Source: a bacterium (GTDB lineage: Bacteria; Patescibacteriota; Patescibacteriia; SG8-24). From it: a stretch of DNA of 45,953 nt. The stretch lies in the NCBI GenBank assembly GCA_023246225.1, contig JAHFIV010000004.1, positions 1 to 45,953 of the forward strand, given 5' to 3'. How positions within the stretch are numbered: position 1 is the first letter of the stretch; each line of letters opens with the position of its first letter. Position numbers and translations under genes: made by a program. A model generated the notes under the pieces. The model was given only the letters and a program-made list of their open reading frames with translations, searched no databases and was not told where the DNA came from. This document shows positions 1-45,953 of the stretch, in pieces.

Positions 1-2
1 CG

Positions 3-464
3 CAGATTCCGCCGACGCAGACCGGTTACGCCGACTGGGAGAGTGAACAGCGCGCGCAGCTCGAGGCGATCTCTACCGTGTTGCTTGCGCGTGCTGCAGG
101 CTGACCGGCGATCCTTGTCGGTGATTTGAGTACTGGCGACGGCTCGCACGGTCTCACGGGAACGTCACCGTCAGTCTGGGATGACGCGCGTCGCCTCGGT
201 TACCGCGATGCGATGGCGACTGCCGGTGCATCGTTTTGCACCGAATGCGGCGAGAACACGCTCGCGCCGACACCGAACGAGGATGCGACGATCGATCACG
301 TGCTCGTCGCTCCTGATCTCGGATCAGGGCAGGAGAAACTCACACCGACCTGCGCCCAGCGACTGTTCACCGATAAGGTGGTCATTCGTGGATACAACGG
401 CGAACCGGTGAGAACGAACCTCTCCGATCACTACGGCTTCAAGGCGAAATTCAACGTGCGATAA
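3..464 (+). pseudogene. Endonuclease/exonuclease/phosphatase (EEP) family protein, C-terminal part, interrupted by in-frame TGA at 102-104; 5' end outside window
   Basis: Frame 3 reads QIPPTQTGYADWESEQRAQLEAISTVLLARAAG*PAILVGDLSTGDGSHG...LSDHYGFKAKFNVR and is collinear with the downstream paralog (WEDEQRAQVRVATEHLLSRAEGRPVIFMGDMNFG...LSDHYAVRVKFGFQ). Confidence 0.7.
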
Positions 465-466
465 AC

Positions 467-500
467 GAGCCGCCCTCTGAGGCGGCTCTTTTCTTTTTAC
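467..500 (+). terminator. Rho-independent terminator
   Basis: gagccgcc-ctctga-ggcggctc followed by T-rich tail. Confidence 0.8.
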
Positions 501-540
501 CGACGCGCGTTGTACAGTGGTTCCCTAGGAGGAAAAACGA

Positions 541-1799
541 TGCGAAGGTTGATCATGCCTCTCGTTCTCGCGATTACGCTCGCGAGTGTGACGAGCGACA
601 CACCGCTTCCACCCGTACCGCAACCGGAACAACTCCCCGTTGCTTTTATTGGCGCGACTTGTGCCGAAACCAAAGCGCCGCTTTCTGCGATCACTTGGAA
701 TGTTGCGATGGCACCAGGGATGAATCCGATGTACGCCGAGCGGCGCGCACCGATCGCGCGCGTACTGCAGCAGTTGGAGTACGATGTGCTGTGCGTGCAA
801 GAAGCGTGGCTCGACAACGACAAGCGATTACTCACGCTTGCGTCCGGACTTCCACCGGCGAACGTTTTCGTTCATGACACGACAGGTCTTAATGAAGATG
901 AGGAAGATACGTGCAAAAATGTTCCTCTCGATTCGCTCCTTGAGTGCGTGAGTGCGCAGTGCGTGGACGTCGTGAAAGAAGAAACAACGATCTGCGCGAT
1001 AGAGAGATGTCGCGGAGAGTTAAGAAAGGTGTTGGTGCATGATCGGCGTTGTTTGAACTGTCTCGCGTCGCAAGTTGGCGAGGGAGTTGAAACGATTGGG
1101 CACGCATGCGTGCACGGGACTGCATCGCGTATCTACAGCGGACGCAACGGGGTGATGTTGCTCTCTCGGTGGCCACTCACCGATCGCGAAGTCGCATTTC
1201 TTCCGTCATCATATGCGAATCGTCCGGTGCTGCTCGCGCAAGTGCGCGTTCCCGGCATGCGCACCGCTGTTGAAGTCGCGTGTACGCACGTCTCTTCTCC
1301 GCAGCCGATTCCGCCGTTTCATCGGGGATTCGTGACGTGGGAAGACGAGCAGCGTGCGCAAGTGCGCGTTGCTACAGAGCATCTTCTGTCGCGTGCCGAG
1401 GGACGTCCAGTGATTTTCATGGGCGACATGAATTTTGGTGCAGGAAACGGCACGACGGTCGTCGATTATTCGCGCGATGCGTTGGACGATCTGTACGCCG
1501 AAGGATGGAGTGATCCTGCAGCAGGAGCGGTGCCACCGTTTTGCAGCGTGTGTGGCGGGAACACTGTGCGTGGCATCTCTGGCGGTCCGGGGTTTCTCCT
1601 CGATCATATTTTTTACGTTTCTGGATTCCGGCTCGGAGGCCGGAATGACAGAAGAGAGAGTTCGGGAGTGACGCTTCAACCGCTCTGCGTCGATCGCTTG
1701 CTCGATCGCAAGGTCTCCGTGATCGATCACGCTGGACGTGATCGATCAACCAATCTTTCGGATCACTACGCTGTTCGTGTAAAATTCGGCTTTCAATAA
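541..1799 (+). CDS. Secreted EEP-family nuclease/phosphatase
   Basis: ATG after ctaggagg; signal-peptide-like MRRLIMPLVLAITLASV; ITWNVAMAPG, QEAW, MGDMNFG, DHI and SDHY motifs. Confidence 0.8.
1610..1650 (+). repeat. Dispersed palindromic repeat arm located inside the EEP coding sequence
   Basis: tttttacgtttctggattccggctcggaggccggaatgaca is the exact reverse complement of 21668-21708. Confidence 0.9.
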
Positions 1800-1800
1800 A

Positions 1801-1828
1801 AAGCCCTCCGATGATCATCGGAGGGCTT
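1801..1828. terminator. Bidirectional terminator between convergent genes
   Basis: aaagccctccgatgatcatcggagggcttt palindrome. Confidence 0.75.
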
Positions 1829-1833
1829 TCGTG

Positions 1834-2958
1834 TTATTTTTTCGCAGCGCGCTCGATGCACTTCAGCAGCGCGGCGCGCGCGGCGGACACCTTCTCCTCG
1901 ATGGAGCCGGCGCGAATGTAGTGGAAGTTCGGATGTTCATGCCAGACGTCGAGAATACGCGCGCCGAGCTTCTTCGCTTTTTCGTGGGTTTCTGATCGCG
2001 CTGGATGCTTTGCGGTGTCGGTGTCGTAGACATCCAGCGACGGCACGACCTCGAGACAGATCACTCCGTCGTATCGCGCGAACTCCTCAGAAACCGTCGT
2101 TTCGCAGATACGTTCGAGGTCGTGGAGACCTCTCGGCATGTAGGCAGCACCATCGACCGTGCCACGATCGAGTAGGAGCGCTGCTTTCTTGTCGCGATCA
2201 GCTTGGCGATGCGACGCTTTTTCGAAGCTGTGCTGCACACGGTAGATCGTGCGCTGGAAATCACGCATGGCGATCGGATCGTCGATCGGCGGTTTGGCAC
2301 CGACGCTGTCGATGATGATCGTTGCGGTTTCGGGAACGCAGTGTAGCAAGTTGCCGAACTCTGCGCGGAGGAGCGCCATGATCGTGGTTTTTCCGGAACA
2401 CGGTCCGCCGGTGAGCACGATGCTCGGCACCTTCTTCGGAAGGTAGTCCTTGATCGGACGACGCTCGCCGTCAGCTTCGCAGCTGAGGTCGTAGGCGATG
2501 TGCGCAAGCAGGCGATTCGAGAGCGTGTCGGTCACTTCGACCGAATCTTTCATCCACTTGGGGATGATGATGATCTGCTGCTCGCTTTTCATCTCGAACT
2601 CCGCGAGCACGAGGCCGGAGAGCGGTCCTTCGAAGAAGTCCACCTCCCAACCGTCGATCAGATGTCGTCGCTTGCGGATGACGTACGGTGTTGAGTCGTG
2701 GAGAAACCGTCCGGTTGAGAGCGGTGTGGGGTGCGGCTTTTCTTTGCGCGCGACGCCGCGACCGATCTTGTTTGCGAGGATCGCCTTTTTTCCATCGATG
2801 ATGCGTACGCGCAGATCGCGCGTTTTGTCGAAGTAGGCTTGCTCGAACAGCTGTGAAGGACGCTTGCGCACTTTCGGATCGATCGTGCGGACGAGCCATC
2901 TTCGTTCGAACTCGTTCTCGTAACCGTCGTCGTCTTTTTCTGGTTTTGATTTCGCCAT
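1834..2958 (-). CDS. CYTH-like domain fused to AAA_28-type P-loop ATPase
   Basis: N-term NEFERRWLVRTID...RVRIIDGKKAILANK...VDFFEGPLSGLVLAEFE (CYTH-like); C-term IVLTGGPCSGKTTIMALL P-loop; ATG at 2958 with upstream GGAG. Confidence 0.7.
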   Translation of the reverse strand: MAKSKPEKDDDGYENEFERRWLVRTIDPKVRKRPSQLFEQAYFDKTRDLRVRIIDGKKAILANKIGRGVARKEKPHPTPLSTGRFLHDSTPYVIRKRRHLIDGWEVDFFEGPLSGLVLAEFEMKSEQQIIIIPKWMKDSVEVTDTLSNRLLAHIAYDLSCEADGERRPIKDYLPKKVPSIVLTGGPCSGKTTIMALLRAEFGNLLHCVPETATIIIDSVGAKPPIDDPIAMRDFQRTIYRVQHSFEKASHRQADRDKKAALLLDRGTVDGAAYMPRGLHDLERICETTVSEEFARYDGVICLEVVPSLDVYDTDTAKHPARSETHEKAKKLGARILDVWHEHPNFHYIRAGSIEEKVSAARAALLKCIERAAKK

Positions 2959-3038
2959 CGCGCTATCTCCGGTGAGATGGTGGAAAGAACGTATGAGAAT
3001 AGAAACAGAAAAATCGTGATTTGTCAATGCTTGAATGT

Positions 3039-3596
3039 TTACGAACGCTGCACGTAAGCCGCAAGTTCATCCCAAGAAGAAACACGTTCAGCGATACCAG
3101 ACGCATCGATGTGTGCGTTGTACCCCCACGAAAAAAGTAAGCGATGTGGTACAACATCGATGAGTTGTGCCAGTTTATCAAGATCATCATCAACAAACAG
3201 ATCAAACCCTGCGGCTGCGCCCGCTTTACTCAACCCAAAACCGACACCGATGAAATCGAGCGCGAGACCTTGCGTGGCGCTCCACTCTTTTGCAACATCG
3301 AGCTGCACACCGTCGCGCGAGGTGATAATTTTTATATAATGGCCATCGGCGATCAGACGAGGCAGTATGTGCAACATTCCCGCAACAGGCTCCATCAACA
3401 TACCTAACTCGCGCGTGGCGTAAATTTGGTACTGTAGGTCGCGGTATTGTTCGAGAGTGAGCAGTCCGCCATCAACGACTAATTCTTTTTTGAATCGTTC
3501 TGCTGGAATATCTACACCAAAAAGTTTGCGAGCAGCGTCGCATTTTAATTTTCCGCAATTGGAGATCACTCCATCGAAATCAAGTCCGATTTTCAT
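3039..3596 (-). CDS. HAD-like hydrolase / 5'-nucleotidase-like
   Basis: MKIGLDFDGVIS motif I, IITSRDG motif II, DLFVDDDLDKL motif. Confidence 0.7.
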   Translation of the reverse strand: MKIGLDFDGVISNCGKLKCDAARKLFGVDIPAERFKKELVVDGGLLTLEQYRDLQYQIYATRELGMLMEPVAGMLHILPRLIADGHYIKIITSRDGVQLDVAKEWSATQGLALDFIGVGFGLSKAGAAAGFDLFVDDDLDKLAQLIDVVPHRLLFSWGYNAHIDASGIAERVSSWDELAAYVQRS

Positions 3597-3682
3597 ATGA
3601 AAAGAAAAATATTTCTGCGCTCACCATAACTTTTTTATTCTATTCGTGCAATCAAAAATCCCGCATCTCGGTGCGGGATCGA

Positions 3683-4384
3683 CTATGACTTACGTTCACG
3701 CAGCGCTTTGCGACGCTCTGCGAGCAACTTTTTCGGAACGAACGTGCCGAGAACGAAATCCGCGAGAGGAATCGTGACGTTGAAGTTCCACCGACCCATG
3801 AATGTGGGATCGTGATGGCGTGCGTGATGCTCTGCGAGTCGATCCACGAACGGCAGACGATGAATCGGATGGTTCTTTGGAAGATGATACGAGAGATGCG
3901 TCATCTCATACATGATCACGTACAGCGCCATCGTCATGAGTGCGATCCATCCGACGTTTGCGCCGAAGATCAGTCCGAGTACGAGCGCGACCGGCGAGGC
4001 GGAGAGCACGATGCCGAGTACGCCAGAGGCGGGGATCAGCACGAATCGCAGTTCGCGGCGATCGCGAATCGCCATATCACCCCAGCGGTAGATGCGGTGA
4101 TGGAGCGGCGTGTGTTTCTCGTAGAGGTCGCGAAGAAAACGGCGCGGGTGATGGAGGATGTTTTTGTGCGCCCACCATTCGAAGAAGTTGGCGAATACGA
4201 ACGCGATCGGCGCCACGAGGAACTCGTACCAGTGCACGTGGTGCATCATGATGAGCGCGATCGTGACCGCGAGTACGCCGACACTCAGCGTGCCGGTGAG
4301 ATGCGCGAACGGCGAGTACCAGCGCGGCATCGTAGCGATCTGCGCTGCGCGAAAATCTTCCGCGGAGGTGCGCGGTTTGTTCAT
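3683..4384 (-). CDS. Sterol desaturase/fatty acid hydroxylase-like membrane protein
   Basis: His clusters HKNILHH, HTPLHHR, HLSYHLPKNH, HHARHHD; several TM segments. Confidence 0.65.
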   Translation of the reverse strand: MNKPRTSAEDFRAAQIATMPRWYSPFAHLTGTLSVGVLAVTIALIMMHHVHWYEFLVAPIAFVFANFFEWWAHKNILHHPRRFLRDLYEKHTPLHHRIYRWGDMAIRDRRELRFVLIPASGVLGIVLSASPVALVLGLIFGANVGWIALMTMALYVIMYEMTHLSYHLPKNHPIHRLPFVDRLAEHHARHHDPTFMGRWNFNVTIPLADFVLGTFVPKKLLAERRKALRERKS

Positions 4385-4489
4385 GACGTTTACTCCTTGG
4401 AAGGAACGGTCTTCTTTGAGCCTAGGGTGGATGGGGCCGAACGTCAACTGGCGGGAAAAAGTACCAGGTACTTTTTCGCATGGGCGGGG

Positions 4490-4602
4490 ACCCAGAATGA
4501 TTAAAAAAAGACCAAACGTGATTACGTTTGGCTTTACGATTCTGGATTTCGCCCCGGATCAGGTCCGGGGTCGGAATGACAGAAGAAGGGGGGCGAAATG
4601 AC
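4490..4602. repeat. Composite palindromic repeat copy C1
   Basis: agaccaaacgtgattacgtttggct core followed by tctggatttcgccccggatcaggtccggggtcggaatgacag. Confidence 0.7.
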
Positions 4603-4637
4603 AATAAAAAAGAGACCTCGATCACCGAGGTCGCTAT

Positions 4638-4970
4638 TCACACAAGATCGATCCGAAACTCCTTCCCGTAATCCTTGAACCCAAGGGCGACGTACAGCGC
4701 ATGCACCCTCGGACGCTCGGCGCGGCTGGTTGCGACCAGTTTGTAGCATCCGCGCGCGCGAGCCTCCTTGATCACCGCTTCGACGAGCGCTCGGCCGATG
4801 CCGCTCCCGCGCAGCGTCTCATCGACGAACACGTCTTCCATGAATCCGAACGGCTCCTCATGGAGATCGTTGTTCAAGATGTAGAGGTATGCGCGGCCGA
4901 CCTCCACACCTTTCACGCGTCGAATGAATTTCACTCCGCTCGCAGAGACGTATATTTTTTCGAATCGCAT
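4638..4970 (-). CDS. GNAT family N-acetyltransferase
   Basis: FVDETLRGSGIGRALVEAVIKEARARGCYKLVATS...ALYVALGFKDYGKEFRI; AGGAG before ATG 4970. Confidence 0.85.
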   Translation of the reverse strand: MRFEKIYVSASGVKFIRRVKGVEVGRAYLYILNNDLHEEPFGFMEDVFVDETLRGSGIGRALVEAVIKEARARGCYKLVATSRAERPRVHALYVALGFKDYGKEFRIDLV

Positions 4971-5071
4971 CGCCACTCCTTTCGAACCCATAGTAGAAGA
5001 ACGTCGATTATCTGGCAAACCGATTCGAAGAATAGAAAAACCGGTCCGACGTTACATCGGACCGGCGCGTG

Positions 5072-5995
5072 TCACTCCTGCTCGTTCGTGGGCAGGGTGA
5101 GCTGAGGACCGAAGTCCTTGTAGATGATGGAGTGGTGCGACTGTACACGCCGCAAGATGCGCGCGATCGCGGCGGCGTCCTGGCCGTTGCTCGTCATCTC
5201 GGCGCTGGCGGTGGTTTCGGCGCGGTACCAGGGGTACTTACCGTCAGCGACGCCTTGGTTGAACTTCTGGAACTTGCTCACTGGAATCGATACAACATTC
5301 TCGGAACCGCGGTTGCTGATGCGGCCGACGAGGATCGAAGTGATGCCGCTCTGGCTCGTGCTCACGATCGCGGAGCCCGACGAACCGGGACCGGAGTTGA
5401 TCTGCAGGAGCGTCGTGTCTCTCCAGTTGAGACCAGCGTCGATGATCGGTCTGTCGAGTCGCTCCATGGTCACGTGACCGCGGAACAGCTGCTTGCCGAG
5501 GCCGAGTGGTGACGCCACATTGGACACCGACTCCCCGAGCGACGGATCCTTGCTTGCGAGCGGGATCACGGGAACGGGCTTGTCGAGCGTCACCTCGAGC
5601 ACCGCGAAGTCGTCGCCGCGGCTCTGATAGCCGGCACGGAGGATCTTCGCGTGGATGAAGTTCTTCGTTCCTCGCTGGTCGAACGAGATGAACCAGTCGA
5701 CCGGCGCGAGCTCCACTCGCCTGTGGTCGTGGTTGTCCTCGGCGACGCAGTGCGCGGCGGTGACGAAGTGGTACACCATCTCCTTTTGCTCGAACGCGGT
5801 CGTGGTGCACACCATGATGTAGGTGCCGCCGCCGATGCGCGCGTAGAGAAGCGCAGTCGCCTGGCTGAACTTGTTCTCCAGGTCAGACGTGAACGGCGAC
5901 TGAGTGGGTCCTGCGGCGGGGCGCGGTGCACCGCAGCCGAACATCGTGATTATGAGCAGCCCGATGAGCGCGAGAGAGAAAGAACGGATACGCAT
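5072..5995 (-). CDS. Trypsin-like serine protease, putative lipoprotein
   Basis: Lipobox-like LLIITMFGC; TAAHC, DDFAVLEV and GPGSSGSAI catalytic-triad motifs. Confidence 0.8.
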   Translation of the reverse strand: MRIRSFSLALIGLLIITMFGCGAPRPAAGPTQSPFTSDLENKFSQATALLYARIGGGTYIMVCTTTAFEQKEMVYHFVTAAHCVAEDNHDHRRVELAPVDWFISFDQRGTKNFIHAKILRAGYQSRGDDFAVLEVTLDKPVPVIPLASKDPSLGESVSNVASPLGLGKQLFRGHVTMERLDRPIIDAGLNWRDTTLLQINSGPGSSGSAIVSTSQSGITSILVGRISNRGSENVVSIPVSKFQKFNQGVADGKYPWYRAETTASAEMTSNGQDAAAIARILRRVQSHHSIIYKDFGPQLTLPTNEQE

Positions 5996-6140
5996 GACAT
6001 GCTCCTTTGTGGATCTAGGAAATCGCCCTAACACAAGAACGATTCGTAGAGGTCTTTTTACCTAGGAGAACTATAGCGACTAAGTCGAAAAGGTCAAGTT
6101 CGTGGGTGTGCTATGCTAAATACGGACATTTGGAAGGTCC

Positions 6141-6719
6141 GTGAGTATGCTGCAGATTCTTCAAGTATTCCTCGCAATTTTTGGCGTGATGGATCCGGTC
6201 GGCAACGTGCCGGTGTTTATCACGCTCACCGGAAAAATGGAACGCGCAGAGCGTGAACGACTCGCAACGTCAGCGGTGCTGCGTGCGGGAGTGATTCTCG
6301 TGATTTTTGTGTTTCTCGGTTCAGCGATTTTGAGTGCATTTCAAATTTCGATCGAAAGTTTTCGCATCGCCGGCGGATTGATTCTCGTCTTGCTTGGACT
6401 TCAGATTCTTTTCGGAAAAGAACACGTGGTGGAGGGGGAGCAAGTTGACATCAGCGTGGTACCACTCGCAACGCCGCTGATCGCCGGACCAGGGATGATC
6501 ACGTCCGCGGTAATTCTTGCGAAGGAGTACGGCTACCTCGTCACACTTATAGGAATTATTGCGAATCTTCTTTTGACGCGCCTTGTCTTCCGGTACTCCT
6601 ACCTCGTCGTGCGATTGCTCGGTAAAAAAGGCGCGCTCGCCTGCGCAAAAGTGATGGGACTGATCATCACCGCGATCGGCGTGGAATTTATTCGGAATGC
6701 ACTGGGGGTTGGGACTTGA
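6141..6719 (+). CDS. MarC family integral membrane protein
   Basis: FGVMDPVGNVPVFITLT, FGKE and PLIAGPGMIT motifs. Confidence 0.85.
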   Translation: MSMLQILQVFLAIFGVMDPVGNVPVFITLTGKMERAERERLATSAVLRAGVILVIFVFLGSAILSAFQISIESFRIAGGLILVLLGLQILFGKEHVVEGEQVDISVVPLATPLIAGPGMITSAVILAKEYGYLVTLIGIIANLLLTRLVFRYSYLVVRLLGKKGALACAKVMGLIITAIGVEFIRNALGVGT

Positions 6720-6784
6720 CTTTTTCTGCTTTTTTTGCCAACGTATCGCCATACGGTTTTCCCGTATCCGCAAAGGAGTCTTAC

Positions 6785-7336
6785 GTGACAACAACAAAAG
6801 TTTCGAAATCGAATCGGCATAACGCGCTACTGTTCGCGCTCACGGTTCTCTGGCCGGTCTTCGCGTGTGGGTTCTTGTTGTTCCTGTACTCTTCGAAAGA
6901 AGCGGGGCTGGGGACATCTCAGCTTCTGATCAGTGGGATCGGCTCTCTCGCGTTGTTCAGCAATCTCTACGGGACGACAGATCCCCTCGACGAAGAGGTG
7001 GCCGCTTCCCGCGTCTTCATCGCAGGGCACGTGGTCGCAAGTACGGCGCTGATCGCAGTGTTCGTTCCATTTCTGTTGAATGCTCTCTCCTCGACGTGGT
7101 GGCAGATCGCATCGAGTGCGGGGTTCATCATCTGTACAGCGTTCGGCGCGTGTATCGCCGCGAGACATGGAGCACGCAAGCTGTCGATCGCCACACTAGT
7201 GGTCGTGCTCGGCGCAGTGTTCCAGTTCATGGCGTTTCAGCTGCTCGCGTGGGGCCTGCCGATCGTCGCTGGCATCACCTTGGGCGTATGCGTCGTCGCT
7301 TTCTTCGTGCTGATGATCTTGCTCATGTGGTCGTAA
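6785..7336 (+). CDS. Hypothetical multi-pass membrane protein
   Basis: GTG after aaaggag; about five hydrophobic segments. Confidence 0.6.
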   Translation: MTTTKVSKSNRHNALLFALTVLWPVFACGFLLFLYSSKEAGLGTSQLLISGIGSLALFSNLYGTTDPLDEEVAASRVFIAGHVVASTALIAVFVPFLLNALSSTWWQIASSAGFIICTAFGACIAARHGARKLSIATLVVVLGAVFQFMAFQLLAWGLPIVAGITLGVCVVAFFVLMILLMWS

Positions 7337-7390
7337 CGACATCACATGAACACAAAACGGGCAGCCTTCTGGGCCGCCCGTTTTTTCTTT

Positions 7391-7723
7391 TTACTTTTTG
7401 CTTGTCTTCTTTTTTGTCATCATCTTTTGCACTTCTTCCCAGCCCGCTTTCAATTCATCTTTGAGATCATCGAGCTCGGCAGCAGAAAGTGCTTTCACTC
7501 CGCGAAATTCTCCCACTGTGGTGTCAACGATTTTTCCATACGCACCTTTGGAAAGTTTTCCGAGCGTCTTCGCATGTTTCGCAACTTTAGTTTTGATGCG
7601 CTGCGCTGCCTTTTGCACTTCTTTGGTGTTTAGATCGCGACCTTTCATCTCATGAATGAGTGCGGCGACACCAGCGAGCACTGCACCGAGTGCGAGACCT
7701 TTCACAAATATTTTCTTTCCCAT
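7391..7723 (-). CDS. Hypothetical protein with N-terminal hydrophobic segment and Lys-rich C-terminus
   Basis: MGKKIFVKGLALGAVLAGVAALIHE...MMTKKKTSKK. Confidence 0.55.
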   Translation of the reverse strand: MGKKIFVKGLALGAVLAGVAALIHEMKGRDLNTKEVQKAAQRIKTKVAKHAKTLGKLSKGAYGKIVDTTVGEFRGVKALSAAELDDLKDELKAGWEEVQKMMTKKKTSKK

Positions 7724-7809
7724 AATACAGAGTATAGATGAATATTTTCTATTATAGCATATTGACATGCGGCTAGACTAAAGCTAGGTTCCTATCAAGG
7801 AGGTGAGGT

Positions 7810-8454
7810 ATGCGTTCTTTTCTCGTTTGTTCTTTTTTGCTCGCGACATTTTTAGTGACCGTGAAGTCTGACGCTGTCGACCGGTCGCTCTCTGATGAAG
7901 AAGTTCTCGCCGGTTCGCCCGCCGCACTCGCGACAGAAAATCGTGTCGCTGATCAGCGCGATCTCACGCGACTGAGTGATGCCTCACAGCTGCGTCGATT
8001 CATCGCTGCAGGACTGCTCGTAAAGATTACGAGCGCGACGGGGTACTTCATCGACGAAACGCTCGGTGAAGCGGACACTACGAACATCGCGCTCTATTCG
8101 TACGCGCGACCGTGGGTGAAAACGTTTCTCGACGATCTCGCTGCGGATCCTTTGCGACCAGCAGGGTTGAAGCTGAAGGTCACTTCACTCGTTCGCACCG
8201 TTGCGTATCAAGAGCAATTGCGAAAGAAATATCCTGCAGCGACAAGCGCAACCGAACCGGGAAGGCGATCATCGCATCTCACCGGTTCGACCGTCGACAT
8301 CTCAACGAAAGAGATGTCCGAAGAGGGTAAGGCGTGGCTTCGCAAAAAACTTGCGGCGCTCGAGCGGCGTGATCTGATGCAGGCAACCGAAGAGAAATCG
8401 ACCAGTCTGTGTTTCCATGTGATGGTTTTTCCGGAGTATCCTATAAAACGGTGA
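7810..8454 (+). CDS. Secreted M15-like peptidase / DUF5715-like protein
   Basis: Signal-peptide-like N-term; SLVRTVAYQEQLRK...SSHLTGSTVDIS. Confidence 0.55.
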   Translation: MRSFLVCSFLLATFLVTVKSDAVDRSLSDEEVLAGSPAALATENRVADQRDLTRLSDASQLRRFIAAGLLVKITSATGYFIDETLGEADTTNIALYSYARPWVKTFLDDLAADPLRPAGLKLKVTSLVRTVAYQEQLRKKYPAATSATEPGRRSSHLTGSTVDISTKEMSEEGKAWLRKKLAALERRDLMQATEEKSTSLCFHVMVFPEYPIKR

Positions 8455-8487
8455 TCTTGGCCCGGGTGCATCCGGGCTTTTTTAAAC

Positions 8488-8496
8488 TGTGGATAA
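8488..8496 (-). promoter_or_regulatory. Perfect DnaA box (TTATCCACA)
   Basis: tgtggataa on + strand. Confidence 0.55.
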
Positions 8497-8505
8497 GTAA
8501 GACAT

Positions 8506-8533
8506 TTGACGCTCGATGGTACGCTGTCATACT
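8506..8533 (+). promoter_or_regulatory. Putative sigma70-type promoter of the threonine operon
   Basis: TTGACG - 16 nt - CATACT; predicted start just upstream of the leader ATG at 8543. Confidence 0.45.
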
Positions 8534-8542
8534 TCTTTCTAT

Positions 8543-8602
8543 ATGCAGCGCTCTCGCAGCACTTCGACGACCTCCACCACGACGACTTGTTCGGCGGGGT
8601 AG
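8543..8602 (+). CDS. Threonine-rich attenuation leader peptide MQRSRSTSTTSTTTTCSAG
   Basis: Manual translation; 7 Thr in 19 aa, resembling ThrL composition; followed by terminator 38 nt downstream of stop and then lysC. Confidence 0.85.
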   Translation: MQRSRSTSTTSTTTTCSAG

Positions 8603-8639
8603 TCTCTGCTTGCGAAGGTAACTGCAAGAGAAAGATGAA

Positions 8640-8664
8640 CCCGCCCACAAAGGCGGGAGTTTTT
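8640..8664 (+). terminator. Attenuator terminator upstream of lysC
   Basis: cccgcc-cacaaa-ggcggg-agttttt; 5' arm is also complementary to ggcggg at 8593-8598. Confidence 0.85.
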
Positions 8665-8677
8665 ATACTCACGAGAT

Positions 8678-10066
8678 ATGATAGTCATGAAATTCGGTGG
8701 AAGTTCAGTGGGAACCGCGGACGCGATGTCGAAAGTTGCGAATATTGTGGCGCGACACCACCATGTGCAGCCGATACTTGTGGTGTCTGCGCTGCAAGGA
8801 GTGACCGATGCGTTGCTCGCGCTCGCCGAGGCGGCAAAAAACGGTGACGATGTTCGCGAGAGTTTGATCGTGCTCAGAAAAAAACATCAGGAGATCGCAG
8901 ATGTGTTCGAAGAAAACGATGTATGCGACGGACTTTTCACTGAACTCGAAAAAGTACTTGCAGAGGTTGCGGCGCACAAACAACTTTCCACGCGAGAGCA
9001 AGATTTGATTGTGTCGTTCGGCGAACGTCTCTCTGCACCGCTCGTCGCGGCGGCACTACGAGGCAGCGGCATCGATGCGGTTGCGGTAGACGCGCGGACA
9101 CTTATTGTTACCGATGATCATTTTACTTCTGCGAGTGTTGCTTTCGATGCAACGAATGAGAAAATCATAGCGACACTGGCGCCGATTATTGCGCGCGGTG
9201 TGGTTCCGGTGATTACGGGGTTCATCGGTGCAACAGCAACAGGAGATACAACGACGCTCGGTCGCGGTGGTTCTGATTACAGCGTGTCGATCATCGCTGC
9301 GGCGCTTGAGGCGAAAGAAATTTGGATTTGGAAAGAAGTCGACGGGATCATGACCGCAGATCCGCGCGTTGTTGCTGAAGCAGCGTTACTTTCTGCGATC
9401 AGTTACGACGAAGCGGCGGAGATGTCGTACTTCGGCGCGAAGGTGCTGCATCCGAAAACGATGATCCCTGCAGTGAGCGCAGGAATTCCGATTCGCATGC
9501 GCAACACGTTCAAGCCAGACGCGCCGGGAACGGTGATCGGTACACGAGCAACACCTTCTCCTTTCGGTGTGAAAGTGACCACTGCTATCAAAAAACTTTC
9601 CATGGTGACCGTAGAAGGAAAAGGGATGATCGGTATGGCGGGATTTGCTGCGCGCGTGCTCGCGGTCGCGGGAAAATTGCGTGTGAACATCGTGATGTTC
9701 AGTCAGTCGTCATCAGAACAAAATATTTGTCTCGTTGTTGAATCGGCGGGGAGTCGCGCGTTCACCCAAGCGCTCGAACAAGAGCTCTCTTTAGAAGTGG
9801 GGATGCAACTCATCGATCACATCACTGAGCAAGACGATGTCGCTGCGGTTGCGATCGTCGGTGAGGAGATGCGCGGAAAAATCGGTGTTGCAGGAAAATT
9901 ATTTACCGCGGTCGCAGATGCAGGAGTGAACGTTCTTGCGATCGCGCAAGGTTCATCGGAGCGCAACATTTCTTTTATCGTCCATGGTGCTGATGCAGAT
10001 CGCGTCGTCCGTGCGGTGCACGCAGCGTTCCGTCTTCATGAACTGTTCCATAAAATACAAGTATGA
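8678..10066 (+). CDS. lysC: Aspartate kinase
   Basis: MKFGGSSVGTADAM; GRGGSDYSVSIIAAAL; C-terminal ACT-type regions. Confidence 0.95.
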   Translation: MIVMKFGGSSVGTADAMSKVANIVARHHHVQPILVVSALQGVTDALLALAEAAKNGDDVRESLIVLRKKHQEIADVFEENDVCDGLFTELEKVLAEVAAHKQLSTREQDLIVSFGERLSAPLVAAALRGSGIDAVAVDARTLIVTDDHFTSASVAFDATNEKIIATLAPIIARGVVPVITGFIGATATGDTTTLGRGGSDYSVSIIAAALEAKEIWIWKEVDGIMTADPRVVAEAALLSAISYDEAAEMSYFGAKVLHPKTMIPAVSAGIPIRMRNTFKPDAPGTVIGTRATPSPFGVKVTTAIKKLSMVTVEGKGMIGMAGFAARVLAVAGKLRVNIVMFSQSSSEQNICLVVESAGSRAFTQALEQELSLEVGMQLIDHITEQDDVAAVAIVGEEMRGKIGVAGKLFTAVADAGVNVLAIAQGSSERNISFIVHGADADRVVRAVHAAFRLHELFHKIQV

Positions 10067-11157
10067 TTTCTGTAGTGATTCTCGGAAAAGGGACCGTCGG
10101 TCGCGCGTTCATCCGTCAAATCGCAGATATACGCGCGCCGCTTTTAGAACGTGGTATCGATCTGCGTGTGCACGGTATCGTGGGAAAAACGAATTTTCTT
10201 TTTTGTGCGGAAGGGATCGATGAGGAATGTTTGCGTGATGTTGCGGATGGGCGCGGAGAGTTTGTGGCGCGAGACGAGGTGCAGGACGCAGCTGATGTCA
10301 CTGAAGCAGTGAGGGGAATCCACGCGGACCACCACCTCATCGTCGATCTCACCGCCGAACCGAACATCGCTGCGCATACGACATGGATCCGCGCAGGATG
10401 GCATGTCGTGACGGCGAACAAACATCCGCTCGTCGCTTCTTTTAGAGAGTATGACGCACTGATGACGCATGCGCGACGCGGCGGTGATCGCATGTATCGT
10501 TACAGCACCACCGTCGGTGCGGGACTTCCGATCATCAGCACGCTCCAGTCGATGGTCGGTGCAGGAGATGAGGTTCTTGAAATTCGCGCGGCGGTTTCAG
10601 GAACACTCGGATTCATTTTTTCTGCATGCGAAGAGGGGATGACGTTTGCAGACGCGGTTCGTGAAGCGAAAGAACGCGGTTACAGTGAGCCCGATCCACG
10701 TGAAGATCTTTCTGGAAAAGACGTTGCGCGCAAAGCGTTGATCATGGCGCGCGTTCTTGGGTCGCGCGCAGAATTCGACGACATGACGATCGAGTCGCTC
10801 GTCCCCGAAAGTTTGGAACGCGGCACGGTCGAGGATTTTTTTGCCGCACTACCCGACGCGTCGCGTCACATCGATGATCGATTCCGCGCACTGCGCGAAC
10901 GAGGCCGCACGTTGCGCTATCTCCTTACCGTCACGCCAGAATCGGTGCGCGTCGGTGTTGAAGAGGTCGAAAAAGAAAGCGATTTCGGTCGGTTGCACGG
11001 TCCAGAAAACATGTTCGTCGTGCGCAGTCGTCATTATGCGACCGTGCCGCTCGTCATTCGTGGGCCTGGCGCCGGCGCTGAGGTCACGGCAGCACGCGTG
11101 CTCGCAGACCTGCTCCATGTCGCGATGCAATCTACATTTACCCACGCACAAGTATGA
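10063..11157 (+). CDS. hom: Homoserine dehydrogenase
   Basis: ILGKGTVGRAF, VVTANKHPLV, GAGLPIISTLQ, EPDPREDLSGKDVARKALIMAR; ATGA overlap with lysC. Confidence 0.93.
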   Translation: MISVVILGKGTVGRAFIRQIADIRAPLLERGIDLRVHGIVGKTNFLFCAEGIDEECLRDVADGRGEFVARDEVQDAADVTEAVRGIHADHHLIVDLTAEPNIAAHTTWIRAGWHVVTANKHPLVASFREYDALMTHARRGGDRMYRYSTTVGAGLPIISTLQSMVGAGDEVLEIRAAVSGTLGFIFSACEEGMTFADAVREAKERGYSEPDPREDLSGKDVARKALIMARVLGSRAEFDDMTIESLVPESLERGTVEDFFAALPDASRHIDDRFRALRERGRTLRYLLTVTPESVRVGVEEVEKESDFGRLHGPENMFVVRSRHYATVPLVIRGPGAGAEVTAARVLADLLHVAMQSTFTHAQV

Positions 11158-12209
11158 ACAAAAAAATGTATAAAGTCGGTGTACTCGGTGCGACCGGTAT
11201 GGTCGGTCAGCGAATGATCGCGCTTCTTGATAACCATCCGTGGTTTACCGTGACCGCGCTCGCCGCTTCTGAACAATCCGCAGGAAAAAGTTACGCGGAC
11301 GCTGCGACATGGCAACTCGACACACCTGTACCTTCATGGGCTGCGAGCATGATCGTGCAAAAATCTGCACCACCGCTCGATTGCGATTTCGTTCTCTCAG
11401 GACTCGACAACGCGGTCGCAGGAGAGATCGAAGAACAGTTCGCTGCGGCGGGATATCCGGTGATTTCGAACGCAAAAAATCATCGCATGGCAGCAGATGT
11501 GCCGCTCCTGATTCCCGAAGTGAACGCAGCGCATCTTGATGTGATCGATCGTCAACGAAAAAATCGCGGTTGGAACAAAGGGTTCATCGTGACGAATCCG
11601 AACTGTTCGACGATCGGACTGGTGTGCGCGCTCAAACCGCTCCAAGAAGCGTTCGGTATCACGAAAGTGCTGGTCACGACGATGCAAGCGATCTCTGGTG
11701 CGGGGTATCCGGGCGTGGCATCGCTCGACATTCTCGACAACGTCGTGCCGTTTATAAAAGGTGAAGAAGAAAAGGTGGAGACGGAGACGCGGAAATTACT
11801 CGGTGGGTTTGATGGAGAGCGGTTTATTGATGCAGAGATCGCGGTGAGTGCGCAGTGCAATCGCGTGCATGTGCGTGACGGACATCTCGAATGCGTTTCT
11901 GTGGAATTTTCGGAACAAGCGGAACCTGAAGCGGTCATTCGTGCGTGGCGATCGTTCGCGCCAGAGACAACGAAGCTCGGTCTCCCGAGCATCCCCGATC
12001 CTTTCATTATATATAAGGAAGAGGAGAATCGTCCGCAGCCACGTCGCGATCGCGATGCGGGGTGGGGGATGGCGGTGACCGTCGGGCGGCTGCGTCGGTG
12101 TCCGATTCTGCACTACAAATTTGTAGTGCTCTCGCACAACACCATCCGCGGCGCAGCGGGCGCAGCGATCGCCGATGCGGAGCTCTTGGCCGCGAAGGGG
12201 TTGTTATAA
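11154..12209 (+). CDS. asd: Aspartate-semialdehyde dehydrogenase
   Basis: GVLGATGMVGQRM, IVTNPNCSTIGL, QAISGAGYPGV, CNRVHVRDGH; ATGA overlap with hom. Confidence 0.93.
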   Translation: MNKKMYKVGVLGATGMVGQRMIALLDNHPWFTVTALAASEQSAGKSYADAATWQLDTPVPSWAASMIVQKSAPPLDCDFVLSGLDNAVAGEIEEQFAAAGYPVISNAKNHRMAADVPLLIPEVNAAHLDVIDRQRKNRGWNKGFIVTNPNCSTIGLVCALKPLQEAFGITKVLVTTMQAISGAGYPGVASLDILDNVVPFIKGEEEKVETETRKLLGGFDGERFIDAEIAVSAQCNRVHVRDGHLECVSVEFSEQAEPEAVIRAWRSFAPETTKLGLPSIPDPFIIYKEEENRPQPRRDRDAGWGMAVTVGRLRRCPILHYKFVVLSHNTIRGAAGAAIADAELLAAKGLL

Positions 12210-12210
12210 A

Positions 12211-12243
12211 AAATCGTCCCGCAGTACTGCGGGACGACGCGGA
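12211..12243. terminator. Terminator after asd
   Basis: cgtcccgcagtactgcgggacg palindrome. Confidence 0.65.
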
Positions 12244-12247
12244 AGCA

Positions 12248-12523
12248 TTACGTGCGGCGTGGTCGTTTCAGCGGAACGATCGGACCGGTCTCCTGCACGT
12301 CGAGCTCGATCCCTTCGGCCGTTGCTTTTTTCCTGAATTCCTCGATCTTCGCTGCGATTCGAGGAGTGATCTTCAGAGGACGAAGAGCGAGCCTCGGTTT
12401 GCCACCCGCTTTTTCCGGAGCGCCGACGCCGGTCGCGGTGTTCGGGAGCTCGCGCACGATCCAGTTGCGGTGACGCGCTCTGAAATCTTTGATTTTCTCG
12501 ATATGGTCGTTGTCGTCGGACAA
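12248..12523 (-). CDS. Hypothetical protein
   Basis: 91-aa ORF bounded by terminator-like palindromes. Confidence 0.45.
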   Translation of the reverse strand: MSDDNDHIEKIKDFRARHRNWIVRELPNTATGVGAPEKAGGKPRLALRPLKITPRIAAKIEEFRKKATAEGIELDVQETGPIVPLKRPRRT

Positions 12524-12639
12524 GTCCGATCCTTTTGTGAGAAAACGTTCACCGTTGGTGAAGCAGTACTTTTATATCATGCGTCTCGCAATAAAAAAAG
12601 AGGGCCGCAGTGTGCGGCCCTCGAGTGATGAGTGATTGG

Positions 12640-13371
12640 TCAGCCGCGAGGCCAGATCGTGGCGAGCACGTCGGGGATGCGGCGCATCATCCGTTCGCGG
12701 GCGTTGCCCAAGAAGGCGGCGATGAACACGGGGTCGTTCAGGTTCGCATCGGATGCGATGATGCGTGCCTCGTCGACGTTCGGGAACTCGCGCTCGATCG
12801 CACTCTTGGTCTCGGTGACGAGCGTCTGCTCGTCGATGAGGCTTGCGATGAATCTCATCAGCTGTGCGCGGTGGGCGGTGGGGTCGGTCGTGCGTCGGCG
12901 GAACGCACAGCGCTGACTATCGTCCAGACCCGCGAGCGTCATGTCGTGGTCACGCACGAACATCGCGAGCATGTCCACCTCCGTTGCGAGCTCGTCGGCC
13001 GGCTCGATGCAGTACCGCGCGACCTGGGGAGTCCAGGCGCGTGCGAAGCTGAGCATCGACGCGCGCTCGGCGCGTAGATCGTGGTTGTGCGTCCAGCTCT
13101 TGTTTCCCCAGAACACCAGGGAGGCGACGAGCGGGGCGAGGATGATCTCGGCGTCGGTCGCGGTGAGCGACGGACCGTCGACCCCAGGCTTCTTGTTGGT
13201 CGCAATCACTGCGACAGCGTTCGTGAATGCGGCGCGCGCCGCCTTGATCGTCGAGACGACTTCGGGCTTCTGTTCGACGCCGCGCGGGGTGCGGAGCGCT
13301 AAGCACTCGGTGAGCCGCCAGTCGATGACCTTCGAGAGCAGGTCGCGTCCCAGTCCAGTTCGCATGTTCAT
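12640..13371 (-). CDS. Hypothetical protein
   Basis: 243-aa ORF, RBS-like gaaagga upstream of ATG 13371. Confidence 0.6.
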   Translation of the reverse strand: MNMRTGLGRDLLSKVIDWRLTECLALRTPRGVEQKPEVVSTIKAARAAFTNAVAVIATNKKPGVDGPSLTATDAEIILAPLVASLVFWGNKSWTHNHDLRAERASMLSFARAWTPQVARYCIEPADELATEVDMLAMFVRDHDMTLAGLDDSQRCAFRRRTTDPTAHRAQLMRFIASLIDEQTLVTETKSAIEREFPNVDEARIIASDANLNDPVFIAAFLGNARERMMRRIPDVLATIWPRG

Positions 13372-13412
13372 TGTCGATCCTTTCGTTGGTGCCTTGTTGG
13401 CGTGCTATCCTA

Positions 13413-13573
13413 AGAGTCTAGTTCAAGAATCCTTCTCGTCCGTATGATCAAAAATAGTGGCCTAGAATTGCAAAACGCTTGTTGCGATACTCCCAGTATC
13501 GCGCCGCACGTTTTGCAATTCTATTCTCACAATTTTTGCCATACGGTCAGAGAATTATTTTGAACTAGACTCT
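13413..13573. repeat. 161-nt interrupted inverted repeat (long hairpin) directly upstream of thrB
   Basis: Nested arms 13413-13426/13560-13573, 13440-13446/13540-13546, 13449-13455/13532-13538, 13463-13477/13509-13523, 13484-13491/13495-13502. Confidence 0.9.
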
Positions 13574-13584
13574 ATCATATCTTT

Positions 13585-14520
13585 ATGCGCTCGTCAATGT
13601 TCGCTGCAGCATCGGCTCCCGCAACCGTCGCAAACGTCGGTCCGGGTTTTGATGTGTTTGGGTTTGCGCTCGAGGGACCTTGCGATCATGTGCAGGTGCG
13701 ACGTGTTTCCACACCCGGTGTGCGACTTGTCGGTGCGGTTGATCCGACGTTACCGCGCGTGGTCACGAAAAATGTTGCGACAGCGGTCGCGCTTCGGATG
13801 CTCCGTGCGGTGAACGCGCGATTCGGTGTTGAAGTCACGCTCACAAAAGGTCTTCCGCTCGGCAGCGGACTCGGCTCGTCATCTGCATCGGCAGTCGCTG
13901 CTACAGTTGCGATGCATCGCTTGCTCGGCGAACGATTCACCGACGATGAACTGCTCGACTTCGCGCGGTTCGGCGAAAAAGTTGCGTGCGGTGCGGCGCA
14001 TGCAGACAACGTTGCGCCGGCGCTTTTCGGTGGGTTTACTTTGGTGCGCGGAGGATCTCCTGTGGAAATTATTCGCATCGATGTTCCAAAAAATTGGCGC
14101 GTTGTCGTTGTGCATCCGCACCTCGAACTTCCTACAAAAAAAGCGCGCGCTGCGCTTCCTCTCTCCGTCGCACTGAGAACGATGACTGCAAACGTCGCAA
14201 ACGCCGCGTCGCTCATCGCCGCATTGTACAAAAAAGATCTCGCGCTTTTTGGTCGCGCACTCATGGGTGATGCGATCGTGACGCCGGTGCGCAAACGATT
14301 GATTCCCGGATGTGACGTGGCGATGCGTGCAGCGATCCAGGCTGGCGCTGCGGGAGTGTCTATCTCTGGCGCCGGTCCTTCAATTTTTGCATTGACTGAT
14401 TCCGATGCACATGCAAAGCTCGTCGCACGGAGAATCGCTGCGGTGTGGCGTCGACATGGCATAAAAACCGATGTTTTTGTGAGTCGTATCGGCGCACGCG
14501 GCGCACTTCAGAGGAGGTAA
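13585..14520 (+). CDS. thrB: Homoserine kinase (GHMP family)
   Basis: ANVGPGFDVFGFAL, LPLGSGLGSSSASAVA, GVSISGAGPSIFAL. Confidence 0.92.
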   Translation: MRSSMFAAASAPATVANVGPGFDVFGFALEGPCDHVQVRRVSTPGVRLVGAVDPTLPRVVTKNVATAVALRMLRAVNARFGVEVTLTKGLPLGSGLGSSSASAVAATVAMHRLLGERFTDDELLDFARFGEKVACGAAHADNVAPALFGGFTLVRGGSPVEIIRIDVPKNWRVVVVHPHLELPTKKARAALPLSVALRTMTANVANAASLIAALYKKDLALFGRALMGDAIVTPVRKRLIPGCDVAMRAAIQAGAAGVSISGAGPSIFALTDSDAHAKLVARRIAAVWRRHGIKTDVFVSRIGARGALQRR

Positions 14521-14522
14521 CG

Positions 14523-15830
14523 ATGGAAACGGAATCGCATCTTTCCTGTGTTCGTTGCAATCAAAAGTATCCGCTCGCTGCGGGCGGTGTGAAGTTCACC
14601 TGCGACTGCGGGGGACTTCTCGATGTCGTTCATGATTTTTCGGTGCTGCCGATACAGGACGAGCGGATTTTGAAATCGGTTTTTATGCAGCGGCGCTGGT
14701 TTCAGGATACGCGCGGCGATAAAAGCGGCGTGTGGCGATTTCGCGAGTTGGTTCTTCCTGGACTGAAGGATCACGAGTTCGTCACGCGCGGCGAAGGGAA
14801 CACGCGTTTGTACGGCCCTGATCTTTTCACGAGGACGAACCGTTACATCGGCGGACCGCACGTGTACTGTAAACACGAAGGCGAAAACCCGACTGGATCG
14901 TTCAAAGATCGCGGCATGACCGCAGCGATTACGTACGCGAAGCGTAGTGCAGGCCGTATCGTCGCGTGCGCATCGACGGGAAACACCGCAGCCTCCGTTG
15001 CGTCGTATGCTGCGCTCACCGGAATGCCGGCGGTGATCCTCATCCCCGAAAAAGGTGTTGCGATCGGAAAAGTTTCGCAGTCACTCGCGTACGGCGCGAA
15101 GACGGTGAAAGTGCGCGGTGATTTCGATGCAGCGCTCGCACTGCTTCTTGCAGCGAGCGAACAGATCCCTGGACTTCGCATTCTGAATTCCGTGAACCCA
15201 TTCCGACTCGAGGGACAAAAAACGATCGTGTGGGAAGCGTTCGAGCAACTCGCGTGGAACGCGCCGGATTGGATCGTTGTCGCTGCGGGAAATCTCGGCA
15301 ACGGTTCCGCGTTCGGCAAAGCGATCAGCGAGGCACGTGCACTCGGGTTGATCACGAAGACGCCGCGCATCGCAATGGTGCAAGCGGCGGGCGCAAATCC
15401 GTTTTGGGGAGCGTCGCAGAACGGATGGAGAAAGTGTGTCGTGCGCGCAGACACGATCGCGAGCGCGATCAAAATCGGTGACCCGGTCAATTACGACAAA
15501 GCGGTTCGTGCGATTACGAGTACCGATGGAGTGGTCGTGCAGGTGACCGACCAGGAGATTATGGACGCAAAAGCTGTACTCGATTCCGACGGTGTCGGTG
15601 CAGAACCGTCATCGTGCGCAGCGATTGCAGGACTCAAAAAGATGGTTGATGTCGGTGTTGCGAAGTGGAATCAGACCGTGCTCGTGGTGCTCACGGGACA
15701 CATGCTCAAAGATCCCGACGCGACGGTCGGGTACCACTCATCCTCGTTACCGAATCTCGCGTGCTCGCGCGCGAATGCGCCGGTGACGATCGATCCGACC
15801 GTCGAGGCGTTCAAAAAAATCATCACATAA
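14523..15830 (+). CDS. thrC: Threonine synthase
   Basis: CVRCNQKYPL zinc-ribbon-like N-term; GEGNTRLY; EGENPTGSFKDRGM PLP lysine motif; ACASTGNTAASVASYAA; ATG after gaggagg. Confidence 0.93.
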   Translation: METESHLSCVRCNQKYPLAAGGVKFTCDCGGLLDVVHDFSVLPIQDERILKSVFMQRRWFQDTRGDKSGVWRFRELVLPGLKDHEFVTRGEGNTRLYGPDLFTRTNRYIGGPHVYCKHEGENPTGSFKDRGMTAAITYAKRSAGRIVACASTGNTAASVASYAALTGMPAVILIPEKGVAIGKVSQSLAYGAKTVKVRGDFDAALALLLAASEQIPGLRILNSVNPFRLEGQKTIVWEAFEQLAWNAPDWIVVAAGNLGNGSAFGKAISEARALGLITKTPRIAMVQAAGANPFWGASQNGWRKCVVRADTIASAIKIGDPVNYDKAVRAITSTDGVVVQVTDQEIMDAKAVLDSDGVGAEPSSCAAIAGLKKMVDVGVAKWNQTVLVVLTGHMLKDPDATVGYHSSSLPNLACSRANAPVTIDPTVEAFKKIIT

Positions 15831-15831
15831 A

Positions 15832-15862
15832 AAATGCCCTCGACGATTGTCGAGGGTTTTTA
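15832..15862. terminator. Terminator between convergent genes
   Basis: atgccctcgacgattgtcgagggttttta. Confidence 0.7.
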
Positions 15863-16321
15863 TTGCTCGCGTTTTCGTGGTGCGAGGCGGTCACTGATCA
15901 GATAGTGCAGTCGCGTCGCCTGCGTACGCGACATGTACTGCATCATCATTTTTTCGAGTCGTTGTACCTCAGCTTCCTCTGCCTTGTAGGCCTTTTTACT
16001 CGCATCGTATCGATCACCGATGATGATGTGGAGACATTCGTGAACGACGGTAGACAAAACGTCTTCACGGAAGTCGACGTAGATTATTTGACGTTCGTCA
16101 TCGACAGTGCCGACGTATCCATCGGAATCAAGTCCGAGCTTTGCACAAAGTGCGACATTGCCGTTCATGCGACAATAGCGCACCTGCCACTCGTCATCTC
16201 TTAGGATTTTGTAGACGCGGTGCATGAGCCGGTAGTGTAGCCGTTGCTCACTCTTGTTTTTGATGAACGGTGGCGCGCTTTGCGAATCCTCAGAAGAAAC
16301 GTGACAACCCGGTGTTCTCAT
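15860..16321 (-). CDS. Putative small zinc metallopeptidase-like protein
   Basis: STVVHECLHIIIGDRYD HExxH motif with downstream acidic helix AEEAEVQRLE. Confidence 0.5.
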   Translation of the reverse strand: MRTPGCHVSSEDSQSAPPFIKNKSEQRLHYRLMHRVYKILRDDEWQVRYCRMNGNVALCAKLGLDSDGYVGTVDDERQIIYVDFREDVLSTVVHECLHIIIGDRYDASKKAYKAEEAEVQRLEKMMMQYMSRTQATRLHYLISDRLAPRKREQ

Positions 16322-16443
16322 CTTCGCTCCTTTTGAGGAAAAAGAACTTGTAACTATAGTCGCAGACTACAGTCTTCCACGCAACTCTTCTTCTCGTCGT
16401 AGCACTTGCAGCAGCGTTTGGCACTGGTATACTATAAAAATCT

Positions 16444-16761
16444 ATGGCTGAAACGTGCACGGTGAATGCAGAGACAGCGCGGTTGTATTTGAAAGACGTT
16501 GATCCTCCATGGCAAGGCTTTTGGTTTCATATGCATTTAGTTGCGATGAATCTCGCGCAGTTCGCGGACGGTCTCGAGCAGATCAGCGACGAAGTGTTCG
16601 CCTATCATCTCGGTGGTCAAAAGAACGATCTTGCACGATGGGTGCAAGAGGTGATCGGTGACGCAGAACTCGCTGTGGCGTTAAAAAATGTACAAAATAA
16701 AGAAGAAGCGACGAGAGTAACACGCGACCGAGTAAACGAACTCAAAAAAGCGGTAGTATAA
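16444..16761 (+). CDS. Small hypothetical protein, DUF5752-like
   Basis: ISDEVFAYHLGGQKNDLARWVQEVIGDAELAVAL. Confidence 0.5.
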   Translation: MAETCTVNAETARLYLKDVDPPWQGFWFHMHLVAMNLAQFADGLEQISDEVFAYHLGGQKNDLARWVQEVIGDAELAVALKNVQNKEEATRVTRDRVNELKKAVV

Positions 16762-16776
16762 TATACTTATTTTTTT

Positions 16777-16950
16777 ATGGCAGACGAAGACGTTGTGGCG
16801 ATAGCGTGTACGGTGTGCGAACACGAACACGAAGAGGACGGCACTTGTAAATGTGGATGCGAAGTCGAACAACAAATGGAGCAGCTCTGCTGGAGTTGCG
16901 CGCACCCGGAACATTATGACCGGGAGTGTAAATGTGGTTGTCCCGGATAA
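16777..16950 (+). CDS. 57-aa Cys-rich, probably zinc-binding protein
   Basis: MADEDVVAIACTVCEHEHEEDGTCKCGCEVEQQMEQLCWSCAHPEHYDRECKCGCPG*; two similar 18-aa CxxC...CKCGC units; absent from supplied ORF track. Confidence 0.75.
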   Translation: MADEDVVAIACTVCEHEHEEDGTCKCGCEVEQQMEQLCWSCAHPEHYDRECKCGCPG

Positions 16951-16951
16951 T

Positions 16952-17527
16952 ATGCGCAATGAACTCGTTCTCGATATCGAAACCGCAAATAGTTTTGCTG
17001 ACGTAGGAAAATATGACCCGTCGCTTTTAAAAGTTTCGCTTGTCGGTGTGTACTCATACGCGACCGACAAGTACGAATCGTTTCTTGAGCCGGATCTGCC
17101 GAAGTTGTGGCGCATGGTTGAGTCTGCCGATCGCGTGATCGGGTACAACATCATCGGTTTTGATTGGCCGTGTCTCAATTCGTATTACCCAGGTGATTTG
17201 CTGAAGCTCCCGACCCTCGATTTGCTGGTTGAAATTGAAAAGTCGTTAGGGTTTCGTATCAAGCTGGATGATGTTGCGCACGGTTCGCTCGGTGTAGGAA
17301 AATCGGGGAACGGTTTACAGGCGATCGAGTTTTTTCGACGCGGAGAGATTGATAAGTTGCGTGAATATTGTTTGCAGGATGTGAAGGTTACCAAAGAAGT
17401 GTACGAGTTCGGTCTCGCGAATAATCTGGTGAAGTATAAGGACCGTATGGATCGGCTGATTCCGGTGTCGGTGAACTTTGCAATGAAAGATGAAAAGAAA
17501 CCGGTGTCGATGACGCTGCCGCTGTAG
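16952..17527 (+). CDS. DEDD-type 3'-5' exonuclease / RNase H-like (YprB-like) protein
   Basis: LVLDIETA, VIGYNIIGFDWPCL, YCLQDVKVTKEVYEF motifs. Confidence 0.7.
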   Translation: MRNELVLDIETANSFADVGKYDPSLLKVSLVGVYSYATDKYESFLEPDLPKLWRMVESADRVIGYNIIGFDWPCLNSYYPGDLLKLPTLDLLVEIEKSLGFRIKLDDVAHGSLGVGKSGNGLQAIEFFRRGEIDKLREYCLQDVKVTKEVYEFGLANNLVKYKDRMDRLIPVSVNFAMKDEKKPVSMTLPL

Positions 17528-17628
17528 TTGGGATGAGTAAAGCCGTCCCGCACTTCGTGAAGAGTGGGGCGGTTTTATAATTTTCTCTTTATTGAGGGCT
17601 TTTTTTGTGTCGTTTTTTGTGCGTGGAG

Positions 17629-17637
17629 TTTTCCACA
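17629..17637 (+). promoter_or_regulatory. DnaA box variant TTTTCCACA
   Basis: Fits the TTWTNCACA consensus. Confidence 0.35.
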
Positions 17638-17641
17638 GGTA

Positions 17642-17657
17642 CCACAAGATATTGTGG
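17642..17657. promoter_or_regulatory. NrdR box 1
   Basis: CCACAAGATATTGTGG; core matches CACWAKATATWGTG. Confidence 0.65.
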
Positions 17658-17674
17658 TATAGTTCATTCAACAG

Positions 17675-17690
17675 ACACTATATGTTGTGG
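17675..17690. promoter_or_regulatory. NrdR box 2
   Basis: ACACTATATGTTGTGG, 33 nt from box 1, about three helical turns. Confidence 0.6.
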
Positions 17691-17694
17691 ATAA
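17686..17694 (-). promoter_or_regulatory. Perfect DnaA box overlapping NrdR box 2
   Basis: tgtggataa. Confidence 0.55.
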
Positions 17695-17785
17695 GGTGGG
17701 GATGGCGCACTACTCCCACTTCATCCTCTTCCATGCTATCTTTCCAATCCGTTCTCATTCTCCTTCTTACTCTCATTATTCGTCT

Positions 17786-20700
17786 ATGAGTACTCCGTTT
17801 CCGTATCCCACAAAAAACACCGCAGATGCAACGACAAATGAAACTACTGTCGTTGCCTCGATCCTCGAACAGATTCCGGATCTCACCAAAGTGACGCAGG
17901 TGCGGAAACGCGACGGTGCGCTCGTTCCTTTTGCACCAGAAAAAATTGGCCTCGCTCTTCAGGGCGCGTTGAACGACGCCGGTGTGCGCGACAGTACGGT
18001 GCTTGCGCGTGCGACGCATCAAGTGATAATGCGTATCGATCGCGAGTTTGATGGTCATGCAATTCCAACCACCGAAGACATTGCGCGGACTGTGGCGCTC
18101 GTTCTTATCGACAACAACTTACCATTCGCAGTTAAAAAATATTTTCAATCGATTGCGACGTCGCATGCTGCACCGCGCACGATCAGTAAAGGTGTGCGCA
18201 TGCACCGCCGTTTCACTCGTAGCGGTGTGCATCCGTATGATGAGATCGAATGGGATCGTCGTGATGCGGTGATCACGAATGAAAAAGGGAAAGTGGTGTT
18301 CGAGCAACGCGGTGTTGAAATGCCGAAGACGTGGAGTCAGTCCGCGACGAACATCGTTGTGTCAAAATATTTTCGTGGTGAGATCGGACAGCCTGAGCGC
18401 GAAGTGTCGGTTCGCGAGATGGTCGATCGCGTTGCGCAGACGATCGCCGGTTGGGGTCGGCAAGGCGGATACTTTTCGACCGATGCTGATGCGGAAACGT
18501 TCGAGGCAGAGCTCACGCACATACTCGTCAATCAAAAAGCCGCTTTTAATAGTCCGGTATGGTTTAACGTCGGTGTGACCGCGCGCCCGCAATGCTCGGC
18601 GTGCTTCATCAACTCAGTGAAGGACGACATGCGATCGATTCTCGGTCTCGCGGTAACAGAAGGGATGTTGTTTAAATATGGTTCGGGCACCGGTTCGAAT
18701 CTTTCTTCGCTGCGTTCTTCGAAGGAAAAACTTGCGCATTCGAGCGGAAAATCTTCCGGTCCGGTGAGTTTCATGAAAGGATTTGATGCGTTCGCAGGAG
18801 TGATCAAGTCTGGCGGAAAAACACGTCGCGCCGCGAAGATGGTGATTTTGAACGTCGATCATCCCGACATCGAGGAGTTTGTGGAGTGTAAAGCAAAAGA
18901 AGAAAAGAAAGCGCATACGCTGATCAAGGCGGGTTACGACAGCTCGATCGATGGCGATGCGTACGGCTCCATCTTTTTTCAGAATGCGAACAACAGCGTG
19001 CGTGTGACCGACGAATTCATGCGCGCGGTGCTCGAAGATCGCGACTGGCAGACCAAAGCAGTTGTGACCGGTGCGGTCGTCGACACGATGCGTGCGCGTG
19101 ATTTGATGCGAAAAATCAGTCAGGCAGCGTGGGAGTGTGGCGATCCAGGATTGCAATATGATACGACGATCAACCGTTGGCACCCCGCGTCGAATTCCGG
19201 CCGCATCAACGGATCGAATCCTTGCAGTGAGTACATGTTCCTCGACGATACCGCTTGCAATCTCGCATCATTGAACTTGATGAAATTCCGTCGCGAAAAC
19301 GGCGACTTCGATGTCGAGGCGTACAAGCACACCGCCGAGGTGGTGATCACTGCGATGGAAATTCTTGTGGGTAGTTCAAGTTATCCGACGCCAGCGATCG
19401 AGGAAAACAGTTTTGATTTTCGACCGCTCGGTATCGGCTACGCAAACCTCGGCGCGCTTCTCATGTCGAAAGGGCTCGCGTACGACTCGGTCGATGGCCG
19501 CAACTACGCCGCCGCGCTCACTTCGCTGCTCTCCGGACATTGTTACTATCAGTCCGCAAAAATTGCGGAGGCTTTGGGATCGTTCCGTTACTACGCATTG
19601 AATGAAAAACCGTTTCTTAAAGTAATCGGCATGCACCGCGATCATGCGTACGCAGTTTCAGATGTCGGCGTCCCGGCGGATCTGCTCGCGGAGTCGCGAC
19701 GCGCGTGGGACAACGCGCTCGAACACGGAATGACGCACGGTTTCAAGAACGCGCAGATATCAGTGCTCGCGCCGACCGGCACGATCGGATTTTTGATGGA
19801 CTGCGACACGACCGGCGTCGAGCCAGACATCGCGCTCGTAAAATATAAGTGGCTGGTCGGCGGCGGTCTCATGAAGATTGTGAACAACACGGTGCCGGAA
19901 GCGCTCGCGCGACTCGGATACACCGAAGCAGAGTGCAAAGAAATTCTAGAGTTCATCGACAAGAACGACACGATCGAAGGCGCGCCACATCTCAAAGAGG
20001 AGCATCTCGCGGTGTTTGATTGTGCGTTTAAACCGGCGAAAGGACAGCGGTCGATCAACTATCTCGGGCATATCAGAATGATGTCCGCGGTGCAGCCGTT
20101 TCTTTCTGGCGCGATTTCAAAGACGGTGAACTTGCCGAGCACAGCGAGCGTTGAGGATGTCGAGAACGCGTACATCGAAGGATGGAAACTTGGACTGAAA
20201 GCGATCGCGATTTACCGCGACGGTTCGAAGGGGCAGCAGGTGCTCACGACCACCGCGGAGAAAAATTCAGACAAGAAAGAGGCCGCGCCAGTTGCACCAG
20301 AAGTGCGCATCGAATACCGACCGCTCCGCCGCCGTCTCCCTGATGAGCGCCGATCGGTAACCCACAAATTCGCGGTGGGTGGACACGAAGGGTACATCAC
20401 TGTGGGGTTGTATGACGACGGCACTGCGGGAGAAATTTTCATCCGCATGTCAAAAGGTGGATCGGTGGTAAGTGGTCTCATGGATTCTTTTGCAACATCC
20501 ACATCGATTGCGCTGCAATACGGCGTGCCGCTGAAGGTGCTTGCAAATAAATTCGTGCATGTACGCTTTGAACCATCAGGCTACACCGCACATCCAAACA
20601 TTCGCATCGCGAAATCGATCGTTGATTATTTGTTCCGCTGGCTGGCGTTTAAATTTCTTTCTCCAGAAGAACAGCGCAGCCTCGGAGTGAACATGGATGT

Positions 20701-20959
20701 GGAAACGCTCGGTGAGACAGGGGAGAAAGAAGTTGAGGATTCGGTGAATCACGCTGTTGCTGCGGCGCCGATACCGCAGCCAACGACACAACTCAATCTC
20801 GGTGATGCGGTGGAACGCGCGCGTACGTCGAACGCGCTTACGATGACGTTTGATGTGTCCTCTGATGCACCGGCATGCGATACGTGCGGATCGATCATGG
20901 TGCGAAGTGCAGCATGTTACAAATGTATGAACTGTGGGTCGACGAGTGGATGCTCATAG
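17786..20959 (+). CDS. nrdJ: Adenosylcobalamin-dependent class II ribonucleotide reductase with N-terminal ATP-cone-like region
   Basis: VRKRDGALVPFAPEKIGLALQ; NSPVWFNVG; GSNPCSEYMFLDDTACNLASLNL; LAPTGTIGFLMDCDTTGVEPD; C-terminal CDTCGSIMVRSAACYKCMNCG. Confidence 0.93.
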   Translation: MSTPFPYPTKNTADATTNETTVVASILEQIPDLTKVTQVRKRDGALVPFAPEKIGLALQGALNDAGVRDSTVLARATHQVIMRIDREFDGHAIPTTEDIARTVALVLIDNNLPFAVKKYFQSIATSHAAPRTISKGVRMHRRFTRSGVHPYDEIEWDRRDAVITNEKGKVVFEQRGVEMPKTWSQSATNIVVSKYFRGEIGQPEREVSVREMVDRVAQTIAGWGRQGGYFSTDADAETFEAELTHILVNQKAAFNSPVWFNVGVTARPQCSACFINSVKDDMRSILGLAVTEGMLFKYGSGTGSNLSSLRSSKEKLAHSSGKSSGPVSFMKGFDAFAGVIKSGGKTRRAAKMVILNVDHPDIEEFVECKAKEEKKAHTLIKAGYDSSIDGDAYGSIFFQNANNSVRVTDEFMRAVLEDRDWQTKAVVTGAVVDTMRARDLMRKISQAAWECGDPGLQYDTTINRWHPASNSGRINGSNPCSEYMFLDDTACNLASLNLMKFRRENGDFDVEAYKHTAEVVITAMEILVGSSSYPTPAIEENSFDFRPLGIGYANLGALLMSKGLAYDSVDGRNYAAALTSLLSGHCYYQSAKIAEALGSFRYYALNEKPFLKVIGMHRDHAYAVSDVGVPADLLAESRRAWDNALEHGMTHGFKNAQISVLAPTGTIGFLMDCDTTGVEPDIALVKYKWLVGGGLMKIVNNTVPEALARLGYTEAECKEILEFIDKNDTIEGAPHLKEEHLAVFDCAFKPAKGQRSINYLGHIRMMSAVQPFLSGAISKTVNLPSTASVEDVENAYIEGWKLGLKAIAIYRDGSKGQQVLTTTAEKNSDKKEAAPVAPEVRIEYRPLRRRLPDERRSVTHKFAVGGHEGYITVGLYDDGTAGEIFIRMSKGGSVVSGLMDSFATSTSIALQYGVPLKVLANKFVHVRFEPSGYTAHPNIRIAKSIVDYLFRWLAFKFLSPEEQRSLGVNMDVETLGETGEKEVEDSVNHAVAAAPIPQPTTQLNLGDAVERARTSNALTMTFDVSSDAPACDTCGSIMVRSAACYKCMNCGSTSGCS

Positions 20960-21022
20960 CGCCGAGAGCCTTGCGTTGCTTATGATTAATAATAAGTAAA
21001 GGAGGTGATCAAAAAGAAAGGT

Positions 21023-21058
21023 GCTCGGTCCGCGAGGGCTGAGCACTATTCTTTTTAC
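21023..21058 (+). terminator. Hairpin with T-rich tail between nrdJ and cobO
   Basis: gtgctcggtccgcgagggctgagcac followed by tattcttttt. Confidence 0.6.
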
Positions 21059-21067
21059 GAAATATCT

Positions 21068-21637
21068 ATGGAAGAACGTCAATCAGCAAAAACACCGAAA
21101 TCGAAGGGCTTGATCCAGGTGTACACGGGGAATGGCAAAGGGAAAACGACTGCGTCGCTCGGACTTGCGATGCGTGCGGTGTCTGAGGGGATGCGCGTTG
21201 CGATCGTGCATTTCGATAAGGGGGGAGATCATTACGCGGAGCGAAAAATTATCGCCGAGCGGTTTCCGGAGATCGAACTGCACGCTTCTGGTCTCGATCG
21301 CATCGATCCGGTGACGAATCGTTTTCGTTTCGGTGTGACACCAGAAGACAAGGCTGAAGCGGAACGCGGACTTGGCATCGTGCAAGAAATTTTTTTGAAC
21401 GGTAAGCACCATCTCGTTATTCTTGATGAAATCAACTCGACGGTGAGTCTCGGCATGCTCGATGAAGGTGCCGCACTCGATGTGCTAAAAAATAAACCGT
21501 CGGAGGTTGAGTTGGTGCTTACTGGTCGCAACGCACCGGAATCATTTAAAGAAATCGCAGATCTTGTGAGCGATGTGACGCTCGTCAAACATTATTTCTA
21601 TCACGGCGTTCCTGCGCGTTTTGGATTGGATTATTAA
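21068..21637 (+). CDS. cobO: Cob(I)alamin (corrinoid) adenosyltransferase
   Basis: IQVYTGNGKGKTTASLGLAMRA; VILDEINSTVSLGMLD; LTGRNAPESFKEIADLVSDVTLVKHYF. Confidence 0.93.
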   Translation: MEERQSAKTPKSKGLIQVYTGNGKGKTTASLGLAMRAVSEGMRVAIVHFDKGGDHYAERKIIAERFPEIELHASGLDRIDPVTNRFRFGVTPEDKAEAERGLGIVQEIFLNGKHHLVILDEINSTVSLGMLDEGAALDVLKNKPSEVELVLTGRNAPESFKEIADLVSDVTLVKHYFYHGVPARFGLDY

Positions 21638-21646
21638 TTTTTTCTC

Positions 21647-21775
21647 TGTCATTCCGGCCTACCTTTTTGTCATTCCGGCCTCCGAGCCGGAATCCAGAAA
21701 CGTAAAAATAGACCGAACGGAAATCGTTCGGTCTATTTATTTTTCTGGGTCCTGAATCAAGTTCAGGATGACAAA
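21647..21775. repeat. Composite palindromic repeat copy C2
   Basis: tgtcattccggcctccgagccggaatccagaaacgtaaaaa - tagaccgaacggaaatcgttcggtcta - tttttctgggtcctgaatcaagttcaggatgaca. Confidence 0.85.
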
Positions 21776-21783
21776 GATGGGTG

Positions 21784-22242
21784 CTAGACGCCGAGCCATC
21801 CAAACGGCGGAATGTGGCTGAGTGCACGTCGCCAGAGTGGTTTACGAGCGAGTGTTTCTCTTGGTGGTGCGGGTGGAAGCTGCGTCATGCGCTTCGTCGC
21901 CCAGTCGTGCAGAGCGTCGTTGATCGCCCACGCAGCCATGCTTGGGCACCACATGATGTTGTTTGTGAACAGCGGAACGGTTGCGGTCGTACGACCCTTG
22001 ACGTGAGACACGATCGCGGTGGCGATAGCGACAGACTCACGAACATCGTACTCGTCATCATCGTAGAGGCATCGTGCGTCCACGATCACGCCGCTCTCGA
22101 CCTTCACCTGGAGAACGATACGCACGCGCCAGAGATTCTGGTCAATGTAGTCCGTCGTACCGACGGTGTCATCATCGATGTCCATCCACGCATCACCGAC
22201 TTGTGGCGCGGGCAACTTCGACACTTCGATCTTTTCTTTCAT
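21784..22242 (-). CDS. Hypothetical protein, possible divergent IscU/NifU-like domain
   Basis: ATG after gaaggaggtgatag; VIVDARCLYDDDEYDVRESVAIATAIVSHVKGRT. Confidence 0.5.
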   Translation of the reverse strand: MKEKIEVSKLPAPQVGDAWMDIDDDTVGTTDYIDQNLWRVRIVLQVKVESGVIVDARCLYDDDEYDVRESVAIATAIVSHVKGRTTATVPLFTNNIMWCPSMAAWAINDALHDWATKRMTQLPPAPPRETLARKPLWRRALSHIPPFGWLGV

Positions 22243-22386
22243 CTATCACCTCCTTCAGAAGGACACTAGATTATCAGGACAGTGTCAAGGTCTTGCGGAT
22301 ATTTTATAAACCGCGCAAGATCGTTGCAGCGAGGAAAATAATTCTTTCGTCTCAGTTTTGCGTGGCGTCGTAAGGAGAACATCCGG

Positions 22387-22647
22387 GTGATCAAAGTCAA
22401 GAGAATCGAAAAGGTGCGGCGCGCTAAATGTCTCATCGTCGCAGGTGCGTGTGCATTGGCCGAGATTTTTTTGGCGATGTTCTTCATTCTCGATTGGGTA
22501 CTCTTTCTTTATTCCGAGCAGAAGTTGCCGGGCAGAGGATATCCACTGCTAATCGGATCGGTCGCATGTTTTTTTGGGTGGAAGCTCATGCAGTCCTTTG
22601 GCAAACGTGGTGTAGAAGAAATAAAAGAGCCCACGGACGATCCGTGA
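22387..22647 (+). CDS. Small hypothetical membrane protein
   Basis: GTG after taaggagaac; two hydrophobic segments. Confidence 0.55.
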   Translation: MIKVKRIEKVRRAKCLIVAGACALAEIFLAMFFILDWVLFLYSEQKLPGRGYPLLIGSVACFFGWKLMQSFGKRGVEEIKEPTDDP

Positions 22648-22654
22648 GCGATGA

Positions 22655-22690
22655 CGTGACGCCTTGCAGCACTGCGAGGCGTTTTTTAAC
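22655..22690. terminator. Terminator
   Basis: gacgccttgcagcactgcgaggcgttttt. Confidence 0.65.
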
Positions 22691-23315
22691 AGTCGTCCGA
22701 TTCGAACGGGTCGAATACTTCCCACGTTCTCGGTGTCGTTGTCGGAGACTCCGTATCGGCGGCGGCAGGAGGTGATGCGACGGGGAGGTGAACGGCCGGC
22801 AGGTGCATGCGACCGATCCGCTCCTTCTGTATCTGTTCGCGTTTATAGCGCGGAACCATGATGTAGGTGTCGTCATTTCTTGGTGCTCGTGTTTCTCTGA
22901 GCGCTTCGTTTTTTGTGCGGTAGGTAGCGACCACTACTTTCAGTGCGTGCTCTATGAGCGCTGCGCTCTGTGCTTGCGCAGGAGAGAGATGCAATTTTTT
23001 GACGATCTCTAGGTGAGTGAGCTCTTCGGCTTCTTCTAGAGTCGTGCCTTTTAGCAACTCGATCGTAGTAGCACTGCTCGCGCCTTGCAGCCGCGCGTCC
23101 ACGATCACGTCTGCGTACAGCACCTTGAACGAGTCGTGTGCGCAAGGAAGAGTGAAGGTCCCCGGAATGGCGCCGTGGAGAAGTTTCGTTTCTCCGTAAC
23201 ATGTTCTGCACTGCGTATTGACCGCTCGCTCCTTGACGCTGATGTGCAAAGTGATGACCTCACCACTCGCGGCCGTGCCAACAACCGACGATCCGTCGCT
23301 GTCCATGTCCGTCAT
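22686..23315 (-). CDS. IscU/NifU-like fold protein, apparently lacking scaffold cysteines
   Basis: VIVDARLQGASSATTIELLKGTTLEEAEELTHLEIVKKLHLSPAQAQSAALIEHALKVVVATYRTKNE resembles the IscU C-terminal half. Confidence 0.5.
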   Translation of the reverse strand: MTDMDSDGSSVVGTAASGEVITLHISVKERAVNTQCRTCYGETKLLHGAIPGTFTLPCAHDSFKVLYADVIVDARLQGASSATTIELLKGTTLEEAEELTHLEIVKKLHLSPAQAQSAALIEHALKVVVATYRTKNEALRETRAPRNDDTYIMVPRYKREQIQKERIGRMHLPAVHLPVASPPAAADTESPTTTPRTWEVFDPFESDDC

Positions 23316-23469
23316 CTGACCATTCCTTTTGTGATGTGAGAATCAACTTATTCGACATGCTACCTCAATTTTAAGAAAAGGCAATTTTTTGAAGACACCG
23401 TAGCTTTCCGATAACGCTTTTCTTTAGTAAAATAAGAGAGATATTTTACACAGTAATCGTTCCGTGTCT

Positions 23470-25269
23470 ATGGCTGTTCGTCACCAATCGCACACCAAAC
23501 TCGGACAAGTTCTCGCGACCGCCGTATGCGGCAACGACATTCTCAGTTCGGCGTTGTACGTTTCCGGCATCGCTGCGATCTTTGCGGGTACGTACGCACC
23601 GCTCGTGCTGCTCAGTATCGCTGGTGTGTTGTTTCTCTACCGCACCGTGTATCGCGAGGTGGTCGAAGCACTGCCGATCAACGGTGGTGCATATAACGCA
23701 CTGCTGAACAGCACACTAAAACCATCGGCGGCGATGGCGGGGGTGATGACGATTCTGTCGTACGTCGCGACCGCCGTGATCTCTGCAAAAACCGCGGTCG
23801 AATATCTTTTTTATTTTCTCAAACAAGAACTGCCAAGGGTCGGGTACGGCACGTTCGCGGAACGGATGGACCTCTTGGTGATCCCTGTCGTTATCGCGAT
23901 CCTTTTCGGTTTTGCAGTGCTCGTTATTTCTGGCGTGAAAGATTCCGCAAAAGTTGCCGCCGGTATTTTCTTTTTGCACATCGCCTCTCTAACCGCTTTC
24001 GTCGTTGTCGCGGCGCTGTACATCATGAAGAGCGGTGGCGCGGTCGCCGCAGCTAACGCCCTCGCGACAACGACAATCCTTTCGCATAACGGCGGATTGT
24101 GGCCCACGCTGTTTCTTGCGTTTTCTGCCTGTCTCCTCGGCGTCTCCGGATTCGAGAGCTCTGCGAATTTCGTTGAGGAACAAGAGCCGGGAGTGTTTCG
24201 TAAGACACTTCGTAACATGACGATCGGTGTGATGGTGTTCAACCCGCTGATTGCCTACGTCACGCTGAAAATTCTTCCGCTACCGAATATCGTCATGGCA
24301 AAAGATTTCGTTCTCGCCGAAGTTGCGCTCACTATCGGTGGAAGTCTGCTCCTCGGTTTAATCGCGATCGATGCTTTCCTGGTGCTGTGTGGTGCGGTGC
24401 TCACGAGCTACGTCGGCGTCTCGGGACTCGCGCAGCGTATGTCGCTCGACGGTTGTCTCCCCGGATTTTTATCAAAAGGGAGTTCAAAAAATTCACGTGT
24501 CGCGATTATTTTTTCCTTCTTCGCCCTGTGCGTGTCGATCCTGCTCATGACGCACGGTGAATTATTGTCACTCGCCGGCGTTTACACGATCAGTTTCCTT
24601 GGTGTGATGTCACTGTTCGCAATCGGGAACTTGATTCTGCGAAAAACGCGCGATGAGTTAAAGCGCCCCTATAAAGCGCCGCTTGTGTTCGTAATCATCG
24701 CTTTGCTCGCCACTATCTCGGGACTGATCGGCAACATCGCGATCGATCGTAGAAATGCTACGTTTTTCTTGATGTATTTTATTCCTGCGATGGTTCTCGT
24801 CTTCTCGATCATTTTTCAAAAAGATCTTTACGAAAACCTTTCTAGTATCTTTAAGTCATGGGGTCCGATCGGTGCGTTTTTTCGTCGAAAGTTTTTCATT
24901 GCGAGTCGCGAGCGGGTGTATGTTTTTGTCCATCGCACCGAAGCGTTGTTTAGAATTCTTCAATACATCAACAATAACGAAGGGGCGCACAACGTAACGA
25001 TCGTCCACTGTGCCGATCTCGGCCACGCAGATCATCAGACGGAACGAAAAAAAGAGATCGAAGAAATTTTACCGTTTATTCGTAAAGCTGGCGTATTTCC
25101 GCATCTTAACATCGAATTTGAATACATATCGAAACCGTTCGGACCGGAAGCGATTAACTATTTTGCTCATGAACACAGTGTGTCGAACAATAAAATTTTT
25201 ATTGGCTCGATCCACGAATCTCACGACTTCGAATACTCTGATCTTGGTGGAGTGAGGATTATTTTGTAA
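23470..25269 (+). CDS. APC superfamily amino acid permease with C-terminal soluble domain
   Basis: ALYVSGIAAIFAGTYAPLVLLSI...PINGGAYNALLN; SACLLGVSGFESSANFVEEQEPG; about 12 TM plus about 150-aa tail. Confidence 0.8.
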   Translation: MAVRHQSHTKLGQVLATAVCGNDILSSALYVSGIAAIFAGTYAPLVLLSIAGVLFLYRTVYREVVEALPINGGAYNALLNSTLKPSAAMAGVMTILSYVATAVISAKTAVEYLFYFLKQELPRVGYGTFAERMDLLVIPVVIAILFGFAVLVISGVKDSAKVAAGIFFLHIASLTAFVVVAALYIMKSGGAVAAANALATTTILSHNGGLWPTLFLAFSACLLGVSGFESSANFVEEQEPGVFRKTLRNMTIGVMVFNPLIAYVTLKILPLPNIVMAKDFVLAEVALTIGGSLLLGLIAIDAFLVLCGAVLTSYVGVSGLAQRMSLDGCLPGFLSKGSSKNSRVAIIFSFFALCVSILLMTHGELLSLAGVYTISFLGVMSLFAIGNLILRKTRDELKRPYKAPLVFVIIALLATISGLIGNIAIDRRNATFFLMYFIPAMVLVFSIIFQKDLYENLSSIFKSWGPIGAFFRRKFFIASRERVYVFVHRTEALFRILQYINNNEGAHNVTIVHCADLGHADHQTERKKEIEEILPFIRKAGVFPHLNIEFEYISKPFGPEAINYFAHEHSVSNNKIFIGSIHESHDFEYSDLGGVRIIL

Positions 25270-25346
25270 TAATACACGCTGCCCTTGTCATAATTTTTAC
25301 GGTTTGTAATTATATCTAGGCCAGGTTTTTTTCGATGGAGTGAATC

Positions 25347-25679
25347 ATGGCAGACGACAAGCCGGCAGAGAAGAAAGACGCGCCACTCAAGAATCCTGAG
25401 GTGCACATCGAAGTGACGCCGAAGGAAAGAGGGGACAAAGAGTACGCGCAAAAAGTGAAGGAAGGCCTTAAGGGAGAGGTCAAGAAGGAGCTGAAAGCGG
25501 CGGAGAAGGACGGTGCGAAGAAGCAGCTCGACGCTGCAGAGAAAGTCGCGGACGATGCAAAGAAAGGGGTTGATCCGTCGAAGATCACAAAGATCAGGAT
25601 CAAGGTCGAAGGTGAAGTCGGTACGGATGGCGATAAGGTATCGCGCGAAAAAACAATCATTCCGAAAGAGGGCGGCTAA
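25347..25679 (+). CDS. Lys/Glu-rich small hypothetical protein
   Basis: MADDKPAEKKDAPLKNPEVHIEVTPKE...; terminator downstream. Confidence 0.5.
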   Translation: MADDKPAEKKDAPLKNPEVHIEVTPKERGDKEYAQKVKEGLKGEVKKELKAAEKDGAKKQLDAAEKVADDAKKGVDPSKITKIRIKVEGEVGTDGDKVSREKTIIPKEGG

Positions 25680-25689
25680 ACCACGCTGC

Positions 25690-25716
25690 GATCCGATGCT
25701 TGTCGGATCGTTTTTT
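25690..25716 (+). terminator. Terminator
   Basis: cgatccgatgcttgtcggatcgttttttatt. Confidence 0.75.
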
Positions 25717-25723
25717 ATTCTCG

Positions 25724-25900
25724 TGTCATTCCGGCCCCTCTTCTGTCATTCCGGCCTCCGAGCCGGAATCCAGAAATATAAAAAAGAAGACCAAACGGAT
25801 TTCGTTTAGTCTTTTTATTTTCTGGATTCCGGATCCCGGTCCGGAATGACATGTTCCGGATCAAGTCCGGAATGACAAAGAGGAAGGCCGGGATGACAAA
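25724..25900. repeat. Composite palindromic repeat copy C3, with extra right-arm copies
   Basis: tgtcattccggcctccgagccggaatccagaaa - agaccaaacggatttcgtttagtct - tctggattccggatcccggtccggaatgaca - ccggatcaagtccggaatgaca. Confidence 0.85.
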
Positions 25901-25911
25901 GTAGAGAACAT

Positions 25912-26595
25912 TTACATGTGATCGAGTCGTAGCGAACCACCACAGTTACGCGCAACCTGATATTTCCTGAACGGATCTTCTTGTTGTACCACTCGATCCC
26001 AGACCAGGTTTGCTGTTGCGGTGGGATCGATGATGTTACCGGTCATCGGTAGGTGGAACACTGTGGTTTTTGAGCCGGGGAGTTCGTAGGCGAGGTCGAT
26101 CGCAAACCGACTGACGAACGCTGCGATCGCTGCGTGCGTCGCTCCTCGTACCGCGTGTTCTTTTTCACCGTCTTTCGCGGAGGAGTCGATGAGCACGGTG
26201 AGATGGTACGGAGCGCCAGGTGCATCGGCGAGCGGTTTAGACTGCAAACGCAGACGATGGAACGCGTTGATTGCCGCGATCGGTCCGAGAACATGCTTTT
26301 CGAACACATGTCGAAGATCTTCAGGAAGATAGTTGGTCAGTCGATTCGAAAGGAGCGGGGACGCAACGAAGAACAGATGCGTGAATCGATCCCAGCAACC
26401 GCACATCGTGCGCGGGAGTGCATAAGGATCGATCAGATCGACCTGATGAAAGGTTGCGCCGGAGAGGGCGGGAGCTTTATGGAGATGTCGAGCGGCATCT
26501 CCGGCGAGCGTGGTGGGAAACCCTCGTTTTAACGACGCTTCTGCAAGCGTGTCCGCGAACGTGATCACGCTACTGAGGACTAATGTACGGTTCAT
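25912..26595 (-). CDS. Divergent short-chain dehydrogenase (SDR)-like protein
   Basis: SDR-like layout VTF...VDLIDP...HLFFVASPL...VLIDSSAKDGEKEHAVRGATHAAIAAFVSRFAIDLAYEL; no canonical YxxxK seen. Confidence 0.4.
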   Translation of the reverse strand: MNRTLVLSSVITFADTLAEASLKRGFPTTLAGDAARHLHKAPALSGATFHQVDLIDPYALPRTMCGCWDRFTHLFFVASPLLSNRLTNYLPEDLRHVFEKHVLGPIAAINAFHRLRLQSKPLADAPGAPYHLTVLIDSSAKDGEKEHAVRGATHAAIAAFVSRFAIDLAYELPGSKTTVFHLPMTGNIIDPTATANLVWDRVVQQEDPFRKYQVARNCGGSLRLDHM

Positions 26596-26672
26596 CAGTG
26601 CTCCTTTCGTCAGTGCAGAGTAGCATACACATCGTCAAACAACGAAAAATCTGCCATGATAGAGGTAATATT

Positions 26673-27179
26673 ATGCAAAATACCTCTCTTTCACGCACAG
26701 AAAAAATAATCGTCGCGCTCGCTGCTGTTGGTGTCGTGGTGATGGGATACCTTATTTACGTGCACTACGAAAAAACCGGTAGCACGCTGTGTGATCTTGC
26801 GCCGGGTTTTTCTTGCGAAGTCGTGAATAAAAGTATCTACGCAGAGATTTTTGGTGTGCCGGTATCGGTGCTCGGACTCGCATATTTTTTTTCCGTCATC
26901 GTGCTTGTCGCAGGAAGAATTCGTCATGGCGCGAAAGCGATCGAACTGTTCACGCTCGGCGCGCTCGTTTTTTCTCTGTACCTCACGGTCGTTGAAGTGT
27001 ATCTGCTCGGGACGATCTGTCTTTTTTGTGAATTTTCCAAAGTACTCATGTTCATCATTCTTGGGGTGACGCACCGCGCAAGTCGCCGATCCGGCACACC
27101 GGTACCCGCAAAATTTCACGCGGCAGCACTCGTTGCAGGCGGAGTGGGAACGGTCGTTTTACATTTTATCCAACGATGA
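26673..27179 (+). CDS. Vitamin K epoxide reductase (VKOR) family membrane protein
   Basis: CDLAPGFSCEVVNKSIYAEIFGVPVSVLGLAYF and TICLFCEFSK (CxxC). Confidence 0.85.
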   Translation: MQNTSLSRTEKIIVALAAVGVVVMGYLIYVHYEKTGSTLCDLAPGFSCEVVNKSIYAEIFGVPVSVLGLAYFFSVIVLVAGRIRHGAKAIELFTLGALVFSLYLTVVEVYLLGTICLFCEFSKVLMFIILGVTHRASRRSGTPVPAKFHAAALVAGGVGTVVLHFIQR

Positions 27180-27889
27180 TGCCAATCTTTTTTCTTGCGA
27201 TCGCAGCGGGATTTCTCACCATTCTTGCACCGTGTATTCTTCCAGTGTTACCGATTCTTCTCGGTACGAGCGGTGGAAAATCCCGATGGAAACCGTTTCT
27301 CACAATTATCGGATTCGTAGGGAGTTTCAGTATTCTCGGTGCAGCGTTTGCAACCGCAGGAAATTTTTTGGGGATCAGCAACGCTGTCGCCAGGGACGTT
27401 GCGGTCGTGCTTCTGCTTTTGTTCGGCCTCTCGCTATTGTTTGAGAGTGTGTATGACCGCGCCATGATACGGCTACAGCCGATACTGGCAGGATGGAGCG
27501 CAAAAATTTCTGGTGGTGCGATATTTCGCACCGATGCGCTCAGCGGACTTCTCGTCGGTGTGTCGCTCGGACTTGTGTGGACACCGTGCGCTGGTCCGAT
27601 TCTCGGCACGATTCTCACCATTGCGACGCGGAGCAACGATTATGTGACAACGTTACTTCTCATGATCGCGTACTCTCTCGGTGCAGGAATCCCGATGGGA
27701 CTGATCGCATACGGTGGACAGAAATTTCAGAAAAAATTATTGACGTTCGGTGCGTGGCATTCGATCGTGCAAAAATTTTTTGGCGCGCTTGTCATTGCGA
27801 TGGCGATCGCGATCTTTACCGGCTACGATACGCACATCATCACGAGCCTCATTCATTTGTATCCGTCCAACTTTACTTCAAAGTTATAA
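27176..27889 (+). CDS. CcdA/DsbD-like transmembrane thiol-disulfide transporter
   Basis: AAGFLTILAPCILPVLPILLG; GLVWTPCAGPILGTIL; ATGA overlap with VKOR. Confidence 0.88.
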   Translation: MMPIFFLAIAAGFLTILAPCILPVLPILLGTSGGKSRWKPFLTIIGFVGSFSILGAAFATAGNFLGISNAVARDVAVVLLLLFGLSLLFESVYDRAMIRLQPILAGWSAKISGGAIFRTDALSGLLVGVSLGLVWTPCAGPILGTILTIATRSNDYVTTLLLMIAYSLGAGIPMGLIAYGGQKFQKKLLTFGAWHSIVQKFFGALVIAMAIAIFTGYDTHIITSLIHLYPSNFTSKL

Positions 27890-27892
27890 CCT

Positions 27893-29017
27893 ATGAAAGA
27901 AAAGTCAAAAATTGCACTCGTGGTCGTGCTCGGTCTCATCGTGCTTGTATTCATGGCGTGGATCGCTGGTCGTCGTGCGGAGAAACTGGGGCTCATCGGC
28001 AACACCGCCGTCCCTTCTCAAGAATCGCCAAAGGATGGAGCAGTAACCGGTGCGCTCCCTGTGCTTCAGGACCACATGCCAGAGTTCAAAGGGATCACTG
28101 CATGGCTGAACTCCGCGCCACTCACATCGGAATCGCTCAAAGGAAAAGTGGTTCTCATCGATTTTTGGACGTATTCCTGTATCAACTGCATTCGCACGTT
28201 GCCGTACGTCACCGCTTGGCATGAGAAGTATCACGATAAAGGTTTGGTGATCGTCGGTGTGCACACGCCAGAATTTGCGTTCGAAAAAGAACAGAGCAAC
28301 GTTGAGAAAGCGATTCGTGATCACCTGATTCACTATCCCGTTGCGATGGATAATAACTACGCAACGTGGGACGCGTACAACAATCAGTACTGGCCGGCAG
28401 AATATCTTTTTGATAGCAAGGGACGACTACGCCACACGCATTTTGGAGAAGGGCAGTACGATGAAACCGAATCCGCGATTCGTGCGTTGCTTGAAGAGGC
28501 GGGGAACGACGTAGCGAAGGCACCGGTGACCGATATTACCTCGACAACCCTTTTTTCTCGTATTAATTCGCCGGAGACATACATCGGTTACAGTCGACAA
28601 GAATATTTTGCGAGCAAAGTCGATGTTGGGCGGGATAAGCCGCGAGAGTACGCCTTTCCCGGAGTCGTAACGATCAACCGATTTTCGCTCGCGGGTACAT
28701 GGAAGATCGAAAGCGAACGTGCGGTGCTGCAAAAAGCGGTGGGATCGATTTTTTATTATTACGATGCATCAAATGCAAATCTTGTGATGGGTGGCGGAGG
28801 AAACACCGTTCGGGCGGTGGTGACTCTCGATGGAAAACCGGTACCAAAAGAATTTCGTGGAGGAGATATTATTGAGAGCGAAGGAAAAACGTATGTGGAC
28901 GTGCGCGACGAGCGTCTGTACTCACTGATCGATGGAAAAGGAAACTACGGTGAACACAAATTGCAAGTTGATTTCTTGAGCCCGGGAGTGGAGTGCTACG
29001 CTTTTACTTTTGGGTAA
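27893..29017 (+). CDS. TlpA/DipZ-like thioredoxin-domain protein
   Basis: VLIDFWTYSCINCIRTLPYVTAWHEKY; NNQYWPAEYLFD; C-terminal DipZ-type extension. Confidence 0.85.
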   Translation: MKEKSKIALVVVLGLIVLVFMAWIAGRRAEKLGLIGNTAVPSQESPKDGAVTGALPVLQDHMPEFKGITAWLNSAPLTSESLKGKVVLIDFWTYSCINCIRTLPYVTAWHEKYHDKGLVIVGVHTPEFAFEKEQSNVEKAIRDHLIHYPVAMDNNYATWDAYNNQYWPAEYLFDSKGRLRHTHFGEGQYDETESAIRALLEEAGNDVAKAPVTDITSTTLFSRINSPETYIGYSRQEYFASKVDVGRDKPREYAFPGVVTINRFSLAGTWKIESERAVLQKAVGSIFYYYDASNANLVMGGGGNTVRAVVTLDGKPVPKEFRGGDIIESEGKTYVDVRDERLYSLIDGKGNYGEHKLQVDFLSPGVECYAFTFG

Positions 29018-29046
29018 CTTGAATCCAACGGGTCTGCGGGTCCTGT

Positions 29047-29113
29047 TAGGGTTTTTACCCCGTCAGTGCTCGCCCCTTCGGGTCTGCGCGCCGTCGGGGT
29101 CCCCAAAAACCCC
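29047..29113. repeat. Large imperfect stem-loop module beside composite repeat C4
   Basis: agggtttttaccccg ... cggggtccccaaaaacccc. Confidence 0.6.
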
Positions 29114-29123
29114 GCCACCTCTC

Positions 29124-29250
29124 TGTCATTCCGGGCCGTGACCCGGAATCCAGAACGTAAAAAAGACCAAACGAAATCCGTTTGGTCTTTTTATTTCTGG
29201 ATTCCGGCTCGGAGGCCGGAATGACAACAGAGGGGAGGCTGGAATGACAG
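29124..29250. repeat. Composite palindromic repeat copy C4
   Basis: tgtcattccgggccgtgacccggaatccagaacgtaaaaa - agaccaaacgaaatccgtttggtct - tttatttctggattccggctcggaggccggaatgaca ... ggaatgacag. Confidence 0.9.
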
Positions 29251-29265
29251 AGAAAACGTAGGAAT

Positions 29266-29952
29266 CTACTTCGCTGGTATCACCGTCGAGCAACGCACCT
29301 GCGCCGGATAACTTTCAGCGATCGTGCATGGTCCGGGACATCCTGCAGCGAGGCATTCTTTTCCTTGGGGGACACAGGCGGTGCCGCGGCGGCCCGGGAG
29401 TACAGCGCAGGTTTGTCCTGCTGCGCATGGGTTTGTCAGTCCGCAGAGTTGTGGTGGAAGATGTGCGGACGCGTCGAGGGCAAAGCAATGGCGACCTGCG
29501 CTGTGTGTCCAATCAACCTGCGGGATCGCGCCGTACGGTTCTGGTGCGCGCATCGGCATCGATGGCGCTGGTCCATCTGCAGCATTTTTTTGTGTGGGGA
29601 GCGCGAACATCGTGCATAGTTCGTACGTCGAACCGCCAGTCACGCGATACTCGTATGGCACTTTCGTTTCAGGATCATTGAACGAATTCACGGCGTACTG
29701 CATTTTTCCACTGCTCGTCACGTCGTGGAGATTCGTCGGAACAGCATTTGTGGTGTCGAAGTATGCGTCGATCGCATTCGAAATTTGTTGCAGATCGTTC
29801 AGACGTTGGTTATCAAAATTTTGTGACCGGACCGAGCGTGGTGATCCTGCGAGATACAGTCCGCCAACAACCGCGGCGGCAACCATCGCGACGACGCATC
29901 CAACGAAGACGCGGAAACTATTTATTCCTTTTCTTCTTTTCTCAGATCCCAT
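29266..29952 (-). CDS. Pseudopilin-like membrane-anchored protein with Cys-rich C-terminal tail
   Basis: N-terminal TM then NQRLNDLQQISNAIDAYFDTTNAVPTNL; C-term CGLTNPCAAGQTC...CLAAGCPGPC. Confidence 0.5.
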   Translation of the reverse strand: MGSEKRRKGINSFRVFVGCVVAMVAAAVVGGLYLAGSPRSVRSQNFDNQRLNDLQQISNAIDAYFDTTNAVPTNLHDVTSSGKMQYAVNSFNDPETKVPYEYRVTGGSTYELCTMFALPTQKNAADGPAPSMPMRAPEPYGAIPQVDWTHSAGRHCFALDASAHLPPQLCGLTNPCAAGQTCAVLPGRRGTACVPQGKECLAAGCPGPCTIAESYPAQVRCSTVIPAK

Positions 29953-30545
29953 AAGTAATAACCAAAGATGAGTAGCGCGATCACGAGCACGGTGAGTACT
30001 TTGAGTAAGAAACGCAGAGTGAGTTCACCGCCAAGCAGATTGAAAAGCAGTGTGATGAGATCACCGATGATCACGCCGGCCGCAACGAACAACGTGAGAT
30101 ACGTCAGCCACTTGCGAATTTTTGAACTTTTCTTTTCAGAATCTTTGCGGATCGCCGTCATCATGATCGAAGTCAGCCACAGGTATAGGGGGAACGCGAC
30201 GATCAGCGACGCGACGGACATGCGCACGCCGGTCACATCGGTTGCGCCGTAGTTTTGGAGGTCGGGCAACCAGCGATTGATGAAATTAAAAAGTAACGCA
30301 CCGAAATTAAACGCGCTGATGTACAGACAGACGAAAAGAAGCAGATACATGAACGTCTCGCGCGCAGAGAAATACGGTTTGTAGCGCGGTACCGCGATCG
30401 GAAAATCGACGTCGGCGTACAGGCCCAGCGCGGCGGCGATCTGATCCTCCTGCCAACCCGCGGCGAGCAATGCGTGGTGGATGTCATGACGCGGGATTTT
30501 TCGTTCGAGTGCGTCTTTGACGAACGATTGAAGCTCATTGGTCAT
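29922..30545 (-). CDS. DUF5671-like membrane protein
   Basis: PRYKPYFSARETFMYLLLFVCLYISAFNFGALLFNFINRWLPD; about 4 TM; N-terminal ALLAAGWQEDQIAAAL helix. Confidence 0.55.
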   Translation of the reverse strand: MTNELQSFVKDALERKIPRHDIHHALLAAGWQEDQIAAALGLYADVDFPIAVPRYKPYFSARETFMYLLLFVCLYISAFNFGALLFNFINRWLPDLQNYGATDVTGVRMSVASLIVAFPLYLWLTSIMMTAIRKDSEKKSSKIRKWLTYLTLFVAAGVIIGDLITLLFNLLGGELTLRFLLKVLTVLVIALLIFGYYLWDLRKEEKE

Positions 30546-30647
30546 ATACAAACCAGTATAACCCGAGAAGAGAGTTTTGAGGAGGTTCTCTAGTCATTTA
30601 CACGCACCTGTGCGAAAATAGTCATTGGAAACATCACTCATCTATTT

Positions 30648-30797
30648 ATGGACTCGCTCCGTATCCGTGAAGCGTGGCAAAAATTTTCTGAAAAAATGCG
30701 CGCTTTACGCGCAAGGCAATTAGAGTTGTTGCAACGTTTTTCCAAAAAACAAGAAGAGGCGCGGATTGAAAAACTTCGTAAGGAAATCAAGGGTTGA
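30648..30797 (+). CDS. 49-aa charged micro-ORF immediately upstream of the giant ORF
   Basis: MDSLRIREAWQKFSEKMRALRARQLELLQRFSKKQEEARIEKLRKEIKG*; stop 2 nt before the next ATG at 30800; below the ORF-track size cutoff. Confidence 0.55.
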   Translation: MDSLRIREAWQKFSEKMRALRARQLELLQRFSKKQEEARIEKLRKEIKG

Positions 30798-30799
30798 AT

Positions 30800-33700
30800 A
30801 TGTCTGATTCTCAGGACGGCGAAAAACCGCATCCAGACCAAAATCCGGATCAAAAACCACCAGATGGGGGGCTGGAAGTTTCGGCTATCGAAACATTTTC
30901 TGAGGAACAAGTTGATGCGATCGTTCAAGAAGCTGATGATGAAGTTCGTGCATTAGAGGATGGTGGTGAGACGACTGCTACGAAGATCGCCGAGACACTC
31001 GACACGGAGATCGATCCTGAGACAAGCGGCGCGCTTCGTGAAATTGAGACAGAGGCAGAGACCGCCGAAGCAGAACTAAACACCGCGATCGTCGAAGCGG
31101 AAAAAGTGCATGATTTTACAAGTCTGATCGTAGAATTGAACGACGCAGCGAAGGGCTGTGTGGGTGCCGATGGTGAGCTTGATGAAAATATATTTGGTCA
31201 GCTGTCACCAGAAGAAAAGGAAAGAATTCAAGTGGCGTTTTCTTCTTTTGAGGAAGCCATCCAGAGTGATCCGATTGAATTTTTTGCTGCAACCGAAGCG
31301 CTACAAATTTTAAAAAATGGCGTACTCAAAAAAGATTACCTAGGCACCCTTTGTCGAGCGGCAGAGAAAATTGCCGAAAGCGATCCAGGCGCAGCGTTTG
31401 ATGCATACAGAAATGCGACAGACGATGCAGCAGCGCAAGAACAACGAAAGAGGTTCGATGTTCGCTTTTTTGAAACTGAACGTAAAAAAATCGCGCAAAT
31501 TCTCACGGAGAATCCGATCGCTGCTGCGAACGATTTTGTAAAAATTGAAGGTCGCGCGCGAGAGCTTGAACTCATCGGACTCGATCGCGATGCAGCAGAA
31601 ATCGCTGAAAAGATAAAAGAGGAAGTTCGGAAAGCGATCGAGGGTGGAGCGGATGGGGTCGCGTTGTACCGACAACTCGCCGATACTGCTCCTGGTGACC
31701 AAGTCGTAGCGAGCATTCTCGTAGAAAAGGCGCTTGCAAAAGAACCGAACAAAGATTGGGAGGGGAGAAAACAGGTGGCGATCGCAACGCTCGGTGAGAC
31801 TGCGCCTGAAGCGCTACTCGTTGCAGCGATCGGCCAGTATACTTACATGGCGTGGACACCCGAGGAACGCGCCACGATCATTGAAAAAATTAGCCGTCTC
31901 CCCGATGCAAAAACATCGATTCTTGCAGAAGTGGGGCCTGGCCTTCCAGAAAATCTTAGCCGAGAGGTTCGTCGAGCACTTTTTGATGCGTATCTCAGGC
32001 ATAAACCAGAATCGATCATCAATTATGCGGGACGATTTCCAGAAGAGATCGCTGCCCTTCCTGAACAAGAGCGCAATCAGATGATCGATGGCGCCATTAA
32101 AGGGGATCCGTTCTCGATCGTTCGCCAAGCTGATGCGTGGCGGAGCGTTCTCACCGACGAGCAGCGAAAAAATATAGTGCTTTCGATAGTGGAGCAAAGG
32201 ATCCTTGATCAGGGTAATCAAGGAGAATTTTTGCTGACAAAAATGCCGGAAGTGGCGGCGGCTTTCACACCAGAAATAATCGATATGGCCATCAGTGCGC
32301 AACCGCATACTGTGCTCCAGCTGATGGACAGGGGGCGCATCATCCTCACTGTACCGCAACAAAAAGAAATGGTGATTTCGTTGGCGGTGCACGGCATGTT
32401 GTATCCTGACTCAATTAAACAACTTGAGAAAGTTGGCGCACTGTCGAGCGAGGCAATCGATGCCGTTATCGATTTTCAACCCGCGTTGATGCTCAGGTTT
32501 ATCGCGGAGAAAAAGTTGCAAGTTACCGCATCACAAGCGAAGCAGGCGATGGTGAGGCGGTTTACTGCAGACACCTCGCCGACGTTTTCCACGGAGAACG
32601 TCGAGAACGTTGCTGTAGAATTTGGAGTGAAATTTTCTGAGGAGGAGGCGTGGAAGATTCTTGATACCATGATGGAGAACGGATACATCACGAATAGTGA
32701 TGCGCTTGGCTGTCTCAAGCGGTTGCTCTCCGCGGGAGAGGTGGAGCCGCGACTCACCAAGCTCGTGAACGCTGCGGAGCGCATCGTGAACTCACCTTCC
32801 GCATCTCTTCGTCGCCTTTCCCGAGAATTACTCGGTCAACTGCGTTCGGTGGAAGACCCCGAGGCTGCGTTTTCGCAGATCGAAGGAATTTTTGAACGTA
32901 ACCAACTGCCGCTCACAGGAAAACTTTATAAAGTGTTCGAGACGCTGTACCCGAAAGAACGGTTAGAAAAAATGGCGCAAGCAGAACACTGCAGTCCGAC
33001 GCTTCGTGCAGAGAGTCATCGCGGAAGGATGCTCACTATTTATAAAGATCTGCTCAGCGTGCAACTCGACTCCGCAAACCCATCGCTTCGTAGCTACTTG
33101 GAAACGCTGAGGGGTGGCGAGGACCTGATGAACAAAGTCGATACCGAGGGGATCGATGCACTTACGGTAGATGAACAACGGCTTTTTGAATCGTTCGTTG
33201 AAAAAATAAAACGGCTCCATCAAACATCGCTCGCCGGTCGATTGCAAGAGGGTGGTGCACCTGCAAATAAAGAGGAGACAAGCGATGTGTATCGCGGCCT
33301 TCGAGAGAGTCTCTCGGTAAAAGAGGGACAGACGTTGAATGGCCGTATCGCGGAGATGTATCTGAAGCCGCTCGGACTTGAAACGATCGCGCAGGCGCTC
33401 GAGAGAATGGGCACTGCCCGTGCGTCAGCCGATCAGCGGAATCGAGAATCGGTCGCGAACGGAAACGGACAGATCGAAATGAAACCTGGTGATTTGATCA
33501 AAGGTTTCGAGAGTTACCACCTTCGCAATATTTTGGAAAACGGTTCCGTTGCGAGGGAATTTCTTGGGGGAGATGCGGATTCTGACCGGACACCTTTTGA
33601 TACCGACCTGTGGCGTCTTCAGCCCGGTGATACCGAGGCCGGTTTTGCTGGTGCAGTGGCATTAACCTCGGTCGGCACGTACGGCGATACGTTCATGGTC

Positions 33701-34909
33701 GTGCGCGATCGTGGCCAATTCCAAGAAACAACGGCCACCGATGACCCTGCGACATTGCAACGCGAAGCGCGTAAACGTGAATCACGACTCGAACTTTTCA
33801 AAACCGGTGTATGGGGTGAACGCCACTTTGGCATACGAACCGGACTTCCCTCAACCGAAATCGCCGCGATCGGATTCTCAAAGAAGGTCACCGACGATCC
33901 ACAACGTTTTGAAAGTCGCGTCATGGATATCGTTGCAAACGGTGTGTACATCCCAGTCGTTGATCAGGAAGGGCAGATCCTTCTCACCCCTGAACAGTTT
34001 GATGAATATCGCGCGCGATATTTTGGCGGCATCGACGGCGAACCGTTCCGTAAAAAAGAATCGGCGATGGAGAATGCGCGCATGCACGCCGACGCGGTGC
34101 AAGCGGTCATCGAGGAGAAGCGGAAAGAAAAGGCTGTGGTCGAACGGATGAATACCGAGCTGCGCGATCTCATCGCTGCCGTACTCACTGCGCAAGGCAT
34201 TGAGATGAGTGCGGGATTCGATGAGATCCTCACGAGCGCGGAGATTTATGACACCGGTTCATCGAGTCGCGATACGAACGTTCCGGGATCATACGATTTC
34301 GATTTCATTCTCAAACTTAACGCGATCGACTTACCGAAGGCTGCAGCGTTGAACGCAGCGATCGTTGCAAAGCTCGGTGGCACGCTTCACGAAGGACACC
34401 GACCGAAGCAGCTGCGCGTACTTGGTGCGCCGGTCGGTGGTGAGACAGTGGACGTTGACGTTGGTTTCGTGAGTAAATCTGAGGGTGCGCAATATGAATC
34501 GCATGATGCTGCGAACGATCGTCTTGATGCGGTACGTCGTGATTTCGGCGATGAAGCCCACGAACGCGTTGTGGCGAACATCGTTCTCACCAAGAAAATT
34601 CTCAAAGAGGGACATGCGTACAAAAAAGTTGAGGACGGTGGTATCGGTGGAATCGGTGTAGAAAATTGGATTCTTTCCGAAGGTGGGAGCGCTCTTGTGG
34701 CATTCGAATCGTTCGAGAAAGCTGCGTTTGATGGAGAAAAACTTCGTTCACTCGAGGAATTTAAAAAAGACTATAAAGTTTTGGATCCTGGTATCAATGC
34801 AAAAACCGGCGACCACGGCAATTTCATCGAGCATTTGACAGGGGACGGGTATAGAAAGATGGCCGAGACGATTCAACAGTATCTCAAAAAAGTACGCGCG
34901 TCGGCGTAA
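30800..34909 (+). CDS. Very large helical-repeat protein with C-terminal Pol-beta-type nucleotidyltransferase-like domain
   Basis: YDTGSSSRDTNVPGSYDFDFILKLN (GS...DxD) and ETVDVDVGFV (third acidic residue), GGIGGIGVENWIL; long N-terminal helical region. Confidence 0.65.
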   Translation: MSDSQDGEKPHPDQNPDQKPPDGGLEVSAIETFSEEQVDAIVQEADDEVRALEDGGETTATKIAETLDTEIDPETSGALREIETEAETAEAELNTAIVEAEKVHDFTSLIVELNDAAKGCVGADGELDENIFGQLSPEEKERIQVAFSSFEEAIQSDPIEFFAATEALQILKNGVLKKDYLGTLCRAAEKIAESDPGAAFDAYRNATDDAAAQEQRKRFDVRFFETERKKIAQILTENPIAAANDFVKIEGRARELELIGLDRDAAEIAEKIKEEVRKAIEGGADGVALYRQLADTAPGDQVVASILVEKALAKEPNKDWEGRKQVAIATLGETAPEALLVAAIGQYTYMAWTPEERATIIEKISRLPDAKTSILAEVGPGLPENLSREVRRALFDAYLRHKPESIINYAGRFPEEIAALPEQERNQMIDGAIKGDPFSIVRQADAWRSVLTDEQRKNIVLSIVEQRILDQGNQGEFLLTKMPEVAAAFTPEIIDMAISAQPHTVLQLMDRGRIILTVPQQKEMVISLAVHGMLYPDSIKQLEKVGALSSEAIDAVIDFQPALMLRFIAEKKLQVTASQAKQAMVRRFTADTSPTFSTENVENVAVEFGVKFSEEEAWKILDTMMENGYITNSDALGCLKRLLSAGEVEPRLTKLVNAAERIVNSPSASLRRLSRELLGQLRSVEDPEAAFSQIEGIFERNQLPLTGKLYKVFETLYPKERLEKMAQAEHCSPTLRAESHRGRMLTIYKDLLSVQLDSANPSLRSYLETLRGGEDLMNKVDTEGIDALTVDEQRLFESFVEKIKRLHQTSLAGRLQEGGAPANKEETSDVYRGLRESLSVKEGQTLNGRIAEMYLKPLGLETIAQALERMGTARASADQRNRESVANGNGQIEMKPGDLIKGFESYHLRNILENGSVAREFLGGDADSDRTPFDTDLWRLQPGDTEAGFAGAVALTSVGTYGDTFMVVRDRGQFQETTATDDPATLQREARKRESRLELFKTGVWGERHFGIRTGLPSTEIAAIGFSKKVTDDPQRFESRVMDIVANGVYIPVVDQEGQILLTPEQFDEYRARYFGGIDGEPFRKKESAMENARMHADAVQAVIEEKRKEKAVVERMNTELRDLIAAVLTAQGIEMSAGFDEILTSAEIYDTGSSSRDTNVPGSYDFDFILKLNAIDLPKAAALNAAIVAKLGGTLHEGHRPKQLRVLGAPVGGETVDVDVGFVSKSEGAQYESHDAANDRLDAVRRDFGDEAHERVVANIVLTKKILKEGHAYKKVEDGGIGGIGVENWILSEGGSALVAFESFEKAAFDGEKLRSLEEFKKDYKVLDPGINAKTGDHGNFIEHLTGDGYRKMAETIQQYLKKVRASA

Positions 34910-34960
34910 GTTTCCACGCGCGTATAGAGAAAAACACCCTCTTTAGAAGGATGTTTTTCA

Positions 34961-35035
34961 TGGTCGGGGCGACAGGGATTGAACCTGCGGCCTCTCGGTC
35001 CCGAACCGAGCGCACTACCACTGTGCTACGCCCCG
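34961..35035 (-). tRNA. tRNA-Pro (anticodon CGG), CCA encoded
   Basis: Acceptor cggggcg/cgccccg; anticodon arm ctcgg-ttcggga-ccgag; T arm with ggttcaatcc; 3' ACCA. Confidence 0.93.
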
Positions 35036-35101
35036 ATGTGCCATATAAGATAGAAGAGTTTGCGATAATTATCAAGTTTTTGGGATGAACGCATGTTTTT
35101 C

Positions 35102-35257
35102 TCATTCCAGACTCCTTTCTTTGTCATTCCGACCCCCGGATCTGATCCGGGGCGGAATCCAGAACGTAAAAAAAGGCCAAACGGATTTCAGTTGGCCTTT
35201 GTATTTCTGGATTCCGGCTCGGAGGCCGGAATGACAAGGAGGGGAGTCGGAATGAAA
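35102..35257. repeat. Composite palindromic repeat copy C5
   Basis: tgtcattccgacccccggatctgatccggggcggaatccagaacgtaaaaa - aggccaaacggatttcagttggcct - ttgtatttctggattccggctcggaggccggaatgaca. Confidence 0.85.
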
Positions 35258-35266
35258 GAGGGGGGT

Positions 35267-35566
35267 CTAGTCCTCATCGGACGAATTCGGATCACGAATG
35301 AACGGTTTGGAAGGGCGTTCTCGCGCCTCTTCGATCAGCCAGTCGAGCAGGTCCAGTGCCTGCACTTTTCCGTAGTCCTCGAACAACATCTCCGAGAGTG
35401 CGTCGCGACAATCCTCGACGTATTCCTGTGGATAGGGATGTGCCAGCTCACCACCTGCAGCACGGTCGTATCGGACATACTCGCCCACACGTTCATCGAG
35501 CGGCGTCGAGCGAAACTTATTTTTGAGGCGTTCGACGCGGTCATCTCGCGTTTCGTTGGGCGGCAT
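35267..35566 (-). CDS. Hypothetical acidic protein
   Basis: 99-aa ORF, aggaggt upstream of start. Confidence 0.55.
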   Translation of the reverse strand: MPPNETRDDRVERLKNKFRSTPLDERVGEYVRYDRAAGGELAHPYPQEYVEDCRDALSEMLFEDYGKVQALDLLDWLIEEARERPSKPFIRDPNSSDED

Positions 35567-35624
35567 GCGTACCTCCTCTCACGTCCGCGCTGAGCTTACC
35601 CGCGTGTGCAAAAATGAGCAACTG

Positions 35625-35633
35625 TTATCCACA
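35625..35633 (+). promoter_or_regulatory. Perfect DnaA box upstream of rarA
   Basis: TTATCCACA; -10-like TATACT at 35658-35663; ATG at 35672. Confidence 0.55.
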
Positions 35634-35671
35634 CCTGCCTGTTCAGCGATAGTCGCCTATACTGAGCAGGT

Positions 35672-36961
35672 ATGGACCTCTTCGCCTATAAGGCCGAAAT
35701 TCGGAGAAAAAAAGAAGCGCCGCTCGCTGATCGGATGCGACCAGAGACGCTCGACGAGATCGTGGGGCAGCGCGAGGTCGTTGGTCCAGGGAGTGCGTTA
35801 CGTATCATCCTCGAACGCGACGAAATACCATCGATGATTTTTTGGGGACCGCCAGGAGTGGGAAAGACGACGCTTGCGCGCGTGATCGCACGCACGACGA
35901 CATCGCGGTTCGTCGCAATGAGCGCAACATCGAGCGGTGTCGCTGAACTTCGTAGTGTCGTCGCAGAAGCAGAAGATCGCATGAAATTGCACAACGAACG
36001 CACGATCGTGTTCGTTGACGAGATTCATCGATGGAACAAAGCGCAACAAGATGCGTTTCTTCCGTATGTGGAAGACGGTACAGTGACGCTCATCGGCGCT
36101 ACTACAGAAAATCCTTCCTTTGAAGTGAACTCCGCGTTGCTTTCGCGATGTCGCGTTTTTGTATTAACCAAACTCGACACTGCGGATATTGAAGGATTGC
36201 TCACGCGTGCGATGACCGATCCTCGCCGCGGATACCACGAAACGACGTTTGATCTCGAAGATGGCGTGCTGCATTTTATCGCAGATGTCGCGGATGGCGA
36301 CGCACGTACCGCATTAAATGCATTTGAAATGGCGGTGCAATTTGCGGAAGGTAGCGTCGACGACCACGCGCAGCACGTGGTACGATTGCGTCGCGAAGAC
36401 ATCGCGAAAATGCTTCGTCGATCACACGTACTGTACGACAAGAAAGGTGAAGAGCACTACAATATTATTTCTGCGCTGCATAAAAGTATGCGCGGATCTG
36501 ATCCGAACGCGGCGTTGTATTGGCTCGGGCGAATGCTCGAAGCGGGGGAGGATCCTTTATATGTTGCGCGACGGCTCGTGCGGTTTGCGTCTGAAGATGT
36601 TGGACTTGCAGATCCGCAAGCGCTTGTGATCGCAACAGCGGCGTTTGAAGCCGCGCATCAACTCGGTATGCCGGAGTGCGATGTATGTCTCGCGCAGTGT
36701 GTTGCTTATCTCGCGCAAGCACCGAAGTCGGTCGCGGTGTACGCAGCATACGGACGCGTTAAAAAAGATATCGCGGAGTCACCGAACGACCCTGTTCCGC
36801 TGCACATTCGCAACGCTTCGACCACACTCATGAAAAATCTCGGGTACGGCAAGGGGTATGTGTATCCTCCCGCCGCCGCAAAAAATGAAAAACAGGAGTA
36901 CCTTCCCGACCGGCTACGAGGTAAACGATATTTCGAACGCGAAGAAAAACGTGAGATATGA
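35672..36961 (+). CDS. rarA: Replication-associated recombination protein A (AAA+ ATPase)
   Basis: RPETLDEIVGQ; IFWGPPGVGKTTLARVIA; FVDEIHRWNKAQQDAFLPYVEDGTVTLIGATTENPSFEVNSALLSRCRVF. Confidence 0.95.
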   Translation: MDLFAYKAEIRRKKEAPLADRMRPETLDEIVGQREVVGPGSALRIILERDEIPSMIFWGPPGVGKTTLARVIARTTTSRFVAMSATSSGVAELRSVVAEAEDRMKLHNERTIVFVDEIHRWNKAQQDAFLPYVEDGTVTLIGATTENPSFEVNSALLSRCRVFVLTKLDTADIEGLLTRAMTDPRRGYHETTFDLEDGVLHFIADVADGDARTALNAFEMAVQFAEGSVDDHAQHVVRLRREDIAKMLRRSHVLYDKKGEEHYNIISALHKSMRGSDPNAALYWLGRMLEAGEDPLYVARRLVRFASEDVGLADPQALVIATAAFEAAHQLGMPECDVCLAQCVAYLAQAPKSVAVYAAYGRVKKDIAESPNDPVPLHIRNASTTLMKNLGYGKGYVYPPAAAKNEKQEYLPDRLRGKRYFEREEKREI

Positions 36962-38202
36962 AAAAGTGGTACGCCAACGTTTACATACTACTCACCATCC
37001 TGATTTCGCTCACCGCAATAGCAACATCTTCTTTGTTATTTTTGTTGATCCCGCAATCATCAGAGATCATGCGTTTGATGCAATGGCGCATGATGAACGC
37101 ACGCGCGTTCGCTATGCAAGGCGAGGTGCGCTATAAAGGAACGGCTTCTGTAAAAAATGCACAAAATGTGATAGAGACGCATGCAGAAGAGTTTGTCTTT
37201 TCTTCAGAAGGTTTGCACGACGTTTTTGATCAAAAATCACCGAAGATGCAGCAGGCGTTTTCACTCGCGATCGGTGCGACGGATCCGCTCACATTTATCG
37301 GAAATTATTCAAGTATTAGTGATGCGCGATTTTTTAAATTCACTGTGCTTCCCACGCGCATCGGGTCGTTGCATTTTGATACATTGAAAAATCGATGGCT
37401 TCGTGTTGATCTCGGGATGTTGTTTAAAGACACGACGCTGCCGATTGTCGGTGGTGGATACCCACCAATCTCTGATGAAGATCATCTGTATTTGCGTGAG
37501 CAGTTTCGGATCACACCATTTTTTAATTTGCGACAAAAGTTGCGTAGTGAAAAGTTAGACGGTGTGTCGACTTACCACTACCAAGTCGAACCAGTCACAT
37601 TATTTTTTAAAGATTATTTTGTACTTGCTGAAACAAAACGTCTCGGGCGCGAACTCACAAATAAGGAACGTGATGTAGTAGATATCTTTTTTTCAAACAT
37701 TACACCAGACGCTTCGGGTTCAGAACTTTGGATCGGTACGCACGATTACTATCTTTACAGGATTCGCGCGCGCGCATTGTACGATGATGGTGTGGGGAGG
37801 AAAGGAGTGATCACTTTCACTGCGAATTTTTCTCATTTTAATGAGCCGGTGGTGCTCGATACACCAACGAGTGACGTCGAAGATATCACCCCGCTCCTTG
37901 TATCACTTCTTCCTGGGCTTTCCGGACATCTTCCGCTTGCAAAAAATGGATCGGTTCCACGAGAGATGCGCAGTGCGGGCGGCGGACTACATGTCGATGT
38001 GCAACAACCCGGTGATATCGACGCAGATCACGACGGGCTTACTACTTCTCTCGAAAGTTTTTATGGGATCGATCCGAATAATCCCGATACGGACGGTGAT
38101 GGGGTGAAAGATGGTGACGAGGTGAGTGCAGGATGCAATCCACTTGGTACCGGTGCACTTTTTGGGTTCGGTCTCAGCGGCGGTAGCACAAAGTGCAAGT
38201 AG
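36958..38202 (+). CDS. Membrane-anchored surface protein with C-terminal calcium-binding-like (TSP3-type) repeats
   Basis: N-terminal TM; DIDADHDGLTTSLESFYGIDPNNPDTDGDGVKDGDEV; ATGA overlap with rarA. Confidence 0.6.
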   Translation: MKKWYANVYILLTILISLTAIATSSLLFLLIPQSSEIMRLMQWRMMNARAFAMQGEVRYKGTASVKNAQNVIETHAEEFVFSSEGLHDVFDQKSPKMQQAFSLAIGATDPLTFIGNYSSISDARFFKFTVLPTRIGSLHFDTLKNRWLRVDLGMLFKDTTLPIVGGGYPPISDEDHLYLREQFRITPFFNLRQKLRSEKLDGVSTYHYQVEPVTLFFKDYFVLAETKRLGRELTNKERDVVDIFFSNITPDASGSELWIGTHDYYLYRIRARALYDDGVGRKGVITFTANFSHFNEPVVLDTPTSDVEDITPLLVSLLPGLSGHLPLAKNGSVPREMRSAGGGLHVDVQQPGDIDADHDGLTTSLESFYGIDPNNPDTDGDGVKDGDEVSAGCNPLGTGALFGFGLSGGSTKCK

Positions 38203-38209
38203 GGTTTAT

Positions 38210-39979
38210 ATGTCTTTTGGGCGTACGCACGCAGGATCTAACGAAAAAAAACCTCGGCGAACGACCGCGGACTGGCGGTTATTGATAGGAAAAATTCTAA
38301 TCGCGCTTGCGATGATCGCGATCGCATCACGATTGTTCGTTTTGCAGGTATTGTCACACTCGTTTTATTCCGCACTCGCCACCGAACAACACGGTTTTTT
38401 TTCGAATCTTTTTCCTGATCGCGGTGAGGTGTACGTTCGTGATCCAAAATCTGCGGATGGAAAATTTCCTGCGATTTTGAATCGTACGGTGTATGTTGCG
38501 TATGCAAATACTCGTCAGGTAAAAAATGTGCACGATGTCGCAGCAAAACTTGCACCTGTGCTTGGTGAAGATGTCACAGTGCTCGCGGAGAAACTTTCTA
38601 TCCCGAACGATCCGTACGTTCCACTCGCAAAAAAACTTGATGATGTGAAAGCCGAGGAAGTGCGTAAACTCAGCATTCGTGGTATCGGACTCGCGGAAGA
38701 AAAAGAACGATACTATCCCGAAGGGCATTCGCTTTCACATATCACCGGTTTTCTTGGATACGACAATAAAGGCGGACTCACCGGCCACTACGGCATTGAG
38801 GGATACTGGAATACCCCGTTGCGGGGCGAACGCGGAATGCTCGAGGGTGATGATAATTCGCTTGGAGGAATTATCGGTACGCCAAGCAAAACATTTCATC
38901 CCGCAAAGGACGGTGACGAGCTCACCCTCACAATCGACCGTACTATTCAATTCGTCGCGTGCGATAAATTGAAGCACGCAGTGGAGCAACATAACGCCGA
39001 CGGAGGCTCACTTATTATTGCGGAGCCAAAAACCGGTGCGATCATTGCGATGTGCGGCGTTCCTGATTTTGATCCAAACGATTTTTCAAATGTAAAAGAT
39101 ATTCGCGCGTTTAATAATCCGTCCGTGTTCGATGCGTATGAACCGGGTTCGATTTTTAAAGCGATCACGCTCGCCTCGGCGATCGATGCGGGGAAGATTG
39201 TGCCGAATTCTACGTATGTCGATACAGGGAGCGTTCAGCTCGGTCCGTTCACCATTAAAAATTCTGATGGTAAAGCGCACGGCACACAAACCATGACACA
39301 GGTGCTCTCTGAATCGCTCAATACCGGAACGATGTATGCGGTGGGTCTGCTCGGAGCGAAACCATTTTTGAACTACGTCGAAGATTTCGGTTTTGGGAAA
39401 CCGACAGGGATCGATGTTGATACCGAATCGAGCGGTACCATCGAATCGTTGCGAAAAAAAGGTGATATTTGGAGCGCAACAGGATCGTTCGGTCAGGGAA
39501 TTACCGCGACGCCGATACAAATGATCGCTGCGTACGGTGCGCTTGCAAACGGGGGAAAGTTGATGCAACCGTATGTGGTTGGTGAGGTGCGGCACGCGGA
39601 TGGCACTGCGCAGAAAACACAACCGAAGGCGGTGCGGCAGGTGATCACGAAACGCGCGGCGACATTGATCAGCGGGATGCTCGTCGATGTCGTGGAGAAC
39701 GGCCACGGAAAACATGCGGCCGTTCCCGGATACTGGGTTGCAGGCAAAACAGGGACAGCGCAGATTCCGAAGGCAGGTGGCGGGTATGAAAAAGATGCTG
39801 CGGTCGGTTCGTTTGTGGGTTTTGCGCCAGCCGACGATCCTGTATTTGTGATGCTTGTGCGCATCGATCGTCCGCGTGACGTGCAGTGGGCGGAGTCTTC
39901 AGTGGCCCCTGCCTTTGGTGAGATCGCGAAATTCCTGTTACAATATATGGAGATTCAGCCTGAACGGAAGGTAAAATAA
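38210..39979 (+). CDS. Penicillin-binding protein transpeptidase (PBP2/FtsI-like)
   Basis: N-terminal TM; YEPGSIFKAIT (SxxK), SLNTG (SxN), VAGKTGTAQ (KTG). Confidence 0.9.
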   Translation: MSFGRTHAGSNEKKPRRTTADWRLLIGKILIALAMIAIASRLFVLQVLSHSFYSALATEQHGFFSNLFPDRGEVYVRDPKSADGKFPAILNRTVYVAYANTRQVKNVHDVAAKLAPVLGEDVTVLAEKLSIPNDPYVPLAKKLDDVKAEEVRKLSIRGIGLAEEKERYYPEGHSLSHITGFLGYDNKGGLTGHYGIEGYWNTPLRGERGMLEGDDNSLGGIIGTPSKTFHPAKDGDELTLTIDRTIQFVACDKLKHAVEQHNADGGSLIIAEPKTGAIIAMCGVPDFDPNDFSNVKDIRAFNNPSVFDAYEPGSIFKAITLASAIDAGKIVPNSTYVDTGSVQLGPFTIKNSDGKAHGTQTMTQVLSESLNTGTMYAVGLLGAKPFLNYVEDFGFGKPTGIDVDTESSGTIESLRKKGDIWSATGSFGQGITATPIQMIAAYGALANGGKLMQPYVVGEVRHADGTAQKTQPKAVRQVITKRAATLISGMLVDVVENGHGKHAAVPGYWVAGKTGTAQIPKAGGGYEKDAAVGSFVGFAPADDPVFVMLVRIDRPRDVQWAESSVAPAFGEIAKFLLQYMEIQPERKVK

Positions 39980-40051
39980 AGAGGTTAAAAGGTGTAAAGG
40001 TTTAGAGGTCCGGATCTTTAAACCTTTACATCTCTAACCTTTTAACCTCTT
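39979..40051. repeat. Long hairpin between PBP gene and murF
   Basis: aagaggttaaaagg/ccttttaacctctt (14 bp) and tgtaaaggttta/taaacctttaca (12 bp). Confidence 0.9.
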
Positions 40052-40055
40052 AGAA

Positions 40056-41327
40056 ATGAAACTCTTCATCCAAAAATACCTCGCGGCATGTGCACGGAAG
40101 GTTATCGCAAGAGAAAAGCCAGCGGTTATTGCAGTGACCGGATCGGTAGGAAAAAGTTCAACAAAAGAAGCGATCGCTGCAGTGCTTCGTGCAAAATTTT
40201 CTGTACGTGCAAGTACGGGAAATTTGAACACAGAATTCGGATTGCCACTTGCAGTGCTCGGGTTTGAGAAGCCGACGAGTTCTTTTGGTTGGTTGCGCGC
40301 AACGCTTGCGGCGAGCGGAGCGGCGCGTGAAAAAGATTTTCCAAAGATGCTCGTTCTTGAGATGGGCGCGGATCATCCCGGTGACATCGCGCGGCTTTGC
40401 GATATTGCGCCACCGAACATCGGCGTTGTCACTGCGGTCGGTGAATCACACATGGAATTTTTCGGATCGATAGAAAATATTAGTAAAGAAAAACGCGTGG
40501 TACTCGAACGACTCGGTCGCGATGGTGTTGCGGTTCTGAATCGTGACGATGAAAACGTATGGGCGATGCACGCAAAAACAAAAGCAAAAATTGTGAGTTA
40601 TGGGTTTCATTCTGATGCCGATGTTCGTGCGCACGATGAACTGAGTTACGTCTGCGCGGAGGATACGGAGTGCGGCATGCATTTTAAAGTGTCTGCGAAC
40701 GGCGCAACGGTGCCGATGTACATTCCTGGCATGCTCGGTCGTCAAGCGATCTCCGCAGCGCTCGCTGCGATCGCTGTCGGTATTGAAAAAGGGATGAATC
40801 TTGTGGAGATCGGTGATGCGCTACGCGGATTTCAAGGCGCGCCGGGAAGAATGCGCTACGTTCCAGGTATAAAACATGCGATGCTGATCGATGATACCTA
40901 TAACGCTGCGCCACGCTCGACGCTTGCGGCACTGCATGTGCTGCGCGAGGTGCCGATCGGCGAATACAAAAAACGATTCGCGGTGCTTGGCGACATGCTT
41001 GAGCTCGGGGACGCATCAGAACAAGGACATGTGCAGGTTGGGCGCGAGGCCGCAGCGTGCGCGGATGTACTGGTGTTTGTTGGTGGAGGAATGGTGGCAG
41101 CAGAAAAAGCTGCGCGTGCTGCGGGTGCGAGCGAGGAGCAAGTGTTTCATTTTTCAACGAACGACGAAGCGGGAAGGTTTGTGCAGGAACGCATGCACCA
41201 AGGTGATATCGTACTCGTGAAAGGCTCTCGCGGAATGCATATGGAGCAGATCGTCAAAGAGCTGATGGCAGAACCGCTTTCTGCCGCAATGCTGCTTGTT
41301 GGTGGTAAGGAGGAGTGGGCCCGCTGA
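40056..41327 (+). CDS. murF: UDP-N-acetylmuramoyl-tripeptide--D-alanyl-D-alanine ligase
   Basis: VTGSVGKSSTKEAIAAVL; LEMGADHPGDIARL; LIDDTYNAAPRSTLAAL; AVLGDMLELGD; VKGSRGMHME. Confidence 0.92.
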   Translation: MKLFIQKYLAACARKVIAREKPAVIAVTGSVGKSSTKEAIAAVLRAKFSVRASTGNLNTEFGLPLAVLGFEKPTSSFGWLRATLAASGAAREKDFPKMLVLEMGADHPGDIARLCDIAPPNIGVVTAVGESHMEFFGSIENISKEKRVVLERLGRDGVAVLNRDDENVWAMHAKTKAKIVSYGFHSDADVRAHDELSYVCAEDTECGMHFKVSANGATVPMYIPGMLGRQAISAALAAIAVGIEKGMNLVEIGDALRGFQGAPGRMRYVPGIKHAMLIDDTYNAAPRSTLAALHVLREVPIGEYKKRFAVLGDMLELGDASEQGHVQVGREAAACADVLVFVGGGMVAAEKAARAAGASEEQVFHFSTNDEAGRFVQERMHQGDIVLVKGSRGMHMEQIVKELMAEPLSAAMLLVGGKEEWAR

Positions 41328-41334
41328 GCGGGCC
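41318..41334. repeat. GCTNAGC palindrome L1, overlapping the murF stop codon
   Basis: ggcccgct-g-agcgggcc; murF ends WAR* inside it. Confidence 0.85.
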
Positions 41335-41348
41335 TTTGAATATTGAAG

Positions 41349-41363
41349 CGACGCTTAGCGTCG
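41349..41363. repeat. GCTNAGC palindrome L2
   Basis: cgacgct-t-agcgtcg. Confidence 0.85.
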
Positions 41364-41404
41364 TCCATGCTGGACCGTTCAGTGCGGGCGATAGTTATGA
41401 ATTT

Positions 41405-41650
41405 TTAAAGTGAGTGGCAATTGATTTTTAACTGTTCGTGACCCGCACCTCCTTTGAGGAATTTTTCACGACGCCGTGCCTCGAGAACGGTCAAATATAT
41501 TTCTGTGTATATGAGTTTGAGAGGCCTTCGCCAGATCGTCGATGGCACTTTCCCGACCGTGTGTTTGAGGAGCCTACTCCTTAGATCAGATGAATATCCG
41601 ATATAGAGCTTACGATCTTTTAGACTCAATAAAACGTAAACAAAATACAT
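41405..41650 (-). CDS. Single-domain GIY-YIG nuclease superfamily protein
   Basis: MYFVYVLLSLKDRKLYIGYSSDLRSRLLKH...LEARRREKFLK. Confidence 0.9.
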   Translation of the reverse strand: MYFVYVLLSLKDRKLYIGYSSDLRSRLLKHTVGKVPSTIWRRPLKLIYTEIYLTVLEARRREKFLKGGAGHEQLKINCHSL

Positions 41651-41734
41651 AAAAACAGGCTTTCACCTGCTCCATCTCATTTTTTATTTTTTGCGTCAAG
41701 TTTTTTATTTTGGATACATTTTTTGGTGCATCCC

Positions 41735-41751
41735 GGCCCGCTCAGCGGGCC
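41735..41751. repeat. GCTNAGC palindrome R1
   Basis: ggcccgct-c-agcgggcc. Confidence 0.85.
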
Positions 41752-41760
41752 CTTATTGTA

Positions 41761-41777
41761 GCGACGCTGAGCGTCGC
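41761..41777. repeat. GCTNAGC palindrome R2
   Basis: gcgacgct-g-agcgtcgc. Confidence 0.85.
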
Positions 41778-41791
41778 TTTCCTTTCTTGAA

Positions 41792-41808
41792 ACCCCGCTT
41801 AGCGGGGT
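41792..41808 (-). terminator. GCTNAGC palindrome abutting the tRNA-Glu 3' end, likely tRNA terminator
   Basis: accccgct-t-agcggggt; minus strand continues with ttc. Confidence 0.6.
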
Positions 41809-41885
41809 GGTAGTCCCAAGGGGATTCGAACCCCTGTTTTCTCCGTGAGAGGGAGACGTCCTAGACCGGGCTAGACGATGGGACC
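41808..41885 (-). tRNA. tRNA-Glu (anticodon CTC), CCA encoded
   Basis: ggtccca/tgggact acceptor; anticodon arm tctcc-ctctcac-ggaga; T arm aggggttcgaatcccct. Confidence 0.9.
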
Positions 41886-42046
41886 ATATGTTTGCGAGTA
41901 CCAACGTATCAGAACCGCAGTGATTTGTCGAGTCGAATGTTGTGGTGAAAATGGTTGTTTCATCATTGACAGGAGCCTCGGTTCTCGCTAAGAAGGATCG
42001 GTATTCGCCGCATCGCAACGAGGCTGGTGAGTATAAGGAGGAGATC

Positions 42047-42268
42047 ATGGCCATATTCGTTTCGTTGTGGTGGGTGTACATGCTCGTCACGATCGTCTGC
42101 TGGGGGATCGGCATCGGTAACCAGCTCAGGATGATGTTCTGGACCGGCTTCAGAACAAGAAGCCTGCTCGCATCTGCAGCGATGACGATTATCCCGATCT
42201 TCGTCGGAACGATCACCTTCAGCATGTTCGTCGTCGCCTGCGTCGCTCATTTCATCGGGCACGGCTGA
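42047..42268 (+). CDS. Small hypothetical membrane protein
   Basis: ATG after aaggaggagatc; two TM segments; TTGACA...TAAGAA promoter-like upstream; terminator at 42281. Confidence 0.6.
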   Translation: MAIFVSLWWVYMLVTIVCWGIGIGNQLRMMFWTGFRTRSLLASAAMTIIPIFVGTITFSMFVVACVAHFIGHG

Positions 42269-42280
42269 CACTTCACACCG

Positions 42281-42317
42281 TTCCACTCTTCTCTGTTGAA
42301 GAGTGGACTTTTTTATG
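42281..42317 (+). terminator. Terminator
   Basis: ccactcttctctgttgaagagtggactttttta. Confidence 0.75.
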
Positions 42318-42480
42318 GGGCCTCTCAAAAATTTCTCATTTTTCCCGCCTTAGGGCGGGACCCCGCCCTTCTCTCATAAAGAGATCATAGCGGCGGGGCA
42401 GCTTCGGAACATACTTTTACAGAGGCCACTTATAAGAAAGAGCGCCCGCTTAGTAAGACGGGCGCTCGGTGCGCGGTGGG

Positions 42481-42969
42481 TTACCGCAGCTTGTGGAGGA
42501 GCGTGCAGCCGTAGGGGTGGATGCACGTCTGGAGTGGGCGCTTGGCGACGAGGCACTCCTGGCTCACCCCGCATCGGTAGTGCTGGCAGGTGTCCGCGAC
42601 GTGGAGCGACTTCGGGAGGTACGGGTGCGCCTTCAGGTCGGTGGTTGTGGCATCGTACTGCTCGGAGTAGTTCTGCGCGCCCGGGGTTGCGATGACGTTG
42701 TACTCGACGGAGATGATGTGGAATCCGCGTTGCGCACGGACGTCGTCCAGGAGTTCGGGGCACTGCTCACCGGCGGAACAGCCGTACTCTTCTTGCGAGG
42801 TGCCCTCCTTGCACTGGCTGGCGATCGACGCGCTAACCACAGACCTCACCATGACGCCGTTTTCTGCGGGAGTGGCGGGCGGCGGTGTCTCCGGAGGCGC
42901 GGGCGGCGTTGTTGTGGCGCAGCCGAGAGTCGTGCCGATGCACGCGAGGGTGACGAGAAACGTTCGCAT
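42481..42969 (-). CDS. Putative Cys-containing lipoprotein
   Basis: MRTFLVTLACIGTTLGCATTTPPAPPETPPP lipobox; GGAGACC upstream. Confidence 0.6.
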   Translation of the reverse strand: MRTFLVTLACIGTTLGCATTTPPAPPETPPPATPAENGVMVRSVVSASIASQCKEGTSQEEYGCSAGEQCPELLDDVRAQRGFHIISVEYNVIATPGAQNYSEQYDATTTDLKAHPYLPKSLHVADTCQHYRCGVSQECLVAKRPLQTCIHPYGCTLLHKLR

Positions 42970-43023
42970 GAGGTCTCCTTCTGATGTGGTGTGGCAGCTC
43001 TCCTTGCTGCGTGGGCTATCCTT

Positions 43024-43032
43024 TGTGGATAA
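43024..43032 (-). promoter_or_regulatory. Perfect DnaA box upstream of the lipoprotein gene
   Basis: tgtggataa. Confidence 0.5.
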
Positions 43033-43073
43033 CTTGGCAAGATAGCAGTAAAGAGGGTTCATGTCAATCACCA

Positions 43074-43102
43074 TTGACATTTTTGATATCTCTGTATATG
43101 CT
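43074..43102 (+). promoter_or_regulatory. sigma70-type promoter
   Basis: TTGACA - 17 nt - TATGCT upstream of ATG 43155. Confidence 0.6.
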
Positions 43103-43154
43103 AACGGCACCTGCTTTTTACAGGGAATCTCACCACAAAAAGGAGACGGAACTG

Positions 43155-43529
43155 ATGATATCGATCGGAAAGGCATGGAAAACGCGTCTGCAGACGAGGA
43201 GGATCCCCGCGGGATCACGGGCACACCAGCGGGCGGAGGGGATCATTCAGGAGCTTCAGAGAATGCTCAAGAGAGAGACCGGACGCCAGTACATGGTTAT
43301 GGACCTTTACACCGAGGAAGCACTCGTAAGCTTTGCGGAGCTTCGCGGCAAGCAACATCAGTCATCCGAGTTGTTTCTCGGCGCTGCCAAGGCTGTTGTC
43401 GACTACTGCCTAGAGAGCGATCTCGACGTATACGTTTGGGGTGCGAGTCTCAGTCGCCCCGATCTTAGCTCTGTCGGTGCGGCGATCTGGGTCACTGCTC
43501 GCGGGGTCTCACCCCATCTACCCGGATAA
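43155..43529 (+). CDS. Hypothetical protein
   Basis: ATG after aaaaaggagacggaactg; MISIGKAWKTRLQTRRIPAGSRAHQRAEGIIQELQ... Confidence 0.55.
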   Translation: MISIGKAWKTRLQTRRIPAGSRAHQRAEGIIQELQRMLKRETGRQYMVMDLYTEEALVSFAELRGKQHQSSELFLGAAKAVVDYCLESDLDVYVWGASLSRPDLSSVGAAIWVTARGVSPHLPG

Positions 43530-43639
43530 CTTTGAGGCAGAGTCCTGTACGCGTTCGCGTCAGGATTTTTTTAATCCGCCTTATTTTTGCAAAAAGAGGT
43601 GGATGTCACCAGGATTGGACCTTCACGTGCGACAGGGGC

Positions 43640-43648
43640 TGTGGATAA
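43640..43648 (-). promoter_or_regulatory. Perfect DnaA box
   Basis: tgtggataa. Confidence 0.5.
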
Positions 43649-43766
43649 CTCCATCTTTACAGCCGTAGTCAGATGGGGTTACGCTCTTGCCTGTCACGTC
43701 GTTTGCGAACAATGTGACCTACCCGGGGATTTTGGTATTAGTTTTTCTCTGTAATTAGCCAAATTA

Positions 43767-44045
43767 ATGTCCACAGGTCATCGCTACCTTTATGCACTGC
43801 GCTGCGCAGATGGATCCCTTTCCATCGGCGTTTCTCATGATGTCGCAGAAACCGTTGCATATATCAACAGGGGTGAAGACACCACTTTAAAAGCTCCAGT
43901 GTTTCTTGTGCATACCGAAGAATATATGAACGAGCGTGATGCCAAGAAAAGAGCGGCGGTGATCAGGGGTATGGAGACCCAGCAACAGGAACGTCTCGTT
44001 TCCACCCATGGTCTTGCGAGCGTGGAATTTGCGATAGTGCGATAA
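43767..44045 (+). CDS. Degenerate GIY-YIG-like protein
   Basis: HRYLYALRCADGSLSIGVSHDVAETVAYINRG...FLVHTEEYMNERDAKKRAAVIRGM. Confidence 0.55.
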   Translation: MSTGHRYLYALRCADGSLSIGVSHDVAETVAYINRGEDTTLKAPVFLVHTEEYMNERDAKKRAAVIRGMETQQQERLVSTHGLASVEFAIVR

Positions 44046-44103
44046 TTGTAAATCGGCGTGAAAAATGGTACAGTGTCTCGGATGCCGTGTCCGGGTATTT
44101 TTT

Positions 44104-44769
44104 ATGTCAATCTGGCGAAAAGCAGCCGTAAATAAGGTGGTTCTCACGATGGTGTACGCCGATTTTTTGTTGATTTCGGCGACCGGATTCATTTCACCGA
44201 TTTCAGCGGTGTACATCACCACACACATCGCCGGTGCGACGATCGCGACCGTCGGTTTTGTGACAACGCTGTTTTGGGTGGTGAAGTCCGCAGTACAGGT
44301 CCCTGTCGCTGCGTATGCCGACGCCAAGCCAGGAGAACGCGACGATTACATGCTCATGGTAGCGGGGAGCGTCATCATGGCGATCGTTCCATTGCTGTAT
44401 TACTTTTTTATTCGAGAGGTGTGGCAGGTGTTTGCTGTCGAAGCGCTTAACGGTATCGGTTATGCGATGAGCGTTCCGACTTGGCTCGCGATTTTCACTC
44501 GGCACATCGACAAGCATCGCGAAAGTTCTGAGTGGACGCTGCATTCGAACGCTGTCGGTCTCGGATTCGCGGCGACGGCGGCGATCGGTGGCGTTCTCGC
44601 GGATCGATTCGGATTCAAAGTATTATTTTTGCTTCTCTCAGCGTTCACTTTTCTCGGTATCATCGCGCTTCTTTATATAAGAAAAGAGATGGTGAGTCCT
44701 CGTGGTCGTGATGGGCGCTTTTCAGAAGCGTTTGCAATGGACGCAAAAAAATCAAAATCTTCCCCGTAA
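44104..44769 (+). CDS. Half-length (about 6-TM) MFS-like membrane protein
   Basis: ISPISAVYITTHIAGATIATVGFVTTLFWVVKSAVQVPVAAYAD...FAATAAIGGVLADRFGFKVLFLL. Confidence 0.6.
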   Translation: MSIWRKAAVNKVVLTMVYADFLLISATGFISPISAVYITTHIAGATIATVGFVTTLFWVVKSAVQVPVAAYADAKPGERDDYMLMVAGSVIMAIVPLLYYFFIREVWQVFAVEALNGIGYAMSVPTWLAIFTRHIDKHRESSEWTLHSNAVGLGFAATAAIGGVLADRFGFKVLFLLLSAFTFLGIIALLYIRKEMVSPRGRDGRFSEAFAMDAKKSKSSP

Positions 44770-44773
44770 ACTT

Positions 44774-45475
44774 ATGGCCCATATTTGGCATGACTGGCTC
44801 TACAACCCCCTTCTGAATTTTTTGTTTTTTCTGTACTCGGGCCCAGCGTACAATAATCTCGGCGTCGCAATTATAGAACTCACTGTGTTGCTTCGCACCG
44901 CACTTCTTCCACTTACCGTCCTCGAAGAGCGCAGCCGGTTTCGTTTCGAAAAGCTGAATCAACGTTTTGAATCGATCGATCGTGATTTTAAAACCGATCA
45001 CGTGATGAAAAAAGAAAAAATTCGCGAGTTGCTCAAGACGCACAAAGTGAGTTACTGGTCGAAAGTGATCGTCCTTGGTGTGCAGCTGCTCGTGCTTATA
45101 TTGCTGTACCAGGTGTTCGTCGGTGGCATACGGTTCACGTATTCTGAAGTGCTGTATTCTTGGGTGAGCATACCATTACAGATTAACACGCAATTTTTTG
45201 GTTTCGATATCGGACAAAAAAGTTCGTTATGGGCGCTCGTTGTCGGCGCGGTGTTGTTCGCGCAGATTTATACTGTACAAAAACAACGTGCGCATCTCGT
45301 CACGCGATCGGATGTGATATACATGTTTCTCTTTCCGATCTTTAGCGTTGTGATTCTACTCCTTCTCCCGATGGTGAAGTCGTTGTTCGTACTCACGTCA
45401 CTTTTTTATTCGATGATCGTTTTTCAATTTCGAAGAATATTTTTTCACGTTCCTTCGAACGGACCATTGCATTGA
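44774..45475 (+). CDS. YidC/Oxa1-like membrane insertase family protein
   Basis: MAHIWHDWLYNPLLNFLFFLYSGPAYNNLGVAIIELTVLLRTALLPLT; five hydrophobic segments. Confidence 0.65.
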   Translation: MAHIWHDWLYNPLLNFLFFLYSGPAYNNLGVAIIELTVLLRTALLPLTVLEERSRFRFEKLNQRFESIDRDFKTDHVMKKEKIRELLKTHKVSYWSKVIVLGVQLLVLILLYQVFVGGIRFTYSEVLYSWVSIPLQINTQFFGFDIGQKSSLWALVVGAVLFAQIYTVQKQRAHLVTRSDVIYMFLFPIFSVVILLLLPMVKSLFVLTSLFYSMIVFQFRRIFFHVPSNGPLH

Positions 45476-45534
45476 TTGCGGGTCAGCGAATTTCCTGATA
45501 CGTTGAGGTTGATTCATGAATAGTACGCATATAT

Positions 45535-45953
45535 ATGAGCGACAGCCTAGATAAAATCATGTACTCCTTCGTCGTCGAAGACGTTCTTAAAGGACTGTTT
45601 ATTTATGTGCCGCCGGGGTATGTCGCATGCGTGTACGATCTCGGACGCGGTGTATTGAAAAAAGTGTTGACGCCTGGTCTACATTTGAAAATCCCGTTTT
45701 GGCAAAAAGCGAAATTGTTTAACACGCAAACTCTCGAGTATTCGATCAACAAAAAATTCAATCCGGAGAACGAACAAGGCCTCGGTGACCGGCCGATCGT
45801 TGCACAGACGCTCGATGGAAAACAGATCTCGATCGAAGGAACGGTGTTGCTTCGTCTCGACATCAACCAAGTACCGACCATTTGGCAGAACGTCGGTGAG
45901 GATTTCGTGTCAAAATTGTGCGTCCAACGATTCGTAGCCGTATGCGCATGATC
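45535..45953 (+). CDS. SPFH/Band 7 domain protein, truncated by window end; probable 1-nt frameshift at 45912-45915
   Basis: FIYVPPGYVACVYDLGRGVLKKVLTPGLHLKIPFWQKAKLFNTQTLEYSI...QTLDGKQISIEGTVLLRLD; alternate frame restores IVRPTIRSRMRMI. Confidence 0.75.

Follow-up and report, generated by a model that had tools for sequence, protein, structure and literature searches.

The 45,953-nucleotide stretch of DNA analyzed here (the window) carries near its start an open-reading frame of 419 codons, from an ATG at 540 to a TAA stop at 1797–1799, whose product matches the endonuclease/exonuclease/phosphatase (EEP) profile PF03372 with 66.1 bits against a gathering cut-off of 24.5. Within this frame, the 41 nucleotides at 1610–1650 are the exact reverse complement of an intergenic repeat, C2, at 21668–21708, as an earlier sequence-only reading had noticed, and the slightly longer arms 1610–1653 and 21665–21708 are 98% complementary. 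The codons from 1617 to 1649 are read as VSGFRLGGRND, and the segment 1604–1656 is predicted to fold into a hairpin of −20.4 kcal/mol. That reading had also proposed that the repeat is translated in frame and leaves the gene open, which is borne out by the uninterrupted frame; the TWN, QE, TH, GDMN, and SDH motifs are retained in alignment with orthologs. The features of the EEP gene and the related intergenic units of the window are collected in the table.

Features of the EEP gene, its in-frame repeat and the intergenic repeat units of the window
Feature	Position	Strand	Evidence or context
EEP gene (PF03372)	540–1799	+	419 aa, apparent signal peptide; Pfam E = 4.9e-18; ortholog alignment
T-tract TTTTTTACGTTT, characteristic of the unit	1609–1620	+	Probably came with the element, replacing about 9 nt of the gene
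33-nt net insertion, minimal reading: TTTCTGGATTCCGGCTCGGAGGCCGGAATGACA	1618–1650	+	11-column gap in both orthologs
REP core, variant CTCGGAGG	1621–1649	+	66 identical copies in the genome
Variant unit: terminator-like hairpin, then longer-stem REP variant	4511–4581	.	
C2-containing unit: a REP, a terminator-like hairpin (21706–21738), and a REP of another type	21668–21774	.	Between convergent genes
Inverted REP pair around terminator-like hairpin	25744–25851	.	Intergenic, between convergent genes
Inverted REP pair around AAAAGACCAAACG/CGTTTGGTCTTTT hairpin	29124–29226	.	Intergenic, between convergent genes
Variant REP, hairpin, REP (35207–35235)	35122–35236	.	Intergenic, predicted convergent gene end

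An in-frame repeat in an EEP gene

Two orthologs of the EEP protein (L032 and L033), both in same-family genomes and 40–42% identical to it, were aligned with MAFFT, and VSGFRLGGRND stands opposite an 11-column gap in both, with EEP homology resuming on either side. The added residues, 360–370 of the protein, sit just after the DHI/VF strand motif. The spacing from DH to Cys is 15 residues in both orthologs, 17 in the upstream paralog, and 26 in the EEP gene, in agreement with the earlier estimate of about nine extra residues relative to the adjacent paralog and amounting to 11 relative to the orthologs. The alignment thus confirms the insertion that had been proposed, as neither ortholog carries the same residues independently of the repeat. 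The genomes searched held no EEP orthologs beyond these two, and since the two are only about 41% identical to the EEP protein, the exact empty site was not seen. A scan of contigs for EEP homologs gave a sole match, from Bdellovibrio, at 26%, and a profile search of the PDB returned weak EEP matches. The single-sequence AlphaFold model had a pLDDT of 33 and was unusable. The open frame suggests that the EEP protein tolerates the insert.

A second EEP gene lies upstream. Its 3′ part, at 1–464 of the window, contains an in-frame TGA and has GDLST where the first gene has GDMNF. At the end of contig C67 (L035) is the 5′ part of an EEP gene which, over ~ 40 nt, matches the start of the window closely but not perfectly; the two may therefore be a single split gene showing strain variation, or two copies.

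A CGTC-type repeat and its terminator-like units

Strict copies of the repeat, of the form CTGGATTCCGG-N4..14-CCGGAATGAC, number 180 (91 + 89) in the host genome (1.12 Mb in 72 contigs), while a reversed-pattern control found 0 copies in the same genome, and GGAATGACA occurs 13 times in the window compared to 0.47 expected. The repeat is far beyond chance, with about 200 copies in total in the genome and 66 copies of each of the two commonest variants. With a looser pattern, 56 relatives yielded 0–22 copies, most having 0 and the highest 22. About 330 kb of sequence around the copies was read, comprising 224 copies, with a few missing and several loci unplaced. At the tagged end the copies show GTC, extended to TGTC in nearly every one (GACA on the opposite strand), and they form an 8-bp stem, ATTCCGGx/xCCGGAAT, that starts with AT and whose eighth pair, next to CCGG, covaries across the 224 copies (C-G in 105, G-C in 104, A-T in 11, and mismatched or G-T in 4). 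The short loop is TCAAG (5 nt) in the 28-nt forms and 6 nt in the 29-nt forms, or 4 nt with an extra G-U pair, and the unpaired tail is CCAG in the large majority, with CCAC and CTAG as minority variants. An Rfam scan of the window returned tRNAs only.

The tag, the stem, and the tail match the published description of the CGTC superfamily of REPs, which includes Neisseria dRS3 and Rickettsia RPE-6 (both CGTC-1) as well as Rickettsia RPE-4 (CGTC-4) and in which a CGTC tag at one end, often replaced by TGTC or CCTC, accompanies a stem of 8–9 bp that opens with AT, a loop of 4 or 5 nt, and an unpaired CCA tail (Di Nocera, De Gregorio, and Rocco 2013, PMC3733652). Members occur mostly as inverted dimers, between genes and near gene 3′ ends, and intragenic copies are on record (PMC3733652). 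The repeat studied here is a REP of this superfamily, given its TGTC tag variant, its 8-bp stem starting with AT, its CCA tail, its inverted dimers with structured spacers lying between genes near 3′ ends, its lack of a dedicated transposase, and its occasional intragenic copies. It differs from the CGTC REPs described in that its spacer is a conserved terminator-like hairpin, in that intragenic copies are very rare, and in its host, a genome of ~ 1.1 Mb that lacks ribosomal protein L30, which was present in 13 of 14 controls; class relatives of the host have genomes of 0.6–1.4 Mb, and both traits would suit a member of the Patescibacteria.

Short inverted palindrome pairs around a spacer, dispersed between genes, are also typical of REPINs and of the GTAG REPs associated with RAYT, from which this repeat differs in having a TGTC rather than a GTAG tag. 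No transposase tied to the repeat was found, and the 3.3-kb locus (L043) of the only Y1/RAYT-like gene (C68:16452–16778) contains no CGTC REP. Mobilization by RAYT was therefore rejected, as the single Y1 gene of the genome has no CGTC REP nearby. A different short palindrome, AAAAAGTACCAGGTACTTTTT, is present at 4461–4471 of the window. KVPGTKQAFGARHQ is encoded by the C-terminal codons of the Y1/RAYT-like gene, and a stretch coding for a similar peptide occurs close to the end of C68, which suggests a separate repeat family tied to RAYT.

Nearly all copies are intergenic, and in the usual arrangement an inverted REP pair surrounds a CCAAACG...CGTTTGG hairpin with A/T tracts, giving a unit of ~ 105 nt. 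There are 83 strict inverted dimers with a median spacer of 45 nt, for example AACGTAAAAAAAGACCAAACG-loop-CGTTTGGTCTTTTTTTACGTT. Five CCAAACG...CGTTTGG hairpins lack a strict REP, and REP-like sequence is present beside each of them, indicating that the hairpin belongs to the unit. Folding of entire units gives z-scores from −8.7 down to −11.6, and several spacer hairpins are terminator-like by pattern scans. In the RNAalifold consensus of the dimers the two REPs pair with one another and the spacer stays single-stranded, a result probably due to poor alignment of the spacer arms, and the spacer hairpins were assessed one by one rather than from that consensus. Two low-copy relatives (G046 and G049) carry the REP without the CCAAACG hairpin unit, so the REP-hairpin-REP unit looks lineage-specific.

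In the stretches around copies, 50 of 59 convergent gaps held copies; among unidirectional gaps the figure was 52 of 163, and among divergent ones 4 of 41. Since these stretches were picked around copies, the window is a fairer sample of gap types, and in it a strict copy was present in four of nine convergent gaps and in none of the 35 others. The unit is bidirectional-terminator-like and concentrated at convergent gene ends, where it would presumably act as a terminator. Some units are mixed dimers, in which the opposite arm belongs to one of at least two further types of REP, GTCATCCTGAACTTGATTCAGGACCCAG or the long-stem GTCATTCCGACCCCGGA...TCCGGGGCGGAATCCAG, as at 21730–21774, at 35122–35165, and at several other loci. 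Head-to-tail REP arrays with a 40-nt period (CTGGATTCCGGGTCACGGCCCGGAATGACAGAGAGGCGAG) were found at the ends of contigs C68 and C34 (L128 and L095), and such arrays probably break the assembly.

Origin of the EEP copy

To place copies relative to genes, gene calls came from a home-made codon-model prediction, not from standard annotation; a survey of stop-to-stop ORFs was set aside as spurious antisense frames dominate it. By these calls, two of the 224 copies lie entirely within predicted genes and the other 222 do not, and the EEP copy is the sole one deep inside a gene. It is also the sole one of the 224 with neither a hairpin nor a second REP 5′ of the REP. The second intragenic copy (C46:2084, L100) ends a SpoU methylase-like protein as its C-terminal tail, where the REP-derived residues SFRPPSRNPEN are followed by a stop codon just past the REP and the Pfam domain ends earlier.

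Almost all REPs come after T-tracts, and in the EEP gene the ATTTTTTACG tract stands beside the REP. Across the 330 kb (both strands) there are 15 instances of TTTTTTACGTTT, each of them (15/15) just 5′ of a REP. The 9-mer TTTTTTACG is rare in coding strands, with seven instances in 256 kb, counting the one in the EEP gene. At the insertion site the orthologs have GC-rich codons (GTG CTG CTT CGG and GTG CTT TTC CGG) compared to ATT TTT TAC in the EEP gene. Taken together, these observations indicate that the T-tract most likely came with the REP, and as this tract is typical of the unit, the EEP copy is most likely half a unit. A REP arm can occur apart from the CCAAACG hairpin, as the two REPs at C44:1564 and C46:2084 follow unrelated terminator hairpins. 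We consider it likely, therefore, that a half-unit CGTC REP insertion replaced about 9 nt of the gene for a net gain of 33 nt and 11 residues and has persisted in frame. A half unit of about 42 nt, T-tract plus one REP, would have entered the gene once, through a recombinational or transposition event, displacing those nucleotides and adding the 11 residues after the DHI/VF strand motif. The frame would have survived because the net change was +33 nt, and the insert would persist through keeping the frame and leaving the catalytic motifs untouched, selection presumably having retained the in-frame outcome. No target-site duplication is visible at the insertion.

Nearly all other copies sit in whole units, as would be expected if a complete REP-hairpin-REP unit of ~ 105 nt had entered and its left half had later been deleted with the frame restored, but this route is possible rather than probable, as no remnant of a left REP or hairpin lies upstream of 1609. 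It is rather unlikely that a precise 33-nt REP (TTTCTGG...GACA) inserted directly 3′ of a pre-existing TTTTTTACG because the element prefers T-tracts. A 33-nt insertion corresponds to exactly 11 residues and fits the length as well as the half-unit model does, and T-tracts precede almost all REPs, including the two behind unrelated terminator hairpins; however, the rarity of TTTTTTACG in coding strands and the restriction of TTTTTTACGTTT to REPs speak against a tract that was already in place, and the ortholog codons at the site offer no T-tract.

The persistence of the half unit could also mean that the EEP gene is non-functional or decaying, with a frameshift still to come, since the in-frame TGA and GDLST of the adjacent paralog fragment suggest that the EEP cluster may be decaying. 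We regard this as doubtful for the gene itself, which is open over all 419 codons, keeps all motifs, and scores as coding. The preserved frame and intact gene would equally suit an added peptide co-opted to give the nuclease a new property, yet this is very improbable for a lone deep case in the genome, and the identity of the EEP REP to 65 other genome copies gives no sign of peptide adaptation. An assembly artefact at the 41-nt repeat is hardly credible: the 72-contig draft does have several contigs that end in or near these repeats, but across a false join the protein family and the reading frame would not both carry on, so the EEP homology flanking the insert makes a chimera unlikely.

Comparison with Rickettsia and implications for the repeat family

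As with the Rickettsia palindromic elements (RPE), a palindromic repeat read in frame has added a peptide to an ordinary protein. The parallel drawn in the sequence-only reading stands for the kind of element, which belongs to the superfamily of RPE-4 and RPE-6, and for this event, and fails for the habit of invading ORFs: many ORFs of R. conorii carry such elements, whereas the 224 copies surveyed here include a single deep insertion and a single C-terminal tail. The EEP insertion is well explained by known biology as an intragenic CGTC REP, and is a clean new instance of a known phenomenon. With it, an apparent Patescibacteria-type genome joins those known to host intragenic CGTC REPs; no paper was found by a text search of the literature for repetitive extragenic palindromic sequences together with Patescibacteria. 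It also puts a figure on the rarity of such events in one genome outside Rickettsia, where 1 copy in 224 lies deep within a gene, a rarity that is the expectation if most insertions are purged.

The terminator-centred unit is the broader and less expected finding, and it offers a lead on how REPs that lack a transposase are kept, namely as presumed gene-end terminators. Tentatively, the unit may be a dispersing, non-autonomous bidirectional terminator that has reached ~ 100 sites of a minimal genome and stops transcription between many pairs of convergent genes, in which case the EEP copy would be a rare mis-targeted half unit and the REP arm would be mobile without the terminator.
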